From: Gracilimonas mengyeensis
GTDB lineage: Bacteria; Bacteroidota; Rhodothermia; Balneolales; Balneolaceae
Assembly (NCBI RefSeq): GCF_900182705.1
Contig: NZ_FXTP01000010.1
Coordinates: 1 to 64,000, forward strand
Length of the DNA: 64,000 bases
Direction of reading: 5' to 3'
Shown here: one piece after another, positions 1 through 64,000 of the stretch
Layout of the letters: each line of letters opens with the position of its first letter
Position numbering within the stretch: the stretch's first letter is position 1
Program-made: the position numbers and the translations under genes
Notes under the pieces: generated by a model
Seen by the model: the letters and a program-made list of their open reading frames with translations, nothing else
What the model was told of the DNA's origin: nothing
Database searches by the model: none

Positions 1-20
1 AAGCCCACCAAGCCACCCAT

Positions 21-53
21 AAAAAAAGTAGCCCTGCCAAAGGCAAGGCTACT
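21..53 (-). terminator. Probable intrinsic terminator reading leftward
   Basis: The arms AGTAGCC-C-TGCC (27-38) and GGCA-A-GGCTACT (42-53) form an 11-pair stem with one mismatch and an AAA loop. The run of seven A at 21-27 becomes a U tract on the minus strand. It would end a minus-strand transcript coming from about 350-120, where only a doubtful ORF is visible. Confidence 0.6.
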
Positions 54-122
54 GTAGATACATCACATGCAAAGGCATCATGATGTTCTTTGAAGACATA
101 AAATAGAAGTTTCTCTTGATTT

Positions 123-350
123 TTAACACAGTACCTGACGAATGAATCTTGAAAGAATATGTCCACGGTCTATAACTTTTTCTGGCAGCGCCTTAAAATA
201 AAAACCTCCCAACTCTTTTCAGCCACGCGCCAAAGCATTTTTAAAGCTCCGCATCTGTCCGTACTTTTCAAGCCGCAAAAAAATATTCATCATTTCAGCA
301 GAGCCAGTCTCATTATAAGCTTTCTGCTGTAATCGATTTTTAGTGAACAT
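123..350 (-). pseudogene. Possible small gene or gene remnant with an in-frame TGA
   Basis: On the minus strand an ATG at 350-348 opens 43 codons that end in TGA at 221-219. The same frame then runs on for 31 sense codons to TAA at 125-123. The residues read like a real protein: basic and helical before the stop (for example FLRLEKYGQMRSFKNALARG), then KELGGFYFKALPEKVIDRG after it. A leftward intrinsic terminator follows at 53-21. I do not recognise a family. It could be a decayed gene with a Trp codon turned to TGA, a real 43-residue protein, or chance. Its start lies only 5 bp from the divergent kinase start, so the kinase promoter would sit inside it. Confidence 0.3.
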
Positions 351-355
351 ATCAT

Positions 356-1351
356 ATGAGTAAAAAATACAACGTATACGGCATTGGAAATGCTCTGGTA
401 GACCTGGAATTCAGTGTAACTCCCGACTTTTTAGAGGAGCATGAAGTTAAAAAAGGATTGATGACGCTGGTGGACGAAGATACGCAGCACCGACTCATTT
501 CAGCCATTGATCACAATAACACGGAAAAGAAATCAGGCGGATCTGCAGCCAATACTGTGATTGCCGTAAGTCAGTTTGGTGGGAAAGCTTTTTACTCCTG
601 CAAAGTAGCAGACGATGAGTTTGGTGATTTTTACCTTAAGGATATGGAAGATGCCGGTATCCCCACCAACTTTGACCGGCAGGATCGGGAAGACGGGGTA
701 ACCGGCAAATGTCTGGTAATGATTACGGATGATGCCGATCGTACCATGAATACTTATCTCGGAATTTCCGCTGGACTTTCAACCAATGAAGTAGATGAAC
801 AAGCCATCAAAGATTCTGAGTACGTGTATCTTGAGGGATACCTGGCAGCCTCAGAAGGTGGTTTAGAGGCGATGAAGCTTGCCAAAAAAATTGCAGAAGA
901 CAACGATGTGAAGACGGCTATTACTTTGTCGGATCCTTCGATAGCGGAAGCCTTTGGGGCTCAGTTCCGGGAAGTGATTGGCGCTTCGGTTGACCTGTTG
1001 TTTTGCAACGAGGAAGAAGCGAAAACCTTCACGCAAAAAGAAGACCTCTTGGAAGCCCGGGAAGCCCTGAAACAAGACGCCCGTAGGTTTGTGATCACCC
1101 AGGGAAAAAACGGGGCCATGATTTATGACGGAGATACCTTTATCGACATCGAGCCCTACAAAGTGAAAGCGGTGGATACAAATGGGGCGGGAGATATGTT
1201 TGCCGGGGCCTTTTTATATGGCATAACTAACAATCTGGGGATCGCCAACTCTGGTAAATTAGCCAGTCTTGCGGGTTCCAAAATCGTATCTCAATACGGT
1301 CCAAGATTGAAATGGCACGAAGTACAAGAGTTACTGCACGAACTTAAATAA
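356..1351 (+). CDS. PfkB-family carbohydrate/nucleoside kinase (adenosine kinase-like)
   Basis: This cytosolic ribokinase-fold enzyme phosphorylates a sugar or nucleoside with ATP. The 331 residues match the usual family length. The N-terminal substrate-side motif GGSAANT is at about 61-67. The second PfkB signature DTNGAGDMFAGAF is at about 274-286, with Asp280 as the expected catalytic base and the GAGD anion hole beside it. The opening YGIGNALVDLE resembles the adenosine kinase branch seen in Bacteroidota, but substrate cannot be fixed from sequence. The ATG start is supported by the usual N-terminal strand beginning within five residues. A SemiSWEET-like gene follows 17 bp downstream, then rdgB, so the three may be co-transcribed. 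Confidence 0.88.
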   Translation: MSKKYNVYGIGNALVDLEFSVTPDFLEEHEVKKGLMTLVDEDTQHRLISAIDHNNTEKKSGGSAANTVIAVSQFGGKAFYSCKVADDEFGDFYLKDMEDAGIPTNFDRQDREDGVTGKCLVMITDDADRTMNTYLGISAGLSTNEVDEQAIKDSEYVYLEGYLAASEGGLEAMKLAKKIAEDNDVKTAITLSDPSIAEAFGAQFREVIGASVDLLFCNEEEAKTFTQKEDLLEAREALKQDARRFVITQGKNGAMIYDGDTFIDIEPYKVKAVDTNGAGDMFAGAFLYGITNNLGIANSGKLASLAGSKIVSQYGPRLKWHEVQELLHELK

Positions 1352-1368
1352 AGAGATTTAATAGATTT

Positions 1369-1635
1369 ATGAGTGGAATAGAATTATTGGGATGGCTGGG
1401 CTTTGGTATACTGGTTGCGGCCTGGATTCCCCAAACCTGGGAAACGATAAAGCAGGGAAGTACGTCCATGAACATTGCGTTCATCATCATGTACTTTTCA
1501 TCCAGCCTGATGTTGACGGTGTATTCTGTGCTGATTGATGATACTGTGTTTACAGCATTGAATGCCTTGCTAGCAATTGGAAGTGGTATCAATATGTATT
1601 ACAAGTTCTTTCCCCGTACCGTACGTCCTGCCTGA
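1369..1635 (+). CDS. SemiSWEET / PQ-loop small membrane protein
   Basis: This 88-residue membrane protein has three hydrophobic segments at about 4-22, 34-52 and 58-78. The PQ motif sits in AWIPQTWETIKQGS, at the end of the first helix. That is the plan of SemiSWEETs, which dimerise to move small sugars across the inner membrane, and of the related lipid-A-biosynthesis N-terminal-like domain. Assignment to the PQ-loop family is strong; sugar transport is inferred from the family. It starts 17 bp after the PfkB kinase stop, and a transporter next to a sugar or nucleoside kinase is a plausible functional pair. Confidence 0.8.
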   Translation: MSGIELLGWLGFGILVAAWIPQTWETIKQGSTSMNIAFIIMYFSSSLMLTVYSVLIDDTVFTALNALLAIGSGINMYYKFFPRTVRPA

Positions 1636-1667
1636 TTAATTTCAAACCCTGTCAATTATCGTAGTTT

Positions 1668-2258
1668 ATGAAGCTTGAAAAACTGGTTATTGCCTCCCAA
1701 AACCCGCACAAGATTGAAGAACTTCAGCAATTGCTGAACCCAATGGGTATTGAAGTGCTTTCTACCCAGGATTTTCCAGAGCTGGAAGAAGTGGTGGAGG
1801 ACAAGGAAACGCTTGAAGGCAATGCCCTGAAGAAAGCACGTTATGTGGCTGAAGCAACCGGCTTGCCGGCGTTATCCGATGATACCGGACTGGAAGTAGA
1901 AGCTTTGGATGGTGCCCCCGGAGTGTATTCTGCACGTTATGCGGGAGAAGGTGCCAGTTACCAGGATAACGTGGATAAATTGCTTAAAGAGCTGGGAGGC
2001 GTAGCCAACCGGGCCGCTCAATTCCGAACGGTAGCCGCTCTTGTAAAAGGAGAACACGAATTTACTTTTGAAGGAGTATGCAAAGGAGAAATACTCAAAG
2101 AAGAACGCGGAGATAAAGGCTTTGGCTACGACCCGGTTTTTAAGCCGGAGGGTTATCAGGAAACCTTTGCTGAACTATCATCAGCCATAAAGAATGAAAT
2201 ATCTCACAGGGGAAGAGCTATTCAAAAGTTTGTGGAGTTTTTGAAATCTGATAAGTAG
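1668..2258 (+). CDS. rdgB: Non-canonical purine NTP pyrophosphatase (RdgB/HAM1)
   Basis: It hydrolyses ITP, dITP and XTP to monophosphates and so keeps deaminated purines out of nucleic acids. The 196 residues are the standard length. Family motifs are all present: IASQNPHKIEEL near the start (about 8-19), SDDTGLEVEAL (about 70-80), GAPGVYSARYAG (about 82-93), GFGYDPVF (about 151-158) and the ISHRGRA box (about 178-184). It begins 32 bp after the SemiSWEET-like gene on the same strand and may share its transcript. No hairpin terminator is evident just after it. Confidence 0.96.
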   Translation: MKLEKLVIASQNPHKIEELQQLLNPMGIEVLSTQDFPELEEVVEDKETLEGNALKKARYVAEATGLPALSDDTGLEVEALDGAPGVYSARYAGEGASYQDNVDKLLKELGGVANRAAQFRTVAALVKGEHEFTFEGVCKGEILKEERGDKGFGYDPVFKPEGYQETFAELSSAIKNEISHRGRAIQKFVEFLKSDK

Positions 2259-2403
2259 TAGGTGGGGTTCAAATCTTGCCCCGTTCAAATAGGACCCAAT
2301 CCCTCTCCCTTGTCCTTCGGTAAAGCATACATTTGGTCACTGGTCATTGAAAACACCTTCGACAATTCTCAGAATTTTAGCAGGCAATTCTGTTTATTGG
2401 GAT

Positions 2404-2853
2404 ATGAATAAACATGAAGAACTCATCTATACATTTTATACGGCTTTTCAGCAGCTGGATGCCGATACCATGGTGAACTGTTATCATCCCGATGCCAGCT
2501 TTAAAGACCCGGTATTTGAACTTCATTCCAAAGAAGAAATCGCTAAAATGTGGAACGGACTTTGTAAACGGGCAAAGAAATTCGAACTTAATTTTGATCA
2601 GGTAAAAGCCAATGAATCTACTGGATTAGCCCATTGGGAAGCTACCTACCTGTTTTCGAAAACAAACCGAATGGTAACCAATAGCATTAATGCTGAATTT
2701 CGATATAAGGATGGATTGATCATAGAACACATCGACAGTTTTGACTTTTGGAAGTGGAGCAGGCAGGCACTCGGGCTAACAGGGTACTTGTTGGGGTGGA
2801 GCTCTTTTCTGAGAAGCAAAGTTCAGAAACAAGCAATGAAAAGTTTGAAGTGA
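2404..2853 (+). CDS. NTF2-fold (SnoaL-like) protein of unknown substrate
   Basis: The frame is open from a TTG at 2347, but I choose the ATG at 2404. Its product (149 residues) begins directly with the first helix of the fold (NKHEELIYTFYTAFQQLD), and the 19 residues before it look unlike a protein start. The sequence follows the NTF2-like pattern: a helix, then YHPDASFKDPVFEL, then curved sheet strands including GLAHWEATYLFSKTNR. The C-terminal tail ALGLTGYLLGWSSFL is typical of a conserved nuclear transport factor 2 family group in Bacteria. No catalytic role can be assigned. It stands alone between rdgB and a flavin reductase-like gene. Confidence 0.78.
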   Translation: MNKHEELIYTFYTAFQQLDADTMVNCYHPDASFKDPVFELHSKEEIAKMWNGLCKRAKKFELNFDQVKANESTGLAHWEATYLFSKTNRMVTNSINAEFRYKDGLIIEHIDSFDFWKWSRQALGLTGYLLGWSSFLRSKVQKQAMKSLK

Positions 2854-3118
2854 TGTTGGCGGAAGTATGTAGTGATTATTGGATAAGAAATCGCCCTCTG
2901 CAGCCCTGAATTCGGGCTAAAGTCAGGGTGGGTTTTTCGCAAGGGCCAAGAAAGCATTCAAAAATTTGTAATCCTTCCAGGATTTGCCGAACAATAAAGA
3001 CTAAATCCGGTTAAAAGAGGATGATGGTACAGCAAAAGCCCTTAATCAGCACCAAATTTACCGGAATGATATCGGTGCTGTAGTTGTATTTAAAACAGAA
3101 ACTAAAAGAAAACAGATT

Positions 3119-3793
3119 ATGGCTTATACACTCGAAATAACTGACATTGAAGAAGTAACACATGATGTACGAAAATTCACCTTTGAAAAACCCGATGGCT
3201 TTGAGTTCGAGCCCGGCCAAGCCACAGAGGTTGCTATTGATAAAGACGGGTGGAGAGATGAGAAACGTCCATTTACATTTACTTCTCTAACAGATGATGA
3301 TTTCCTGCAGTTTGTAATTAAAATTTATCCTGATCATGATGGAGTGACTGAGCAGCTGGGAAAACTGGAAGAAGGTGATTCCCTGATTATTGACGATGCC
3401 TGGGGAACCATTCAGTATGATGGGGAAGGCATATTTATAGCTGGTGGAGCAGGAGTAACACCATTTATCGCCATTTTCAGGGATCTGTACGAAAAGGGCA
3501 AAATTGGCAATAACAAGCTTATCTTTTCTAACAAGACCGAAAAGGACATCATCCTCAAAGAAGAGTTTGAGGAAATGCTCGGAGATCAGTTCATACCCGT
3601 GATCACCGATGAAGAGCCGTCAGGTGATCATATCTTTTTGGATGGCTTCATTGATAAGGATTTTCTGGAATCTCAGATTGACGATTTTGACCAACCTTTT
3701 TACGTATGCGGACCGCAGCCTTTCAACGAAGCCATTATGGACTACTTGAAAGAGCTTGGGGCTGAACCGGATGCACTGGTATTTGAGGAGTAA
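3119..3793 (+). CDS. FAD-dependent NAD(P)H oxidoreductase of the ferredoxin reductase superfamily
   Basis: The protein has a two-domain ferredoxin-NADP reductase fold. The N-terminal barrel carries the flavin-binding motif RPFTFTS (about 50-56). The NAD(P)H domain carries GGAGVTPF (about 109-116) and the C-terminal YVCGPQPF (about 195-202), whose Cys is the conserved nicotinamide contact. At 224 residues it is just the reductase core, with no 2Fe-2S ferredoxin or globin domain attached. It would pass electrons from NAD(P)H to an unidentified partner such as flavodoxin or ferredoxin. The 5' leader has an imperfect inverted repeat (3047-3078). It looks monocistronic. Confidence 0.85.
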   Translation: MAYTLEITDIEEVTHDVRKFTFEKPDGFEFEPGQATEVAIDKDGWRDEKRPFTFTSLTDDDFLQFVIKIYPDHDGVTEQLGKLEEGDSLIIDDAWGTIQYDGEGIFIAGGAGVTPFIAIFRDLYEKGKIGNNKLIFSNKTEKDIILKEEFEEMLGDQFIPVITDEEPSGDHIFLDGFIDKDFLESQIDDFDQPFYVCGPQPFNEAIMDYLKELGAEPDALVFEE

Positions 3794-3810
3794 AACGGGT
3801 GTAGGTATTA

Positions 3811-3890
3811 GTTAATGGGTTATTGGTTATTTGTACTACTCATTACTCACTTTATCAGTGGGTACAACCAATAACCATTTACCATCAACC
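3811..3890. repeat. Long imperfect inverted repeat in intergenic DNA
   Basis: The left arm (3811-3834, GTTAATGGGTTATTGGTTAT then TTGT) is the reverse complement, with a few changes, of the right arm (about 3862-3890, containing ACAACCAATAACCATTTACC). A loop of about 27 bases contains a smaller CACT..AGTG hairpin. It lies 18 bp after a stop codon and lacks a T tract, so it is more likely a dispersed palindromic element than an intrinsic terminator. Confidence 0.6.
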
Positions 3891-4004
3891 AATTTATATC
3901 CCTCCAAAATAAATACTGTTAGCGCTCGGAAAAGCACTGTATGGTTGGATAGATTTGTATTATTTTAACAGGTCAATCTAAACATCTACAGATTTACCCC
4001 GGCA

Positions 4005-5303
4005 ATGAGACAAAAGCTGCTAAGCGAAGGCGCTAAAGAACTTAGTTACGAGATACGTGAAATCGTAAAGAAAGCCAATATTCTCCAGAAAGAAGGCGTG
4101 GACATCACGTGGGAAAATATTGGCGACCCCATTCAAAAGCACGCGAAAGTGCCGGCATGGGTAAAAGAAATTGTACAGCGCCTGGCAGCCGATGATCTCA
4201 GTTATGGCTATTGCGACTCTAAGGGTGATCCTAAAACCCGGGAATTTTTAGCAGCAAGAACCAATGCCAAGGGTGGCGCTCAGATCACTTCGGATGATAT
4301 TCTCTTTTTCAATGGTTTGGGTGATGCCATATCCACACTGTATCATTATCTGGATACTACATCCAGAATTATAGGTCCCTCACCGGCTTATTCAACCCAT
4401 TCTTCGGCCGAAGCGGCTCATGCCAATCATCAGCCTCTTACCTACAAACTGGACCCGGACAATCACTGGTACCCGGATATGGAGGATATGCGCAAGAAAG
4501 TGCAGTACAATCCCAATGTGGTAGGGATACTGCTCATCAACCCGGATAACCCAACCGGTATGGTGTATCCGAAAGAAATTTTGGACCAAATTGTGGAACT
4601 GGCCAAAGAGTTTGGGTTGATCCTGATATCGGATGAGATCTATCACCAGATAACCTATAATGGTGCCCGTGCTTATGCGCTATCCGAGATTATTGATGAT
4701 GTGCCAGGCATTGCCATGAAAGGGATCTCTAAAGAATTGCCCTGGCCGGGAGCACGGTGTGGCTGGATTGAATGCTACAACCGTGACAAGAGCAAAGACT
4801 TTGATGAGCTTTGCAATGCCCTGGATGATGCCAAGATGATTGAGGTTTGCTCCACTACATTGCCTCAAATGGCAATCCCTGAAATTTTGGGAGATGCCCG
4901 TTTTGATGAATACCGCCAAAACCTGAACGAACACATTGGGTGGCGAAGCAGCTTTATTGCTGATACTTTATCAGAAGTACCCGAACTGATTATCAACAAA
5001 ACCTACGGCGCTTTTTATAATACCATTGTGTTTAAAGAGGGCGTGTTAAAGCCCGATCAGGAATTACAGATTGATAATCCCGCTGCCAAGGCAAAAGTGG
5101 AAGAATGGGTAAAAGATGTCCCGCTGGATTTTCGCTTTGTTTATTACCTGTTGGGAGCTACCGGTATTTGTGTGGTGCCCATTTCCTCCTTTTGTTCGGA
5201 TTTGCTTGGCTTCCGCGTTACCTTGCTGGAAGAAGACGAAGAGATGTTAAAGAGAACCTTCCGGCAGATCAGAGATTCCGTGCGCGAGTATCTCGATTCC
5301 TGA
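4005..5303 (+). CDS. PLP-dependent class I/II aminotransferase
   Basis: This is a fold-type I aminotransferase of 432 residues. Visible PLP-site residues are Asn182 in NPDNPTG, Asp210 and Tyr213 in ISDEIYH, and the Schiff-base Lys243 in GISKELPWPGARCGW, where Arg251 would hold the phosphate. A late GFRVTLLEE supplies a likely carboxylate-binding Arg. The family covers alanine, aspartate and related aminotransferases. The length and spacing resemble AlaA-like enzymes, but the amino donor cannot be read from sequence. The ATG at 4005 is the first in frame and fits the family start. A glycerate 2-kinase follows 87 bp downstream. Confidence 0.88.
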   Translation: MRQKLLSEGAKELSYEIREIVKKANILQKEGVDITWENIGDPIQKHAKVPAWVKEIVQRLAADDLSYGYCDSKGDPKTREFLAARTNAKGGAQITSDDILFFNGLGDAISTLYHYLDTTSRIIGPSPAYSTHSSAEAAHANHQPLTYKLDPDNHWYPDMEDMRKKVQYNPNVVGILLINPDNPTGMVYPKEILDQIVELAKEFGLILISDEIYHQITYNGARAYALSEIIDDVPGIAMKGISKELPWPGARCGWIECYNRDKSKDFDELCNALDDAKMIEVCSTTLPQMAIPEILGDARFDEYRQNLNEHIGWRSSFIADTLSEVPELIINKTYGAFYNTIVFKEGVLKPDQELQIDNPAAKAKVEEWVKDVPLDFRFVYYLLGATGICVVPISSFCSDLLGFRVTLLEEDEEMLKRTFRQIRDSVREYLDS

Positions 5304-5390
5304 TAAACGCTGCTGATTTACCCACAGAAACTTTGTAATACTGATTTATAAACCGCGCTTTTCAAAAAGTTCGGAGGTTGATATCATACC

Positions 5391-6695
5391 ATGAAAGAAT
5401 CCGCAAAAAAGAGAATAGACGAGCAACAGCAAATTTTGCATGAGATCGTTGACCGGTTTTATGCGGGCGATTTTTTTAGTGTGAACCTTGCAGCTATGTT
5501 GCCTGAAGTTCCTGAGGATAAAAAGGTTTGGCTGCTGGGTGCCGGTAAAGCTTCGGTAGATATGGCCCGTCAGGTAGAAGATTTTTACGGTGAACAGATA
5601 GTAGATGGGATGGTGATTGCTCCCGAAGCTGAAAAGGGATTGTCACGCATACAAGTGTTTAAAGGGACGCATCCGTATCCGGACGAAGATTCTATTTCGT
5701 CTTCTTACGAATTGATGCAACTGGCATCACATATCCCTGAAGAAGATCAGGTGATATTTTGTTTGTCTGGCGGGGCCTCTGCACTTTTTAGCATACCAGC
5801 CGGAAATATTGAGCCTGAAGACTTAGGAGAAGCCTACCGGGTTTTACTGCGCTCCGGGGCTTCTATTCACGATATTAACACCGTTCGCCGTCATATCACC
5901 AAAACCGGCGGTGGAAAATTAGGTCAATTGCTTGCAAGTCATAACCTGCATTCCTTTTTACTTTCCGATGTTCCGGGCGACGGTCCTCACATTATTGGCA
6001 GCGGACCGACCGTGGCAGACCCAACGACTTTTAAGGAAGCATTTCAGAAATTGAAGCATCACCAACTATGGGAAAAGATGCCGCACAGCGTACGTATTCA
6101 TATCAGTAAGGGGATGCACGGCAACATCCCCGAAAATCCCAAACCGGGTGAAGTAGACTGGCCAAATCACAAAGTAGAAGTGATCTCTGCTCCCAAAGAA
6201 AATGCCCAACAAATTGGGACCTATTTAAGCGACAAAGGCTGGCATGTACAGGTTGAGCCCGAAGCCTATGATGATTCCCTTCGTAAGGTGTCCAAGAAGA
6301 TGTGCGGGGATGCCATTTCTGTACTCAGAGATAAATCCAAAAAAGAACAACCGGCTGCTTTCATTTATTATGGGGAAAGTACCGTTCAGGTTCAAGGATC
6401 AGGGAAAGGGGGACGTAACCTGGAGTTGGCGCTAAATGCTGCTATTTCATTGGAGGGTCAGCACCCGGTATCTGTGCTTAGCCTGGCTACTGATGGGGTA
6501 GACGGGCCGACCGATGCAGCAGGGGCTATTGTAGACTCACAAACCACACTGGCTGCCCGTAAGCAAAAGCTTGATCCAGAAAAATATCTTCAGGATAACG
6601 ATTCCTATCATTTTCATGAAAAGGCAGGTACTATCATTAAAAAAGGTCCTACAGGAAATAACCTGATGGATTTACAAGTGGTGTTGGTGGGTTAA
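5391..6695 (+). CDS. Glycerate 2-kinase, MOFRL/DUF4147 family
   Basis: It phosphorylates D-glycerate to 2-phosphoglycerate, feeding serine, glycolate or sugar-acid carbon into glycolysis. The 434 residues contain the DUF4147 N-terminal domain, with GAGKASVDMA, CLSGGASALFSIP, VRRHITKTGGGKLGQL and the phosphate-handling LLSDVPGDGPHIIGSGPTVAD. The C-terminal MOFRL domain has SLATDGVDGPTDAAGA. All family landmarks are intact. Together with the upstream aminotransferase it could belong to a serine-hydroxypyruvate-glycerate route, though no hydroxypyruvate reductase gene is present here. Its 3' flank holds a copy of a roughly 150 bp dispersed repeat. Confidence 0.92.
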   Translation: MKESAKKRIDEQQQILHEIVDRFYAGDFFSVNLAAMLPEVPEDKKVWLLGAGKASVDMARQVEDFYGEQIVDGMVIAPEAEKGLSRIQVFKGTHPYPDEDSISSSYELMQLASHIPEEDQVIFCLSGGASALFSIPAGNIEPEDLGEAYRVLLRSGASIHDINTVRRHITKTGGGKLGQLLASHNLHSFLLSDVPGDGPHIIGSGPTVADPTTFKEAFQKLKHHQLWEKMPHSVRIHISKGMHGNIPENPKPGEVDWPNHKVEVISAPKENAQQIGTYLSDKGWHVQVEPEAYDDSLRKVSKKMCGDAISVLRDKSKKEQPAAFIYYGESTVQVQGSGKGGRNLELALNAAISLEGQHPVSVLSLATDGVDGPTDAAGAIVDSQTTLAARKQKLDPEKYLQDNDSYHFHEKAGTIIKKGPTGNNLMDLQVVLVG

Positions 6696-6769
6696 AAGGT
6701 TGGCATTATAGCTGTCGTTACATGCTCTTAATTACCGGCAGTAGATATAAAAATAGATGTCAGATTAAG

Positions 6770-6924
6770 TTTAGAGGTCATTCCGCGTCGGAGGCCCGGA
6801 ATCTTATTGCTTGCCAGGTATCAATAGTTAAATTCAATGCAACAATTAGATCTCTGCCTTCGCAGGGATGACCTTAAAAATCCAATTTATCCTGTTTCAC
6901 CTATTCTTATATTAAACTCACGCT
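6770..6924. repeat. Dispersed repeat R1, copy 1
   Basis: About 150 bp that recur at 26550-26703 in the same orientation with roughly 80% identity by eye. The outer parts, GTCATTCCGCG (6777-6787) and CGCAGGGATGACC (6861-6873), make an inverted repeat. Shared blocks between copies include GGAATCTTATTG, TATCAATAGTT and CTGCCTTCGCAGG. This copy reaches the stop codon of the histidine kinase gene. Confidence 0.85.
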
Positions 6925-8689
6925 AATTAGAACTCTGGCTTATTTGATCTGCATCAAAAGTAATGATGAAGCGGGTCCAGTCATCGGTTACAACAGATAC
7001 GTCCCCATTAAAGCGCTCAGCCAGTACATGAATCAAGGTCATACCGAGTGAGTCACTTTCCTCTAAATTTAATTCAGCCGGTGCCACATTGCCCGTATTT
7101 TCGACTCTCAATTCCATTTTTTCTCCCTGTTGCTTGAAGGAGATATTGATTTTTCCTTTTTCAACATCTTTAAAACCGTGCTTGTAAGCATTGTTGATAA
7201 GCTCATTCAGTACAAGTCCAAATGGGATAGCCTGTCGAGTCTTCATTGAAAAAGGAGCAACATCAATGGTTACCTCAATATTCCGCTGATCGGAGGCGTA
7301 GGTTTGGGTTATTTCCTCGGTAAGTTCTGAGATATATACGTCCATGCTAATCTCAGATAGTGTGGTGGATTTATAGAGCTTTTCATGCACCTTTGCGATG
7401 GATTTTATTCTGGACTGGCTGGCTTCAAGCATATCCTGCACCTCTTTAGACATACCTTCTTTCTGAAGTTCCAGCATGCTTGAAATAATGGAAAGGTTAT
7501 TTTTTATGCGGTGATGGATTTCTTTCAGGAGTATCTCTTTTTCTTCCAGAGATTTTGTGATTTGTTCTTCCTGCTTTTTTCGGGTTGATATATCCCGTAC
7601 ACTGCCAACTATCGCTTCGGGATTACCGTCTGGGCCGTAAACGAGCAACCGCGCATTGCTGACCCATACCCAATTGCCCGAGCGATCCTTAAGCCGAAAT
7701 TCAACAGCCGGCATAAAGTTTTCGCTATCTGGTTGTTCATACCGTTCAACCACTTTTTCCATCTCTTCGCGGTCGTCAGGATGCATATTGTTGAAGATAA
7801 ACTCAACACCTTCTTTCTCAAGCTTCTCAGGTTCATAGCCCAGCATGGTTTTAAGGGCCGGGCTTACGTATTCATATTTCCTGGTTTTGAGATTCATTTT
7901 GTAAAGAACGTCGCGGGAATTATTGAGCATGTCTTTAAAGCGCTCCTCACTTTTGCGAAGTGATTCTGCCCAGGCTGAGGTGCTTTTTATAAACCGGCGT
8001 GTAAGCCAACCACCAATACTAATCAGGGTAAGTCCAAATATGATGGTACTCCATCTTAAAAAACGGTTTACACTTCGGGCCATATCCCCCATGGCAATCG
8101 AAAAAGACTCTTTTATTTGACTGATATCGGCATCAAGCTGTAAGAGTTGGTGTGCCCATAATTGCTTTTGGTTTTCGGAAACCGGGCCTGCCTGAAGTGT
8201 GGTATGAATGGAATCGGCAATCTGATTCAACTCAGATACTTTTTCGTCTCCTCTTTCCCAGAGATCAAGCGCTTGTTGAACAGAAGTAGTCCATCTGAAA
8301 CGGCGAAATAAGGAAATCATATGGGGAATATCATCTGGATGATTCTTGCCTTGCAATAAACCATTGTAGGTTTTTTGTGGATCGAAATCTTCCCTGATGA
8401 GTTCCTTACGGGCTTGTTGATCTCCAAGATTAATAAGAAGAAGTTCTTTATAGTACTCATAATGTTCCTCTTCCTGCGAAAAAATATAATTATTAAGATG
8501 AAGAACAGCTTCTTTTTGTGCCTTGGCCCAATAGCTTTCTGCAGTAATGATAGCACGTATCCCAGAGGTAGTGTTGATGGATACATTAACCAGCACGATC
8601 AAAGAAATGGCACAAATTATCCCGAAAAAAATAAGTGCATAAATCTTTCGATCAATATCCAGTCGATATTTACCGGCTTTTCCATCCAT
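6923..8689 (-). CDS. Membrane sensor histidine kinase with PAS domain (HisKA_2 type)
   Basis: The 588-residue kinase has a short cytoplasmic N-terminus, TM1 at about 15-37, a helical periplasmic sensor of roughly 170 residues and TM2 at about 213-233. A PAS/PAC domain covers about 246-372 (MHPDDREEM, then RSGNWVWVSNARL). The HisKA_2 dimerisation helix carries EIHHRIKNNLS (phospho-acceptor His392 or 393) and the ATPase domain has the N box NELINNAYKHGF (495-506). The HRIKNNL signature marks the HisKA_2/HWE-like group, which often signals to stand-alone receivers. No response regulator is encoded nearby, so the partner is unknown. The final G box is weak. Confidence 0.9.
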   Translation of the reverse strand: MDGKAGKYRLDIDRKIYALIFFGIICAISLIVLVNVSINTTSGIRAIITAESYWAKAQKEAVLHLNNYIFSQEEEHYEYYKELLLINLGDQQARKELIREDFDPQKTYNGLLQGKNHPDDIPHMISLFRRFRWTTSVQQALDLWERGDEKVSELNQIADSIHTTLQAGPVSENQKQLWAHQLLQLDADISQIKESFSIAMGDMARSVNRFLRWSTIIFGLTLISIGGWLTRRFIKSTSAWAESLRKSEERFKDMLNNSRDVLYKMNLKTRKYEYVSPALKTMLGYEPEKLEKEGVEFIFNNMHPDDREEMEKVVERYEQPDSENFMPAVEFRLKDRSGNWVWVSNARLLVYGPDGNPEAIVGSVRDISTRKKQEEQITKSLEEKEILLKEIHHRIKNNLSIISSMLELQKEGMSKEVQDMLEASQSRIKSIAKVHEKLYKSTTLSEISMDVYISELTEEITQTYASDQRNIEVTIDVAPFSMKTRQAIPFGLVLNELINNAYKHGFKDVEKGKINISFKQQGEKMELRVENTGNVAPAELNLEESDSLGMTLIHVLAERFNGDVSVVTDDWTRFIITFDADQISQSSN

Positions 8690-8820
8690 AATTTTTGCCT
8701 CAAATTGGAGATTATATTACATACTCCTAATATTGTCTTACTCTCTTTTTTAGACTCTCAATGGTTTATAGGCGAAGAACTCGGATCCCTCACCTATCGT
8801 TTCTCTGTCTCTAAACTGAT

Positions 8821-10491
8821 TTAGCGGGTTAGCTTTTTGTATTTGATACGATGTGGTTGATCATCCGTTATTCCAAGACGTTGCTTCTTGTTCTCTTCGT
8901 ATTCTTCAAAGTTACCCTCAAACCAATACACCTGGCTGTTGCCTTCAAAGGCCAGAATGTGAGTAGCAACACGGTCAAGAAACCACCTGTCGTGCGAAAT
9001 TACCACGGCACATCCGGCAAAGTTTAACAACGCTTCTTCAAGTGCGCGTAGTGTGTTTACATCCAGGTCATTGGTAGGCTCATCCAAAAGCAGTACGTTA
9101 GAGCCTTCTTTCAGCATCTTGGCCAGGTGAACACGGTTACGTTCTCCACCGGAAAGCTCCGTTACTTTTTTCTGCTGATCGCTGCCGCTGAAGTTAAAAC
9201 GAGCTACATACGCACGTGAATTTACTTCCCGGTTCCCGAGTTTGATGGTTTCATGTCCGCCAGAAATCTCTTCCCAAATGGTTTTGGAAGGATCAAGTGG
9301 CCGTTTTTGATCTACATAACCGAGGTCCACGGTATCACCGGTAATCAGTTTTCCGCTATCCGGTTCTTCCTCTCCGGTAATCATTTTAAATAAGGTGGTT
9401 TTACCGGCACCGTTAGGACCAATAATGCCAACAATACCGCCGGGAGGGAGGCGGAAGTTCATATCTTCAACCAGCAAGCGATCTCCGAATCCTTTTTTAA
9501 CATCTTCGGCTACAATAACTTTATCACCGAGGCGAGGACCTGCTGGGATGAAGATTTCCATATCTTCCCGGCGCTTTTCATTCTCTTCAGAAAGCAGCTC
9601 TTCGTATTTGTTGATACGTGCTTTGCTCTTGGCTCTTCGTCCTTTGGGATTTTGTTGAATCCACTCCAGCTCTTGCTTCAGCGTTTTTTGTCGTTTGGAT
9701 TCTTCTTTCTCTTCCTGTGCAAGTCGTTTTGATTTTTGATCTAACCAGGCACTGTAGTTGCCTTCAAAAGGAATACCTTCACCACGGTCAAGTTCCAGGA
9801 TCCAGCCGGCTACATTATCAAGGAAGTAGCGGTCATGGGTTACAGCGATAACGGTACCTTCGTAACGGGCAAGGTGTTGTTCCAGCCAGCCCACGGATTC
9901 GGCATCCAGGTGGTTGGTAGGCTCATCGAGGAGCAGTACATCGGGCTCTTTCAATAATAGACGACACAAGGCTACACGGCGGGCTTCACCACCAGATAAT
10001 ACTTCTACCGAAGTGTCACCGGGAGGACAGCGGAGGGCATCCATAGCCTGCTCCAGCTTGCTGTCGATATCCCATGCTTCCGTCTGGTCTATTTTTTCCT
10101 GAAGCTTCGACTGTTTTTCGATGAGTTTCTCAAAATCGGCATCGGGATCGGAAAAAGCCGCATTCACCGCTTCGTATTCATTCAGCAGGTCGATGGTTTC
10201 CTGTACGCCTTCCTGCACAATCTCTTTTACCGTTTTGGAAGGATCCAGTTTGGGCTCTTGAGGCAGGTAACCAAAGGTGATGCCTTTTTGTACGCTAATG
10301 TCGCCCTGGTATTCCTGATCTTCGCCCGCAATAATTCGGAGTAAGGTAGATTTACCGGCACCGTTCAGGCCCAGTACGCCAATCTTGGCTCCATAATAAA
10401 AGGAGAGATAAATGTCTTTAAGAACCGTTCGGTTAGGTTTATAAACTTTTGAAACCCCAACCATCGAAAAAATAATCTTTGTATCGCTCAA
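8821..10491 (-). CDS. ettA: Energy-dependent translational throttle protein EttA (ABC-F)
   Basis: This cytosolic ABC-F ATPase binds the ribosomal E site and couples translation to ATP/ADP ratio. The 556 residues match EttA (555 in E. coli). The first nucleotide-binding domain has Walker [10 protein letters not shown] (41-49), signature LSGGEARR and DEPTNHLD. A linker rich in charged residues ([20 protein letters not shown], the P-site tRNA interaction motif region) joins it to a second domain with [17 protein letters not shown] and DEPTNDLD. There are no membrane segments. It is transcribed toward the histidine kinase gene with a 131 bp gap and appears monocistronic. Confidence 0.96.
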
Positions 10492-11172
10492 TGCACTGTA
10501 ATTTGATTAGACAAAAAGTTAAGTGGGCAAAGGTACGAAATTGCCGGTAATTTTACGTGATGTGAATATCGAATTTAATGTTGGAGCAGGGTTTTACCGG
10601 GGAAGGGATTATATCGTATAAGAGGGTAGTATTTTTTTGTTTTGGAACAAATAGCGTTCTCCTGTTCTTTTGAAGAAACGTTAAGCTTAGTCACAGCTTA
10701 GTTTTCCACCGCCCCATATCTTGTGTCTCTTTGGAGAGACCGGTTTGCAAGCAGCCACCGCGCTGCTAAAAACCAGAGAGGGTAGTGTGGCTATTTCGTG
10801 GTTTAAGGCGCTGTTCGTGCCCTTGGCTTCCCTCTCCCTCGCTTCATGAGCACGCTCATTTCGCATGCCCTCTCCAAAGAGGGACAATTTCCTGGCCTGA
10901 ATTAGTCTCACGAATCAAAATCACATTTATGACTTAGGATTGGAGCACATAATCCTCAAAATCTATACAATCCTGCAAAATCCCGGTTCAAAAAAAGAGA
11001 GTGCTTTAACCAACTGCGATGCAACAAGATACTCGCTTGGAAACGCCAAATCCTACTTTTAAACCCTTTAAAAGGATGTAAATCACATATTTTTATTTTC
11101 AAAATGGAATGAAAGTTATGGTTTTGTGTTTGTATTGGGTGACTATTTAATCATAAACAAACCCTATTCATC
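10492..11172. other. Intergenic region between ettA and the fasciclin gene
   Basis: These 681 bp hold no supported gene. The outer parts must carry the promoters of the divergent ettA (minus) and fasciclin (plus) genes. The middle holds a MITE-like inverted repeat (10722-10885). A short AATCC-type repeat (10958-10990, AATCCTGCAAAATCCCGGTTC) recurs in altered form at about 11928-11966 and 56622-56659. The 74-codon minus-strand frame at 10911-10687 coincides with the inverted repeat and is judged spurious. Confidence 0.7.
10722..10885. repeat. MITE-like inverted-repeat element, about 160 bp
   Basis: The ends TGTCTCTTTGGAGAG (from 10724) and CTCTCCAAAGAGGGACA (to 10885) are near-perfect inverted repeats. 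Inside are shorter palindromes such as GAGCACGCTC (10848-10857). There is no open transposase frame. It resembles non-autonomous elements or palindromic intergenic repeats. Only one full copy is in this window. Confidence 0.55.
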
Positions 11173-11712
11173 ATGAGAACACTTAAAAAAATTACCGGAG
11201 TTTTTGCCTTAATGGCATTTCTTCTATCGACCAATTTACAAGCGCAAGACAGCGATATCGTAGAACTCGCTGTAGAAACTGAAGAACTTTCAACCTTGGT
11301 TACTGCCGTACAGGAAGCCGGGTTGGTTGAGACGCTACAGAGCGACGGTCCGTTCACCGTGTTTGCTCCTACCAATGAAGCTTTCGCAGCTCTTCCGGAA
11401 GGAACGCTGGAAATGTTGCTGAAGCCTGAAAACAAAGACAAACTGACTGCAGTGCTTACCTATCACGTAGTGCCTGCCAAAGTAATGTCTGGTGATTTAA
11501 AAGATGGAATGATGGCTGAAACCGTACAAGGAAGTAAAGCTACCATCAAGCTGAAAGATGGAATGGCATGGGTTGACGGTGCCAAAGTAGCTATGGCTGA
11601 TGTCAATGCTTCAAATGGAGTGGTACATGTGATTGACAAAGTGATTTTGCCCCCAAGCATTGAAAAAGCATTAGCTTCTTCTGACGAAGAAAAGAAAGAC
11701 AAGAGCTGGTAG
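11173..11712 (+). CDS. Secreted fasciclin (FAS1) domain protein
   Basis: A signal peptide (Met1 to about Ala24, ending NLQAQ) exports a protein of about 155 residues that is one FAS1 domain. The H1 and H2 boxes of the family are visible: [19 protein letters not shown], then [15 protein letters not shown] and the closing [14 protein letters not shown]. The C-terminal tail is charged ([11 protein letters not shown]). Single-domain FAS1 proteins are commonly periplasmic or cell-surface adhesion modules; the ligand is unknown. The gene is monocistronic and ends in a clear intrinsic terminator. Confidence 0.92.
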
Positions 11713-11736
11713 TCATAGATCCAGACAGGACCATCC

Positions 11737-11769
11737 AAGCCGGAGTCATTGTGACTTCGGCTTTTTTTA
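11737..11769 (+). terminator. Intrinsic terminator of the fasciclin gene
   Basis: AAGCCGGAGTCA and TGACTTCGGCTT form a 12-pair stem (one G-U) around a TTG loop, followed directly by a run of T. It starts 24 bp after the fasciclin stop codon. Confidence 0.9.
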
Positions 11770-11807
11770 TTGGTCCCAGCCGAGGGTTAAAAACCCTGCA
11801 CTTTTTG

Positions 11808-11838
11808 ACTCGCTCCCAAGCTCCTGCTTGGAGGCGTC
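11808..11838. repeat. Dispersed repeat R4 (CCAAGCTCC palindrome)
   Basis: ACTCGCTCCCAAGCTCCTGC then TTGGAGGCG is a short palindrome built on CCAAGCTCCTGCTTGG. Related copies are at 13532-13553 (partial), 25785-25838 and 50911-50938, all outside genes. Confidence 0.65.
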
Positions 11839-11991
11839 AATGTGAAGCTTCAGTAAAGAAAAGCATGTTAAAGCTCCGTCAATACGAATCTGGATTTTCA
11901 GGAATTTCACTGGACGAACAAGATTAAAAATCCTGGTAATCCACTAATCCTTTAAATCATGGTTCAAAATGAATAAGCAGAAATAGGCTCT

Positions 11992-13257
11992 CTAAATCAA
12001 AAACCTAAACAAGTGCGGCTGGTTATTCACATACTCATAATTAATTTTCGCCCTTTCCATACGCTCCAATAATGGCTCAAAATCATCCTTATCCTTGATT
12101 TCAATACCGATGAGGGCCGGTCCTTGTTCGCGACTGGTTTTCTTGGAATATTCGAAATGGGCAATGTCATCATCAGGGCCTAATACCTTGTTTAAAAACT
12201 CGCGCAAAGCTCCGGCACGCTGTGGGAAATCCACAATGAAATAGTGTTTCAGTCCTTCGTACAACATGGACCGCTCTTTAATTTCCGCCGTTCGGGTGAT
12301 ATCGTTATTGCTGCCACTTACCACGCACACTACGTTTTTGACTGCCAGCTCATCCTTTAGAAAGTCCAAAGCCGCTACAGAAAGAGCTCCGGCAGGTTCG
12401 GCTACAATGGCTTGCTCGTTATAAAGCTGTAAGATGGTACTGCAGACTTTGCCTTCGGGCACGGTTACGACTTTCTCCAATACTTCCTGGCAAATCTTAA
12501 AGGTATGGTCGCCCACGCGTTTTACAGAAGCTCCATCTACAAATTTGTCGATTTTTTCAAGGGATACGATTTTGCCGGCTTCCAGAGATTTCTGCATAGC
12601 TGGTGCTCCGGCAGGTTCCACCCCGATAATTTTGGTATTAGGGGAGAGCACACTAAAATACGAACCGATACCTGAGGAAAGTCCGCCGCCGCCAACGGGT
12701 ACAATGATATAGTCGATGGGTTCTTCGGTATCTTCCAAAATCTCCTTGCCTACGGTACCCTGACCTTCAATAATTTTGGGATCATCAAAAGGGGGGATGA
12801 AAGCGGCCTCTTGTTCTTTACAGAACTTCATGGCTTCCTCAAAGGAATCGTCAAAAGTGTCGCCGATGAGCTTTACATCCACAAACTCTTTCCCGAACAT
12901 TTTCACCTGTTTAACTTTTTGCTCAGGCGTGGGTACCGGCATAAAAATGGTGCCTTTGATTTGCTTTTTGGCACAGGCAAAAGCAACTCCCTGGGCGTGA
13001 TTTCCCGCACTGGCGCATACAATACCATGCTGTAATTCCTCATCCGAAAGACTTTCAATTTTATGATAGGCTCCACGAATTTTGTAGGAGCGAACTACCT
13101 GTAAATCTTCTCTTTTCAGCCAGATGTTGGCTCCGGTCTGTTCGGAAAGCTGGTGGTTGTACATCAGGGGCGTACGTACGGCTACATCTTTAAGCACATG
13201 GGCTGCTTCCTGTATGTTTTGAACCGATACGGTGTTAGATGTTGTTGCCTCGGGCAT
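11992..13257 (-). CDS. ilvA: Threonine ammonia-lyase (threonine deaminase), biosynthetic
   Basis: It converts threonine to 2-oxobutyrate, the first committed step to isoleucine, in the cytosol. The PLP-binding Lys59 is in VRSYKIRGAY. The phosphate-binding glycine loop is VPVGGGGLSSG, and CASAGNHAQG is the substrate-side loop. About 80 C-terminal residues (YFIVDFPQRAGALREFLN onward) form one ACT-like regulatory domain, so feedback control by isoleucine and valine is expected. At 421 residues it is the shorter Bacillus-like form, not the two-ACT E. coli form. It lies downstream of ilvC, but a terminator and about 590 bp of repeats separate them, so it probably has its own promoter. Confidence 0.95.
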   Translation of the reverse strand: MPEATTSNTVSVQNIQEAAHVLKDVAVRTPLMYNHQLSEQTGANIWLKREDLQVVRSYKIRGAYHKIESLSDEELQHGIVCASAGNHAQGVAFACAKKQIKGTIFMPVPTPEQKVKQVKMFGKEFVDVKLIGDTFDDSFEEAMKFCKEQEAAFIPPFDDPKIIEGQGTVGKEILEDTEEPIDYIIVPVGGGGLSSGIGSYFSVLSPNTKIIGVEPAGAPAMQKSLEAGKIVSLEKIDKFVDGASVKRVGDHTFKICQEVLEKVVTVPEGKVCSTILQLYNEQAIVAEPAGALSVAALDFLKDELAVKNVVCVVSGSNNDITRTAEIKERSMLYEGLKHYFIVDFPQRAGALREFLNKVLGPDDDIAHFEYSKKTSREQGPALIGIEIKDKDDFEPLLERMERAKINYEYVNNQPHLFRFLI

Positions 13258-13353
13258 TTTTTGATTGATGATTTATTATTTTTTATTGATGAATGGCTTG
13301 AGTTTAAAAAACAAGCGTTACATACTGCTTTAGTGTTAACCAAGGCCGTGAAT

Positions 13354-13404
13354 AGTCTCTCCTTGAGGAGAGTACGGCTTTAGCCGGGAGAGGTGTTGGG
13401 GCCA
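13354..13404 (+). repeat. Dispersed repeat R2, copy 1
   Basis: The core is AGTCTCTCCTTGAGGAGAGT then ACGGCTTTAGCCGGGAGAGG and TGTTGG. It contains two small palindromes, CTCTCCTTGAGGAGAG and GGCTTTAGCC. Near-identical copies are at 53262-53312 and 59638-59688. Confidence 0.85.
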
Positions 13405-13447
13405 GGGAGTAATTGCTTGTTTTAGGTAATGTACTCCTTGGCCACTT

Positions 13448-13507
13448 ACACCCTCCGCACATTTTGGCGAGCCAAAATGATGGCACCTCCCTCAAGGGAG
13501 GATTTTA
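13448..13507 (+). repeat. Dispersed repeat R3, copy 1
   Basis: It begins ACACCCTCCGC, has a central hairpin (ATTTTGGC / GCCAAAAT) and ends GGCACCTCCCTCAAGGGAGG. Copies with different central hairpins are at 53139-53200 (same strand) and 29855-29935 (opposite strand). Confidence 0.8.
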
Positions 13508-13641
13508 TTTTTTGCCAGTTCCAATTTTTTGACTTGCTCTCAAGCTCCTGCTTCAGTAAAAGTATTATTTCTTGTTCCGCTGCTCTGCTGCGGAATGCCT
13601 GCCGGAACCTCTGGTTCCAATAGTTTAAATAGAGGCCTTTG

Positions 13642-13712
13642 CACCATTTACCCACCCCTTTATCCCCGCCAAGCGAGGAAACTAAATGTAAAAACTGAGA
13701 GGTGGATAATGA
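13642..13712 (+). repeat. Dispersed repeat C, copy 1
   Basis: CATTTACCCACCCCTTTATC leads a 70 bp unit ending in GAGAGGTGGATAATG. The second copy is at 15035-15115, inside the ilv cluster between ilvC and ilvN. Confidence 0.65.
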
Positions 13713-13812
13713 CTAATTATTGTTTATAAAATCCATGCAGGCCTGTTTCAAGCGTCCCGCTTGGAACAAAGAACAAGGATCAGTAATACTTAGCCAGTCA
13801 AAGTTGGCTAAA

Positions 13813-13843
13813 CCAAAAAAAAGGCGGACAAATCTGTCCGCCC
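13813..13843 (-). terminator. Intrinsic terminator of the ilvDBNC transcript
   Basis: GGCGGACA and TGTCCGCC (13823-13842) make a perfect 8-pair GC-rich stem with an AATC loop. The A run at 13813-13822 is a U tract on the minus strand. It follows the ilvC stop by about 8 bp. Confidence 0.92.
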
Positions 13844-13850
13844 TACATGG

Positions 13851-14921
13851 TTATTCAGCTGCTTCTTCTTCGACGGGGGTATTTTCCGGGCGTAGTTGTC
13901 GCACGGTAGACCCGGCTTTCCACATTTCGGATTCGCGGAGTTCAGCCAGTTCTTCTTCCAGCTTCTCGCGATAATCTTCCTTCGAGTTGGAGTCGATAGA
14001 ACGCTGGGCCTCGCGACCTGCAGCCACTTCTTCATAAAGGTTTTCAAACACGGGCTTGGTGGCATCACGGAACTTCTTCCACCAGTCAAGAGCACCGCGC
14101 TGGGCGGTAGTGGAGCAGTTTGCGTACATCCAGTCCATGCCGTTTTCAGCTACCAGCGGCATCAGCGATTGCGTGAGTTCTTCCACCGTTTCGTTGAAAG
14201 CTTCAGAAGGAGAGTGGCCATTGGCACGGAGTACATCATACTGCGCCGCAAAAATACCTTGAATGGCGCCCATCAGGGTTCCGCGTTCACCCGTTAAATC
14301 ACTGTACACTTCGTCTTTAAATGTAGTTTCAAACAGGTAACCTGAGCCTACGCCAATACCAAGTGCGGTAACGCGTTCTTTGGCTCGGCCGGTAGCATCC
14401 TGGAAAATAGCGTAACTGGAGTTCAGTCCGCGTCCTTCCAGAAACATTCTGCGCAAAGATGTACCGGAACCTTTAGGAGCAACCAGGATTACATCCACAT
14501 CGTCAGGAGGGATGATACCCGTGCGGTCTTTATAGGTAATGCCAAAACCGTGAGAGAAATAAAGGGCATCGCCGGGATTGAGTGCACCTTTTACGGTATC
14601 CCAAACAGCAATTTGGCCTGCGTCGGAGAGCAGGTACTGCACGATGGTTCCTTTCTGAGCGGCTTCCTCAATTTCAAAAAGATTTTCGCCGGGTACCCAG
14701 CCGTCTTCCACGGCTTTGTCCCATGTGCTGGAGTTTTTGCGCTGCCCTACAATTACATTAAAGCCATTGTCTTTCAGGTTCAGTGCTTGTCCCGGTCCCT
14801 GAACTCCATAGCCCAATACCGCAATGGTTTCATCTTTTAGGGTTTCTCGTGCTTTGTCGAGCGGAAATTCTTCCCGCGTTACTACTTCTTCTTCGACTCC
14901 GCCAAAATTTAGTGTTGCCAT
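13851..14921 (-). CDS. ilvC: Ketol-acid reductoisomerase
   Basis: It isomerises and reduces acetolactate or acetohydroxybutyrate to the dihydroxy acids of valine and isoleucine synthesis, using NADPH and Mg2+. The Rossmann loop is GYGVQGPGQ (37-45), with VGQRKNSSTW as the cofactor-specificity loop. Metal-site acidic residues lie in VYSDLTGERGTLMGAI and later NETVEELTQ. The first block NFGGVEEEVVTREEFPL and the VQGPGQ variant place it with the fungal/Bacteroidota-like class rather than the E. coli type. The 356 residues fit that class. It is the last gene of ilvDBNC and is followed by a strong terminator. Confidence 0.95.
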   Translation of the reverse strand: MATLNFGGVEEEVVTREEFPLDKARETLKDETIAVLGYGVQGPGQALNLKDNGFNVIVGQRKNSSTWDKAVEDGWVPGENLFEIEEAAQKGTIVQYLLSDAGQIAVWDTVKGALNPGDALYFSHGFGITYKDRTGIIPPDDVDVILVAPKGSGTSLRRMFLEGRGLNSSYAIFQDATGRAKERVTALGIGVGSGYLFETTFKDEVYSDLTGERGTLMGAIQGIFAAQYDVLRANGHSPSEAFNETVEELTQSLMPLVAENGMDWMYANCSTTAQRGALDWWKKFRDATKPVFENLYEEVAAGREAQRSIDSNSKEDYREKLEEELAELRESEMWKAGSTVRQLRPENTPVEEEAAE

Positions 14922-14965
14922 GATATGTTAGTTGTTTGTTTTATGAGTGATTTAATATTCGTTGA

Positions 14966-14993
14966 TCGCTCCGACGCAAAGCGTTTGGTGCGA
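14966..14993. repeat. Dispersed repeat R4b (CGCTCC..GCGTTTG palindrome)
   Basis: TCGCTCCGACGCAAAGCGTT then TGGTGCGA is a palindromic unit about 45 bp upstream of ilvC. Variants in the opposite orientation are at 22475-22504 and 32147-32176. Confidence 0.55.
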
Positions 14994-15034
14994 GTAGTAA
15001 TGTGAAATAGGTGTTTTGTTGATAATTTAAACGA

Positions 15035-15115
15035 TGGTGACATTTACCCACCCCTTAATCCCCCGACAAGCCTGCCGGGGGAAACTCATTAAGGATAATA
15101 GTGGGAGAGTTCACC
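15035..15115 (+). repeat. Dispersed repeat C, copy 2
   Basis: It shares ACATTTACCCACCCCTTAAT with the copy at 13642. It contains the hairpin CCCCCG..CGGGGG, and its outer ends GGTGA and TCACC are inverted repeats. It lies inside the ilv operon between ilvN and ilvC. Confidence 0.65.
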
Positions 15116-15142
15116 AATCTAAGTTTTTCAAAAGCATGATAA

Positions 15143-15688
15143 TCAGGCTTCAGCTTCGGCTAAGAGCTTTTCAACATCCTTACCGATACCGTCTCGCTGC
15201 CGTGATACGGCAATGCGTCCGGAGCGTACAAATTCGTTGATGCCATACGGTTTCAATTCATCGAAAAGAGCCTTGGTTTCTCTGCGGAAACCTGATTTCT
15301 CGATCACTACAAAATGCTCTTCAATGGTTAGGAAACGGGCGTTGTGCTCTCGTACAATCCGCTCTATTTCCAGGCCATTGGTTAATGATTTGGTAGAAAT
15401 CTTATACAAAGCCAATTCCTGCTGAACCACTTCCTTCTTGGTATAGTAGTCCGCTTTCAGTACCTCCACCTGCTTCTCGATTTGTTTCACCACTTTGATA
15501 ACCTGATCAAGCGTTTCCGTTACCGCGATGGTAAACCGGTGGATGCCTTCGGTCTCGCTTTCAGAGGTAGTGAGGCTTTCGATGTTTATTTTCCGCTTAG
15601 TGAAAATGATGGTGATCCTGTGTAAAAGACCCACATGATTTTCAGTATAGGCGGTTATCGTAAATTCTTGTTTGTCTGATGTATTCAT
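15143..15688 (-). CDS. ilvN: Acetolactate synthase small (regulatory) subunit
   Basis: This regulatory partner of IlvB binds valine and other branched-chain amino acids. The N-terminal ACT domain begins FTITAYTENHVGLLHRITII, followed by the long C-terminal domain of large-type small subunits. I start at the ATG at 15688-15686: GGAGTGATCTT stands immediately upstream as a Shine-Dalgarno, and the ACT domain begins eight residues later. An upstream in-frame start would add 20 residues that overlap ilvB. The chosen start is 4 bp after the ilvB stop, so translation is probably coupled. Product 181 residues. It is the third gene of ilvDBNC. Confidence 0.94.
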   Translation of the reverse strand: MNTSDKQEFTITAYTENHVGLLHRITIIFTKRKINIESLTTSESETEGIHRFTIAVTETLDQVIKVVKQIEKQVEVLKADYYTKKEVVQQELALYKISTKSLTNGLEIERIVREHNARFLTIEEHFVVIEKSGFRRETKALFDELKPYGINEFVRSGRIAVSRQRDGIGKDVEKLLAEAEA

Positions 15689-15692
15689 AAGA

Positions 15693-17432
15693 TCACTCCA
15701 ATCTAATTTCTGCGACTCCCGATCCACTCGGAACCATTGGGAATACATTGTTTTCTTTACCCACCATTACTTCAAGGAAATAAGACCCGTCATAGTTGAT
15801 GAACTCTTCAATGGCTCCTTTGAGGTTTTCACGCTCGGTTACTTTAGCCGTGGGGATATAAAATCCTTTGGCTAACTGCTGGAAGTCCGGGTTGATGAGT
15901 TCGGTGGATGAATATCGTTTTTCGAAAAAGAGTTGTTGCCACTGGCGTACCATGCCTAAAAATTCATTATTCAGCAGCAGTACTTTTACTTTGGCTTTGG
16001 TTTGATAAATGGTGGCCAGTTCCTGAATGGTCATTTGTAATCCGCCATCGCCAACAACCGCAACTACGGTTCGGTCAGGGGCGCCAAGGGCTGCTCCAAT
16101 TCCGGCCGGCAGGCCAAAGCCCATGGTGCCGAGTCCGCCGGAAGTAATATTACTTTTAGATTGGGTGAATTTGGTATATCGGCAAGCTACCATCTGGTGT
16201 TGACCTACATCGGTAACCAGGATATGATCACCACCGGTAACATCATTGATATGGCGGATAACTTCACCCATACTCAATACATCCGATTTGGGATGAAGCT
16301 CTTCATCAATCACTTTGTCCCATTCTTCCTGATCGCAATCCCGGAAACGTTGCAGCCATTCTTCGTGGCTGTTGGGCTTTACGAGCTTGTTTAGTTCGGT
16401 GAGGGATTCCTTGGCATCGCCCAACACAGGTACATCAGCCGGAACGTTTTTGTCAATTTCTGCGGGATCAATTTCCAGATGAATCACCTTGGCCTGCTTG
16501 GCGTATTTATCCAGATTTCCGGTCACCCGGTCATCAAACCGCATGCCCACGGCAATCAATACATCGCATTCGTTAGTAAGCAGGTTGGGTCCATAATTAC
16601 CGTGCATCCCCAACATCCCCACATTTAAGGGGTGATCGGTTTCCAGGGCCGAAAGCCCCATGATGGTCCATGCAGAGGGAATACCTGTTTTTTCAATAAA
16701 CTGCTTGAATTCCTTTTCGGCATTTGCAAGAATCACTCCTTGCCCAAAAAGCACATAGGGACGCTCCGCATTGTTAATCAACTCGGCGGCTTCAGCCACT
16801 TTAGACATATCCAGCTTGGGTTTGGGTTTATAGCTTCTGAGCGAGGTACAAGGCTCGTATGCAAAGTCGAACTCCTCAAACTGGGCATCTTTGGTGATAT
16901 CAATCACTACGGGGCCAGGTCGGCCGGACCGTGCTAGGTAAAATGCTTTTGCCAATGCCTGTGGGATTTCTTCCGCTTTCGTGATTTGAAAATTCCACTT
17001 TGTTACGGGCATGGAAATACCCAGCACATCGCATTCCTGGAAGGCATCGCTTCCCAATAGAGAAGAAGGCACCTGCCCCGTAATGCACACAAGGGGAGTG
17101 GAATCGATTTGGGCGTCGGCGATTCCTGTAATCAGGTTAGTGGCACCCGGACCCGATGTGGCGAGGCAGACTCCGACTTTACCATTGGCGCGGGCATAAC
17201 CCTGTGCCATGTGAATAGCACCCTGTTCGTGCCGTGAAAGCACGTGATGAATGCTGTCCTGATGGTCATAAAGGGCATCATACACCGGCATAATAGCGCC
17301 GCCGGGATACCCAAAAGCCATATCGACATTCTCTTGTAGCAGGATCTGGACAATAGCTTCGGCCCCGGTCATGCGTTTAGTCGTCTTTGGTTTTTGTTTT
17401 GTTGATTGTTCGATGGTCTCTACAGTTCCCAT
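15693..17432 (-). CDS. ilvB: Acetolactate synthase large (catalytic) subunit
   Basis: This TPP-, FAD- and Mg2+-dependent enzyme condenses pyruvate with pyruvate or 2-oxobutyrate at the branch point of valine/leucine and isoleucine synthesis. The N-terminal FGYPGGAIMPVYDAL is followed by the catalytic Glu69 in SRHEQGAIHMA. The Mg-TPP motif near the C-terminus is VGDGGLQMTIQEL..LLLNN, and MRFDDRVTGN in the middle domain is typical of the family. The 579 residues are full length. It starts 18 bp after ilvD, with a conserved-looking ACTCAT element directly before the ATG, and leads into ilvN. Confidence 0.96.
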   Translation of the reverse strand: MGTVETIEQSTKQKPKTTKRMTGAEAIVQILLQENVDMAFGYPGGAIMPVYDALYDHQDSIHHVLSRHEQGAIHMAQGYARANGKVGVCLATSGPGATNLITGIADAQIDSTPLVCITGQVPSSLLGSDAFQECDVLGISMPVTKWNFQITKAEEIPQALAKAFYLARSGRPGPVVIDITKDAQFEEFDFAYEPCTSLRSYKPKPKLDMSKVAEAAELINNAERPYVLFGQGVILANAEKEFKQFIEKTGIPSAWTIMGLSALETDHPLNVGMLGMHGNYGPNLLTNECDVLIAVGMRFDDRVTGNLDKYAKQAKVIHLEIDPAEIDKNVPADVPVLGDAKESLTELNKLVKPNSHEEWLQRFRDCDQEEWDKVIDEELHPKSDVLSMGEVIRHINDVTGGDHILVTDVGQHQMVACRYTKFTQSKSNITSGGLGTMGFGLPAGIGAALGAPDRTVVAVVGDGGLQMTIQELATIYQTKAKVKVLLLNNEFLGMVRQWQQLFFEKRYSSTELINPDFQQLAKGFYIPTAKVTERENLKGAIEEFINYDGSYFLEVMVGKENNVFPMVPSGSGVAEIRLE

Positions 17433-17450
17433 AATGAGTGAGATTAAATG

Positions 17451-19130
17451 TTAAAACTCGTCTGTTACACAGCCATTGGAGGCCGATGAAACGGTTCGGG
17501 CGTATTTATAAAGGGTACCGCGGTTTTCCTTCAAGGGAGGGGCGGTCCAGTTCTCTTTGCGTTCGGCAAGTTCTTCGTCTGAAATCAACACGTTGATTTC
17601 TCGTTCTATAGCATCAATGCGGATGGTGTCTCCGTTTTGTATCAAGCCAATGGCACCGCCCACCTGGGCTTCCGGGGTGATATGCCCCACTACAAAACCG
17701 TGAGTACCTCCTGAAAAGCGTCCGTCGGTGATCAGGGCAACGTCGTTGCCTAAACCGGCGCCCATGATGGCAGAAGTAGGTTTCAGCATCTCCGGCATTC
17801 CGGGGCCGCCCTTGGGCCCGCAGTATCGAATAACAACGACATCGCCGGCTTCCACTTCACCGTTTCTAATGCCTTCATTGGCATCTACTTCATTTTCAAA
17901 TACACGGGCGGTTCCTTCAAAAACTTCGCCTTCTTTACCAGTGATTTTTGCTACCGAGCCTTCCGGCGCAATATTGCCATATAAAATCTGTAAGTGCCCG
18001 GTTTTCTTGATGGGCTTATCCAGCGGATAAACAATGTCCTGTGTTTCATCCAGGGGAGCTACTTCAGCCAAATTCTCGGCCAGTGTTTTTCCGGTGATGG
18101 TGAGACAGTCTCCATGCAGCATGTCATTGTTCAACATAAACTTGAGTACCGCTGGTACACCGCCTGCTTTGTGCAGGTCTTCCATTACGTACTGCCCGCT
18201 GGGTTTCAGGTCGGCAAGGAAAGGAGTGGAGTCACTGAGTCGCTGGAAGTCATCCAGTCCGATATCAATATCCGCCGTTTTTGCGATGGCAATCAGGTGC
18301 AATACTGCGTTGGTAGATCCGCCCAAAACCATCACCAATCGGATGGCATTTTCAAAAGATTTTTTCGTGAGGATATCGGAAGGCTTAATATCATTTTCTA
18401 ACAAATAGCGCAGATGTTTTCCTACTTCTTCGCATTCCAACACTTTGGAGCTGTCGTTGGCGGGATTAGATGAATTATAGGGCAGAGCTAATCCCAGGGC
18501 TTCAATAGAAGATGACATGGTATTGGCAGTGTACATTCCGCCGCAAGCACCGGGTCCGGGACACGCATGATGAATCACATCCTTAAACTCCTCTTCTAAC
18601 ATCTTCCCGCTAACTTTTTCGCCCCAGGCTTCAAAAGCGGATACCACGTCTAGTTTTTTTCCATTGTGATGTCCCGGTGCAATCGTACCGCCATATACCA
18701 ATATAGAAGGACGATTTACGCGAATCATAGCCATCAGGGCGCCCGGCATGTTTTTATCGCAACCTACGATTGCCGCAAAGCCGTCGTAAGCCATGCCTTT
18801 AACCACGCTTTCCATCGAATCGGCAATGATATCGCGAGAGGGGAGCGAATAGCGCATACCCGGCGTACCCATCGAAATACCATCGCTAATACCGATGGTG
18901 TTAAAGATGAGCCCGTTCATATCGGAATTCTCAATTCCTTTTTTCACGTGAACGGCCAGATCGTTGAGGTGCATATTACAGGGGTTGCCCTCGTATCCCG
19001 TGCTTGCTACTCCGATGAGAGGTTTCTGCAGGTCGTCGTCGTCCAGCCCGATGGCATGTAGCATCGCCTGGGCTGCAGGCTGGGAGTCGTCTTGAGTTAC
19101 CTGTTTACTGAATTTATTTAATTCCGCCAT
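17451..19130 (-). CDS. ilvD: Dihydroxy-acid dehydratase
   Basis: This Fe-S enzyme dehydrates 2,3-dihydroxy acids to the 2-oxo acids of valine and isoleucine. Cluster Cys residues are in [20 protein letters not shown] and [22 protein letters not shown]-type substrate loops appear as [12 protein letters not shown], and [16 protein letters not shown] is near the C-terminus. I start at the ATG at 19130-19128 (559 residues, [10 protein letters not shown]) because ten extra residues from the upstream ATG at 19160 look non-coding and would run into the leader. It is the first structural gene after the attenuator. Confidence 0.95.
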
Positions 19131-19172
19131 GTAAATGAGTGAGTCTGAGATTCTTGTCAAAAAGCTTAATCC

Positions 19173-19207
19173 AAAAAAAAAGCCTTCCGGTTTAGGGAAG
19201 GCTTTTT
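19173..19207 (-). terminator. Attenuator terminator upstream of ilvD
   Basis: Read on the minus strand, AAAAAGCCTTCC, loop CTAAACC and GGAAGGCTTTTTTTTT form a 12-pair stem (GC-rich core AGCCTTCC) ending in an uninterrupted U run. It sits 26 bp after the leader-ORF stop and about 43 bp before the ilvD ATG, so it would stop transcription just before the operon. Confidence 0.88.
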
Positions 19208-19248
19208 GTCAGTAATCATAATCGTGATGTCGTCACAAAGCTTTCCCT
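19194..19248 (-). promoter_or_regulatory. Antiterminator pairing region of the ilv attenuator
   Basis: The last codons of the leader ORF (19248-19235, AGGGAAAGCTTTGT on minus) can pair with the 5' arm of the terminator (19209-19194, ACAAAAAGCCTTCCCT on minus). This gives about 13 pairs, with one mismatch and a two-base bulge. That pairing and the terminator stem use the same arm, so they exclude each other. A ribosome stalled at the Ile/Val/Leu codons leaves the first segment free and antitermination follows. A ribosome at the stop codon covers it and the terminator forms. Confidence 0.75.
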
Positions 19249-19307
19249 GATTGGTATGAACTACCAATGACTTGAATAATGACCAGAGAAATAATGACAG
19301 ACAGCAT
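19233..19307 (-). CDS. ilv leader peptide, 24 residues
   Basis: ATG at 19307-19305 opens a 24-codon frame ending in TGA at 19235-19233. Residues 1-14 read MLSVIISLVIIQVI, so Leu, Val or Ile fill 10 of codons 2-14; the rest includes GSSYQSGKAL. There is no Shine-Dalgarno, as for most genes here. Its role would be to measure charged branched-chain tRNA by ribosome stalling, as the IlvL, IlvB-leader and LeuL peptides do in enterobacteria. It lies between the upstream minus-strand gene (ending 19406) and ilvD, and would be the first cistron of ilvDBNC. Confidence 0.82.
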   Translation of the reverse strand: MLSVIISLVIIQVIGSSYQSGKAL

Positions 19308-19329
19308 AATTAAACGTTTATTTCGACCA

Positions 19330-19360
19330 CAAAGAAAAGCTGATTTACATTCAGTATCAA
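19330..19360 (-). promoter_or_regulatory. Candidate promoter of the ilv leader
   Basis: On the minus strand TTG (19360-19358) is followed after 20 bases by TTTCTTTG (19337-19330). This approximates the Bacteroidota pattern TTG-N19/20-TAnnTTTG with one change (T for A). It is 23 bases upstream of the leader ATG. It is only a pattern match, and the promoter rules for this lineage are assumed. Confidence 0.35.
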
Positions 19361-19405
19361 CTTTATTGTTTGTATAAGATTTTGATTAATGGGATGCCCA
19401 AACCG

Positions 19406-20956
19406 TTAGTTGCTGGCATTTCGTGGAGTGAATTTGCCTTTAATGACTTCCTGAACGGGTTTTTGATGGATTTTTGCCTCCAGCCAGGATATGATGTCCA
19501 AATATAAAAATGGCCTTTTTTGATAGGGCATTTCGTTTATTTCAAGCAATCGGTCACGCAGTTTGATAAACCGATCCTTGAGTGTTGAACCATTTGTTTT
19601 CCCCAAGTCTTGCAGAAATTTAAGGATTTCCTGCTGTACCAGGTTCAGATCATTCATCTTGCGAAGGAAGCGATATACCGAGCGAATTTGATACTCAACA
19701 AGGTTTTGATTTCCAAGTTCATAATGGGCAATCAGGTTTAGGATGCGTGCAAAACAATGCAGGTCCTCCCGCAGTTTCTGGTCGTGGTAGTTGATGATTT
19801 TATTGAGATACTCGATGGCTTTTTCATTCTTCCCAGCGCCAAAGTATAGGCAAGCTATTTTGTAATAAAACACCAGGATACGGTGTGGATCAATCTGCTG
19901 GGAATATTTCTCGATCTTTTGATTCAGTTCAGGTACCATTTCCGTACCCTCAGTAAAAGTACCAGCCATAAAGTGACTGTTAATTTTGGAGGTATAGAGA
20001 TACATAAAGCCCAGGGTTTCCAGGTTTTCATTAGACCGTGTCGGGGGATCTTTGAGAAATGCTTCCAGCTTATTTTTCACTTTTTCATGCTTTTCGTAGT
20101 GCCCCAAGATGAATAGTGCTTCCAGTAAAACATGCTGCCCTTTTAAGTACCAGATGGGTTCCAGTTCCAGCATATCGGGGTTGTTGTTAAATAAGTCTAC
20201 CCATTTCTGGGAATACCGGTATTGGAGCAGGAAGTCCTGTACAATGAGGCTGTACCAGGCATAAGAGACATTCAGGTAAAGCTGTTCGAAAAAACCAAGT
20301 CCTTCCCGGCTAATGTCCTTCAGTTCTTTTTTAAAATACCGGCTGATGTTCTCGTAGTCACGTTCATCCCGCACATGACCTGCTTTTATGTATATGCCGT
20401 ATAGGCGAAGCGAGAGATTGGCCAAGCGGTTGTAATTATTGAGTGTATCAATTTTTTGTTCGGCTTGTTCAATCAGCTCATCAGCACGGTTTTTTAGGCT
20501 GCGGGTGATGTACTGAGATTCAATAATGCGTTCAAAAGTAAGAATCTCGTACTCCAGCGAATGCCGGTGATTTTGAGTTGCCAGGGATTTGGCTTTGTCT
20601 AACAGGCGCAGGCTTTGGATGTATAAGCCTTTATTATACAGGATACGGGCGTGGTCAATCTGTTCCCGCAAATAAATATCCACATTATGGTTGATGTTGG
20701 TAAGCCTGAGACTGGTAAGTATTTGTTTGTATAAGTGTGCTTTGAGGTTTGAAAACTGACGTTTTTTGACTCCTTTGAGGCTTTTGATGATATGGTCCTC
20801 ATCGTATTCATCCACCTTGTCGATAGCATCAAACAGTTTAATAAATTTGGCATCGGGACTGCTGTTGCGGGTGGCATAAATCTTGAAAGCACGCTTTTCT
20901 GCCTTTGTCAACGATTTAATCAGTTGATAAAGATAGTCATTTGGTTGGTTGGCCAT
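19406..20956 (-). CDS. Uncharacterised alpha-helical repeat protein
   Basis: This 516-residue soluble protein has no signal peptide and no membrane segment. The start reads LYQLIKSLTKAEKRAFKIYA, followed by a small helical domain (about 1-90). A long array of paired helices with TPR-like spacing follows (for example KGLYIQSLRLLDKAKSLA and AGKNEKAIEYLNKIINYHD). I recall similar proteins opening with a L..L.KSL.K.EKR.FK motif from many Bacteroidota genomes without assigned function. No catalytic motif is visible. It stands between the ilv and leu genes, transcribed in the ilv direction, and is divergent from leuA over 200 bp. A link to amino-acid metabolism is only positional. Confidence 0.75.
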   Translation of the reverse strand: MANQPNDYLYQLIKSLTKAEKRAFKIYATRNSSPDAKFIKLFDAIDKVDEYDEDHIIKSLKGVKKRQFSNLKAHLYKQILTSLRLTNINHNVDIYLREQIDHARILYNKGLYIQSLRLLDKAKSLATQNHRHSLEYEILTFERIIESQYITRSLKNRADELIEQAEQKIDTLNNYNRLANLSLRLYGIYIKAGHVRDERDYENISRYFKKELKDISREGLGFFEQLYLNVSYAWYSLIVQDFLLQYRYSQKWVDLFNNNPDMLELEPIWYLKGQHVLLEALFILGHYEKHEKVKNKLEAFLKDPPTRSNENLETLGFMYLYTSKINSHFMAGTFTEGTEMVPELNQKIEKYSQQIDPHRILVFYYKIACLYFGAGKNEKAIEYLNKIINYHDQKLREDLHCFARILNLIAHYELGNQNLVEYQIRSVYRFLRKMNDLNLVQQEILKFLQDLGKTNGSTLKDRFIKLRDRLLEINEMPYQKRPFLYLDIISWLEAKIHQKPVQEVIKGKFTPRNASN

Positions 20957-21156
20957 TGTATAAAATAAGTGAGTGTGAGTGTGCTAACTTACTGAAAATT
21001 AACTATCTATTGAAATAGCCGGAATTCTTGGGTGTCGTAAATACTATCAAATGTGGTTTTATGCTTTATATATATGCGCCTACATTCGGCCCAGTTACTT
21101 GAACTTTGACCAGAGAAAGTAATTGACACGGCTTTAAGTTAGAAAACCTCAGACTA

Positions 21157-22314
21157 ATGCCAAATACACAAATACAGATATTCGATACTACGCTTCGCGA
21201 TGGCGAACAAGTTCCCGGCTGCAGGCTCAACACCGAGGAAAAAATTGAAATTGCCCGGGAGCTTGAAAGGCTAGGCGTGGACGTGATGGAAGTCGGGTTC
21301 CCCGTTTCCAGTCCAGGCGACTTTGAGTCCGTGAAGCAAATCTCACAAATCATTACTGAGTCTACGGTGTGCGGGCTCACCCGCGCCGTACAAAATGACA
21401 TCGAAGTAGCAGCTGAAGCCCTCGAGGGGGCGAAGCGTCCTCGTATACACACCGGTATCGGAACCTCCGACAGCCATGTGTTTAATAAATTACGCACTAC
21501 CCGTGAAAAAGTAATTGAACGCGGGGTAGACGCGGTTAAACTGGCTAAGAAATACGTAGAAGACGTAGAGTTTTATGCCGAAGATGCCGGACGTACCGAT
21601 AACGAATACCTGGCCAAAGTAATTGAAGCGGCAATCAAAGCCGGTGCAACGGTAGTTAACATTCCGGATACCACCGGTTACTGCCTGCCTTCTGAATACG
21701 CCGAAAAAATCAAATACCTTAAAGAAAATGTGAAAGGTATTGATAAGGCCATCATCTCTACGCACTGCCATAATGATTTGGGACTGGCTACGGCCAACTC
21801 CATTTCCGGTGTGCAGAATGGAGCACGGCAGATTGAATGTACCATCAATGGTATTGGTGAGCGTGCCGGAAATGCTTCTCTGGAAGAAGTAGTGATGATC
21901 ATGCGTAAACACCATGATCTGAACTTTGACACGAATATCAACACAAAATACTTGTGCGAAGTAAGTGCGCTGGTATCCGCAAAAATGAATATGCCGGTAC
22001 AAGCGAACAAAGCCATTGTAGGCTCAAATGCTTTTGCACATTCCTCAGGTATTCACCAAGACGGTGTGATTAAATCCCGCGAAACCTATGAGATTATTGA
22101 TCCTGAAGAAGTAGGAGCTTTGGAGTCATCCATCGTACTTACCGCTCGCAGTGGCCGTGCCGCCCTTCACTATCGCGCCCAAAAGCTTGGTTTTGAACTG
22201 AGCCGTGAAGAACTGGATCACTATTATAAAGAATTCCTGAACTTGGCCGATCAGCAAAAAGTAATCCAGGACCAGGACTTGATCAACATGTTTACCGTTG
22301 CGGCCACAGGCTGA
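21157..22314 (+). CDS. leuA: 2-isopropylmalate synthase, short form
   Basis: It condenses acetyl-CoA with 2-oxoisovalerate, committing carbon to leucine. The DRE-TIM metallolyase barrel shows [13 protein letters not shown] (9-21), the catalytic and metal-binding [11 protein letters not shown], and [17 protein letters not shown]. At 385 residues it has the barrel and the subdomain ending in a helical region, but not the roughly 120-residue C-terminal LeuA dimer domain that binds leucine in E. coli-type enzymes. [10 protein letters not shown]-like and HSSGIHQDG residues favour LeuA over homocitrate synthase. The leucine gene context agrees. Start by ATG without a Shine-Dalgarno. Confidence 0.92.
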
Positions 22315-22474
22315 GGAATATCGAACATTCAACATCGAACATTGAAGAAGGAAATCTTGAAAGTTCGGATGTTTAAATAATCTTTGCTCCTGTAAACGAA
22401 TTTCCCCTCTTGGGAGGGGAACAAGGGGAGGGTCGATGAATCCAGAGTTCGAAAATTAGCTGGTTATCTATTAT

Positions 22475-22504
22475 ACTCGCTCCAGACGCTTTGCGATGGA
22501 GTGC
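22475..22504. repeat. Dispersed repeat R4b, copy 2
   Basis: ACTCGCTCCAGACGCTTTGC then GATGGAGTGC is an imperfect palindrome, related to copies at 14966-14993 and 32147-32176. Confidence 0.55.
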
Positions 22505-22541
22505 AAACAGCCATTTCCGATTTTGTTGGAGTTAATACCAA

Positions 22542-22577
22542 ACCTGTCGGGTTTTTAAAACCTGACAGGTCTTTTTT
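22542..22577 (+). terminator. Terminator-like hairpin between leuA and leuC
   Basis: ACCTGTCGGGTTTT and AAAACCTGACAGGT form a 12-14-pair stem with one G-U pair, followed by CTTTTTT. It would end leuA transcripts 38 bp before leuC. The same ACCTGTCAGGTTTT palindrome is a dispersed element in this lineage; a decayed version is at 45594-45665. Confidence 0.75.
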
Positions 22578-22614
22578 AAAAAAGAATATTAAGTAAGAAG
22601 AAGTTTATTCATAC

Positions 22615-24024
22615 ATGCCTAAGACGTTATTTGATAAAGTTTGGGATAGTCATATTGTTACAGAGGTCGAGGGAGGGCAGGAAGTGCTCTATATCGACCG
22701 GCATTTCATCCATGAGGTTACAAGTCCGCAAGCTTTTAGCGGTATTCGCGAACGTGGAATCGATATTTTCCGTAAAGAAAAGATTGTAGCTACGGCGGAT
22801 CATAATGTGCCTACCAAAAATCAGCACCTGCCTATAAAAGACGCACTTTCTAAACTGCAGGTGGATGCGCTGGAACAAAATTGTGAAGATTTCGGGATTG
22901 AACTCTATGGACTAGGACACCCTTACCAGGGGATCGTTCATGTGATTGGGCCCGAGCTGGGAGTTACCAAACCGGGCATGACCATTGTTTGTGGCGATAG
23001 CCATACTTCAACTCACGGGGCATTTGGTGCAATTGCATTTGGGATTGGAACTTCGCAAGTAGAACAGGTGATGGCCACGCAATGTTTGCTGGTGGAACGT
23101 CCAAAAACCATGCGCATCACTATTGACGGGGAGCTGGGTGAAGGCATTTATGCAAAAGACATCATTTTGTATATCATCTCCAAGCTGGGAACCGGTGGCG
23201 GAACCGGACATTTTGTAGAATATGCCGGCAGTGCTATCCGAAGCCTTTCTATGGAAGCCCGTATGACGATCTGTAATATGAGCATTGAGATGGGAGCCCG
23301 TGGTGGCATGATTGCTCCAGACGAGACCACTTTTGAATACGTGAAAGGCCGCGAATTTGCTCCCAAAGGGGAGGAATACGAAAAGGCCGTTAAGTACTGG
23401 AAAACCCTCTATTCCGATGATGAAGCCATTTTCGATACGGAATACACCTTCCCTGCTTCCGATATTGAGCCGATGATTACCTATGGTACTAATCCCGGAG
23501 CGGGTATTAAGGTAACCGGAAATGTACCTACCGAAGAAGAGGTAGAGAATCCCGACGGGCTCAAAAAGTCCCTGGATTATATGGGGTTAGAGCAAGGAGA
23601 AGCTTTATTGGGCAAAAAGATAGACCACGTCTTCATCGGAAGTTGTACCAACAGCCGGATTGAAGATTTACGTATCGTGGCTGATTTTGTGAAAGGGAAG
23701 AAGAAGGCCGATCACGTAAATGCGATGATAGTACCCGGATCACGACAAGTACAGCAGCAAGCACAGGAAGAAGGAATTGATAAGATTCTGGCGGAAGCAG
23801 GTTTTGAGCTTCGGCAATCGGGCTGTTCGGCTTGTTTGGGGATGAATGAAGATAAAATTCCCAAAGGCGAGTACTGTGTGTCTACCTCCAACCGGAATTT
23901 CGAAGGACGCCAGGGCCCCGGTGCCCGCACCATGCTGGTTAGTCCGCTTACCGCCGCTGCCATAGCCATTGAGGGCAAAGTGGTGGATCCACGAGAATTT
24001 ATCATGCAAAAAGTAGCAGTGTAA
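22615..24024 (+). CDS. leuC: 3-isopropylmalate dehydratase large subunit
   Basis: This aconitase-type 4Fe-4S subunit, with LeuD, moves the hydroxyl group of isopropylmalate. Cluster Cys residues are in FIGSCTNSR and in [17 protein letters not shown] and [12 protein letters not shown] are the other active-site blocks. The 469 residues match the usual 465-470. It begins leuCDB: leuD starts 9 bp after its stop and leuB 2 bp after leuD. The upstream hairpin suggests that leuCDB needs its own promoter in the short stretch after 22577, or readthrough. Confidence 0.97.
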
Positions 24025-24033
24025 GAGTTTATT

Positions 24034-24624
24034 ATGGAGAAGTTTAACGTTTTAAAATCTACAGCGGTGCCCCTTCCTGAGGAGGATGTGGATACCGATC
24101 AAATTATCCCGGCGCGATTTCTGAAAGCCGTGAACAAAGAGGGCTTCGGTGAAAACCTGTTCCGTGACTGGCGATACGATTCAGAAGGGAATCCAAAAGA
24201 AGATTTTGTACTGAATAACGACAAATATTCCGGTCAGATTTTGGTGGCTGGACGCAATTTTGGTTGCGGTTCAAGTCGTGAACATGCGGCCTGGGCCCTT
24301 ACTGATTATGGGTTTAAGGCTGTGATATCCAGTTATTTTGCCGACATTTTTAAGGGTAATGCCTTGAATAACGGATTGCTTCCTGTGCAGGTGAGCGATG
24401 AGTTTTTGAAAAAAGTGTTATCGGAGGTTCAGAAAAAGCCATCCACTCCGATAATAATAGACCTGCCGGAGCAAACGGTATCGCTGGAGGATGGAAGTAC
24501 GGAAAGTTTTGAGATCAACGATTATAAGAAGATGTGCATGCTTAACGGGTATGATGACATCGACTTTCTGTTGAGCCAGAAGGACAAGATAAAAGCATTT
24601 GAACAACAACACGTAGAGTTTTAG
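24034..24624 (+). CDS. leuD: 3-isopropylmalate dehydratase small subunit
   Basis: This is the swivel domain that completes the LeuCD active site. Conserved blocks are [19 protein letters not shown] and [28 protein letters not shown] is also family-typical. The 196 residues match the bacterial small subunit. It lies between leuC and leuB with very short spacers, so the three are surely one transcript. Confidence 0.97.
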
Positions 24625-24626
24625 GA

Positions 24627-25739
24627 ATGAAAAAGAAGATAGCAGTATTACCCGGAGATGGTATTGGCCCGGAAGTCACTAAACAGGCCGTAAAGGTGCT
24701 GGAAGCAGTGGCTCACCGTTTTGGCCATGAATTTGAATATGAGAAAGCGCTGGTAGGCGCTGCCGCTATTGACGAAACAGGCGATCCGCTGCCGGATGAA
24801 ACACTTCAGGTATGTTTGGATTCTGACGCTATTCTTTTTGGCTCCATTGGCGACCCCAAATACGACAATGATCCCAAAGCCAAAGTACGCCCTGAGCAGG
24901 GATTGCTGAAGCTGCGGAAAAGCCTGGGATTATATGCCAACATTCGTCCGGTTAAAACCTATAAGTCGTTGATTGATCATTCCCCTCTGAAAAAAGAGCG
25001 GGTGGAAGGGACTGATTTAGTGGTATATCGCGAACTTACCGGTGGCATCTATTTTGGAGAAAAAGGACGCAGTGAGGATGGCGAATCGGCTTACGATCAT
25101 TGTAATTACTCTGTGGAAGAAATTGAACGCATTGCTACCATGGCTTTTGAAGCGGCTCAAAACCGCCGAAAAAAACTGACTTTGGTTGATAAAGCAAACG
25201 TGTTGGAAACTTCCCGACTTTGGCGCCAAACTGTTCAGGCCAAAGCGCCCAACTATCCCGATGTGGATGTAGAATACCTATTTGTAGACAATGCAGCCAT
25301 GCAGTTGATTCTGCGGCCCAACCAGTTTGATGTAATCCTCACCGAAAACATGTTTGGGGATATCATTTCCGATGAAAGCAGTGTAATAACGGGTTCCATC
25401 GGCTTGTTGCCTTCTGCTTCTATAGGCGAAAAGAATTCATTATTTGAGCCCATTCACGGAAGCTACCCGCAGGCAGCCGGCAAAGATATTGCCAATCCGG
25501 TAGCTGCAATCTTATCCGTAGCTATGATGCTGGATCATTTTGGCCTGCATGAAGAAGCCGAGATGATCAATACCAATGTAGATCACATGATTAAAAAAGG
25601 TCTCGTTACACAAGATTTGGATGACCACAATTTCATCACCTGCTCCAAAGTAGGGGATGTGCTGAGCCTGTTGTTGGATAAAACCGTGTCCAATGCCCGC
25701 TTTGAAAATATGTTCGAAGGCAAACTGCCGGTTATTTAG
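24627..25739 (+). CDS. leuB: 3-isopropylmalate dehydrogenase
   Basis: This NAD-dependent beta-decarboxylating dehydrogenase makes 2-oxoisocaproate, the keto acid of leucine. The N-terminal block is VLPGDGIGPEVTKQAVKVLE. Substrate Arg residues are in LRKSLGLYANIRPVK and VVYRELTGGIYFG, with metal Asp residues in NMFGDIISDESSVITGS. The C-terminal EPIHGSYPQAAGKDIANPVA is the NAD-binding loop. The 370 residues are full length. It starts 2 bp after leuD. Downstream lie R4 and the R5 palindrome shared with a convergent gene. Confidence 0.97.
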   Translation: MKKKIAVLPGDGIGPEVTKQAVKVLEAVAHRFGHEFEYEKALVGAAAIDETGDPLPDETLQVCLDSDAILFGSIGDPKYDNDPKAKVRPEQGLLKLRKSLGLYANIRPVKTYKSLIDHSPLKKERVEGTDLVVYRELTGGIYFGEKGRSEDGESAYDHCNYSVEEIERIATMAFEAAQNRRKKLTLVDKANVLETSRLWRQTVQAKAPNYPDVDVEYLFVDNAAMQLILRPNQFDVILTENMFGDIISDESSVITGSIGLLPSASIGEKNSLFEPIHGSYPQAAGKDIANPVAAILSVAMMLDHFGLHEEAEMINTNVDHMIKKGLVTQDLDDHNFITCSKVGDVLSLLLDKTVSNARFENMFEGKLPVI

Positions 25740-25784
25740 GTGTTGCGGGTTTGCGTGGTTCGAGTTGCGGGTTACTCCTTGATA

Positions 25785-25838
25785 CTCGTTACCAAGCTCC
25801 GGCTTGGTAATGCATATTGGAAGCTCCAGCTTCCAGGG
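25785..25838. repeat. Dispersed repeat R4, double copy
   Basis: CTCGTTACCAAGCTCCGGCT then TGGTAATG is followed by TTGGAAGCTCCAGCTTCCAG. Both halves are palindromes of the CCAAGCTCC type found at 11808 and 50911. Confidence 0.65.
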
Positions 25839-25923
25839 ATGTTGGTGCTAAGGCTTACGGTATCGAATTTAAGACAGGACAGGGTTTGGGTTTTCGGATT
25901 CGCTAATCCTGCCTCTTTAGGTG

Positions 25924-25953
25924 AGTAAGGGCGCATTGCAATGCGCCTTTACT
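25924..25953. repeat. Palindrome R5, copy 1 (convergent gene end)
   Basis: AGTAAGGGCGCATTGCAATG then CGCCTTTACT is an almost perfect 30 bp palindrome between leuB (plus) and a lipoprotein gene (minus). A second copy is at 55030-55057, also between converging genes. It may act as a bidirectional terminator, though it lacks a T tract. Confidence 0.75.
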
Positions 25954-25963
25954 GTGTGTAACA

Positions 25964-26428
25964 TCACTGCTCAAACATCTCATCTCTCTTTTCCCGTAAT
26001 TCTTCCACCAAATCTGCAATGGCAGCGGGGGGATTATGGTATTCAAACACCACTTTTTTGTTGATGTCGGGGGATTGAATCTCCAGCCATTCGGCACCGC
26101 CATCGGCGCAGTCGGGGCAGCCGTAAACATCATCAAGGGCAAGAAAAACCTCCTTATCCACCGAACTTGTCCAGCGATTCCATTCCTCTGCACTCACTTC
26201 AGTTTTGGCATAAACTTCCGCCTCTTCATTATTAGGAAGTCCACGATCATCAACCCTAAGCACCGCCTCCCGACTATTAAGTGAAAGCTCCTGGAAACAG
26301 TTTCCTATACACATTCCAAATGACTGTCCCGCTTTTATGGTGTAGTTGGTAGAAACAATGCCATCCTGAGTGCAGGCAGATAAAAACAGGACGAAAAGGA
26401 TAAGAGTAAAGGGGTAGAGCTTTCTCAT
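25964..26428 (-). CDS. Lipoprotein of unknown function
   Basis: This 154-residue protein starts MRKLYPFTLILFVLFLSAC, a lipoprotein signal peptide with lipobox LSAC (lipidated Cys19). The mature part has a Cys pair in GMCIGNCFQEL and another in YGCPDCADGG, which could form disulfides in the periplasm. The spacing of charged residues and the ending NPPAAIADLVEELREK resemble small conserved Bacteroidota lipoproteins without known role. It converges on leuB across palindrome R5 and has an R1 repeat upstream. Confidence 0.72.
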   Translation of the reverse strand: MRKLYPFTLILFVLFLSACTQDGIVSTNYTIKAGQSFGMCIGNCFQELSLNSREAVLRVDDRGLPNNEEAEVYAKTEVSAEEWNRWTSSVDKEVFLALDDVYGCPDCADGGAEWLEIQSPDINKKVVFEYHNPPAAIADLVEELREKRDEMFEQ

Positions 26429-26549
26429 ATTAAGGTATAGGTTAAAGTGAATTAAGGGTAAAAGAATAAGCTATCATTAATCCATACGTCCTTGAGGTTC
26501 ACTTCGCTACATGCACCCTCAGTTTGTAATAAGAATAGATATAGAAGTG

Positions 26550-26703
26550 TTTAGTGGACATTCCGCGGCGTAGGCCGGAATCTTATTGTTTGCCGAATAT
26601 CAATAGTTGGATTCAAAGTAACAATTAGATCCCTGCCTTCGCAGGAATGACCTTAAAACCTCCTATTAGCTCGGTTTTACGTATTCTTATCTCGAGCTCA
26701 CGT
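26550..26703. repeat. Dispersed repeat R1, copy 2
   Basis: It matches 6770-6924 through its whole length, including ACATTCCGCGGCG, GGAATCTTATTG, CAATAGTT, ACAATTAGATC and TATTCTTAT near the end. As in copy 1, it lies directly after the stop codon of a minus-strand gene (26710). Confidence 0.85.
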
Positions 26704-26709
26704 TAAATT

Positions 26710-27672
26710 TTAACGATTTTCGAAAAAGTAGAAACCGTCAATGATATCAAGGTAAACGCCATCGAAGCGGGAATTCAATATTTTCTGCAGGTACGAATCC
26801 TCGCCGTTATATATGATCCTCTTCCACTCAGGGTCCCAGTATTTCACTTTATAATTACCTTCCCAGTTGGGGTTCTCCCGCACCAGCCAGTTAGGGTTGC
26901 CGGTATGCCAGCCGGGTTGCCAGTAAAAACGGTAATCTTCGGCTTCCCCAATACTCATATAACTGATAACCAAACGTTTGCCTCCATTTTCCTTTTGCCG
27001 GAGCGCCTCAACATCTTCATCTGTGAACAGGTTCTTATTCCAAAAAGCATCCATAATCAATACATCGTAATTGGTGTTTTGGATAGCAGAGATATAATCG
27101 GCTTTGGTATCAAATTCCTGCATGTTCAACAAATACAGAAAATTCTCTGCCTCAGAAAGCTGTGTGATATCACGGTCGTTTTCACCGGGCAAGTTTTCGG
27201 GGTAATCCGGAATTACGGTGAGGTCACGCTCCGGGGCAGCAAAAGAGAGAAAATCCAACGCCTGGTTTTGTGAATACGATTGATTGGCCTTGAAGGGTGT
27301 GTGGCAATAATCAGTTACCAGTACAGTTTTTCCCGTATCTTTGCCAACAGCCAGTTGTTCCAGCAGCCGGTTGGTTGCACGGGCCGGCGTGGGTTGATTA
27401 TCTTCTTCATACCCAAAAAATAAATCCTCTTGTCCAAGTCCATCAATGGCATTTAAATACTCGGTAGCAGGGCTGTCATCAACAGTGAGCAACTCGTGCC
27501 CATTCTGTGGGATCACAATGAAGTCCTCGTCTTGTTCATGGGCATAATCCGCAATTTCCTGCACAAAGGAACGCATTTCTGCACGGTAGTCTGTAGTATC
27601 ATTGGTGCCAATTATTCCACACGCAAAACTGGTAATAAACAGAAATAAGAGAAAGGGTAAAAGTGTGCGCAT
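26710..27672 (-). CDS. Lipoprotein with TM1410/MJ1477-type (GH114-like) barrel
   Basis: The N-terminus (hydrophobic stretch, then FITSFACGIIG) is a probable lipoprotein signal peptide. The rest reads as one TIM barrel: DEDFIVIPQNGHELL, TVLVTDYCHT, YDVLIMDAFW, KRLVISYMSIGEAEDYRFYW and, at the end, NSRFDGVYLDIIDGFYFF. The YMSIGEAEDYRFYW and GVYLDIID motifs belong to the MJ1477/TM1410 family, related to endo-alpha-1,4-polygalactosaminidases (GH114), and sometimes mislabelled cysteinyl-tRNA synthetase-like. The acidic residues in GEAEDYR and YLDIID are likely catalytic. The substrate is unknown. It diverges from recQ over 47 bp. Confidence 0.8.
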   Translation of the reverse strand: MRTLLPFLLFLFITSFACGIIGTNDTTDYRAEMRSFVQEIADYAHEQDEDFIVIPQNGHELLTVDDSPATEYLNAIDGLGQEDLFFGYEEDNQPTPARATNRLLEQLAVGKDTGKTVLVTDYCHTPFKANQSYSQNQALDFLSFAAPERDLTVIPDYPENLPGENDRDITQLSEAENFLYLLNMQEFDTKADYISAIQNTNYDVLIMDAFWNKNLFTDEDVEALRQKENGGKRLVISYMSIGEAEDYRFYWQPGWHTGNPNWLVRENPNWEGNYKVKYWDPEWKRIIYNGEDSYLQKILNSRFDGVYLDIIDGFYFFENR

Positions 27673-27719
27673 TGCTTTGTATTTTGAATGATAAACGAGA
27701 TTGAATTTAAGGCTCTGAT

Positions 27720-29651
27720 TTGCAGGAATTATTTAAAAAGGCTGAAGCCAATTTACAGAAAATTTGGGGATTTAAAGCATTCCGTCCCGGGCAGGATGAA
27801 GTAGTTCAGGCTGTATTTGAGGGTAAAAATACGTTAGTGCTATTTCCAACGGGCGGAGGTAAATCACTTTGTTACCAGGTGCCTGCAACGGTTTTTGAAG
27901 GGATGACGCTGGTTATTTCTCCCCTCGTTGCCCTGATGCAAGACCAGGTTCAGGCATTAAAAGTCAAAGGTATTTCGGCGACTTTTATCAACAGTACCAT
28001 TCCATCTTACGAAGTTGAGCAACGTTTGGTCAATGCCCGCAACGGCATGTACAAGCTCCTCTACTGTGCACCAGAACGATTGAAGACCAGTCTCTGGGAG
28101 GCCGAACTTCCAAATCTTAATATTGATCTTGTGGCGGTGGATGAAGCACACTGCATCAGTCAATGGGGACATGATTTTCGTCCCAGCTACCGCGAAATTC
28201 GAAGCTCATTGGAATCCATTGCCGATCAAACACGCTGGCTGGCGCTTACCGCTACCGCTACACCTGAGGTTCAAAAGGATATAACAGATTCTTTGGGTTT
28301 TGAAACACCGAATGTCATCTCTCGTGGTTTCTCCCGACCAAATCTAAAATGGTGGGTCGTTTCATCACCCCAAAAAACAAAAAAACTGGAAGAATCAGTC
28401 ACTAAGGCAGCCAAACGCGGAGACGGACTTGTTTACGGAGGTACCCGGAAAAATTGTGAGCGGTTGGCCAAGCGGTTTTCTTCTCTGGGTATTAAGTCGG
28501 AGCCTTATCATGCCGGTATCGCATCCGATCAACGCAAAGCCATTCAAAAGCGATGGATTGATGGGAAAACCCCGTTGGTTGTAGCTACAAATGCTTTTGG
28601 GATGGGCATCGACAAGCCGGATTGCCGGTATGTGGTGCATGAAGAAATGCCGTACTCGCTGGAGGCTTATTACCAGGAAGCCGGCCGGGCCGGCCGTGAT
28701 GGCAAAGAAAGTTATCCTATTTTGTTATACAGGGAATCGGATTACGCGAAGGCGGAGAGGCGATTGGATGAAAACTATCCCACCAGAGATGAGCTGGAAC
28801 ATGCCTACCGTATTTTGTGCGACAGCTTTAACCTGGCCATAGGCTCAGAAATGGAGGAATCGGCTTCGTTTGACATAAATCAGATTATCAAGCGGGGAAA
28901 ATTGTCGTATGGGAAAGCCCGCTCTGCCATGCGGCTGCTTGATCAGTTTGATATTATTGCCATGCAGCAGGAAGTGGAGCCTGCCGTAGGCGTGCAGTTC
29001 ATGTTAAGTCAGTCGGGACTTAAGGCTTTTCGGGAGCAGTGTGAAAACGATGAGAAAGCGGAATTTGTAGATAAGCTGGAACGACTTTACGGAACCATGG
29101 CCTTTCGGGATATGGTGCAATTGGATGAAAAGTATGTGCTGGAAAAACTCTCGGTTCGCCGCAATGCTTTAGTAAAGGCGCTAAATGTACTGATGCAGAA
29201 CGATCAAATCCTGGCTTTCGAGATGCACAAAGAACGTACGTTGGTAAAAGTGCTGGAGGCCCGGTCATCCAAATTACATTTATCAAAAAAAGAAGTAGAA
29301 GCTCATCGGGACAATATCTTCCGGAAGCTGGAACTGATGCATGGCTACGTTCGCACAGAAACCTGCCGTGAGGTATATCTGCGCAATTATTTTGGGGATA
29401 CTTCGGCTAAACCCTGCGGCCATTGTGACAATTGTCTGCGTACTACAAAGGGAGATAATTCAACGCCGGATAATGAAGAGCTAAAGGCAGTATATGCTTG
29501 TCTCAAGCAAGATGAACAAACCATTGAAGATTTATGCAGCCAGACCGGTTTGCCCAAAAAAACGGTACTGCAATCGGTTCAATATTTAATTCGGGAAGAG
29601 CGGATCACTACAAACCCTCAGCGGCCGGGATATTATACGCTGTTGGTTTAA
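27720..29651 (+). CDS. recQ: RecQ-family ATP-dependent DNA helicase
   Basis: This 3'-5' superfamily 2 helicase acts in recombination and fork repair. The start is TTG at 27720: the RecQ motif 0 (FKAFRPGQDEVV) follows at residue 18, and no ATG occurs before the core. Walker A is FPTGGGKSL (Lys48), followed by the DEAH box VDEAHCISQWGHDFRPSY and LALTATAT. Motif VI is YYQEAGRAGRDG. The zinc subdomain ends PCGHCDNC near residue 565. A short winged-helix C-terminus follows, and I see no HRDC domain. The 643 residues fit the HRDC-less Bacteroidota form. Confidence 0.94.
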   Translation: MQELFKKAEANLQKIWGFKAFRPGQDEVVQAVFEGKNTLVLFPTGGGKSLCYQVPATVFEGMTLVISPLVALMQDQVQALKVKGISATFINSTIPSYEVEQRLVNARNGMYKLLYCAPERLKTSLWEAELPNLNIDLVAVDEAHCISQWGHDFRPSYREIRSSLESIADQTRWLALTATATPEVQKDITDSLGFETPNVISRGFSRPNLKWWVVSSPQKTKKLEESVTKAAKRGDGLVYGGTRKNCERLAKRFSSLGIKSEPYHAGIASDQRKAIQKRWIDGKTPLVVATNAFGMGIDKPDCRYVVHEEMPYSLEAYYQEAGRAGRDGKESYPILLYRESDYAKAERRLDENYPTRDELEHAYRILCDSFNLAIGSEMEESASFDINQIIKRGKLSYGKARSAMRLLDQFDIIAMQQEVEPAVGVQFMLSQSGLKAFREQCENDEKAEFVDKLERLYGTMAFRDMVQLDEKYVLEKLSVRRNALVKALNVLMQNDQILAFEMHKERTLVKVLEARSSKLHLSKKEVEAHRDNIFRKLELMHGYVRTETCREVYLRNYFGDTSAKPCGHCDNCLRTTKGDNSTPDNEELKAVYACLKQDEQTIEDLCSQTGLPKKTVLQSVQYLIREERITTNPQRPGYYTLLV

Positions 29652-29737
29652 GGTGATATGGTGATTGGGTGATATGGTGGTGGGAGTGGTTTTTGGGAGT
29701 TTCGGCTTGGGTGGGTAGTATTCACAAACACCTCTCA

Positions 29738-29768
29738 CAATCAGTGCAGGAACTAACTGCACTGATTG
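29738..29768. repeat. Perfect 12 bp inverted repeat
   Basis: CAATCAGTGCAG and CTGCACTGATTG flank a seven-base loop (GAACTAA). The stem has no mismatch and no T tract. It directly precedes the R2-like palindrome. Confidence 0.7.
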
Positions 29769-29854
29769 ATCTCTCCTCAAGGAGAGACTTCTCCGAGGTA
29801 GTATAGAGGATTTGCTGGTGGATTAGGTACAAGATGTTGAATTTCACTCCCAGA

Positions 29855-29935
29855 AAGTCCTCCCTTCGCCTGTGCCGAGCATTCGGTAAGGGAGGTGCTC
29901 GGTTTTTGATTTATCAAAAACAGGCGGAGGGTGTA
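29855..29935 (-). repeat. Dispersed repeat R3, copy 3 (inverted)
   Basis: Its reverse complement starts ACACCCTCCGCC, has a GTTTTTGATAAATCAAAAAC hairpin, then CACCTCCC and finally GGGAGGACTT. About 20 extra bases are inserted before the last block. It matches 53139-53200 best. Confidence 0.75.
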
Positions 29936-30002
29936 CAATAGTAACTAAAGATTGGGCAATTTCAGGGGATTATCTCTCTTCATTCCCACTCAGTCCAAGT
30001 AC

Positions 30003-30491
30003 TCAATTTCCCAAAGTATCTCTGTTGATAAGTGAGTCGGCGATGGCCACAGAATCTTGTGGGGAAAGGGAGTCGGCTGCAGATAGAGAATCTGCAAGAG
30101 CTACAGAATCCGGGTGGTTGCTATACACTGCTTTCATCGAATCGATGTGAGCCTGCAGGTTTTTTTCTTTGTGTTCCAGCCAGGCGGTAGCGGCTTCAAT
30201 ACGCTCAATCTGTGCCTGCACGTCGCTTTGGTAGAATTTATGGGAAGATGCAAAGGCAGCTTCCTCGATCTCATATTTTTCAAATACCAGCTGTTTGAGC
30301 GAATCCACATTCACACTGTCAGGGCGGGCGCTGGCATAGGTGCGGATATGCTGCAGTTCAATCATCACATCCATGTATACCGGTTCCGGAAGTAAGTTAT
30401 CAGGAGGCTGTGGTTTTTCCACGCCCCGGCATCCTGCAAAAAGAAACAAAATGCCGAGTGTGGAATAACTAATAATCCGTTTGAGAGCCAT
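30003..30491 (-). CDS. DUF4296-type lipoprotein
   Basis: The 162-residue protein has a lipoprotein signal (hydrophobic stretch, then LFLFAGCRG, lipobox FAGC). The domain LLPEPVYMDVMIELQHIRTYA followed by FEKYEIEEAAFASSHKFYQSD matches the pattern of DUF4296, a small helical domain of Bacteroidota lipoproteins of unknown function. The last 45 residues are a low-complexity acidic tail built from DSVALADSL-like units (three near-repeats). It starts 5 bp after the SDR gene stop, so the pair is probably co-transcribed. Confidence 0.8.
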   Translation of the reverse strand: MALKRIISYSTLGILFLFAGCRGVEKPQPPDNLLPEPVYMDVMIELQHIRTYASARPDSVNVDSLKQLVFEKYEIEEAAFASSHKFYQSDVQAQIERIEAATAWLEHKEKNLQAHIDSMKAVYSNHPDSVALADSLSAADSLSPQDSVAIADSLINRDTLGN

Positions 30492-30496
30492 GCGTG

Positions 30497-31222
30497 CTAC
30501 TCTTTTTCGTTGGGGTTCTTGGGGTTAAGCGGACGCATGGTGATCTCATTGATGAGGTAGTTATCATCCGTTTCCAGTAAAAACTTCACCGTGCTTGAAA
30601 TATCGGTGGTTTTCATCATGTTGGGATGATTTTCAATGCCTTCAATCTTACTGAACAGTTCGGTATCGATAGAACCCGGGAATACGCAAGTCACTTTAAT
30701 AGCGTCGTAGCGGAGTTCTTTGAATAAAGCCTCACTGAATCCTCGAACGCCAAATTTGCTGGCATTGTAACCGGAAATGGTTGGGTTACCTAACAGGCCG
30801 GCAATGGAGGCAATGTTAATAATGTGGCAGGTATTTTTATTGGCTTTCATCAGCGGTACGATAAGGCGGGTGAGATAAAAAATGCCATTAAGGTTTACGT
30901 TGATCATGTTGTGCCATTCATCCAGCGAGAGGTCTTCTACATTGGCAGAACGCATAATGCCTGCGTTATTAATCAGGATGTCGGGTTGATGCTTACGCCC
31001 AAAGGTTTGGTCAACCCATTTTTCCAGCTTATCAGCTTCCGTCACATCCATAGTTACCGGGTGAAAAGCATCGCCCAATTCTTTCTGTAATTCTTGAAGT
31101 TTGTCCTTGCTGCGTGCCAGTCCGTACACTTCTGAGCCGTTTTTTACCAACATACGGCTGAATTCGGCGCCGATGCCGCTGCTTGCTCCTGTGACGATGG
31201 CAATTTTTGAATCAAGATTCAT
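30497..31222 (-). CDS. Short-chain dehydrogenase/reductase (SDR)
   Basis: A classical SDR of 241 residues: Rossmann motif TGASSGIG (15-22), NNAGIM, and the catalytic Ser and YNASK (Tyr and Lys) in the middle. The cofactor loop LARSKDKL suggests NADP(H), because a basic Arg follows the second strand. Oxidation or reduction of an alcohol or ketone is certain for the family, but the substrate is not readable. It diverges from coaX over about 50 bp and leads into the DUF4296 gene. Confidence 0.9.
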   Translation of the reverse strand: MNLDSKIAIVTGASSGIGAEFSRMLVKNGSEVYGLARSKDKLQELQKELGDAFHPVTMDVTEADKLEKWVDQTFGRKHQPDILINNAGIMRSANVEDLSLDEWHNMINVNLNGIFYLTRLIVPLMKANKNTCHIINIASIAGLLGNPTISGYNASKFGVRGFSEALFKELRYDAIKVTCVFPGSIDTELFSKIEGIENHPNMMKTTDISSTVKFLLETDDNYLINEITMRPLNPKNPNEKE

Positions 31223-31275
31223 GCTAAAAATGGTATTTTGTGTTCATAACTCCGTGCATAAAGTACTACAAAAAG

Positions 31276-32022
31276 ATGAGCAAATTCGATTCCGCTTCGC
31301 TAAAAAAACAATTATTCCTTGATGTGGGAAATACGGCCGTTAAAGCCGTTTACAAAGAGGGGATGGCCTGGAAAAAGGTAGACGCCCATTCGGCTCAAAC
31401 CGGAAAGCAACTTATCCTGTGGATAGAGAATCATCGCGATGATTTTAGTGAAATCGTACTGGCCGGTGTTCGAACGGAGGTTCAGCAAGCACTGGTGGGA
31501 GAGCTTCAGCAAGCGGATTTTAACATTAAGACCGTCACTAATAAAGATATCCCCCGCGATCTTTTAGATTATGAAACGCCGGATACACTGGGTATCGATC
31601 GATTTTTGGCCTGTTATGGAGCCACCTTTCAAACCAAAGAGGCGGTAGTGGTTATTGATGCGGGCACCGCCACAACCATCGATTATATGGGACGGGATAA
31701 AATATTTAGGGGCGGAGTAATTGCACCGGGATTGACGGCCTTTACCGAGCTGCTACCCAAACACGCACCGGCTTTACCCAATGTTGAAGTAGAAATCCCG
31801 CAAAGCTGGCCGGGAAAGTCCACCATTCATTCATTACAATGGGGACAGGCAGGTTTCTATAAATTTGCTTTACAAGCTATGCTGAATGAATATGAGAAAG
31901 AATTCGGGCAGTTTGACTTATTTATAACCGGCGGCAACAGACAAACTATCCAGCAGCTTTTATCCATGGATTCGAAATTACGCCCCTATCTTATTTTTGA
32001 AGGATTAGAAAAACTCATCTAA
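31276..32022 (+). CDS. coaX: Type III pantothenate kinase
   Basis: It catalyses the first step of coenzyme A synthesis and is not inhibited by CoA in this type. The ASKHA fold shows the phosphate-1 motif DVGNTAVKAVY near the start, DTLGIDRFLACYGA, the phosphate-2 motif VVIDAGTATTIDYM, FRGGVIAPGL and the C-terminal ITGGNRQTIQ. I choose the ATG at 31276 (MSKFDSASLKK) over the one at 31240. The longer start adds 12 residues and lies within the divergent promoter gap. Product 248 residues, a usual CoaX length. Confidence 0.93.
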   Translation: MSKFDSASLKKQLFLDVGNTAVKAVYKEGMAWKKVDAHSAQTGKQLILWIENHRDDFSEIVLAGVRTEVQQALVGELQQADFNIKTVTNKDIPRDLLDYETPDTLGIDRFLACYGATFQTKEAVVVIDAGTATTIDYMGRDKIFRGGVIAPGLTAFTELLPKHAPALPNVEVEIPQSWPGKSTIHSLQWGQAGFYKFALQAMLNEYEKEFGQFDLFITGGNRQTIQQLLSMDSKLRPYLIFEGLEKLI

Positions 32023-32146
32023 ATAAAACGGTAACAGTTATAATACTGCTGAAATTTAAAGATCAGGCGACTCACAATTCAAAATTCAGCATTAAAAATT
32101 AATCCTTCATCTTTAATTTTGAATCTTAAATCCTTAATTCCTTTAC

Positions 32147-32176
32147 CCTCGTTCCACACGCTCTGCGTTGGAACGC
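32147..32176. repeat. Dispersed repeat R4b, copy 3
   Basis: CCTCGTTCCACACGCTCTGC then GTTGGAACGC is palindromic and related to 14966 and 22475. It lies in the 287 bp gap between converging coaX and the next minus-strand gene. The rest of the gap is AT-rich sequence with TTAATTTTGAATCTTAAATC-like runs and no gene. Confidence 0.55.
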
Positions 32177-32309
32177 ATTGATGGTTTTATAGGCTGAATC
32201 TTTTAAATAGCTCTTCTTGAGAAGTCTAAGTCTCTTATCTCTCCCTTAGCATCCATCATCAGGTGGCAGGCAAAAATCTGCAATCTGCAATTTGTAATCT
32301 TCAATAACC

Positions 32310-33575
32310 CTACGTTTTCTTTTTCTTCTTCTTGGCTGCAGGAAACAGGATATTATTCAAAATCAGCCGGTAGCCGGGGCTGTTGGGATGCAGGGCCAGA
32401 TCCGTGGGGGGATCGTTTACGCGATGGGTGTAATCCTCGGGATCGTGGCCGGCGTAGAAAGTGAAAGTGCCGCGGCCGTGGTTTCCGTGCAAGTACTTCA
32501 CCTGGTTACGACCCGGAGCCTCACCTAAAACCACCACGGATGATTTCACTTTGTCTTTTTGATAGGCAGTAGTTTGTCCATAAAAACCACGGACGCTGCT
32601 TACATGATTTTGGGTAAGCATCGTTGGTACGGGATCCCATTTGGCTGAAAACTCAAACAAGGTAAAGAAGTCCAGCGATTGATCCACTTCATTGATACTC
32701 ACTGGTACATCGATGTCAGCATGTTCATACTCTGAGGGATTGATAACGATGTCAAAATCCTCAAAAGCCAGTGTTTTACTGTAATCGATTTTGGATTGTG
32801 CATTGGGATCGGCGGGATCTCCATCAAATTGTTCGGGGGCAATGTCCACATCTTCGGCAGCCAGCGCGATATCAAAGGTATCGGTTCCGGAGCACATCGC
32901 GAATAAAAAACCGCCTTTCTCTACATAATCTTTAATAGTCCGGGCTACTTTCTTTTTTTGTTCACTAACCGAAGCAAAGCCAAGTTCTTCAGCCATGGCT
33001 TCCATTTGTTTAACTTGTGCGATATACCAAGGCATATTGCGATAGTTGGCCCAGAATTTTCCATATTGGCCGGTAAAATCCTCGTGGTGTAAGTGCAGCC
33101 AGTCGTATTCATCAAGCTTGCCTTCCAGTACTTCTACATCCCAAACTTTGTCGTACTCTACTTCTGCATAAGTGAGAGCAAGGGTTACGGCATCATCCCA
33201 GGGAAGAGCCTGATCGGGGGTGTAAACAGCTATTTTGGGAGCCTTTTCCAGGTTTACAACCGAGGTATTACTGCTATTACTTTCAACCTGATTTACAATA
33301 TTGTTGGCTTGTGAGGCTGAAATAACATCCGCCTGTACATTGCGGAGCCGGCTTTTGCGTACAATGTCGTTTTCAACTTCGGCCAAAAAGCTGCCGCCGC
33401 GGTAATTCAACAGCCATTGGGCAGTATTTCCATCGGTTAAGTGGTTAAAGATAACCCCATACGCTTTCAGGTGATTGGTTTGGGATTCATCCATAGGGAT
33501 GAGGATATACTGCTGGGCGAATGCTAAAAAGGGTAGTAGCGTGAATAATAGAGTCGTGAGAATTCGCTTGAACAT
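32310..33575 (-). CDS. Exported protein of the 'asparagine synthetase B'-named family; function unknown
   Basis: I take the ATG at 33575, where TGATATG couples the stop of the upstream gene to this start; another ATG lies at 33590. A signal peptide (MFKRILTTLL to AFAQQ) exports about 400 residues. The sequence begins YILIPMDESQTNHLKAYG and has GFLFAMCSGTDTFDIAL, which resembles the nucleophile elbow of ThuA or class I amidotransferase-like folds. HGNHGRGTFTFYAGHDPEDY is near the end. None of the ATP-pyrophosphatase or glutaminase motifs of true AsnB are present, so that database name is misleading. The C-terminus is a run of Lys. It is an operon with the TPR gene and maf. Confidence 0.72.
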   Translation of the reverse strand: MFKRILTTLLFTLLPFLAFAQQYILIPMDESQTNHLKAYGVIFNHLTDGNTAQWLLNYRGGSFLAEVENDIVRKSRLRNVQADVISASQANNIVNQVESNSSNTSVVNLEKAPKIAVYTPDQALPWDDAVTLALTYAEVEYDKVWDVEVLEGKLDEYDWLHLHHEDFTGQYGKFWANYRNMPWYIAQVKQMEAMAEELGFASVSEQKKKVARTIKDYVEKGGFLFAMCSGTDTFDIALAAEDVDIAPEQFDGDPADPNAQSKIDYSKTLAFEDFDIVINPSEYEHADIDVPVSINEVDQSLDFFTLFEFSAKWDPVPTMLTQNHVSSVRGFYGQTTAYQKDKVKSSVVVLGEAPGRNQVKYLHGNHGRGTFTFYAGHDPEDYTHRVNDPPTDLALHPNSPGYRLILNNILFPAAKKKKKKT

Positions 33576-33576
33576 A

Positions 33577-35475
33577 TCAGGAATTTTCATTGGTTAATTC
33601 AGTTAATCGCTCGCGTGCATAAGGGGCATAAAACCCTTTGGGATATTGAATGATTAATTCTTCATAGATATCGTGGGCATTTTTTGTTTCGTCAGGGTTT
33701 TCAGAACTAAAGCAATTTTCGGTAGAGGAACAATTTCCGGGGAGGACACTCAAACCGGTTTGTTCGGCAAGGTTAGCTTGTTTCCACATTAATTTTTCTT
33801 TGACCGGACTGTAATTGTTTTCAGATAAAAACTGACTGAGATTCGCCAGTTTTTCCCGTGCATTTTGATCATAAGTGTTCACATAAAAAAGCATGGCGTC
33901 GTCTTTAAGCGCCCGGAATGCAGGATCTTCAATCATATCCAGAAACTGGTCATTGCTCTTTGCCGATTCTCCATTGTTGTACTTGAATACAGCATCAGCA
34001 AACCTGTCTAGACTGCTTCCGGTGGAATCTTCCGCAATACCCTGTTGCAGCCAAAGGCGGAGCTCAAGGGCATCATTGGCATAATAGGAAGTATTTTGAC
34101 GCCCCAGGGATTTTAGCTGAATGGTTGCAAATTCATAATCCCCGGCATAAAAATCAGTGAGGGCTAAAAAGTAGCGGGTTTTTTCAGCCAGTCCGCCAAT
34201 ATCAGCCAGCTTGTTAGCCTTAGTAAGTGCAATGCGTGCCTGTGGGTAATTTTTCTTGGCAATTTGGATTCGTCCCTCCAGGTAGGCCAGTTCGGGAGAC
34301 TCAATCATGCTTGGTAAATTCTGTAATTTCTCCAGAGATTGTTCGGCTTCATCCAGGTCAAACACATGATCAAGGGCAATTTCTGCTTGTTTTATATGAA
34401 CATTACCCATCCTTGAATAATTGCTTGTTTCCGTTTCTATAGAATCCAGCATCACCGAAGCCAGTTGATAAAGGCTGTCCTTTTTATTTGTGTAATCAAG
34501 GCTGTAATCTTCTAAATACTTGGCCCATTTGGAATAGGTATTGGCCAGTTCTTCCATACTGCGCCATTTAATCTCACCGAAAGATTTCTCGATGTAGTAG
34601 GAAAAAGCTTCTTCCGCCAGCTTAAATTCATTGTTATCGGTAAGCTGCCGTCCCAGGTTGAACAACGAATAATTCAGTGAGGAGGAGCGGTTCTCATAGG
34701 TTTTAGCCGTGCTAAGTGCCCGCTGAAATAACTTATTTTCCTGTAGCAGCCATATCTGCAATTTGAAAAAGGTTTCGTACTCATCCTCTGCGGTAGATAA
34801 GTTATCCAGCCGTTCGTCCAGTTCCACAATGGTGATATCATACAAGAGCGGATCGTTATAGCGAAGCAAACTTCGTTGTATGTACGACATCTGTCCGGGA
34901 GACTCTTCCAGTAACTTCAGCCATTCTTGTATAGCAAGTTCATATTCACCGGCTTGCATGTAAGCATTTGCAATATCCCCAAAAAAGAAACTCTCGTTAT
35001 TGAAATCAATTCGGGCCTTTTTGTACACATCAACCGCTTCCATATATTCTCTCCGGTTGATCATGGTACGGGCTGTTTCCACATAGACCTGAAGCTTTTT
35101 GTAGTGTGCATCCAGGTTAGCCTTCCAGATCTCAAGGGCTTTTTCGGTAGATCCTTTGTAGTGATATAATTCACCCAATATGATATTCGCTTCACCGCTG
35201 AAGTTGGGTTGATCGGAAAAAGACTCAGCCACAGGTATTCCACGCTCATACTGCTTCAGCTGAATCAGGCAATTAATCAGTGTTTTGGCATAATTAAAAT
35301 TGTCTGGATTGTTTTGATGCAACTCTTCCAGCATGGGGAGAGCTTTCTCGTATTGATTCTTTTGCATCAACCGGTTAGCCAGCTGATAATCTCTGTTAAT
35401 CTGAGCCTGAGCCGGCAGAGATAACGCGAGTAGGAGAGCTGCCGTTAAAAAAGTAAGTAGCTTGATGTTGCCCAT
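33577..35475 (-). CDS. Secreted or periplasmic TPR protein
   Basis: I start at the ATG at 35475 (MGNIKLLTFLTAALLLALSL), which gives a clean signal peptide cleaved after AQAQ; a start at 35496 would overlap maf. The mature 607 residues are tetratricopeptide-like helix pairs (YQLANRLMQKNQYEKALPML, GELYHYKGSTEKALEIWKAN, AYMQAGEYELAIQEWLKLLE). The end, IYEELIIQYPKGFYAPYARE, resembles the tail of YbgF/BamD-like outer-membrane assembly TPRs. The molecular role is unknown. It begins 4 bp after maf and its stop nearly touches the next gene, so translation is coupled. Confidence 0.8.
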   Translation of the reverse strand: MGNIKLLTFLTAALLLALSLPAQAQINRDYQLANRLMQKNQYEKALPMLEELHQNNPDNFNYAKTLINCLIQLKQYERGIPVAESFSDQPNFSGEANIILGELYHYKGSTEKALEIWKANLDAHYKKLQVYVETARTMINRREYMEAVDVYKKARIDFNNESFFFGDIANAYMQAGEYELAIQEWLKLLEESPGQMSYIQRSLLRYNDPLLYDITIVELDERLDNLSTAEDEYETFFKLQIWLLQENKLFQRALSTAKTYENRSSSLNYSLFNLGRQLTDNNEFKLAEEAFSYYIEKSFGEIKWRSMEELANTYSKWAKYLEDYSLDYTNKKDSLYQLASVMLDSIETETSNYSRMGNVHIKQAEIALDHVFDLDEAEQSLEKLQNLPSMIESPELAYLEGRIQIAKKNYPQARIALTKANKLADIGGLAEKTRYFLALTDFYAGDYEFATIQLKSLGRQNTSYYANDALELRLWLQQGIAEDSTGSSLDRFADAVFKYNNGESAKSNDQFLDMIEDPAFRALKDDAMLFYVNTYDQNAREKLANLSQFLSENNYSPVKEKLMWKQANLAEQTGLSVLPGNCSSTENCFSSENPDETKNAHDIYEELIIQYPKGFYAPYARERLTELTNENS

Positions 35476-35479
35476 CGGG

Positions 35480-36076
35480 CTATGATAATGTTGCAAGTTC
35501 GGGATAAAAATGTTTTAGTTCGCGGAAAAAGCGATTTATGGGGAAACCGACCACGTTGTAATAGTCACCTTCAATTTTTTCTACAAAGATCGCTCCGAGG
35601 TCGTCTTGAATGCCATATGCCCCAGCTTTGTCCATAGGATGACCTTTCTTAACATAGGCATCTATTTCCTCTTCCCCTAACGCACTAAAGGTAACTTTTG
35701 TTTGCTCATAAAAACTGTGATACCCGGTAATCTCCGCGTTTTTATCAGTTTTAACAAATGAGACGCCTGTGTACACCCGGTGGGTGGTCTCACTCAGGCG
35801 TTTCAGGGTGGTTTTGGCTTCTTCTGGAGTAGCCGGTTTACCTAATATTTCCCCTTCATGCTCCACAATAGTATCAGAGCCAATGATGAAACACCCGGGC
35901 TGAGAAGCGGCAACTTCGGTAGCTTTAAGTTCAGCGAGTTCGCATACTACCTCCTCAGGGGTAGATTTTGTGGGATTTTCTTCGGCATGGCTGGGAATTA
36001 CTTCAAAAGTAAAACCGATTTGTTCTAAGAGTTTCTTCCTTCGCGGGCTTTTGGAAGCCAGTATAATTCGATGCAT
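35480..36076 (-). CDS. maf: Maf nucleoside triphosphate pyrophosphatase
   Basis: It removes modified or excess nucleotides (dTTP/UTP class by its motifs) and has been linked to septum arrest. The N-terminal ILASKSPRRKKLLEQIG, IIGSDTIVEHEG and the K(GHP)MDKAGAYGIQDD block are the signature parts; the final motif is VEKIEGDYYNVVGFP. The 198 residues are standard. First gene of the maf-TPR-exported protein operon, divergent from the DUF3098 gene. Confidence 0.94.
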   Translation of the reverse strand: MHRIILASKSPRRKKLLEQIGFTFEVIPSHAEENPTKSTPEEVVCELAELKATEVAASQPGCFIIGSDTIVEHEGEILGKPATPEEAKTTLKRLSETTHRVYTGVSFVKTDKNAEITGYHSFYEQTKVTFSALGEEEIDAYVKKGHPMDKAGAYGIQDDLGAIFVEKIEGDYYNVVGFPINRFFRELKHFYPELATLS

Positions 36077-36168
36077 TTATGAATAGCTGCTTTTTGGGAT
36101 TAACAGATAATTAGATAACTTTGCGTTCATATAACCGGAGAACCAGTCAAAGAATTTAATCAAATAAA

Positions 36169-36420
36169 ATGGCAAAACGAGGACGCGATACCAACGATAA
36201 GGCCCCGATGTTTTTTTCGGCCTATAATTACAAGCTGATTGGCCTTTCTATACTTCTAATTGTAGTTGGCTTCACCGCCATGTATATGGAAAATGCCGTG
36301 AACGGTTTTATCTCTCTCTACATCTCGCCCATATTAGTGATGGCCGGTTACATACTGGTTGTTTTTGCCATTATGAAGCACGACCGTGACAAGAATACCG
36401 AAACAGAAACCTCGAGTTAA
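36169..36420 (+). CDS. DUF3098 small membrane protein
   Basis: This 83-residue protein has two membrane helices at about 24-43 and 50-70, with a short charged N-terminus and a polar tail. FFSAYNYKLIGLSILLIVVG follows the pattern of DUF3098, a small family often beside cell-division and undecaprenyl-phosphate genes in Bacteroidota. Its function is unknown. The DUF92 gene begins 5 bp later with GTG, so they are co-translated. Confidence 0.8.
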   Translation: MAKRGRDTNDKAPMFFSAYNYKLIGLSILLIVVGFTAMYMENAVNGFISLYISPILVMAGYILVVFAIMKHDRDKNTETETSS

Positions 36421-36425
36421 TTCGG

Positions 36426-37250
36426 GTGTCTGACCGCCTGGTAAATATCTTTTTCTTCCTGGCATTGGTGTTTGTATTTATTTTAAATGCCGATGCAGAA
36501 GCACAGGTGCAGATTTTGCTGGCCTTTTGTTTAGCGGGATGTTTTGCTTTTATCGCTTTCATCTTTAATTGGCTGACCATTGACGGGGCTTCCGCTGCTT
36601 TTATATTCGGAACGGCTGCCTATGGTATAGGCGGACTTACCGCTGCTCTTGTGGTACTGGGCTTTTTTGTGACAGCCTCGGTACTATCCAAGAACGAATC
36701 TCACGAAGACATTCGCGCTGATAAAAAATTCAGGCGCAATGGAATACAAGTCTGGGCTAACGGGTTTTGGTTTACACTCTGGCTCTTTATTTGGTATTTG
36801 AGTGGTTATGATGTTTTTTTGATAGCCTCGGTGGCAGCCATCGCAGCCGCTACAGCCGATACCTGGGCCACCGAGATAGGGGCCAATAGACTGAATGCAA
36901 AAACCTGGTTGATTACCAGCCGCAAAAAAGTTCAGCCCGGAACCGATGGAGGAATAAGTATTTGGGGAAGCCTGGCGGCTTTGGGGGGCGCTATATTGAT
37001 CGCTTTTATTTTTTGGGGGATGCAGCAGCAAATGGCTATCCATACTATCGGAGTGATCGCTGTAACCGGATTTTTGGGTTGTACAATAGATTCTTACATT
37101 GGCGCCCGCTTCCAGCATAAAGTATATCGGGTACTGCCCGGAGGCTACGAGGGGTCAGAAATATATATTAGCAACAATTTAATAAACTGGATATCAGCAG
37201 GCCTGGCTTCGCTGATTAGTTTGATATTAATTTTAATTACTGGCTTATGA
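36426..37250 (+). CDS. DUF92 integral membrane protein (VTE6-like)
   Basis: This 274-residue protein has about seven membrane helices and starts at GTG (36426). The family motifs are GASAAFIFGTAAYGIGGL, the acidic ADTWATEIG and GTDGGISIWG, and the cytoplasmic KKVQPG. In plants and cyanobacteria DUF92 proteins include VTE6, a phytyl-phosphate kinase of the isoprenoid salvage pathway, so an isoprenyl-phosphate kinase activity is plausible but not proven. Its stop overlaps the next gene's start by four bases (ATGA). Confidence 0.85.
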   Translation: MSDRLVNIFFFLALVFVFILNADAEAQVQILLAFCLAGCFAFIAFIFNWLTIDGASAAFIFGTAAYGIGGLTAALVVLGFFVTASVLSKNESHEDIRADKKFRRNGIQVWANGFWFTLWLFIWYLSGYDVFLIASVAAIAAATADTWATEIGANRLNAKTWLITSRKKVQPGTDGGISIWGSLAALGGAILIAFIFWGMQQQMAIHTIGVIAVTGFLGCTIDSYIGARFQHKVYRVLPGGYEGSEIYISNNLINWISAGLASLISLILILITGL

Positions 37251-38548
37251 AATGGTATAGAAAGTTACACTGGCAAATTATCATTGGTTTATTTTTAGGA
37301 TTGATATGGGGCTTAGTAGCCAACTTTGCCGGTCTTAACGAATTTACCACCGATTACATCAAACCTATCGGTACCATTTTCATCAAACTGCTGGTATTGA
37401 TTGCAGTGCCTTTGGTGTTGGTTTCGTTGGTTACCGGCGTTACCAGTCTTAACGACACCACTCAGCTTTCACGCATGGGCGGAAAAACCATCGGGATCTA
37501 TGCCCTTACCACCGTTTGTGCGATAACCATTGGGCTTATCACTGTAAATGTTATTCAACCCGGAAAAACCCTGCCGCCCGAAACCAGGGATAAATTGCAG
37601 ACAACCTACAGTGCTTCCATCGAAGACCGCAGCCAGAGTGCCCAGGAAGTGATGGACCGTGGTCCGCTGGATTTCTTCGTTGATATCGTACCTGAGAACC
37701 TGATTAATGCCGCCTCCGATAACTCCAATATGTTGCAGGTGGTATTTGTAGCTATTCTTTTAGGAATAGGAATCATCCAGATAGGAGGGCCTAAAGCAGA
37801 GTTATTAACTAAGGGGTTTGATGCTTTGAACGATGTGATTATACGCATCGTAGAGCTGATTATGCTCACCGCACCCTACGGGGTCTTTGCGCTGATGGCT
37901 TCCCTGTTGATAGATTTAGCCGGGGATGATTTAAGTGAGGCCCTTGAGCTGCTTTATGCCTTAGGCTGGTACTGCTTGGCTGTACTTATCGGGCTTACCA
38001 TTCATGTATTTGTGGTTTATGCCAGCCTATTTAAAGCCACCAGTGATATGAAGCTTTCAACGTTTTTCAAAGCTATTCAGCCGGCTATGTTGCTCGGTTT
38101 TAGTACCAGTTCCAGTGCGGCGACTTTGCCTGTAACCATGGAAAGGGTAGAGAAGAACCTGGGCGTTGAAGATGAAGTTGCCAGTTTTGTGTTGCCGGTT
38201 GGTGCTACGGTAAATATGGATGGCACCAGTTTATACCAGGCCATCGCTGCCGTATTTATTGCCCAGGCCTTAGGGATGGATCTTACTATTGTGGAACAAC
38301 TTACCATTGTATTAACCGCTACAGCCGCTTCTATTGGTGCCGCCGGTGTACCCGGCGCAGGCATCGTAATGCTGGTAATTGTACTGGAAGCCATACAGGT
38401 GCCAACCGCAGGTATTGCGCTCATTTTAGGGGTGGATCGTATTTTGGATATGTTCCGGACGATGGTAAACGTGACAGGGGATGCAGCGGTATCTGTGGCT
38501 GTGGCTTCCACAGAAGGACGTTTAGGGGAGCCCAACCTGGATGATTAA
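37247..38548 (+). CDS. Dicarboxylate/glutamate:cation symporter (DAACS family)
   Basis: A 433-residue inner-membrane sodium- or proton-coupled carrier of the GltP/DctA type. The hairpin-1 motif STSSSAATLPVTM and the TM7 signature VNMDGTSLYQAIAAVFIAQ (NMDGT) are present. So are hairpin 2 (SIGAAGVPGAGIVML) and the TM8 motif DRILDMFRTMVNVTGD, where Asp and Arg contact the substrate. Arg in that helix fits an acidic amino acid or C4-dicarboxylate substrate. It overlaps the DUF92 gene by ATGA. It is third in the operon. Confidence 0.95.
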   Translation: MKWYRKLHWQIIIGLFLGLIWGLVANFAGLNEFTTDYIKPIGTIFIKLLVLIAVPLVLVSLVTGVTSLNDTTQLSRMGGKTIGIYALTTVCAITIGLITVNVIQPGKTLPPETRDKLQTTYSASIEDRSQSAQEVMDRGPLDFFVDIVPENLINAASDNSNMLQVVFVAILLGIGIIQIGGPKAELLTKGFDALNDVIIRIVELIMLTAPYGVFALMASLLIDLAGDDLSEALELLYALGWYCLAVLIGLTIHVFVVYASLFKATSDMKLSTFFKAIQPAMLLGFSTSSSAATLPVTMERVEKNLGVEDEVASFVLPVGATVNMDGTSLYQAIAAVFIAQALGMDLTIVEQLTIVLTATAASIGAAGVPGAGIVMLVIVLEAIQVPTAGIALILGVDRILDMFRTMVNVTGDAAVSVAVASTEGRLGEPNLDD

Positions 38549-38638
38549 AATTTCCTGAGCCAGGATTTTTAATATGCCTTTATCCCTGAAAATCTGTTAA
38601 TTAGATTGTTGTTAGCAATTAATGTAGCCCAAGTGCCT

Positions 38639-41428
38639 ATGGCCTTAAAGTTACTATCCGGTACATACGCTAAATTCCTACATATCGCCCTTTTCGTTTT
38701 GGTTTTTCAGCCAATTACGCCTGTTGCAGCTCAAACCGTGTTGCTGCCGGGTGATGTAGCGGTGGTGTCTGTAAGTGCAGACAGCCAATGGGTTGACTTT
38801 ATCCCACTTTTAGATATTGAGAAAGGCACAGAGTTGTATATAGGGGAAGGCATCTGGGATGATACTGCGCACACGCTTAAGGGGCAAGAGATTCTTGTGC
38901 GTTTTGACGAGACTGTTGAAGCCGGTTCACATCTGCACATAGCCAAACATAACGAACAACGCATTTCTGTTACCGGGGATTTCTCTTTTAAGGGCGATAC
39001 CCACCGGATTTTTATCTATCAAAAAGAAAATCATAAGTACCGGTTTATCACCGCAGCAGGATGGGGAGCCGGACCACTTTGGAACAATGACGAAATAGAT
39101 AATGCCTCAGATCTTCCGGAAAGTCTTCAGCAAAAAGAAAATACGGTTTTAAATCTTGGTAGCTTGCCAAACTATCAATATTACCTGCGAAACGGGGCCA
39201 GCGGAACCCCGCGATTGATCCGCAAATTTGTGTACGACGAAGCCAATTGGCGTACCCGCCCCGATCAGCCTTTTACCCGCTTTGGTACTTCATTCAACAT
39301 GCTGAAGCCTCCGGTTATTCTTTTTGAGAACAGTGTTTCTACCGTAAAAGAAAGTGATACTACGGCCACCTTGAATGTGGCCATTTACGGGCATGATGGC
39401 TCCCGGTTAACCGTAGATGTTCTTTTTGATTCGCTGCGCAGTACTGCTTCATATGCTGATTTTTCAACGCCAGACACTTTGCATCAAATAAATTTTACGG
39501 GCTTAATTGGAGATGCCGTTTTTGAAGTGCACGTACCAATAGTCGACGATCAGGTTTATGAAGGTACTGAAAGCGCGATTTACGAATTGGGTGGTCTCAC
39601 ACAAGGAAACTTCGGGGACTTTTTGACCCACAGCTTAATTATCAGAGATAATGAAGTGCCAGAGGTTGAAATAATCAGTGTGCAAAAGCTTGCCAATGGC
39701 GTGGAACAGGTAGAGATTAGAAATGAAGAATATTATCCTATATCCTTGCAGGGGTGGAGTTTTAAAGTGGGAAAAAACCGTTTCTATTTTAATGAGAATA
39801 TCCGTCTTGCGGCGAATGAAACTTTACTATGGCAATCCAACAGCCAACCAGACCATCAACCCGAAGAAGGAGCCCGTTATTTTGCTGCCCAATTAAACGA
39901 AGAATTACTACAGGCAGGTAAAACATTATTTTTGTTGGATGAATATGAGAATATTATTACCCGTTCTCAGACCGTTTCCATGGATTTAGCTCAAAGAAAT
40001 ACAGCGATAGACAAAATCTCCTCCGGAAGTACCGCTACGCCCGAACATGTTGCAGCTTTGACACAGAGCGGTTTAGGAACTATGGAAGCAACCACAGCTG
40101 AAAAACAGTCCAGATGGCAAGCTATTCCGTTGAATAGGATATTAAAGGAGCAGTTTCCTGATAAGGAATTTTATTACTGGAATGCTATCGACAAAACCTT
40201 TCAGGAAGTGAATTCAGATGATGTTACAGGTATTGGATTTAGTGCAATAGAACCCGGCGAAAAGAGAATTTTTGAAGGACTGCAGGCTAAAGTACCGGCA
40301 GAATCCATGGAGTTGACCGCACAGATGGCAGCCATTGATAAAGATGAAAATGGTGCAATTGACGGATTGGAAGGTCTCAACTTATTATATAATAATACAT
40401 CCCAAACGTTTACGGCTGCCGATTTTTTAGAAGGATGGAAACAGGATTATCCCGAAATAGAACTGGATAATAACCTTTACCTGGTGCGAAACAATGCAGA
40501 GGGAAAATTGGTGTATGAGCTTTTAAAAGCTGGAGATGTTATTTCATCAGAACAAGCTTTTTGGATACAAGTCAACTCGCCCCTGGAGCTTGATACGTAC
40601 TCGGTTCGTCTATTGATGAGAGAGGGAGAGTTGGTTACAGATCAGCCAAGGGAAAATGCAGGGATACAGTTTCGTTTTACGGCGGGAGCCATCACGCAAA
40701 AAGTAGACTTGCAGCTTTACGAGGATGAAATTCCGGATATACCCCGTAATTTAAACATGTATGAAGCTTTGTTATTTTCAGGGCATCAGGATTTAGATAT
40801 CGCATTTGGACACACGGGCGAGTATTATAGTAAGGCAACAATTTCCAATACTTTAAATACTCAGCGTTCTTATCCATTATGGCTCAGAGTTCCTGCAGAA
40901 GGAACTACGGTTACACTTGAAATTGGGAAATGGGAAGAAATTCCTGAAGGCTGGAACATCACACTGTTGGATCAGTTTACAGAGAAGCAATATGATCTAA
41001 CGAAAAATTTTAATCTACGTTTTGAAACCGGCGTTCATGAAACTGTTCAGGGTAGTGATGAAGAGGAAACTTCACCGGTACTTGTTCAGCGCTTTATGGT
41101 GACCATTACTCCACCTGAAGCTGAAGCCGAGGCAGCTAATGTTAATGAAGAGCTGGACGTGCCCAGGGAGATAGAGCTGCATCAGAATTATCCAAACCCA
41201 TTTAATCCCGCTACAGCAATTTCTTTTTATTTGCCCGAAACGCAATGGGTCCGGTTGTCTGTTTTTAATATTGTAGGCCAGCCGGTAGCAATTATAACGG
41301 AAGGAACATTGTCAGCCGGGGAACATCAATTTGAGTGGAATGCCGCAGATAAACCCAGTGGAATGTATATTTACCAGCTGGAAGTAGGCAATAAAGTAAT
41401 GACCCGAAAGATGACTTTAGTAAAATAA
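38639..41428 (+). CDS. Large secreted protein with type IX sorting domain
   Basis: The frame is open from a TTG at 38606; I choose the ATG at 38639 because it gives a normal signal peptide (ALFVLVF to VAAQ). The roughly 900 mature residues begin with a domain like the N-terminal region of lamin-tail/exonuclease-linked secreted proteins (LPGDVAVVSVSADSQWVDFIP). They continue with a Calx-beta-like strand domain (ESDTTATLNVAIYG, VPIVDDQVYEGTESA) and an LTD-like unit (VEQVEIRNEEYYPISLQGWS). An EF-hand/dockerin-like DKDENGAIDGLEGL follows, then a C-terminal sorting domain with NYPNPFNPATAISFYLPE and GMYIYQLEVG..KMTLVK. It should be exported by the Sec and T9SS routes. Enzyme activity is not visible. 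Confidence 0.85.
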   Translation: MALKLLSGTYAKFLHIALFVLVFQPITPVAAQTVLLPGDVAVVSVSADSQWVDFIPLLDIEKGTELYIGEGIWDDTAHTLKGQEILVRFDETVEAGSHLHIAKHNEQRISVTGDFSFKGDTHRIFIYQKENHKYRFITAAGWGAGPLWNNDEIDNASDLPESLQQKENTVLNLGSLPNYQYYLRNGASGTPRLIRKFVYDEANWRTRPDQPFTRFGTSFNMLKPPVILFENSVSTVKESDTTATLNVAIYGHDGSRLTVDVLFDSLRSTASYADFSTPDTLHQINFTGLIGDAVFEVHVPIVDDQVYEGTESAIYELGGLTQGNFGDFLTHSLIIRDNEVPEVEIISVQKLANGVEQVEIRNEEYYPISLQGWSFKVGKNRFYFNENIRLAANETLLWQSNSQPDHQPEEGARYFAAQLNEELLQAGKTLFLLDEYENIITRSQTVSMDLAQRNTAIDKISSGSTATPEHVAALTQSGLGTMEATTAEKQSRWQAIPLNRILKEQFPDKEFYYWNAIDKTFQEVNSDDVTGIGFSAIEPGEKRIFEGLQAKVPAESMELTAQMAAIDKDENGAIDGLEGLNLLYNNTSQTFTAADFLEGWKQDYPEIELDNNLYLVRNNAEGKLVYELLKAGDVISSEQAFWIQVNSPLELDTYSVRLLMREGELVTDQPRENAGIQFRFTAGAITQKVDLQLYEDEIPDIPRNLNMYEALLFSGHQDLDIAFGHTGEYYSKATISNTLNTQRSYPLWLRVPAEGTTVTLEIGKWEEIPEGWNITLLDQFTEKQYDLTKNFNLRFETGVHETVQGSDEEETSPVLVQRFMVTITPPEAEAEAANVNEELDVPREIELHQNYPNPFNPATAISFYLPETQWVRLSVFNIVGQPVAIITEGTLSAGEHQFEWNAADKPSGMYIYQLEVGNKVMTRKMTLVK

Positions 41429-41514
41429 AATAGAAAGTGAACAATTTTTTATTTTAAAAAGTTAATACAACAGAACCTTAATAAATCAAACAAGGACTTA
41501 CGTTTAAAACCATC

Positions 41515-42339
41515 ATGCAGTTTAAAACAATTCAAGGGGTGGAAGTACCCGAAATAGGATTAGGTACTCACCGGCTAATTGGAAAAGAGTGCGAGGATAT
41601 TGTAAAGAAGGCTCTAAATATGGGGTACCGGCATATTGATACCGCACAGAGCTATAAAAATGAACGGGAGGTAGGTACGGCCATAAAGAGATCTCATATA
41701 GACAGGGAAGAGATTTTTCTGACTACAAAGATTTGGCATACCAGTCTTGAGAAAGATGAAGTGCTGAAAGTAGCAGAAAGTGCTTTGCGTGAGCTTGATA
41801 CGCCCTATGTTGACCTGTTGCTCGTGCATTGGCCGAACGAAGAGGTTGATATCGAAAAAACACTGGAATCATTTTTATCCCTTCGGGATCAGGGCAAGGC
41901 ATTGAATATTGGTGTAGCTAATTTCCCGTTGAAGCTTTTAAGGGAAGTGAATGAAGAGCTGGCGGCTCCAATTTTTTGTAACCAGGTTGAATACCATCCT
42001 ATGCTTGGGCAGTTTGACCTGCTGGATTATACTGCCGAGCATGACATAATGTTTACCGCTTATTCACCCCTGGCGCAGGGTCAGGCACTGGACATTCCTC
42101 TTATTAAAGAACTTGCCGAGAAATATGATAAAACTCCAGCACAGATTGTGCTCAGATGGCTTATCGAACAAGAACAGGTAGTAGCTATTCCGAAAGCTTC
42201 TTCAGAAGAACACCTGAAAGAAAATATCGATATCTATGATTTTGCCCTGGAAGATGATGACTTCTATGCCATCGATGATCTGGATAAATCTACCCGCTTA
42301 ACCAATCCTGATTTTGCCCCTGAATGGGATAGTGAGTAA
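41515..42339 (+). CDS. Aldo/keto reductase
   Basis: An NADPH-dependent TIM-barrel reductase of 274 residues. The catalytic tetrad is visible: Asp and Tyr in HIDTAQSYKNE (about 42-52), Lys in LTTKIW and His in LLLVHWPN. The cofactor loop IPKASSEEHLKENI near the end is that of NADPH-binding AKRs. Length and motifs match the bacterial 2,5-diketo-D-gluconate reductase-like group, which also reduces methylglyoxal. The in vivo substrate is unknown. It converges with hsp20 over a shared terminator. Confidence 0.9.
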   Translation: MQFKTIQGVEVPEIGLGTHRLIGKECEDIVKKALNMGYRHIDTAQSYKNEREVGTAIKRSHIDREEIFLTTKIWHTSLEKDEVLKVAESALRELDTPYVDLLLVHWPNEEVDIEKTLESFLSLRDQGKALNIGVANFPLKLLREVNEELAAPIFCNQVEYHPMLGQFDLLDYTAEHDIMFTAYSPLAQGQALDIPLIKELAEKYDKTPAQIVLRWLIEQEQVVAIPKASSEEHLKENIDIYDFALEDDDFYAIDDLDKSTRLTNPDFAPEWDSE

Positions 42340-42378
42340 TATTTTATTGCTGCTCAGATTTAAAATACATTCATAGAG

Positions 42379-42404
42379 CAAAGGCCCGAGTAGCCGGGCC
42401 TTTG
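42379..42404. terminator. Shared terminator between aldo/keto reductase and hsp20
   Basis: CAAAGGCCCG and CGGGCCTTTG make a perfect 10-pair stem with an AGTAGC loop between two converging genes. A short U-rich tail (TCATTT) follows on plus. Confidence 0.7.
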
Positions 42405-42434
42405 TCATTTCATGTATGATTTAGCTGTAGCAGT

Positions 42435-42896
42435 TTAGCTAATCGTGATTTTCCTGGCAGCTTTTTCTTTAATCTTGGGAACCGTGATTTGCAGTACACC
42501 ATTTTCGTAATGTGCCTTGATCTTATCCCGGTCTATGATATCGCCAGGAAGGGGCAATGAACGGCTGAATTTGCCAAATCGGCTTTCGAGCCGGTGATAT
42601 CGTCGTCCATTTTCTTTACGCTCCATTTTACGTTCGCCACTAATGGTTAGCAAGCCGCTTTCATAGCTTAGCTCGAAATCATTTTTATTCATGCCGGGCA
42701 GTGCAACTGAAACCTCAAACTCTTTATCGGTTTCGTATACATTGAGTTCCGGAATGAAAGAAGCATTTCGTAAACCGGAAGTGCCCGCAGCATTTTCAAA
42801 CATTTCGTCAATCCAGTTCGAAATCTTGAGTGGAGCAGGTTGCTGGTTATCATTCCAAAGTGTTGGAAAGTTTTCAGTTTTTGTTCGCATTAACAT
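42435..42896 (-). CDS. Hsp20/alpha-crystallin small heat shock protein
   Basis: This ATP-independent holdase of 153 residues keeps unfolding proteins soluble. The alpha-crystallin domain spans about 50-150, with FIPELNVYETDKEFEVSVALPGM, the beta5-6 region YESGLLTISGERK, FSRSLPLPGDI and the terminal AHYENGVLQITVPK. The C-terminal ARKITIS is the usual I-x-I-type anchor. The start has a full consensus Shine-Dalgarno AAGGAGGATAAACCT just upstream (42912-42897), rare in this window and consistent with strong expression. An operator-like inverted repeat is about 120 bp upstream. Confidence 0.95.
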   Translation of the reverse strand: MLMRTKTENFPTLWNDNQQPAPLKISNWIDEMFENAAGTSGLRNASFIPELNVYETDKEFEVSVALPGMNKNDFELSYESGLLTISGERKMERKENGRRYHRLESRFGKFSRSLPLPGDIIDRDKIKAHYENGVLQITVPKIKEKAARKITIS

Positions 42897-43378
42897 AGGT
42901 TTATCCTCCTTTTAAATGATTTTATTTAAAGATCATCGGGTGTAACCCATTGTCGTTTTTTAATCGACATTTGTAATTATGCAACGGTTGTGCCAAATCT
43001 GAAAAGAATGATAAGCACCTGTCATTTTTGAAATACATATCAAAAAATGACAAACAGGAAATGAAAAACCGTCAGTGTGAGATGGTGACAACAGGTAATT
43101 TATTTACTTTTTTTAAGTATAACTTTGTTAATAAAGCTCCGTAGTGGGCAAGAACACGTACAGTTCTTCACGGCTTCTTCATTGCCAGGATTTATATTTG
43201 TCGCTGAATATAAAACCGAGTAGTAGAAGTAGTTTAAAACAGCAGAGGCGGAACTGACGGGGGATGCAGTGAAGTTAGCAATTTCCTTGACTTCCTTTTA
43301 GCCATTTCCCTCTTTTAGACGTATATTTTAAACCTACTTACTCACTCATAAAATTGAATTTTAAATAGGAAAAATATT
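42897..43378. other. Divergent regulatory region of hsp20 and the aldolase gene
   Basis: These 482 bp hold no supported gene. From hsp20 outward they carry its Shine-Dalgarno, an inverted repeat at 43018-43058 and a second smaller repeat AAGAAC-N7-GTTCTT (43150-43168). Near the aldolase is an ACTCACTCAT element (43340-43349), also present before ilvB and ilvD. A CIRCE element is not present. Confidence 0.55.
43018..43058. promoter_or_regulatory. Operator-like inverted repeat upstream of hsp20
   Basis: CCTGTCATTTTTGA and TCAAAAAATGACAAACAGG are inverted repeats (one T indel, one AA bulge) around an eight-base centre. The length suits a dimeric regulator or an RNA hairpin. It lies between the divergent hsp20 and aldolase genes. 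Confidence 0.45.
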
Positions 43379-44455
43379 ATGGCACTTGGAATTAGTAGCA
43401 TAGAAGAACTTTTGGGAGACGAAGCATCGGATCTTTTAGATCATGAATGTAAAACCATTAGCAAAGACCGGCTGATACAACCTTCCGCCAATTATGTAGA
43501 TGACGTTTGGTACCACTCTGACCGAAACAACCGCGTGCTTCAAAATTTGCAGCGTTTGCTCAACAATGGCCGACTGGGTGGAACTGGATATTTGTCTATT
43601 CTTCCTGTGGATCAAGGCATTGAGCACTCTGCAGGCGCTTCATTTGCTAAAAACCCGGATTACTTTGATCCAGAAAATATTGTTAAGCTGGCCATCGAAG
43701 CTGGTTGTAATGCAGTGGCATCTACTTTTGGAGCCTTAGCTTCAGTTTCTCGTAAGTATGCCCACAAGATTCCATTTGTGGTAAAAATCAATCACAACGA
43801 GTTATTGACCTATCCAAATACGTTTGACCAAATCATGTTTGGTACTATTGACCAGGCTTATGATATGGGAGCTGCTGCGGTAGGTGCTACTATCTATTTT
43901 GGTTCTGATGAATCCAATCGCCAGATTGTTGAAGTGGCCAAAGCCTTTGAATATGCACATGAATTAGGCATGGCTACTATTTTGTGGTGCTACACCCGAA
44001 ACAGTGCTTTTAAAGTAGATGGCGTTGATTACCACTCTTCAGCTGACCTTACCGGTCAAGCCAACCACATTGGTACTACTCTTGGCGCTGATATTATCAA
44101 GCAAAAGCAGCCAACCAACAACGGTGGCTACAAAGCATTGAACGCCGGCGATTCCAGCTATGGTAAACTGGACGAGCGTATTTACTCTGAGCTTACCAGC
44201 GACCACCCAATCGATCTGACCCGTTACCAGGTAGCTAATACCTTTATGGGACGTGCCGGTTTGATTAACTCTGGTGGAGCATCCGGTGATAATGATTTTG
44301 CCGATGCCGTTAAAACTGCCATTATCAACAAACGTGCCGGTGGAATGGGCCTGATTAGTGGCCGTAAAGCATTCCAGCGTCCAATTGGTGAAGGCGTTAA
44401 ACTTCTGAATATGATTCAGGATGTATACCTTAACGACGAAATCACGTTGGCTTAA
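43379..44455 (+). CDS. fbaB: Class I fructose-bisphosphate aldolase (DhnA/FbaB type)
   Basis: This Schiff-base aldolase of glycolysis and gluconeogenesis has 358 residues. It begins [16 protein letters not shown], and [17 protein letters not shown] and [13 protein letters not shown] are characteristic of the archaeal-type class I enzyme; the Lys of [12 protein letters not shown] is the likely Schiff base. RPIGEG-like phosphate binding appears as [14 protein letters not shown] near the end. The GAGGCNAVA-like central strand is [13 protein letters not shown]. It is monocistronic, with a long regulatory 5' region and a strong terminator. Confidence 0.93.
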
Positions 44456-44469
44456 TACACCTAATTAGT

Positions 44470-44506
44470 AAAAGCCTTACAGGATTTCCCTGTAAGGCTT
44501 TTTTTT
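44470..44506 (+). terminator. Intrinsic terminator of fbaB
   Basis: AAAAGCCTTACAGG and CCTGTAAGGCTTTT form a perfect 14-pair stem around ATTTC, followed by six more T. It starts 15 bp after the stop codon. Confidence 0.95.
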
Positions 44507-44539
44507 ATATAACTCCATTTTTCTTAGAAACACTATTTA

Positions 44540-45583
44540 TTGAGTTCTGAACCCCAAAATACCGGACGGCCACAAACTTTTTTTTCCAAGAAGTATCTCT
44601 TCATTTCCATCGCCCTTAGTATTTTAACTATGGCCGGGGTTATTTACTATACGTACACGCCGGGGGTACTGCATCACCTAAAACCAAAACGGTTGCCAGG
44701 CTTGGGGATCGCGTTGGTTGTATCATTATTACGAGTATGGTTTTTGGCCGCAAAAATTCGGTTTTTATCTGAAAAGAAACTGGATTGGATGGCCTCTACA
44801 CGGGTGGTTTTAGCCTGGGATTTTACCTCTGCTGTCACACCCTCTACCATTGGCGGCGCCCCCATGGCCACTTATGCCATGACCAAAGAAGGATTGAAGC
44901 TGGGGGATGCCGGCGCCATAATTTTATACGGAGTTTTGCTGGATCAATTGTGGTTCGCTATGGCCATTCCTATTCTATTATTTGCAGGGATTTTTTATGA
45001 AGTAGTACCTGCTGAGATTGGCCTTGTCGGCGATGTGTCGATGGGGCTGTTGTATGTGGGTTTGTTAAGTTATGCCAGCGTGCTGGCGTATGGCGTGTTG
45101 GTAAATCCGGCGGCCATCAAAAAAATTGTGAAAGTAGTTTTCAAGTTGCCCCTGCTGCGCCGTATGAGTGACAAGATTGAAGTAGAGGCTGAGAACCTGG
45201 AGCAATATGCTGAACAGCTCCGAAGAAAACCCCTCAGTTTTTTATTGAAGGCCTTTTTCCTTTCCACGATGTCCTGGTTATGCCGTATTGCTTTACCTAC
45301 CATTGTGGTGTTAAGTTTACTCCCCGCTCCTGAGATTTTATCCGTGCTGCGTAGTTTAGCGATGAACCTGGCTTTTCTGGTGGTTCCTACTCCTGGCGGA
45401 AGTGGAGGGGTGGAAGGTTTGTTTGTACTATTCCAGGGTCCTTTGATTACACGAGAAGGATTTATTGGACTGGCCGTATTTGTTTGGCGCATCATCAGCT
45501 ACTACATTAGTATTGGCTTAGGCATGATGGCCACTACCTGGTATGTAAACCAAAAGGTAGTAGAAATACAGGCACAGGATTAA
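44540..45583 (+). CDS. YbhN/LPG-synthase TM-domain (UPF0104) membrane protein
   Basis: A 347-residue protein with about eight membrane helices, related to the flippase domain of lysylphosphatidylglycerol synthase (PF03706). Typical blocks are SAVTPSTIGGAPMATYAM and the late VVPTPGGSGGVEG. It lacks the cytosolic synthase domain, so it is a stand-alone transporter-like protein, possibly moving lipids or glycolipids. The start is TTG at 44540; the next ATG is 30 residues later, inside the first helix. It follows fbaB across a terminator. Confidence 0.84.
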   Translation: MSSEPQNTGRPQTFFSKKYLFISIALSILTMAGVIYYTYTPGVLHHLKPKRLPGLGIALVVSLLRVWFLAAKIRFLSEKKLDWMASTRVVLAWDFTSAVTPSTIGGAPMATYAMTKEGLKLGDAGAIILYGVLLDQLWFAMAIPILLFAGIFYEVVPAEIGLVGDVSMGLLYVGLLSYASVLAYGVLVNPAAIKKIVKVVFKLPLLRRMSDKIEVEAENLEQYAEQLRRKPLSFLLKAFFLSTMSWLCRIALPTIVVLSLLPAPEILSVLRSLAMNLAFLVVPTPGGSGGVEGLFVLFQGPLITREGFIGLAVFVWRIISYYISIGLGMMATTWYVNQKVVEIQAQD

Positions 45584-45593
45584 TTTTGATCAC

Positions 45594-45665
45594 AGATCTG
45601 TCAGGTTTTGTAAAGTACAGTCTTATCAACCGGATTATTTACTAAAAACCTTACAGGTCTTTGCC
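45594..45665. repeat. Decayed ACCTGTCAGG palindrome before radA
   Basis: AGATCTGTCAGGTTTTG and AAAAACCTTACAGGTCT are an imperfect inverted repeat separated by about 36 bases. It is the same type as the intact hairpin at 22542-22577. It lacks a T tract. Confidence 0.45.
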
Positions 45666-45692
45666 TGCTAATTGAACATCGATTAAATATCT

Positions 45693-47030
45693 ATGGCAAA
45701 AACCAAAACTCAGTACGTTTGTTCTAATTGCGGATATGTCTCCCCAAAATGGAATGGTAGCTGCCCTCAATGTGGCAAATGGAATACCTTTGAAGAGCAA
45801 ACGATCTCCAAAAAATCATCCTCCAGTCATAAAGCCAAGGTGGAAGGATTAGATACTTCAACATCACCCCAAAAACTGGATGATGTTGAAACCTCTGAGA
45901 AGACACGATTCAAGAGCAATATTTCTGAACTGGACCGCGTATTAGGCGGCGGTTTTTTACCAGGCTCCTATGTGCTAATTGGCGGTGAACCGGGCGTGGG
46001 GAAGAGTACACTTACTTTGCAAATAGCTAAATCCAATCCCGAATTATCCATTTTGTATTGTGCCGGAGAAGAATCCGCCGGGCAGATAAAGCAGCGAGCT
46101 TCCCGTTTGGGCGTTGATTCCGATAAACTGCTGGTGTACAACGAAACGCAGGTAGATACCATCATCGCGGAAGCCCAAAAAATGCAGCCCGACCTGCTGA
46201 TAGTGGATTCCATACAAACGGTATACCGAACCGAATTGTCGAGCATGCCGGGCAGTATCCAGCAGGTGAAGGAGTGTGCGGCTTTGTTTCAGCAGCTTTC
46301 CAAAAAGAAGAATATCACCACGCTGGTGATTGGGCATGTGACCAAAGAAGGTGACATTGCAGGTCCTCGGGTGCTGGAGCATATGGTGGACACCGTGCTT
46401 CAGTTTGAGGGCGATAAGCAATATACCTATCGATTACTGCGAAGCCTGAAGAATCGCTTTGGAGCTGCCCAGGAAGTTGGTGTTTTTGAGATGAAATCGG
46501 ATGGCCTCAGCGAAGTATCCAATCCATCCGAGCTATTTATCTCCGACAAAACCTCCGGAGTAAGCGGCAATGCCGTGGTTTGTACGATGGAAGGTACACG
46601 TCCTTTGCTGATTGAAGTACAAGCCTTGGTGACCCCTTCGGCCTACGGCTCTCCCCAACGAACGGCGAATGGATTTGACCGCAATCGCCTGGCGCTGCTT
46701 CTGGCTGTGCTAGAGAAGCGAGTGGGGCGAAATTTTTCCAATCACGATGTGTATCTGAATATCGCCGGTGGTTTTAGGTTGAATGATCCTGCAGGAGATC
46801 TCGGCGTGTGCTGTGCACTAGTTTCCAGCCTGATGGATGATGCCGTATCTTCAAAAATGGCTTTTATCGGAGAAGTGGGGCTGGGGGGAGAAATCCGTTC
46901 GGTACCTCATCTTGAACAGCGTGAGCGGGAAGCGCGGAAATTGGGTTATGAACAGATTGTGTTACCCGGATCCAAACAAAAAAAGGGAATTCGGTATTTA
47001 CATGAGGCCATAAAAAAAGCCCTCGGCTAA
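45693..47030 (+). CDS. radA: DNA repair protein RadA
   Basis: A RecA-like, hexameric branch-migration helicase of 445 residues. It has an N-terminal C4 zinc finger (CSNCGYVSPKWNGSCPQCGKWNTFEE), Walker A GGEPGVGKSTL, Walker B LLIVDSIQ and the RadA-specific LKNRFG motif. A C-terminal Lon-like domain has DVYLNIAGGFRLNDPAGDL. All diagnostic parts are complete. It is monocistronic. The last codons overlap a hairpin that terminates the convergent rpsU gene. Confidence 0.97.
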   Translation: MAKTKTQYVCSNCGYVSPKWNGSCPQCGKWNTFEEQTISKKSSSSHKAKVEGLDTSTSPQKLDDVETSEKTRFKSNISELDRVLGGGFLPGSYVLIGGEPGVGKSTLTLQIAKSNPELSILYCAGEESAGQIKQRASRLGVDSDKLLVYNETQVDTIIAEAQKMQPDLLIVDSIQTVYRTELSSMPGSIQQVKECAALFQQLSKKKNITTLVIGHVTKEGDIAGPRVLEHMVDTVLQFEGDKQYTYRLLRSLKNRFGAAQEVGVFEMKSDGLSEVSNPSELFISDKTSGVSGNAVVCTMEGTRPLLIEVQALVTPSAYGSPQRTANGFDRNRLALLLAVLEKRVGRNFSNHDVYLNIAGGFRLNDPAGDLGVCCALVSSLMDDAVSSKMAFIGEVGLGGEIRSVPHLEQREREARKLGYEQIVLPGSKQKKGIRYLHEAIKKALG

Positions 47031-47044
47031 AGGCCTGAGGGCTT
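47012..47044 (-). terminator. Terminator of rpsU inside the 3' end of radA
   Basis: AAGCCCTC and GAGGGCTT flank GGCTAAAGGCCT, itself a small palindrome. The A run at 47012-47018 becomes a U tract only on minus. It is 23 bp after the rpsU stop and overlaps the last radA codons (47012-47030). Confidence 0.8.
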
Positions 47045-47066
47045 GCAAAAATAGTGACTTCGTAGT

Positions 47067-47261
47067 TTAGAAGTTATCGCGCTGTCGGCGACGCTGCTCA
47101 CGTTTGGCTTTTTTCAAAGCTTCGCGACGTTCAAAAGATGGCTTTTTGTACTGCTGACGATCTTTGTATTCGTTGAGAACACGTGATCGGGTTACCAGTT
47201 TCTTAAAGCGATTAATCGCGCGGTCAACACTTTCGTTGTCTTTTACTTCTACTCCTAACAT
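47067..47261 (-). CDS. rpsU: Small ribosomal subunit protein bS21
   Basis: A 64-residue protein of the 30S platform, near the anti-Shine-Dalgarno. The sequence GVEVKDNESVDRAINRFKKLV followed by the basic RREALKKAKREQRRRQRDNF tail is typical. Upstream, AAAGGATG (about 17 to 10 bases before the ATG) gives a moderate Shine-Dalgarno. bS21 length and charge fit Bacteroidota. It is monocistronic and convergent with radA. Confidence 0.97.
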   Translation of the reverse strand: MLGVEVKDNESVDRAINRFKKLVTRSRVLNEYKDRQQYKKPSFERREALKKAKREQRRRQRDNF

Positions 47262-47370
47262 GAAGTATCACATCCTTTCTTTTAATTTTATTCCCATTAT
47301 TGGGAGCCCTAAATATACACACTTGAAGTGAGAATTGGAAATAGGGTGATTCGCAAATTGTTTGCTGCTA

Positions 47371-47670
47371 TTATTTGCCCTTTGTGCCTTTTCCGCCACC
47401 GCCAAAAATGATCATGGCGCCTAAGAGGAAGCCAAAGTCGTACCAGTGGCCGCTGTTGTTGATGGCATAAACGGCAACGTCATCTTGAAACAGGCTGACG
47501 ATGAAGCTGAAGGGAGCTATGAAACCGTGCAGCAATCCATACCAAAAGCCGTAGGTTTGCCCGGTAAGGCATTCTTCCACTGGGACTACATTAGCGCAGG
47601 ATGAAAACAGTATAACAATGAATAGCAGAATGATCGAATTTCGGAGCAGGGGAGAGTATGAGCGTTTCAT
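47371..47670 (-). CDS. Small lipoprotein-like membrane protein
   Basis: A 99-residue protein with a lipoprotein-type signal (IILLFIVILFSSC, lipobox FSSC), then a hydrophobic GFWYGLLHGFIAPFSFIVSLF and a second membrane stretch near WYDFGFLLGAMIIFGGGGKG. The GFWYGLLHGFIAPFSF..DD block followed by WYDFGFLLG is a conserved pattern I know from small uncharacterised bacterial proteins. Function unknown. It is alone on its strand between rpsU and the RsbRD_N-like gene. Confidence 0.68.
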   Translation of the reverse strand: MKRSYSPLLRNSIILLFIVILFSSCANVVPVEECLTGQTYGFWYGLLHGFIAPFSFIVSLFQDDVAVYAINNSGHWYDFGFLLGAMIIFGGGGKGTKGK

Positions 47671-47856
47671 GAGTTCAGGGTTTATTTAAAGTTGACGTCA
47701 TTATGTGGGGATACCCATTAAAGCCACTACGCTTTATCATGCGAAAAGTTGGTGTTGATTGTGTGAAGAAGGGCCTGAGAAATGCCTAAAAAGGCCGCTT
47801 CATTAGATGTTCACATAAATAGGACTCATTTAAGAGATTCTCTATCAAATAATTAA

Positions 47857-48321
47857 ATGGAGCTGAACATGAATTTGAACAATTTGCTGCGTTCAGACCG
47901 GCAAGAGATTATAGATTGGGCTTCTGAATCTTTAGCCCGATGCCCGCTGAAACATTATCGGGAAAGCGATCCGGAAGAAAATAAAGAGCGGCTTAGCCGG
48001 CTGTTTGATTTAGCCGAGTCTTGTATTCATACCAAAAACCTCATCCCCATGATGGAGTACTCCAAAAAAATAGGAGAAGAGCGCTATCGGCAGCATTTTG
48101 ATCTGGAAGAAGTACATGTAGCCTTCAATGTTCTGGAGGAAGCAATTTGGACCAAGATCACCGAAAAAGTAGAACCGAAGTATTATCCACAGGCATTTGG
48201 TATGGTAAGTACGGTGCTGGGCTTTGGCAAAGAAACCCTGGCGGTCACCTATGTTTCTCTCTCATCCCAAAAAGGAAAAATGAAAAGCCTGAACCTAAGC
48301 GGGATGTTTCAGAGTAGTTGA
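47857..48321 (+). CDS. RsbRD N-terminal-like domain protein
   Basis: A 154-residue cytosolic, wholly helical protein. The first part (LLRSDRQEIIDWASESLARC, then LFDLAESCIHTKNLIPMMEYSKKIGEERYRQHFDLEEVHVAFNVLE) resembles the RsbRD_N/non-heme globin-like domain used as a sensor in stressosome and histidine kinase proteins. Here it stands alone, with no STAS or kinase domain. No ligand residue is certain. The 5' region is 186 bp. Confidence 0.62.
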   Translation: MELNMNLNNLLRSDRQEIIDWASESLARCPLKHYRESDPEENKERLSRLFDLAESCIHTKNLIPMMEYSKKIGEERYRQHFDLEEVHVAFNVLEEAIWTKITEKVEPKYYPQAFGMVSTVLGFGKETLAVTYVSLSSQKGKMKSLNLSGMFQSS

Positions 48322-48388
48322 TAAGTGAGAGGATTAACTAGTACTCACTGACAAATCAGTGCAATCCCAAAATCCTTCAAATCTGTGA

Positions 48389-50803
48389 TCACTTAAGCTC
48401 CACAATCGTACAACCTGCCCCTCCGCGTTCAATAGGGGCCGTTTCATAGTGCTTCACATCATCGCGTTTCTCGAGGTATTTCTGAATCTGGGATCGTAAA
48501 ATGCCATCGCCTTTGCCGTGGATGATTTCCACCTGGTTCATATTTCGAAAGACGGCCCGGTCCAGGTATTGGGTCACTTCATGAATGGCATCGTCGGTTC
48601 GCAAGCCTCGAACTTCCAGGGAAGGCTTCACCAGACCACTGGTTAAATTGCTATCCCCAACAATCAGAGAAGAGCGCGCCTTCGCCTTTTTCTTCTTTTT
48701 CTTGGGTTGATCGACTTTTACAAGGTTCTTGTATTTGGTCTTCAATCGCAAACCGCCAGCTTGTACTACGGCATTTTTGCCATTCACCTCCACCAGTTCG
48801 CCTGTGGTATTTCCGTCTTTAAAACGCACCTGATCGCCTTCTTTGGGGGGATCGTCGCTAACCTGCTCCCGTTCTTCTTTCTTTTCCTCAATCTCCTGCA
48901 GAGAGCGGTCAATTTCCTTTTTCTCCTCATCCACTTCCTTGCGGATTTCCTTGATTTCATCTTTATCCGCTTTGTTCTGCTCTACTATCCGTTGTACAGC
49001 TTGTTCCACCCGTTGATTGGCCGAATCCATGATGGACTTCGCTTCCTTCAGTGCTTTCTCCCGGATTTTCTCCTTATCCTTTTCAATAGCCTGAATCTTA
49101 TTCTCAAACTTCTTGCGCTCGGATTCGGCCTTTTCCTGCAGCTTGGTGTATTTCTCTTTCAATTCGGCCGCCTGCTGAGACTTGGTTTCCAGCTCGGTAA
49201 TCAGCGATTCCATTTTGTTTTTGGCTTCACCCAAAAGTACGCGGGCCCGTTTCAGTACTTCTTCATTGAGCTCCATTCGCTGAGCAATCTCAAAGGCATA
49301 ACTGCTGCCCGGGATGCCCTTTTTAAATTTATAGGTGGGAGATAGCGTGGCCTGATCAAATTCCATGGAGCCATTGACCGCCATCTCATGCTCATGAGCA
49401 AAAACCTTTAACGAACCGTGGTGGGTAGTGACAATCACCTTACAATCATCTTCCAACATGCGCTCGATGAACGACTGAAAGAGCGCGCCGCCTTCTTCCG
49501 GATCGGTTCCTGCTGCGGCTTCATCAATGAGAACCAGGCTGCCTGCTTCAAAACGGTTGATGGTTTCCCGCATCCACTGCAAGCGGGAGGAGAAGGTACT
49601 CAAATCATTCTCAATGGATTGATCATCACCTAAATCCACGAAGATTCCTGAAAAGATGGGGATTTCTGAGGTAGGATCCGCAGGCACTCCAAAGCCGGAT
49701 TGCATCATCAGGGCCAACAGTCCTACCGTTTTCATGGCCACCGACTTACCGCCGGCATTGGGACCGGTAATCATCAGGCAGCGCTCGTCTTCTTCCATTT
49801 TCAGGAACAGTGGTACAATCTTCTCTCTGTTTTCCTCTTTGCGAATATTGAGGTTTTTCAGCCTGAGGATGGGATTATACGCCTCTTTTATGCTCAGGTA
49901 ATTTTTCTCAGAGATGATGGGAATCAGCCCGTCCAGCTTTCGGGTGAGTTTGCCTTTGGCGGCAATCACATCAATTTCAGCCAAACACTCCAGATTTTGT
50001 TCGATATACTCAGCATTTTGGCGGATGTGCTTGGTGAGTTCTCTAAGAATGCGTTCAATTTCTCGCTGCTCTTCCGCTTCAAACTGGCGGATTTCGTTAT
50101 TCATGTTCAACGCTTCCACCGGTTCAATATAAACCGTCTGTCCACTGGCCGAGACATCATGCACAAAGCCCTGAAATTTTCGCTTAAATTCAGCCTGGAT
50201 TGGAATCACCATGCGACCGTTGCGGATAGTGGCTCCTTCATCGGAGGCCATGCCATCCTTGGATGCCTTGCTCATGGCCCGGTTGATGGTCGTCCGCAGG
50301 TCGCTTTTGCGTTTATTTAGTTTTCGGCGGATGGATTGGAGTTCGGTGCTGGCATCGTCCCGCAATTCCCCGTGTTCGGTAACTTTCCCTTTGATATGGC
50401 TTTCCAGCTCTTTCATGGGGATCAGGCCTTCAGAAACTCTCGTGAGTTGCGGATAAATTTCCGCCCTGGCCTTGAAGTACTTTTTCACATTCCGTGCAAT
50501 AGCACAAATTTTTAAAATGTCTACAAAAGCCGGGAGTGGAATCAGGCTGCCTTCTGCTTGTGAGGCAGACAGGTAATCCCTCACTTCCGGGAATTCAGTT
50601 AGTGGAAAAGGATCGGCATCGGCCAGAATGTCGAGCATTTCCTTGGTTTGCTCGGTAAGTAGCTGTACACGTTTGGGGTTAGAAGAGGGCTGCAGGGCTT
50701 CGAGTACTTCCTCAGAACGCACGGATTGTGTGAGTTCAAGGGCCGCTTCGCGGATGTGTTCAAAGCCTAATTTATCTAAAAGAGAATCGGGGTAACGTTT
50801 CAT
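48389..50803 (-). CDS. mutS2: Endonuclease MutS2
   Basis: This 804-residue MutS homologue suppresses recombination and/or rescues collided ribosomes. It has the clamp-core domain, the ATPase with Walker A TGPNAGGKSVAMKT and the signature DDQSIENDLSTFSSRLQW..DEAAAGTDPEEG. A long coiled coil (about 500-640) leads to a KOW-like segment and a C-terminal Smr nuclease domain (LEVRGLRTDDAIHEV, IHGKGDGILR). The mismatch-recognition domain I is absent, as in all MutS2. Monocistronic. Confidence 0.96.
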   Translation of the reverse strand: MKRYPDSLLDKLGFEHIREAALELTQSVRSEEVLEALQPSSNPKRVQLLTEQTKEMLDILADADPFPLTEFPEVRDYLSASQAEGSLIPLPAFVDILKICAIARNVKKYFKARAEIYPQLTRVSEGLIPMKELESHIKGKVTEHGELRDDASTELQSIRRKLNKRKSDLRTTINRAMSKASKDGMASDEGATIRNGRMVIPIQAEFKRKFQGFVHDVSASGQTVYIEPVEALNMNNEIRQFEAEEQREIERILRELTKHIRQNAEYIEQNLECLAEIDVIAAKGKLTRKLDGLIPIISEKNYLSIKEAYNPILRLKNLNIRKEENREKIVPLFLKMEEDERCLMITGPNAGGKSVAMKTVGLLALMMQSGFGVPADPTSEIPIFSGIFVDLGDDQSIENDLSTFSSRLQWMRETINRFEAGSLVLIDEAAAGTDPEEGGALFQSFIERMLEDDCKVIVTTHHGSLKVFAHEHEMAVNGSMEFDQATLSPTYKFKKGIPGSSYAFEIAQRMELNEEVLKRARVLLGEAKNKMESLITELETKSQQAAELKEKYTKLQEKAESERKKFENKIQAIEKDKEKIREKALKEAKSIMDSANQRVEQAVQRIVEQNKADKDEIKEIRKEVDEEKKEIDRSLQEIEEKKEEREQVSDDPPKEGDQVRFKDGNTTGELVEVNGKNAVVQAGGLRLKTKYKNLVKVDQPKKKKKKAKARSSLIVGDSNLTSGLVKPSLEVRGLRTDDAIHEVTQYLDRAVFRNMNQVEIIHGKGDGILRSQIQKYLEKRDDVKHYETAPIERGGAGCTIVELK

Positions 50804-50910
50804 TCAAAAATTTTGGGGTGATTGTGCTAACGCCCAAAGATAACGGTAAAAAAGAGGGGGATAAAGGGGGAGAGTGATATAGTAATATGGTGATTGGGTG
50901 AGTAAGTACT

Positions 50911-50938
50911 CGTTCCCAAGCAGGAGCTTGGGGACGAG
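50911..50938. repeat. Dispersed repeat R4, copy 4
   Basis: CGTTCCCAAGCAGGAGCTTG then GGGACGAG is a palindrome between mutS2 and the TonB receptor, in inverted sense relative to 11808. Confidence 0.65.
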
Positions 50939-51020
50939 GTTGAACGAGAAATTAATAATATGAGTAAACGGTTTTACATATAAACATATTTATGCAAAAT
51001 CATAATAAGCTTTTAGGAGC

Positions 51021-53012
51021 TTAGAGGGTGTATTTAACCCCGCCAAGCATCCAGCGGCCGGGCATGGGGGCGCCGAGAATCTCCTGGTACTGGGTATCGG
51101 TCACGTTTAATGCCTGAAAATACAACTGCAGTTTTGAACCAAAAGGTTTGTAGCCAATGCGCAGGTTGGTAAGGAAATACTGATCAGGCACTTCGGCATT
51201 GATCAATGCTGCCGCCTGTTCAGACCGTACGTTGAACGTAGACTGAGATTGCAGGGATACGCGTCCAGCTTTGAGAGATAAATCCAAACTTGCCTGATGC
51301 GAAGGATGATTGGCGATATACCGTGAAACGGTGTTCTCATCGCTGGTGGTTTTGATATAGGTATAGCCGGCTTCGGTTTTAAGGCTGCTGCGGCTGCTGA
51401 TGCGTGCCCGGTGTATAGAAGCAAACTCCACCCCGATTACATCCGTTTCCGAGATATTGGAAGCATAAAAGTACTCCTCATTTTCCTGGAGATTGTCGGC
51501 ATTATCAATGTTGTTGGAATTGGTTGGTACGTAATCAATCAGGTTCTCGGAGCTTCTGTAAAATACAGTGGGTGATAGTCTCAGGTTATCCGAGGCAGCC
51601 CAATCAAATCCAAAATCAATGGTTGTGGACTTCTCTGGCACCAAATCAGGGTTACCGATATTACGTCCGGGCGTTAAATTAGGGAGCTGGTGTGAGATAT
51701 AGCGCTCGGTGAAGTCGCCTTCGCGGATGGCCCGTCCGGCAGACCCTCTTAGAATAACCTGACCGGCATCAAAAGAAGCACTGATCTGTGGCAATACCGA
51801 CAAATCAGAAACCGGATTAAACTGAAAGCGCAGGCTGGTAGTCACACTCAAACCAAAGTTATACTTCATGGTGTTGATAGCATACAGGCCGCCGGAAAGG
51901 TTGTCATGATTTCCACGGTCGGTACTTTCAATCGATTTGTTGAGCATCTGGGCGCCCACCATAAAGCGTAACTGAGACAGGGAGCCGAGAGACTCGGTAT
52001 TCACGTTGTATTGATGAGAGCCATTCACAAAAAACTGTCCCGTTTGATGGATGTTAGCGGGTGAAATCGCTGGGTTAAAATCAAAAATGTCTTCAACATC
52101 CCGGTACGAAACGTTAAACTCGGAGCGATGACGTCCTTCTTCAAAAGTTAGAGCAGACAAAGCCCATTTGCTGTTGATTTCCTCAGTGGATGCATCATAA
52201 ATACTGCGTGTATAAAAATAGCGTGCACTAAAATCACGGCTCTCAATGCCTGAGCGTACGTACCACGACCAGTTATCATTCCATCGTACTGAAAAAGCAG
52301 CCGATGCATTCATCATATCAAAGTAGTTATTGTAGTCTGGATTCTCTGAAACCCCTTCACTAAAAGCAGGATTTGTAAGTTCCTCTCCATCCGATTGAGC
52401 GGTGCGAACAGAAGTGCTGAACCGCCAGTTCTTTTTAGACACACCGGCAGTAGCATCAAAAATTTGCAGGCTGTGCTGGCCAACCGAAGCATCTACTTCA
52501 GTACGGGCTTGCAGTTTTTCCGGTCCCTCAATCTCACGGCGCATGTAACTTTTAGTTTTGATGTGCACCACGCCACCTACGGCATCCGCTCCAAAGGAAG
52601 TGCTGGCCGGGCCGCGAATCAGCTCAATCTGCGCAATTTCGGAAAGAGCAACCGGAATATTCGTGTTAAAGTGCGCTGTCAGCGGGTCATTAAGGGGAAC
52701 ATTATCCAATAAAAACAGAACCTGAGAAAAAGTACTGCCCCGAACGCCTACATCAGCCTGCATGCCAAAACCTTGCCGCGCATTGATGTTAATACCTGGT
52801 AAACTGCGAAGTAAATCATCGACCGATTGTACCGGCATTTCCCGGATATCATCTACGGTGATGACGGAAACATTTTTCCCGCTTTCAGAAATAGCAGTGG
52901 TTATGCGGGAAGCGGTGACGGCGATGGAATCCAATTCTGCTTTAAGTTGTGCCTGGGCGTGATTCCAGCTAAGCGTAGAAAAAATGATGAATAGCGGTAA
53001 TAGATATTTCAT
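51021..53012 (-). CDS. TonB-dependent outer-membrane receptor (BtuB/CirA type)
   Basis: I start at ATG 53012 (MKYLLPLFIIFSTLSWNHAQ), which gives a proper signal peptide; the track start at 53060 adds 16 unlikely residues. A TonB-box-like DSIAVTASRI begins the mature protein, followed by a plug (PVQSVDDLLRSLPGININAR, VRGSTFSQVLFLLDNVPLND, IELIRGPASTSFGADAVGGVVHI). A 22-strand-type barrel ends YQEILGAPMPGRWMLGGVKYTL. The aromatic C-terminal residue fits outer-membrane assembly. The ligand (cobalamin, siderophore or other) cannot be decided, and no cobalamin riboswitch is visible upstream. Confidence 0.92.
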   Translation of the reverse strand: MKYLLPLFIIFSTLSWNHAQAQLKAELDSIAVTASRITTAISESGKNVSVITVDDIREMPVQSVDDLLRSLPGININARQGFGMQADVGVRGSTFSQVLFLLDNVPLNDPLTAHFNTNIPVALSEIAQIELIRGPASTSFGADAVGGVVHIKTKSYMRREIEGPEKLQARTEVDASVGQHSLQIFDATAGVSKKNWRFSTSVRTAQSDGEELTNPAFSEGVSENPDYNNYFDMMNASAAFSVRWNDNWSWYVRSGIESRDFSARYFYTRSIYDASTEEINSKWALSALTFEEGRHRSEFNVSYRDVEDIFDFNPAISPANIHQTGQFFVNGSHQYNVNTESLGSLSQLRFMVGAQMLNKSIESTDRGNHDNLSGGLYAINTMKYNFGLSVTTSLRFQFNPVSDLSVLPQISASFDAGQVILRGSAGRAIREGDFTERYISHQLPNLTPGRNIGNPDLVPEKSTTIDFGFDWAASDNLRLSPTVFYRSSENLIDYVPTNSNNIDNADNLQENEEYFYASNISETDVIGVEFASIHRARISSRSSLKTEAGYTYIKTTSDENTVSRYIANHPSHQASLDLSLKAGRVSLQSQSTFNVRSEQAAALINAEVPDQYFLTNLRIGYKPFGSKLQLYFQALNVTDTQYQEILGAPMPGRWMLGGVKYTL

Positions 53013-53138
53013 AAATATTGGTTGGTTCAAATCATTTCCGTGGAAAGATAAGGGAAGCATGAAGGCGAATCGAATCTATTTTGAGGGAAATGTTTGGAAG
53101 CTTGTTTGGTTTAGAAAGATAGGGAGGTCTTGGGACGA

Positions 53139-53200
53139 ACACCCTCCGCCGGTTTTTGAAAAATCAAAAACCGGGCACCTCCCCCAAGGGAGGACTTCTC
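53139..53200 (+). repeat. Dispersed repeat R3, copy 2
   Basis: ACACCCTCCGCCGGTTTTTG, AAAAATCAAAAACCGG and GCACCTCCCCCAAGGGAGGA: a palindromic centre between two conserved ends. It matches 13448-13507 and the inverse of 29855-29935. Confidence 0.85.
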
Positions 53201-53261
53201 TGCGCTTTAATTCAATAAAGTAGCTTAGTATAGTTTCTTGTCATTAACACTGTCGCTGAGA

Positions 53262-53312
53262 AGACTCTCCTTGAGTAGAGTACGGCTTTAGCCGGGAGAG
53301 GTGTTGGCACCA
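53262..53312 (+). repeat. Dispersed repeat R2, copy 2
   Basis: GACTCTCCTTGAGTAGAGTA, CGGCTTTAGCCGGGAGAGGT and GTTGGCACC differ from 13354-13404 and 59638-59688 at only a few bases. Confidence 0.85.
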
Positions 53313-53411
53313 AAGCTTTGATTGTTCTAACTTGGCCCTTCTCCCGGGCTTTTACTTTAGTTTAACCACAGAACAACTCAATTCAATCCCCGAAAATTGA
53401 TATCTTCTATT

Positions 53412-54197
53412 ATGAAATTACCCATCTATCAAGCCGACGCATTTACGAACCAATTATTTAAAGGGAATCCTGCAGCCGTAGTGCCGCTGGAAGAATGGCT
53501 TTCAGACGAAGCAATGCAGCACATTGCTGCCGAAAACAACCTCTCTGAAACCGCCTTTTTTGTGAAGGAGGGGGAGAGCTATCGTTTGCGATGGTTCACG
53601 CCCGTAACTGAAGTGGATTTATGCGGACATGCCACCCTTGCTACCGCTCATATCCTCTTTGAAGAACTAGGCTATGATCAGGAAGAAATCGTCTTCAAAA
53701 CCAAAAGCGGATTACTGACAGTACAACGCGAAGGCAATTTACTGATGATGGATTTTCCCGCTGATGATATGCCCCAGGTTAAACCTCCATCCGTACTTTT
53801 TAAGGCATTAGGGATCGAGCCGGTGCCCGAGGTGTATAGAACCGATGACTACATGGTGGTGTTGGAATCAGAAGTGGCTGTGGCTGGTTTAAGCCCCGAT
53901 TTTAGAATGCTGAACGAAGTAGAAGCGCGGGGAATCATTGTAACAGCTCCCGGCGATGCAGTAGATTTTGTCTCCCGTTTTTTTGCCCCTCAGTCTGGAA
54001 TCGATGAAGATCCTGTAACGGGTTCAGCTCATACCAAAACTACCCCTTATTGGAGTAAGAAACTGAGTAAAGAGGTATTAACAGCCCGGCAAATTTCACC
54101 TCGCTCCGGTGAACTTACTTGCAGAATGAAAGGTGATCGTGTTGAGATATTGGGACAGGCTGTTACGTATCTGAAAGGGGAGATTACGATTGCTTGA
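53412..54197 (+). CDS. PhzF-family isomerase
   Basis: A 261-residue enzyme of the diaminopimelate-epimerase fold (two pseudo-symmetric domains). The catalytic Glu is in ENNLSETAFF, and DLCGHATLATAHI and GIDEDPVTGSAHT are the family motifs. Start is ATG at 53412 rather than TTG at 53397. PhzF isomerises a dihydroxyanthranilate in phenazine synthesis, but most homologues, as here without other phz genes, act on unknown metabolites. The stop overlaps the start of the TauE/SafE gene. Confidence 0.9.
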   Translation: MKLPIYQADAFTNQLFKGNPAAVVPLEEWLSDEAMQHIAAENNLSETAFFVKEGESYRLRWFTPVTEVDLCGHATLATAHILFEELGYDQEEIVFKTKSGLLTVQREGNLLMMDFPADDMPQVKPPSVLFKALGIEPVPEVYRTDDYMVVLESEVAVAGLSPDFRMLNEVEARGIIVTAPGDAVDFVSRFFAPQSGIDEDPVTGSAHTKTTPYWSKKLSKEVLTARQISPRSGELTCRMKGDRVEILGQAVTYLKGEITIA

Positions 54198-55002
54198 GCT
54201 ATTTTTATTGCTGTTACTCGGTCTGTTTGCCGGGGTTTTAGCTGGGTTATTAGGCATTGGTGGAGGTATCATTTTTACTCCTGTACTGTTTTTTCTGTTT
54301 GAAGGGGCAGGGGTAGAAAATCCGGTGATTTGGACCATTGCTTCGGGTTTGTTTTGCACTTTTGTGGCAGCATCAGGGAGTTTGGTACGGCAGTATGTTC
54401 AAAAGAATGTATTCTGGAAGGAGGGATTAATACTAGGCCTCATGGGGGCTATCGGGATATCTGTGGGCAAACTCGTTGTGACTTCCTCTTATTACAGCCG
54501 GAAGGAATTTGTAATATTCTTTTCTGCCATTCTGTTATATGCAGCGTACATGATGTTTGGCCGTGGTAAGGATAAAAGTGATGAATACGACCGCAAGTTT
54601 CAGCCCATGAAACTCAAACAATCTTTTGTAACGGGCGGTATTGGTGGATTTGTGGCTGCCCTTGCCGGTGTGGGTGGAGGGGGAGTTATGGTTCCAATCA
54701 TGAATCTTTTTTACAAGCAGCCTTTCCGGAAGGCCGTTAGTGTCTCACACCTTGCTATGATTATTATGGTTACCTCTGGCTGGGTACAACTGGCTATCGA
54801 ACCTGGTGCCGTGTCAGGATTAACCGGGTACAGCATTGGCTTTGTAGATTTCGGAGCCGCTCTTCCGCTGTCCTTAGGTGGTTTGATTGGAGGTTTTGGA
54901 GGGGCTTTCCTGAATCATAAGATCAAAAGAAAATACCTGCAGTGGGGCTTTGCTATTATGGCTATCGCCATGGCAGCCCGATTGCTGTGGTCAATACTAT
55001 GA
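54190..55002 (+). CDS. TSUP/TauE-SafE family membrane transporter
   Basis: A 270-residue inner-membrane protein with about eight helices in two similar halves; both halves carry the family glycine block (LAGLLGIGGGIIFTPVLFF, then LAGVGGGGVMVPIMNLF). The start TTG at 54190 overlaps the end of the phzF-like gene by eight bases; no earlier ATG exists. Members export sulfite, sulfonates or other organic acids. The substrate is not readable; the overlap suggests a shared job with the PhzF-like protein. Confidence 0.88.
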   Translation: MLELFLLLLLGLFAGVLAGLLGIGGGIIFTPVLFFLFEGAGVENPVIWTIASGLFCTFVAASGSLVRQYVQKNVFWKEGLILGLMGAIGISVGKLVVTSSYYSRKEFVIFFSAILLYAAYMMFGRGKDKSDEYDRKFQPMKLKQSFVTGGIGGFVAALAGVGGGGVMVPIMNLFYKQPFRKAVSVSHLAMIIMVTSGWVQLAIEPGAVSGLTGYSIGFVDFGAALPLSLGGLIGGFGGAFLNHKIKRKYLQWGFAIMAIAMAARLLWSIL

Positions 55003-55029
55003 GCTTAGCTCATTCTATACTTAGGCATC

Positions 55030-55057
55030 AGTAAGGGTGCGTTGCAATGCGCCTTAC
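55030..55057. repeat. Palindrome R5, copy 2 (convergent gene end)
   Basis: AGTAAGGGTGCGTTGCAATG then CGCCTTACT recurs from 25924-25953, in the same kind of place, between a plus gene end (TauE/SafE) and a minus gene end (esterase). Confidence 0.75.
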
Positions 55058-55068
55058 TGATAAAAGTC

Positions 55069-56499
55069 TCATTTCTTTCCATACAAAAAACGCAACATAT
55101 TGGGAAATCGCTCGGCCCAGGCTCTTTCGTTATGAGCGGCGTTTTCGGCTTCCATATAGTTCAGGTTTTGATCATCCCAACCGGTATCCCGTAGCGCATC
55201 CCTTAAAGCCCGGGTATGTTCAGTCATTTGCCATCCCTCTGCGGTGCCTATGTCCAGCCAAATTTTTTGTCCGGTGGGTTGATCAAGCTGTTCCACTTGT
55301 CGCAGGATCCACAGGTTATCCCACCATACCGAAGGAGATACCACCAAAAGTTGCCCGAATACATCCGGATGTTGCAGTCCCAGATGCAGGGTAATGAGTC
55401 CGCCCAGGGAAGAACCTCCTAATGCGGTAAACTCTTTTTCAGGCTTTGTGCGTAGGTTCTGATCCACAAAGGGTTTCACTTCCTGCAGGATGAAATCGCC
55501 GTACACATTGCCCTTCACCCCCATGGAAGGTTTTTTTGCAACAATAGTTTGGACTGGTGAGTCAGGAGTTCCAGAGAACCGGAAAGTGATGCCTGCTTGC
55601 GGTTGATAGTACACCGAATCCGATTCGTGTATAAGATGCTGCCATTCTGTTCCGCCAGGGATCCATGTCATGAGAGTATCATTGCGGGAGGAAAAACGAA
55701 GGGTATCCCCTGAACCTGTTAGAAAAGTACCGGTGTAACCAGAAAGTTTACCAGCCTCAACTGGAGCAGAAATTCTGGACAATTCATGTTTCCAATGCTG
55801 ACGAGTAGGGGTGTATTCGTCAAAACGGTCGGTGGTATTGGCAATGCCCACGATGATAACAGGTTCAATCTGGCCATTATTGATCAGGGTTTCAGCAGCT
55901 TCATCTACCTGCCACTCTTGACCGGCTGCAGAGGCATCAAAAGCATTTTGTCCGTCATGCATATACAGTACCGGGTAACGTCGGTTGCTATCCTGATATC
56001 CCGGAGGCAGGTAAATATAGAGATCCCGATTCTTCAGATGTTTGCTTGGAAAGTCCCGGAAGATTTCTACCTGCCCGGTCAAGGTAGAAACAGGTTCAGG
56101 AGCTTGATCTTGCCAGCTTAAGGAGAGTTCATTGGGCTTATTCTTGTATAAGACAACGGTGTGATTTCGTCCGTTTTGCCAGCCATCTTCCGGGTTATTC
56201 GTACCATCCACCTTGATCTTTAGGGCCACCAACAAGCTGTCGGTTTGAAAAGAAAAGGGAACCTGAACAGTATAAATTCCGTCGCCATCCATATCTGATG
56301 CCTCAAAGGTGGTGCCCCAGCTCAAAGGCGGCTGATCACCTCTCAATCCTACCAGCTCGGAACCCGTATCAAGCCATCCAGCCTCAACAGGTCTCCTAAG
56401 ATCCAGTTCAGCATACAAAGTATCGGCTGTTTGAGAGAAGGAAATACCGGGAGCCATCGTGCAAAAGCAGAGGACCAAAGAAGATATAAGCTTGTTCAT
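55069..56499 (-). CDS. Secreted alpha/beta-hydrolase esterase with N-terminal CBM-like domain
   Basis: I start at ATG 56499 (MNKLISSLVLCFCTMAPGIS), a signal peptide, instead of 56589. Residues of about 25-120 form a beta-domain (AELDLRRPVEAGWLDTGSEL, GDGIYTVQVPF) that resembles a starch-binding-type CBM. The catalytic part starts at LTGQVEIFRDFPSKHL and is of the enterochelin/feruloyl esterase (D) group: HDGQNAFD, the nucleophile Ser in GGSSLGGLITLHLG and the terminal His in NAAHNERAWAERFP. An insert of about 70 residues lies between HWKHEL and KGNVYGDF. Ester substrate unknown. Confidence 0.86.
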   Translation of the reverse strand: MNKLISSLVLCFCTMAPGISFSQTADTLYAELDLRRPVEAGWLDTGSELVGLRGDQPPLSWGTTFEASDMDGDGIYTVQVPFSFQTDSLLVALKIKVDGTNNPEDGWQNGRNHTVVLYKNKPNELSLSWQDQAPEPVSTLTGQVEIFRDFPSKHLKNRDLYIYLPPGYQDSNRRYPVLYMHDGQNAFDASAAGQEWQVDEAAETLINNGQIEPVIIVGIANTTDRFDEYTPTRQHWKHELSRISAPVEAGKLSGYTGTFLTGSGDTLRFSSRNDTLMTWIPGGTEWQHLIHESDSVYYQPQAGITFRFSGTPDSPVQTIVAKKPSMGVKGNVYGDFILQEVKPFVDQNLRTKPEKEFTALGGSSLGGLITLHLGLQHPDVFGQLLVVSPSVWWDNLWILRQVEQLDQPTGQKIWLDIGTAEGWQMTEHTRALRDALRDTGWDDQNLNYMEAENAAHNERAWAERFPNMLRFLYGKK

Positions 56500-56657
56500 A
56501 TGGAATGATTTATTAAGGATCGCTGAAGGTAGTAAAATATTCTGAATAGGAGGCCCAACAATTAAAAACCAGTAAGGACGGCAATACACCCTAACTGGCT
56601 TGGATCATTGATCGATGAATCATCCGTGAAATCCTCCAATCCACTTAACCCACGATC

Positions 56658-56693
56658 AAAAAAAGAAGAAGCCCCGATCAGGAGGCTTCTTCT
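56658..56693 (-). terminator. Terminator of the ftsZ transcript
   Basis: AGAAGAAGCC and GGCTTCTTCT make a 10-pair stem, and the A run at 56658-56664 is a U tract on minus. It is about 110 bp after the ftsZ stop. Confidence 0.82.
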
Positions 56694-56802
56694 GTTGTTA
56701 GCAATCTATAGCTTTTGTGAAGCTATAATCCAGTAAACTCAGTGCTTCCCGGAGATACCAATCCCATGGGTTCGTCCGGGAAACCGATATAATGATTGAC
56801 GA

Positions 56803-58134
56803 TTAGTCCATAATCTTCCGAAGAAAAGCCGGTTGGTCCGTGTCATCTTTACGAATGCGTTCGGTGCGGCTTTGGAAAGGAGCGATATTGTCTTTGGCGT
56901 CATTATCCTGATGATCTTCCTCTTCAGGAACCTCAATGTTCTCTTGCTGCTTGCGAACATTTAAGTCGCGGCGCAAATAAGAGGGGGTATCCAGCTTCTT
57001 GAGGTTGTTTTCGCCTTTGTAATAATCGCCGGTATTTCGGGAAAATTTATTGGGGACTTTAGAGTCGTTTTTACTTTGCTGCATATTAGCCTGAGCATTT
57101 TCGGCCGCTTTGTTAAGCGATTCCTTCTCTTTGCCAGCCTCTTTCGCAGCTTTTTTCTCTTCAGCCAGATCAAAACCGGTAGCAATAACCGTTACACGGA
57201 TTTCATCGCCGAAGGTCTCATCGAGCACTGTACCGAGAATAATTTCAGCATTCTCACCAGCCTCTTCATGAATAATGTTGGTAGCCGTAGTGGTTTCGCG
57301 CATCCCCAGGTTAGAACCAGCCGAAATGTTGACCAATACGTTGCGGGCTCCGCGAATACTGACGCCATCTAATAACGGTGAGTTGATGGCAGCACGTGCA
57401 GCTTTCTCGGCACGGTCCTGTCCGTCTGCGGTAGAAGAACCCATAATGGCAGCTCCTCCGTCACTCATGGTTGTGCGTACGTCGGCAAAGTCAAGGTTGA
57501 TAAGACCAGGCATCAGGATTAAGTCGCTGATACCGCGGGTTGCGTTGTAAAGCACCTCGTTACCCATCGCGAAAGCTTCCATCAGAGAAGTATTCTCATC
57601 GGCAATATCAAGCAGACGCTCGTTTGGAATTACTATAACAGTATCGCAATTTTTCTTAAGCTCGTTGATCCCTTCCTGCGCATAACGCATGCGGATTTTA
57701 CCTTCCGCCATGAAAGGGGTGGTTACGATACCCACGGTCAATATGCCGCGACGCTTGGCAATGCCGGCAACTACGGGTGCCCCTCCGGTTCCGGTTCCAC
57801 CGCCCATGCCTGCCGTCACAAATATCATGTCAGCATTTTCGATGGACTCTTCAATTTCGTGCCGGTTTTCCTCCACGGCCTCACGACCAATTTCGGGTCG
57901 GGCACCGGCTCCAAGTCCATTGGTAAGCGCCGAGCCTACCTGGATCTTAATATCCGCCATGCTGTTTTTGAGAGCCTGTGCATCCGTGTTCAGCGCAATG
58001 TACTCTACGCTGTCGAGGCCCATATTAATCATATTATTTACGGCATTACCGCCGCCACCGCCTACGCCAATGACTTTAATTTTAGCGTTTTCCTGGCTCT
58101 GTTCGTCAAAAAAGAAACGTGAATTGTTAGCCAT
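56803..58134 (-). CDS. ftsZ: Cell-division protein FtsZ
   Basis: The tubulin-like GTPase that forms the Z ring. Nucleotide motifs are GVGGGGGNAVNNM near the start and the tubulin signature GGGTGTGGAPVVA. The T7 catalytic loop (NLDFADVRTTMSD) is intact. After the core (about 320 residues) is a 100-residue charged linker, then the C-terminal interaction peptide DQPAFLRKIMD. The start has AGGAGTT seven bases upstream. The 443 residues reflect a long linker typical of this phylum. Last gene of the division cluster. Confidence 0.97.
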   Translation of the reverse strand: MANNSRFFFDEQSQENAKIKVIGVGGGGGNAVNNMINMGLDSVEYIALNTDAQALKNSMADIKIQVGSALTNGLGAGARPEIGREAVEENRHEIEESIENADMIFVTAGMGGGTGTGGAPVVAGIAKRRGILTVGIVTTPFMAEGKIRMRYAQEGINELKKNCDTVIVIPNERLLDIADENTSLMEAFAMGNEVLYNATRGISDLILMPGLINLDFADVRTTMSDGGAAIMGSSTADGQDRAEKAARAAINSPLLDGVSIRGARNVLVNISAGSNLGMRETTTATNIIHEEAGENAEIILGTVLDETFGDEIRVTVIATGFDLAEEKKAAKEAGKEKESLNKAAENAQANMQQSKNDSKVPNKFSRNTGDYYKGENNLKKLDTPSYLRRDLNVRKQQENIEVPEEEDHQDNDAKDNIAPFQSRTERIRKDDTDQPAFLRKIMD

Positions 58135-58283
58135 GATAACTCCTGTTTTGTGTGTTGTTTACTGGATTATTTTTATTTGTAGATGATTGCTTATCAAATC
58201 TATATCCGTTGATGTGGAAGCTTAAAGCCTGCCAAATGCATCAAACGGTTCTGATACGTTGTCTTTGATTGCTTTTTTTTAGT

Positions 58284-59543
58284 TCAAAGTTCTTTAAACC
58301 AACTCTTCATGCGGTCCGTGATTTTCTGCATCACCTGTTCCACGTTGGTTCCTTGGGAAGATGAGGGTATCATCGTTTGGTTATTGGCGGTGCCTGAGCG
58401 AAGTGCATGCATCACCAAACCTACGCCGGTAGCGTAAATGGGACTGTTCACTTCCTCCTTTAAACCGCCTGTGATGCCCAGTGGAATTCCCACTTTGGCA
58501 TCGAGTCCTAAAATTTCGTTGGCCAGCGGACAGATGTTCTTTATCAATGATCCGCCGCCGGTAATGACTACACCCGCACTCAGAGAGTCGGCATAGCCGC
58601 TTCGTTTAATTTCAATGCCCACAATCTCAAGGATCTCTTCCATGCGGGCCTGTACAATTTTTGCTAAAATGCTTTTGGTGATTTCTTTTGGGGGACGTCC
58701 TGCGATGCCGGGCACCGTAATGGTTTCATCTTCTTCAATAAGATCGGCATAGCTTTCGCCATGTTTACGTTTCAGGGTTTCAGCCTGGTCATCAAGTACG
58801 CTGAGGCCTAAGCGGATATCGTCCGTTACCTTCTGTCCGGCAATAGCTACTACCGCCGTATGACGGATGGTGTTATCCTGAAAGATGGCCATATCGGTAG
58901 TTCCACCGCCGATATCCACCAGCACTACACCGGCTTCTTTTTCTTCTTCATCAAGTACAGCGTAGGAAGAGGCGAGAGGTTCCAGGATCAAATCAGCCAC
59001 CTGGTAACCGGCGCGTTCTACACAGCGGTACATGTTTTTAGCCGCAGAAACCAGACCGGTGATGATGTGTACTTCAGCTTCCATGCGCATGCCACTCATT
59101 CCAACGGGGTCACTGATGCCATCCTGTCCATCCACTACAAATTCCTGTGGAATCACGTGCAGGATCTGTTGATCGGTAGGAAGCATGATACGCTGGCAAT
59201 CTTCAAGCAGGCGTTCCACATCTTTTGCTGTGATCTCGTTATCACGGTTATTTATGGTGATAACACCTTTACTTCGCATGCTGCGGATGTGGTCTCCGGC
59301 AATTCCAACATTTACGGAATTAACCTGGATGCCCGAGGCCAGTTCAGCCTGTGCGATAGCATCTTTGATGGCGTTCACGGTTTTGTCAATATTCACTACA
59401 ACGCCACGGTTCAGCCCGTCACTCTGGGCTTTACCAACGCCAAGAATATTAATGCGTTCCTGTTCATCAATTGAAGCTACAATTGCGCAAATTTTTGTGG
59501 TCCCTATATCCAGACCAACCATTATGTTTTCATGTTCTTCCAT
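58284..59543 (-). CDS. ftsA: Cell-division protein FtsA
   Basis: An actin-like ATPase that anchors FtsZ to the membrane. Phosphate-1 is VGLDIGTTKICAIVAS, the 1C domain is present (NVGIAGDHIRSM), phosphate-2 is VVLVDIGGGTTDMAIF and adenosine is TGGGSLIKNI. The C-terminal RMKSWFKEL is the amphipathic membrane helix. The 419 residues are complete. It is separated from ftsQ by 227 bp that hold an R2 repeat and from ftsZ by 149 bp. Confidence 0.96.
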   Translation of the reverse strand: MEEHENIMVGLDIGTTKICAIVASIDEQERINILGVGKAQSDGLNRGVVVNIDKTVNAIKDAIAQAELASGIQVNSVNVGIAGDHIRSMRSKGVITINNRDNEITAKDVERLLEDCQRIMLPTDQQILHVIPQEFVVDGQDGISDPVGMSGMRMEAEVHIITGLVSAAKNMYRCVERAGYQVADLILEPLASSYAVLDEEEKEAGVVLVDIGGGTTDMAIFQDNTIRHTAVVAIAGQKVTDDIRLGLSVLDDQAETLKRKHGESYADLIEEDETITVPGIAGRPPKEITKSILAKIVQARMEEILEIVGIEIKRSGYADSLSAGVVITGGGSLIKNICPLANEILGLDAKVGIPLGITGGLKEEVNSPIYATGVGLVMHALRSGTANNQTMIPSSSQGTNVEQVMQKITDRMKSWFKEL

Positions 59544-59637
59544 GTCGATCCGCTGTGTTTTGTTGATTGCTAAAGTATTTTTTTGATGCTGTCAGTAAAA
59601 ATCCCGTATCCAAGATTGCTTTCCATCTGGCAATGAA

Positions 59638-59688
59638 GTCTCTCCTTGAGGAGAGTACGGCTTTAGCCTGGAGAGGTGTTGGAGCCAA
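59638..59688 (+). repeat. Dispersed repeat R2, copy 3 (inside the division cluster)
   Basis: GTCTCTCCTTGAGGAGAGTA, CGGCTTTAGCCTGGAGAGGT and GTTGGAGCC match the copies at 13354 and 53262. It sits between ftsA and ftsQ in the dcw cluster, where most genomes have a few bases. Confidence 0.9.
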
Positions 59689-59770
59689 AGCATCTAAGTT
59701 ATTTGCAAAGAAAATCCCTGCTTCGTGCCCAAGGGGCGCATCAAACTTCAAGGCCGCTATGTAATCCAAA

Positions 59771-60499
59771 TCAAATCTCACGGGTCACCACCTGGTTTGT
59801 AAATCTGAGATCAACCTGGCGCATGGCATCAATGCCTTTTGTCTTTATCACCTGATGATAAAATGCTTTCCAGTTCTCGAGTTTCAGTTCAAAATTGTTG
59901 TGTCCAAAAATCAGTTTTACACCGTTCTCATGGCTTAAAGCCACTACGCCATCCATTTTATCGTATGCAAGCTCGCTGAGTGTGGTCCAACTAAATGGAT
60001 CTGCTTGAGCTTGAACTAAAAACTGACTCAGTTGCTTAAAGGATTCTCCATTGAGAGTATCAGAGCCAGAGGTTCGGTATCCATACAATAAGGGTACATC
60101 TGGAGATGGCTTGTCTAGTATCGGCAAGCGAACACCCTCTGCATCCACATAAGCGCGGTCTTTGCCATGTACCAAAAGGGCAACGGGAATACGTTCTTTA
60201 ATACTCAATCGCAATGTCCCATTTGGCTCCACATAAGGCACCACTGATTTTACATAGTTCAGTTTTTCAACCCGCATTGATACTCCTGAAAGATCCAGGC
60301 TGTCTGGCTTTACTTCCGGGGGGATGGCTGCTGCCTGTTTAACCTCTTCGTAGGTGGTATACCTCAGCTCGTTCACTTCCAAATCTTGGACAGTCACATT
60401 TCTGTTCCAGTACATAGCCGCAAGCACAGCAAGACCGACCACCATCAAAATGGCGGTTATCCAGGGCATCAGGGTTTTATTTGAGTTCTCTTTACTCAA
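59771..60499 (-). CDS. ftsQ: Cell-division protein FtsQ/DivIB
   Basis: A bitopic protein linking the early and late divisome. One membrane helix (about 13-28), then a POTRA domain (VTVQDLEVNELRYTTYEEVKQ), the VEKLNYVKSVVPYVEPNGTLRLSIKERIPVA block and a beta domain. The 242 residues are typical. Its start overlaps murC by four bases (ATGA), so it is translationally coupled. Confidence 0.9.
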   Translation of the reverse strand: MSKENSNKTLMPWITAILMVVGLAVLAAMYWNRNVTVQDLEVNELRYTTYEEVKQAAAIPPEVKPDSLDLSGVSMRVEKLNYVKSVVPYVEPNGTLRLSIKERIPVALLVHGKDRAYVDAEGVRLPILDKPSPDVPLLYGYRTSGSDTLNGESFKQLSQFLVQAQADPFSWTTLSELAYDKMDGVVALSHENGVKLIFGHNNFELKLENWKAFYHQVIKTKGIDAMRQVDLRFTNQVVTREI

Positions 60500-61926
60500 T
60501 CAAGTACCGGTGGTTTAAACGTGCCAGATTCCAGTTCTTCAATAAATTCTTCTCCAAAACGATAGATGTCGCCGGCTCCCATGGTGATGATGATATCACC
60601 CTCATGGACCGTCTGTTTCAGCGCATCAGTAATTTGGGTCTTATCTTTTATATACTTCACATTGTTATGACCGTATTGCTCGGCCGTATCGGTTATCAGT
60701 TTCCCTGTTACTCCTTCAATAGGTTTTTCGCGTGAGGGATAGACGTCGGTTACCAACATCACTTCGGCATCAAAAAAGGAGAGGCCAAATTCTTTATATA
60801 AATCTTGCGTACGTGAATAGAGGTGAGGCTGAAATACAGCCACAATTCTGCGGTCGGGCCAGCCTTTTCGGGCTGCCTGCAAGGTGGCCTGTACTTCTGT
60901 GGGGTGATGGGCGTAATCGTCAATCACCGTACAGCCGTTATCATATTTGAGTTGAAATCTTCTAAAGACTCCTTCAAAGCGTTCCAGTCCTTTTTTGATC
61001 AGTTTAAAGTCTATGCCCAATTCAATGCCGGTGGCAACGGCAGCCAGTGCATTTTTCACATTATGATCACCGGGGGCTTTCAAAGTTATCACCCCTAACT
61101 TATTGCCTTCATGTATTACCGAGAAGGTGCTGGTTAATGCATCAGAACGGATGTCCGTGGCGCGCAACTGGGCTTGCGGGGTAAGTCCGTACGTAAGGAC
61201 TCGTTTCTCTAATTTTGGCAGGATGCTTCTCACATTGGGATCATCCAGGCACACAATCACGGCTCCGTAGAAAGGCACCTTGTTGGCATAATCTACAAAG
61301 GCCTGTTTTACATCATCGAGGTCGTCATAGATGTCAAGGTGTTCGGCTTCAATGTTGGTGATGATGGCAATAGAAGGTGACAGTCGTAAAAAAGTGCGGT
61401 CAAACTCATCGGCTTCTACCACAATCAGATCGCCTTTGCCCACCACGGCATTGGTTTTATCGAAACTGTGTACTTTACCGCCCACAATGATGGTTGGGTC
61501 GTAATTACCATCCTGGGTAACCTGACCGACCATAGTGGTTGTAGTCGTTTTGCCATGGGTGCCGGCCACACCGATACCGAATTTCATTTTCATCAGCTCG
61601 GCAAGCATCTCCGCACGTTTTATAGTCGGAATGCGCTGCTCCATAGCCGCTTTGGTTTCTACATTCTCATCGGCCTTTACAGCACTGGTGTACACGACCA
61701 CATCGGCACCCTCCATATATTCGGCTTTGTGGCCTTTGTGTACGGTGGCACCCAGTTCTTGCAGCCGGCGTGTAGTTTCGGTTTCCGCGCCGTCCGAGCC
61801 GGTAATGGTGTATCCGCGCTGCAATAAGATTTCGGCCATCCCGCTCATACCAATGCCACCTATACCCACCATGTGGATATGTTGTGTGCGGCCAAATACG
61901 GGTTGGGTCTCAATGCGTTTTTCCAC
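60496..61926 (-). CDS. murC: UDP-N-acetylmuramate-L-alanine ligase
   Basis: It adds the first amino acid of the peptidoglycan stem peptide. N-terminal HMVGIGGIGMSGMAEIL binds UDP-MurNAc, Walker-like GTHGKTTTTTMV binds ATP, and DDYAHHPTEVQATL is the central ligase motif. The 476 residues are standard. It overlaps murG by one base at the start and ftsQ by four at the end. Confidence 0.97.
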   Translation of the reverse strand: MEKRIETQPVFGRTQHIHMVGIGGIGMSGMAEILLQRGYTITGSDGAETETTRRLQELGATVHKGHKAEYMEGADVVVYTSAVKADENVETKAAMEQRIPTIKRAEMLAELMKMKFGIGVAGTHGKTTTTTMVGQVTQDGNYDPTIIVGGKVHSFDKTNAVVGKGDLIVVEADEFDRTFLRLSPSIAIITNIEAEHLDIYDDLDDVKQAFVDYANKVPFYGAVIVCLDDPNVRSILPKLEKRVLTYGLTPQAQLRATDIRSDALTSTFSVIHEGNKLGVITLKAPGDHNVKNALAAVATGIELGIDFKLIKKGLERFEGVFRRFQLKYDNGCTVIDDYAHHPTEVQATLQAARKGWPDRRIVAVFQPHLYSRTQDLYKEFGLSFFDAEVMLVTDVYPSREKPIEGVTGKLITDTAEQYGHNNVKYIKDKTQITDALKQTVHEGDIIITMGAGDIYRFGEEFIEELESGTFKPPVLD

Positions 61927-63038
61927 TATTGGTCTAACTTGGAGGTTGCGATTTCTAAAATTTCTTTGGCAATCAGTTGGGCCGCTTCCGGTTTTGCCAG
62001 TTCCAGTGCTGCCTGGTTCATGCTCTTTAAGTGTTCCTGATTATAAATTAGCTCTTCAACCAAATCGGACATTGTTTCTTTCATGGTGCTATCATCGAGA
62101 ATTTTAGAAGCTCCGGCGTCGGCCATTGCTTTGGCATTTTGTGTTTGGTGATCGCCCGCTACATTGGGGGAGGGCACCAGCACACTGGGTTTGCCCGTTA
62201 GCATTAATTCAGAGCAAGAACTGGCTCCGGCACGGCTCATTACAAGATCAGCGGCCGCGTAGGCTTCCGCCATATTATCGAGGAAAGCCGTGAGCCTAAG
62301 GTTCTTGTAATCATGGGCATTAAATTCGTTTTTAAGCTGATCGTAGTAACGAGAGCCACATTGCCAGATAATCTGTAGGCCTGCTTCGTCATGCAGACGC
62401 TTCATGTTGGCTTTCATGGCTTCATTGATGGTTTTTGCGCCACCACTGCCGCCCATTACCAGTAATACAGGCTTGTCATCATCAAATCCAAAAGCTGACA
62501 AAGCCACCGATTTATCCACGCCTGTTAAGGTGGCGCGGGTGGGATTGCCGGTAACCTGCGTTTTTGATGCTGGCAGGTAGCGGTCAGCTTCTTTAAATGC
62601 AGTGAATATTTTTGTGGCAAACTTCGCCAACAAGCGGTTGGTTACTCCCGGGAAACTGTTTTGCTCTTGTATAACCACGGGAATGCCTTTTTTGCCTGCG
62701 GTCCATCCAATGGGACCTGCTGCATAGCCACCGCAAGACACTACCACTTGGGGCCTGAAGTCGGCCAGTATTTTGAGGCTTTGAGCTAAACTGGTAACCA
62801 ACTTAAAAGGGAATACCAGGTTTTTTAAGGTGAAACGCCGGTGGAATCCACTGATCCAGATACTTTCAATATCGTATCCGGCTTTGGGAACAGCCCGCCA
62901 TTCCATGTGGTCGCGGGTGCCTACAAACAGGATTTCTGTTTCCGGATTTTGCTCTTTGAGTGCATCTGCAATAGAGATGGCAGGGTAAACATGTCCACCA
63001 GTGCCGCCGGCCGCCAATAAAATTCTTGGTTTATCCAT
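61926..63038 (-). CDS. murG: UDP-GlcNAc:lipid I N-acetylglucosaminyltransferase
   Basis: A membrane-associated GT-B glycosyltransferase that makes lipid II. AAGGTGGHVYPAISIAD binds the lipid side, YAAGPIGWTAGK and EQNSFPG are the family blocks, and SRAGASSCSELMLTGKPSVLVPSP is the UDP-GlcNAc site. The 370 residues are full length. It overlaps ftsW by eight bases and murC by one. Confidence 0.97.
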   Translation of the reverse strand: MDKPRILLAAGGTGGHVYPAISIADALKEQNPETEILFVGTRDHMEWRAVPKAGYDIESIWISGFHRRFTLKNLVFPFKLVTSLAQSLKILADFRPQVVVSCGGYAAGPIGWTAGKKGIPVVIQEQNSFPGVTNRLLAKFATKIFTAFKEADRYLPASKTQVTGNPTRATLTGVDKSVALSAFGFDDDKPVLLVMGGSGGAKTINEAMKANMKRLHDEAGLQIIWQCGSRYYDQLKNEFNAHDYKNLRLTAFLDNMAEAYAAADLVMSRAGASSCSELMLTGKPSVLVPSPNVAGDHQTQNAKAMADAGASKILDDSTMKETMSDLVEELIYNQEHLKSMNQAALELAKPEAAQLIAKEILEIATSKLDQ

Positions 63039-64000
63039 AGTACATGGTCCTCCGGCCCCGGTTATGTTTCGAGATGTTGAGGAGAATCCCCACCATCAAC
63101 CCGGTAAATAACATGCTGGTACCGCCGTAGCTTACAAAAGGCATGGGCAGACCCGTTACCGGAAGAAGGCCACTGGCCACACCGGCATTTACAAATCCAT
63201 AGAAAACAATAGTGAGGGTACACCCAACAGCCAGCAGGGCTCCAAGCTGATCTTCTGCATTACGGGCGATAAATACCACCCCGCGTATTAAGATCAGTGT
63301 AAAAATGAAAATGAGTGAGGCAGCACCCAGCAGTCCGTACTCTTCTGCTATGATGGCAAAAATGAAATCGTTGTAAGGAGCGGGGAGGAAATCTCGCTGG
63401 GAGCTTTTCCCAATGCCTACGCCAATTAGTTCACCCCGGGCAATGGCAATGTGGGCCTGTTGGGCCTGGTAGCCGCTGCCTTGGATAATGTGTTCGCTGG
63501 GGATGTCTTTAACCTGGGTAATGTATTGCTGGATACGATCCTGCCGGTTGCCGGATTGTCCGATAAGAGCAGCTCCACCAATAATACCAATGGCCACCAA
63601 AGTGCCTAACTGCACCATGCTAATGCGGCCTACAAACATCACAATAAGACAGATAGCCATGAGAATTCCTGCACTACTAAAGTCTTCGAGGCCGATAAGG
63701 GCGCAAGTGACGACTACCCAAAACATGATGGGCAAAAATGATTTTTTGAAATCCTTGATGTATTCCTGCTTCTCACTCAATAGCACGCAAATGTGTACAA
63801 GCAGGGCAACAGAGGCCACCATAGATGGTTGAAAACTGAAACCAGCCACATTCAGCCAGCGTTTAGCACCAAATTGTTCCGTTCCAAAAGCCAGTACTGC
63901 CAAAAGCAGGAACAGGCTGGCTACCATGCCCAGACGGCTAAACTTGGCAATGGTGTGATAGTTGATCTTTGAGAAAATCAGCATCACGAAAAAGGCAATT
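63031..64000 (-). CDS. ftsW: Peptidoglycan glycosyltransferase FtsW, partial at window edge
   Basis: A SEDS-family polytopic polymerase that makes septal glycan with its partner PBP. The frame is open to the right edge (the first visible codons read IAFFVMLIFSKIN), so the N-terminus is outside. Visible are about eight helices and the SEDS motifs KRWLNVAGFSFQPS, PSEHIIQGSGYQ, NDFIFAIIAEEYGLLG and the closing TGLPMPFVSYGGTSML. About 320 of an expected 380-400 residues are present. It leads murG with an eight-base overlap. Confidence 0.95.
   Translation of the reverse strand, partial: IAFFVMLIFSKINYHTIAKFSRLGMVASLFLLLAVLAFGTEQFGAKRWLNVAGFSFQPSMVASVALLVHICVLLSEKQEYIKDFKKSFLPIMFWVVVTCALIGLEDFSSAGILMAICLIVMFVGRISMVQLGTLVAIGIIGGAALIGQSGNRQDRIQQYITQVKDIPSEHIIQGSGYQAQQAHIAIARGELIGVGIGKSSQRDFLPAPYNDFIFAIIAEEYGLLGAASLIFIFTLILIRGVVFIARNAEDQLGALLAVGCTLTIVFYGFVNAGVASGLLPVTGLPMPFVSYGGTSMLFTGLMVGILLNISKHNRGRRTMYYG

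Follow-up and report, generated by a model that had tools for sequence, protein, structure and literature searches.

The ilvDBNC operon of Gracilimonas mengyeensis is preceded by an element that, judged from its sequence and its conservation in relatives, is very probably a classical ribosome-mediated transcription attenuator. A short open reading frame (ORF) rich in branched-chain amino acid (BCAA) codons is followed by an intrinsic terminator, and the end of the ORF can pair either with an upstream segment of the leader or with the 5′ arm of that terminator. A preliminary description of this DNA had assigned the element an attenuator architecture of the enterobacterial type, and the ORF, the terminator, the alternative pairings, and the conservation of all three support that assignment.

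Leader, terminator, and operon

All features lie in the window (the whole 64,000-nt stretch of DNA that was analyzed), and those belonging to the ilv locus are on its minus strand (Table 1). The preliminary description had placed a 24-codon ORF with 10 BCAA codons at 19307 to 19233, which proved correct when re-read from the sequence: Leu, Ile, or Val is encoded by 10 of the 13 codons at leader positions 2 to 14. Its remaining landmarks were likewise recovered directly, namely, a gap of 25 nt after the leader stop codon (which ends at 19233), a 12-pair hairpin, the U run, and the ilvD ATG at 19130. The hairpin (19207 to 19177, with a loop of 7 nt) runs into an unbroken T tract that extends to 19173 and thus has the form of an intrinsic terminator; none of 200 dinucleotide shuffles folds as well as the leader as a whole (z = −4.7). 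We considered, and rejected, a terminator cassette shared with other operons: an exact pattern search of the organism's own genome returned one other hairpin (C2:90064) besides the ilvD site, which was matched on both strands because its arms are nearly symmetric.

Table 1. Coordinates of the leader, its alternative strands, the promoter-like boxes, and the operon (positions in the window)
Feature	Coordinates	Strand	Basis
TTG of a Bacteroidota-type −33 element, candidate	19358..19360	−	Alignment of 20 family loci
TTTCTTTG, −7-like box, candidate; predicted transcript start about 6 to 8 nt beyond	19330..19337	−	Alignment, box search
Leader ORF, 24 codons, Ile/Val/Leu-rich, MLSVIISLVIIQVIGSSYQSGKAL	19233..19307	−	Sequence read, ORF list; present in 27/27 loci of this ilvD type
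Protector (1:2) helix, strand 1, partner 19251 to 19242	19282..19291	−	Counted on family alignment
Small hairpin GGTA...TACC within the leader ORF	19253..19265	−	95% of alignment cells paired
Strand 2, end of leader ORF and stop codon; partners are strand 1 (via 19251 to 19242) or strand 3 (via 19248 to 19234)	19234..19251	−	Duplex prediction, alignment
Strand 3, terminator 5′ arm, alternative partner of strand 2	19196..19207	−	Hairpin and duplex prediction
Strand 4 and U run, terminator 3′ arm and T tract	19173..19188	−	Folding, terminator search, alignment
ilvD, dihydroxy-acid dehydratase, first gene after the leader	17451..19130	−	TIGR00110 equivalog above cut-off
ilvB, acetolactate synthase large subunit	15693..17432	−	TIGR00118 above cut-off
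ilvN, acetolactate synthase small subunit, start codon tentative	15143..15748	−	TIGR00119 above cut-off
ilvC, ketol-acid reductoisomerase	13851..14921	−	TIGR00465 above cut-off
Terminator-like hairpin directly 3′ of ilvC, presumed end of the regulated unit	13821..13844	−	Hairpin search

The identities of ilvD, ilvB, ilvN, and ilvC are confirmed by NCBIfam equivalogs. Because a terminator-like hairpin follows ilvC immediately and ilvA begins only some 590 nt past it, ilvDBNC most likely makes up the regulated unit, with ilvA probably forming a separate one. At the opposite end of the locus, leuA (21157) opens an oppositely oriented leu operon, such that a BCAA operon adjoins the ilv locus.

The gene upstream of the leader supplies a simpler reading of the hairpin. 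A BT2802-like gene (19406 to 20956) shares the leader's orientation, with 98 nt separating its end from the leader ORF; the hairpin, being a good intrinsic terminator, might merely terminate that gene, the ORF having arisen by chance. We consider this highly improbable: a BCAA-rich ORF and a terminator occur together in 56 of 176 ilvD upstream regions, versus 0 of 1760 dinucleotide shuffles; the antiterminator covaries across clades; and promoter-like boxes at a fixed spacing lie between the BT2802-like gene and the leader. The TTG among these boxes was assigned on the Bacteroidota −33 consensus. Boxes resembling TTG-N20-TTTCTTTG and ending 15 to 35 nt before the ORF are present at 26 of the 27 family loci that share this type of ilvD (L084 is without them), as opposed to 19 of 2700 shuffles, and the −7 consensus of Flavobacterium is TAnnTTTG (PMC9723704). 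The boxes predict a transcript start upstream of the leader and speak against one downstream of 19233. At the loci of genus g19, where the ORF starts with TTG, the distance to the box is the same 22 nt, which supports TTG as the start codon in that genus.

Alternative pairings and the predicted switch

Pairing of the leader end with the 5′ arm of the terminator, put at about 13 pairs in the preliminary description, is recovered as a duplex involving positions 19248 to 19234, with 13 pairs and −15.1 kcal/mol, a value equaled once when the ORF-end stretch was shuffled base by base 200 times. This 2:3 antiterminator is matched by no more than 10 of 200 shuffles at 38 of 56 loci (including 25 of the 27 family loci), and 18 of the 56 miss that mark. 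Strands 2 and 3 were also swapped among 10 representatives having no common 7-mer in the terminator arm: native combinations average −9.9 kcal/mol, versus −6.0 kcal/mol for swapped ones, and the summed native energy is reached in 0 of 20000 permutations. A terminator arm's own strand 2 is its best binder in six of the 10 representatives and its second best in two, with that of L065 ranking fifth and that of L024 last.

The competing 1:2 helix is paired in 88.8% of the cells of the family alignment (3 of 500 shuffles reach as high), as opposed to 30 to 52% when one strand is slid along the other. Seven cells are changed on both sides (6 of 500 shuffles), and covariation stands at 0.199 versus 0.170 (5 of 500), although related alignment rows inflate scores of this kind. 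Neither the count of doubly changed pairs (3; 107 of 500 shuffles) nor that of pair types (231 of 500) exceeds what shuffles yield, and sliding the helix by +3 gives 5 pairs with both-sided changes. The terminator itself is nearly invariant within the family, with a single compensatory change, in L086 (21 of 500 shuffles). Compensatory changes in both hairpins, proposed at the outset as a check, are therefore seen in the 1:2 helix and, across clades, in the antiterminator, but amount to that one change in the terminator within the family.

The spacing of the leader bears on where a ribosome would have to stall. From the last dense BCAA codon to strand 2, the median distance is 14 nt across 56 loci (range, −22 to 21) and the distance in the window is 20 nt; at 12 of the 56 loci, the last BCAA codon lies less than 10 nt from strand 2 or within it. 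On the assumption that a ribosome covers roughly 14 nt past its A-site codon, placing it on codon 10, 11, 13, or 14 of the window's leader and folding the RNA up to 19190 gives the antiterminator, at −15.5 to −20.2 kcal/mol, and placing it on the stop codon gives a folded nascent RNA from which the antiterminator is absent. With the full RNA at equilibrium, the terminator is favored in every ribosome position tried (pair probability of about 0.995), from which it follows that control would have to be kinetic and decided before RNA polymerase has left the leader. Known attenuators likewise decide during the passage of RNA polymerase through the leader.

For stalling, coupling, kinetic choice, and the amino acid signal, we infer the following course of events. 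RNA polymerase would start about 20 nt upstream of the leader ORF, with a ribosome behind it. Under a shortage of Ile-tRNA or Val-tRNA, the ribosome would stall in the Ile/Val block, for which codons 9 to 14 offer the last chance; strand 2 would then be free to pair with the nascent 5′ arm of the terminator, no terminator would form, and ilvDBNC would be transcribed. When these tRNAs are charged, the ribosome would reach the stop codon and mask strand 2, allowing the terminator to form and ending transcription before ilvD. If the leader is not translated at all, strands 1 and 2 would pair, and the terminator would form as well.

Two other modes of control were considered. A leader might sense translation of Ile and Val codons but act through Rho or through translation initiation instead of an intrinsic terminator, and the leader of a thrA-like gene in this genus, which has cognate codons and in which no clear intrinsic terminator was seen, indicates that such a mode may exist here; for ilvD, where all 27 loci retain a terminator whose U run is uninterrupted, we regard it as very unlikely. 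T-boxes and metabolite riboswitches precede BCAA genes in other bacteria, yet one before this ilvD has a next to negligible probability, given that a scan of the entire window yields no Rfam match at gathering score and that a relaxed search of 19050 to 19450 returned 15 sub-gathering hits, none of them a T-box (the best being Phe_leader, at 33.4 of 55 bits, with Thr_leader at 22 of 55, both below the gathering threshold). The structure itself consists of three short, overlapping helices arranged around an ORF.

Leaders across the family, the genus, and the phylum

Among 92 genomes of the Balneolaceae, ilvD was found in 64, of which 27 (genera g1, g2, g5, g7, g10, g19, and g21; 72 to 100% identity) have the same ilvD type as the window. 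The conservation of the leader in close relatives, on which the preliminary description had made its reading depend, is complete in this set: a BCAA-rich ORF and then a hairpin with a U run are retained at 27 of 27 loci. Of the remaining 37, 21 genomes carrying another ilvD type were examined, and the module was present in 0 of these. That other type clusters with the Balneolota records L061, L066, and L070 (support of 99) in an IlvD tree built by a quick method with SH-aLRT values only, a grouping that agrees with placing the family in Balneolaceae. This tree, together with an IlvD identity that is higher to Flavobacteriaceae than to other Balneolaceae, had hinted at horizontal transfer; we rejected transfer of the operon and its attenuator from Flavobacteriaceae, as a tree that holds all 38 Balneolaceae IlvD sequences together is slightly likelier (p-AU of 0.586).

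Two further observations concern ilvD in these genomes. Other-type ilvD genes of Balneolaceae (L061, L108, L109, and L110, and in reverse orientation L066) are leaderless and have in common an upstream motif, AAAAGCGCTTCCAT, which is perhaps a repressor operator. Within the genus, four of 10 genomes (G021, G022, G026, and G027) gave no ilvD match; three of the four are 97 to 98% complete, and the missing gene may reflect BCAA auxotrophy.

Codon conservation was read from the 20 alignable family loci, the seven g19 loci being excluded. A block of the form V-I-I-x-(V/I)-(I/V) is kept, with Val in 20 of 20, Ile in 19 of 20, Ile in 20 of 20, and V/I and I/V each in 18 of 20, the last counts being slightly low owing to the mis-anchored L097 and to a codon inserted in L084; position x, by comparison, takes up to seven residue identities. 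Leader codon 8 is Leu at only 11 of 20 loci (12 when L097 is re-anchored by eye). Variation at codon positions 1, 2, and 3 is nearly equal (25, 25, and 23), and thus there is no general coding signal apart from the BCAA codons. The preliminary description had proposed a response to charged Ile, Val, and Leu tRNA, of which conservation favors the Ile and Val part; the Leu codons are not conserved, and the sensed signal is therefore probably the charging of Ile-tRNA and Val-tRNA rather than that of Leu-tRNA. Leu sensing at this locus was considered and rejected, also with regard to the leu operon: in the stretch before leuA (20957 to 21156), none of the listed plus-strand ORFs is Leu-rich, and no terminator-like site was found on that strand.

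Leader ORFs precede several other amino acid operons of the genus, and are rich in codons for the amino acid made by the operon. (i) A WWWP leader ORF stands ahead of the main trpE copy in all 10 genomes (at least 3 Trp in 10 codons, a density found in 17 of 1000 shuffles), and a terminator of 14 to 15 pairs was detected after the ORF in six of the 10. The organism's own trpE leader (L140:1092-1166) has a 15-pair terminator whose 5′ arm matches the end of the ORF, the antiterminator strand being AACAGTGGG/CCCACTGTT. A second trpE, in G028 (L136, G028:C13), is without a leader and possibly belongs to a contaminant or mis-binned contig. (ii) A His-rich leader ORF precedes hisG in nine of nine genomes (1 of 900 shuffles), reading HHIHHDVHHAHRGHHHIDVH in the organism's own genome (L119). 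Most hisG leaders contain a GATGTCC...GGACATC hairpin, and at their end only a small stem, which overlaps with the stop codon, precedes a T-rich stretch. (iii) A thrA-like gene, tentatively named from the homoserine dehydrogenase domain of its 822-codon ORF, has a Thr/Ile-rich leader ORF at seven of seven loci (L158 and L296 to L301; 0 of 700 shuffles). This ORF ends in ACAACCCCTTAG; next come GGGGT, a hairpin that spans the stop codon, and a conserved CATATCGCC. No intrinsic terminator was seen at any of the seven loci, and the leader is possibly a variant based on Rho or on translation. (iv) For pheA, examined in nine genomes, no terminator was found, and one F/Y-rich ORF was present (L153); before second homoserine dehydrogenase genes, five of which were examined, no leader was found.

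These leaders also bear on the possibility that the product of the ilvD leader ORF is itself functional as a small hydrophobic peptide, either a membrane microprotein or one akin to type I toxins, which are short, hydrophobic peptides and in both respects resemble the leader peptide. Such a function is scarcely plausible: at all 27 loci, the ORF precedes ilvD in the company of a terminator and an antiterminator, its sequence varies outside the Ile/Val codons, and the trpE and hisG leaders of the genus are rich in Trp and His instead. That the composition of a leader tracks the amino acid made by its own operon speaks against a peptide selected for hydrophobicity and agrees with attenuation.

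Beyond the family, modules were scored by a rule specifying an ORF of 10 to 45 codons in which at least 6 of 10 consecutive codons encode L/I/V and whose stop codon is separated by no more than 65 nt from a downstream terminator with a minimum of 6 pairs and a T-rich tail. The 56 positive ilvD upstream regions comprise the 27 from the family, 28 from the set of 80 named loci, and one (L178) from the 43 order and class genomes, the module not being found in the other 42. As the best-matching 80 of at least 595, the named loci form an uneven sample, and the 176 regions include five repeats (L180 to L184 are the genomes of L160 and L163 to L166), all of them negative. By record title, the 28 named positives are 21 Flavobacteriaceae, three Saprospiraceae, and one each of Chitinophagaceae, Weeksellaceae, unclassified Bacteroidetes, and Ignavibacteriae. 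Among the positives, L024 is probably false, and in L060 the ORF chosen by the rule is not the likely leader, another ORF being present. A further sample of the phylum has the module in 15 of 52 genomes, with L266 doubtful. Negative results refer to the region upstream of ilvD, and a leader could precede another first gene in such genomes. Separately, Bacteroidota-like ilvD genes occur in records titled Thalassovita and Planktophila (L036 and L041), which are possible contaminant or mis-binned contigs.

In some instances, modules are duplicated. At L025 and L039, two BCAA-rich ORFs, each with its own terminator, precede one ilvD; L033 has two modules, the second without a convincing antiterminator (171 of 200 shuffles are as good), and L020 shows by eye a second ORF with an imperfect hairpin. 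The tandem arrangements come from Aquimarina, Lutibacter, and Ignavibacteriae, along with Gaetbulibacter, in which the second hairpin is imperfect, and their modules lie 30 to 530 nt upstream of ilvD. A search under a looser rule returned two modules at six of 110 loci, although the second modules of L001, L050, and L099, situated 700 to 950 nt upstream of ilvD, look spurious. The 52 later phylum genomes contained no tandem modules under either the strict or the loose rule. Tandem attenuators have been described for Salmonella mgtCBR (PMC3641672).

Significance and comparison with known attenuators

Taken together, the ilv and trp leaders, and probably the his and thr leaders of one genus, tip the balance modestly toward ribosome-mediated attenuation being general for amino acid operons in Balneolota and in much of Bacteroidota and Ignavibacteriota. 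These bacteria are thought to initiate translation mostly without Shine-Dalgarno pairing, and attenuation of this kind, if it operates, would mean that in largely Shine-Dalgarno-free bacteria the first ribosome follows closely behind RNA polymerase. The ilv, trp, his, and thr leaders would accordingly make up a test set for transcription-translation coupling in the absence of such pairing. Predicted BCAA control in these bacteria would have ilvDBNC respond to the supply of Ile and Val, with no such leader seen before leuA. What these observations add is a further phylum, a wide spread within the group, and the question of coupling, rather than a new principle: a textbook switch is extended, with comparative support, to a phylum for which the open-access literature yielded no leader-peptide attenuator, most subscription journals being outside that scope. 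Predictions for Bacteroidota may already be included in a comparative analysis by Lopatovskaya and colleagues (2010).

The preliminary description had named no described case in the phylum, and none was found for Balneolota within the open-access literature, where the matches concerned gut DPP4-like enzymes and Wenzhouxiangella. In the sister phylum Bacteroidota, however, the mechanism is already considered likely: a 2021 transcriptome of Flavobacterium psychrophilum gave strong clues for leader-peptide attenuation before amino acid operons (PMC9723704). The conserved, structured 5′ elements described there precede pheA and hisG, and ilv is not named in the main text (PMC9723704). Short ORFs within long 5′ untranslated regions have been noted in Bacteroides (PMC7366714), and a paper on the his genes of the superphylum, as far as its accessible text goes, has "attenuation" in one introductory passage on regulation and does not use "leader" (PMC8305728). 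In view of the F. psychrophilum report, the novelty is smaller than the preliminary description suggested.

In enterobacterial attenuators, the first gene is preceded by a brief ORF dense in cognate codons, by 1:2, 2:3, and 3:4 helices, and by a U run. With those of ilvGMEDA, ilvBN, leu, thr, his, trp, and phe, the ilvD leader has in common the ORF of cognate codons, the three helices, and the U run; it differs from them in its candidate promoter boxes of Bacteroidota type, in the conservation of Ile and Val but not Leu codons, and in having ilvD as the first gene. Outside the enterobacteria, the leader ORF of Corynebacterium ilvBNC carries BCAA codons, and an attenuator peptide in Staphylococcus aureus sits before ilvD. 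The Corynebacterium system, as presented in the accessible parts of two papers (PMC11857589, PMC10272879), also combines an upstream ORF with a three-hairpin model before an ilv operon, but it belongs to another phylum, has another first gene, and has been studied experimentally. The S. aureus peptide likewise controls BCAA synthesis, although it is Leu-rich, comes from Firmicutes, and acts in combination with CodY (PMC5794164).
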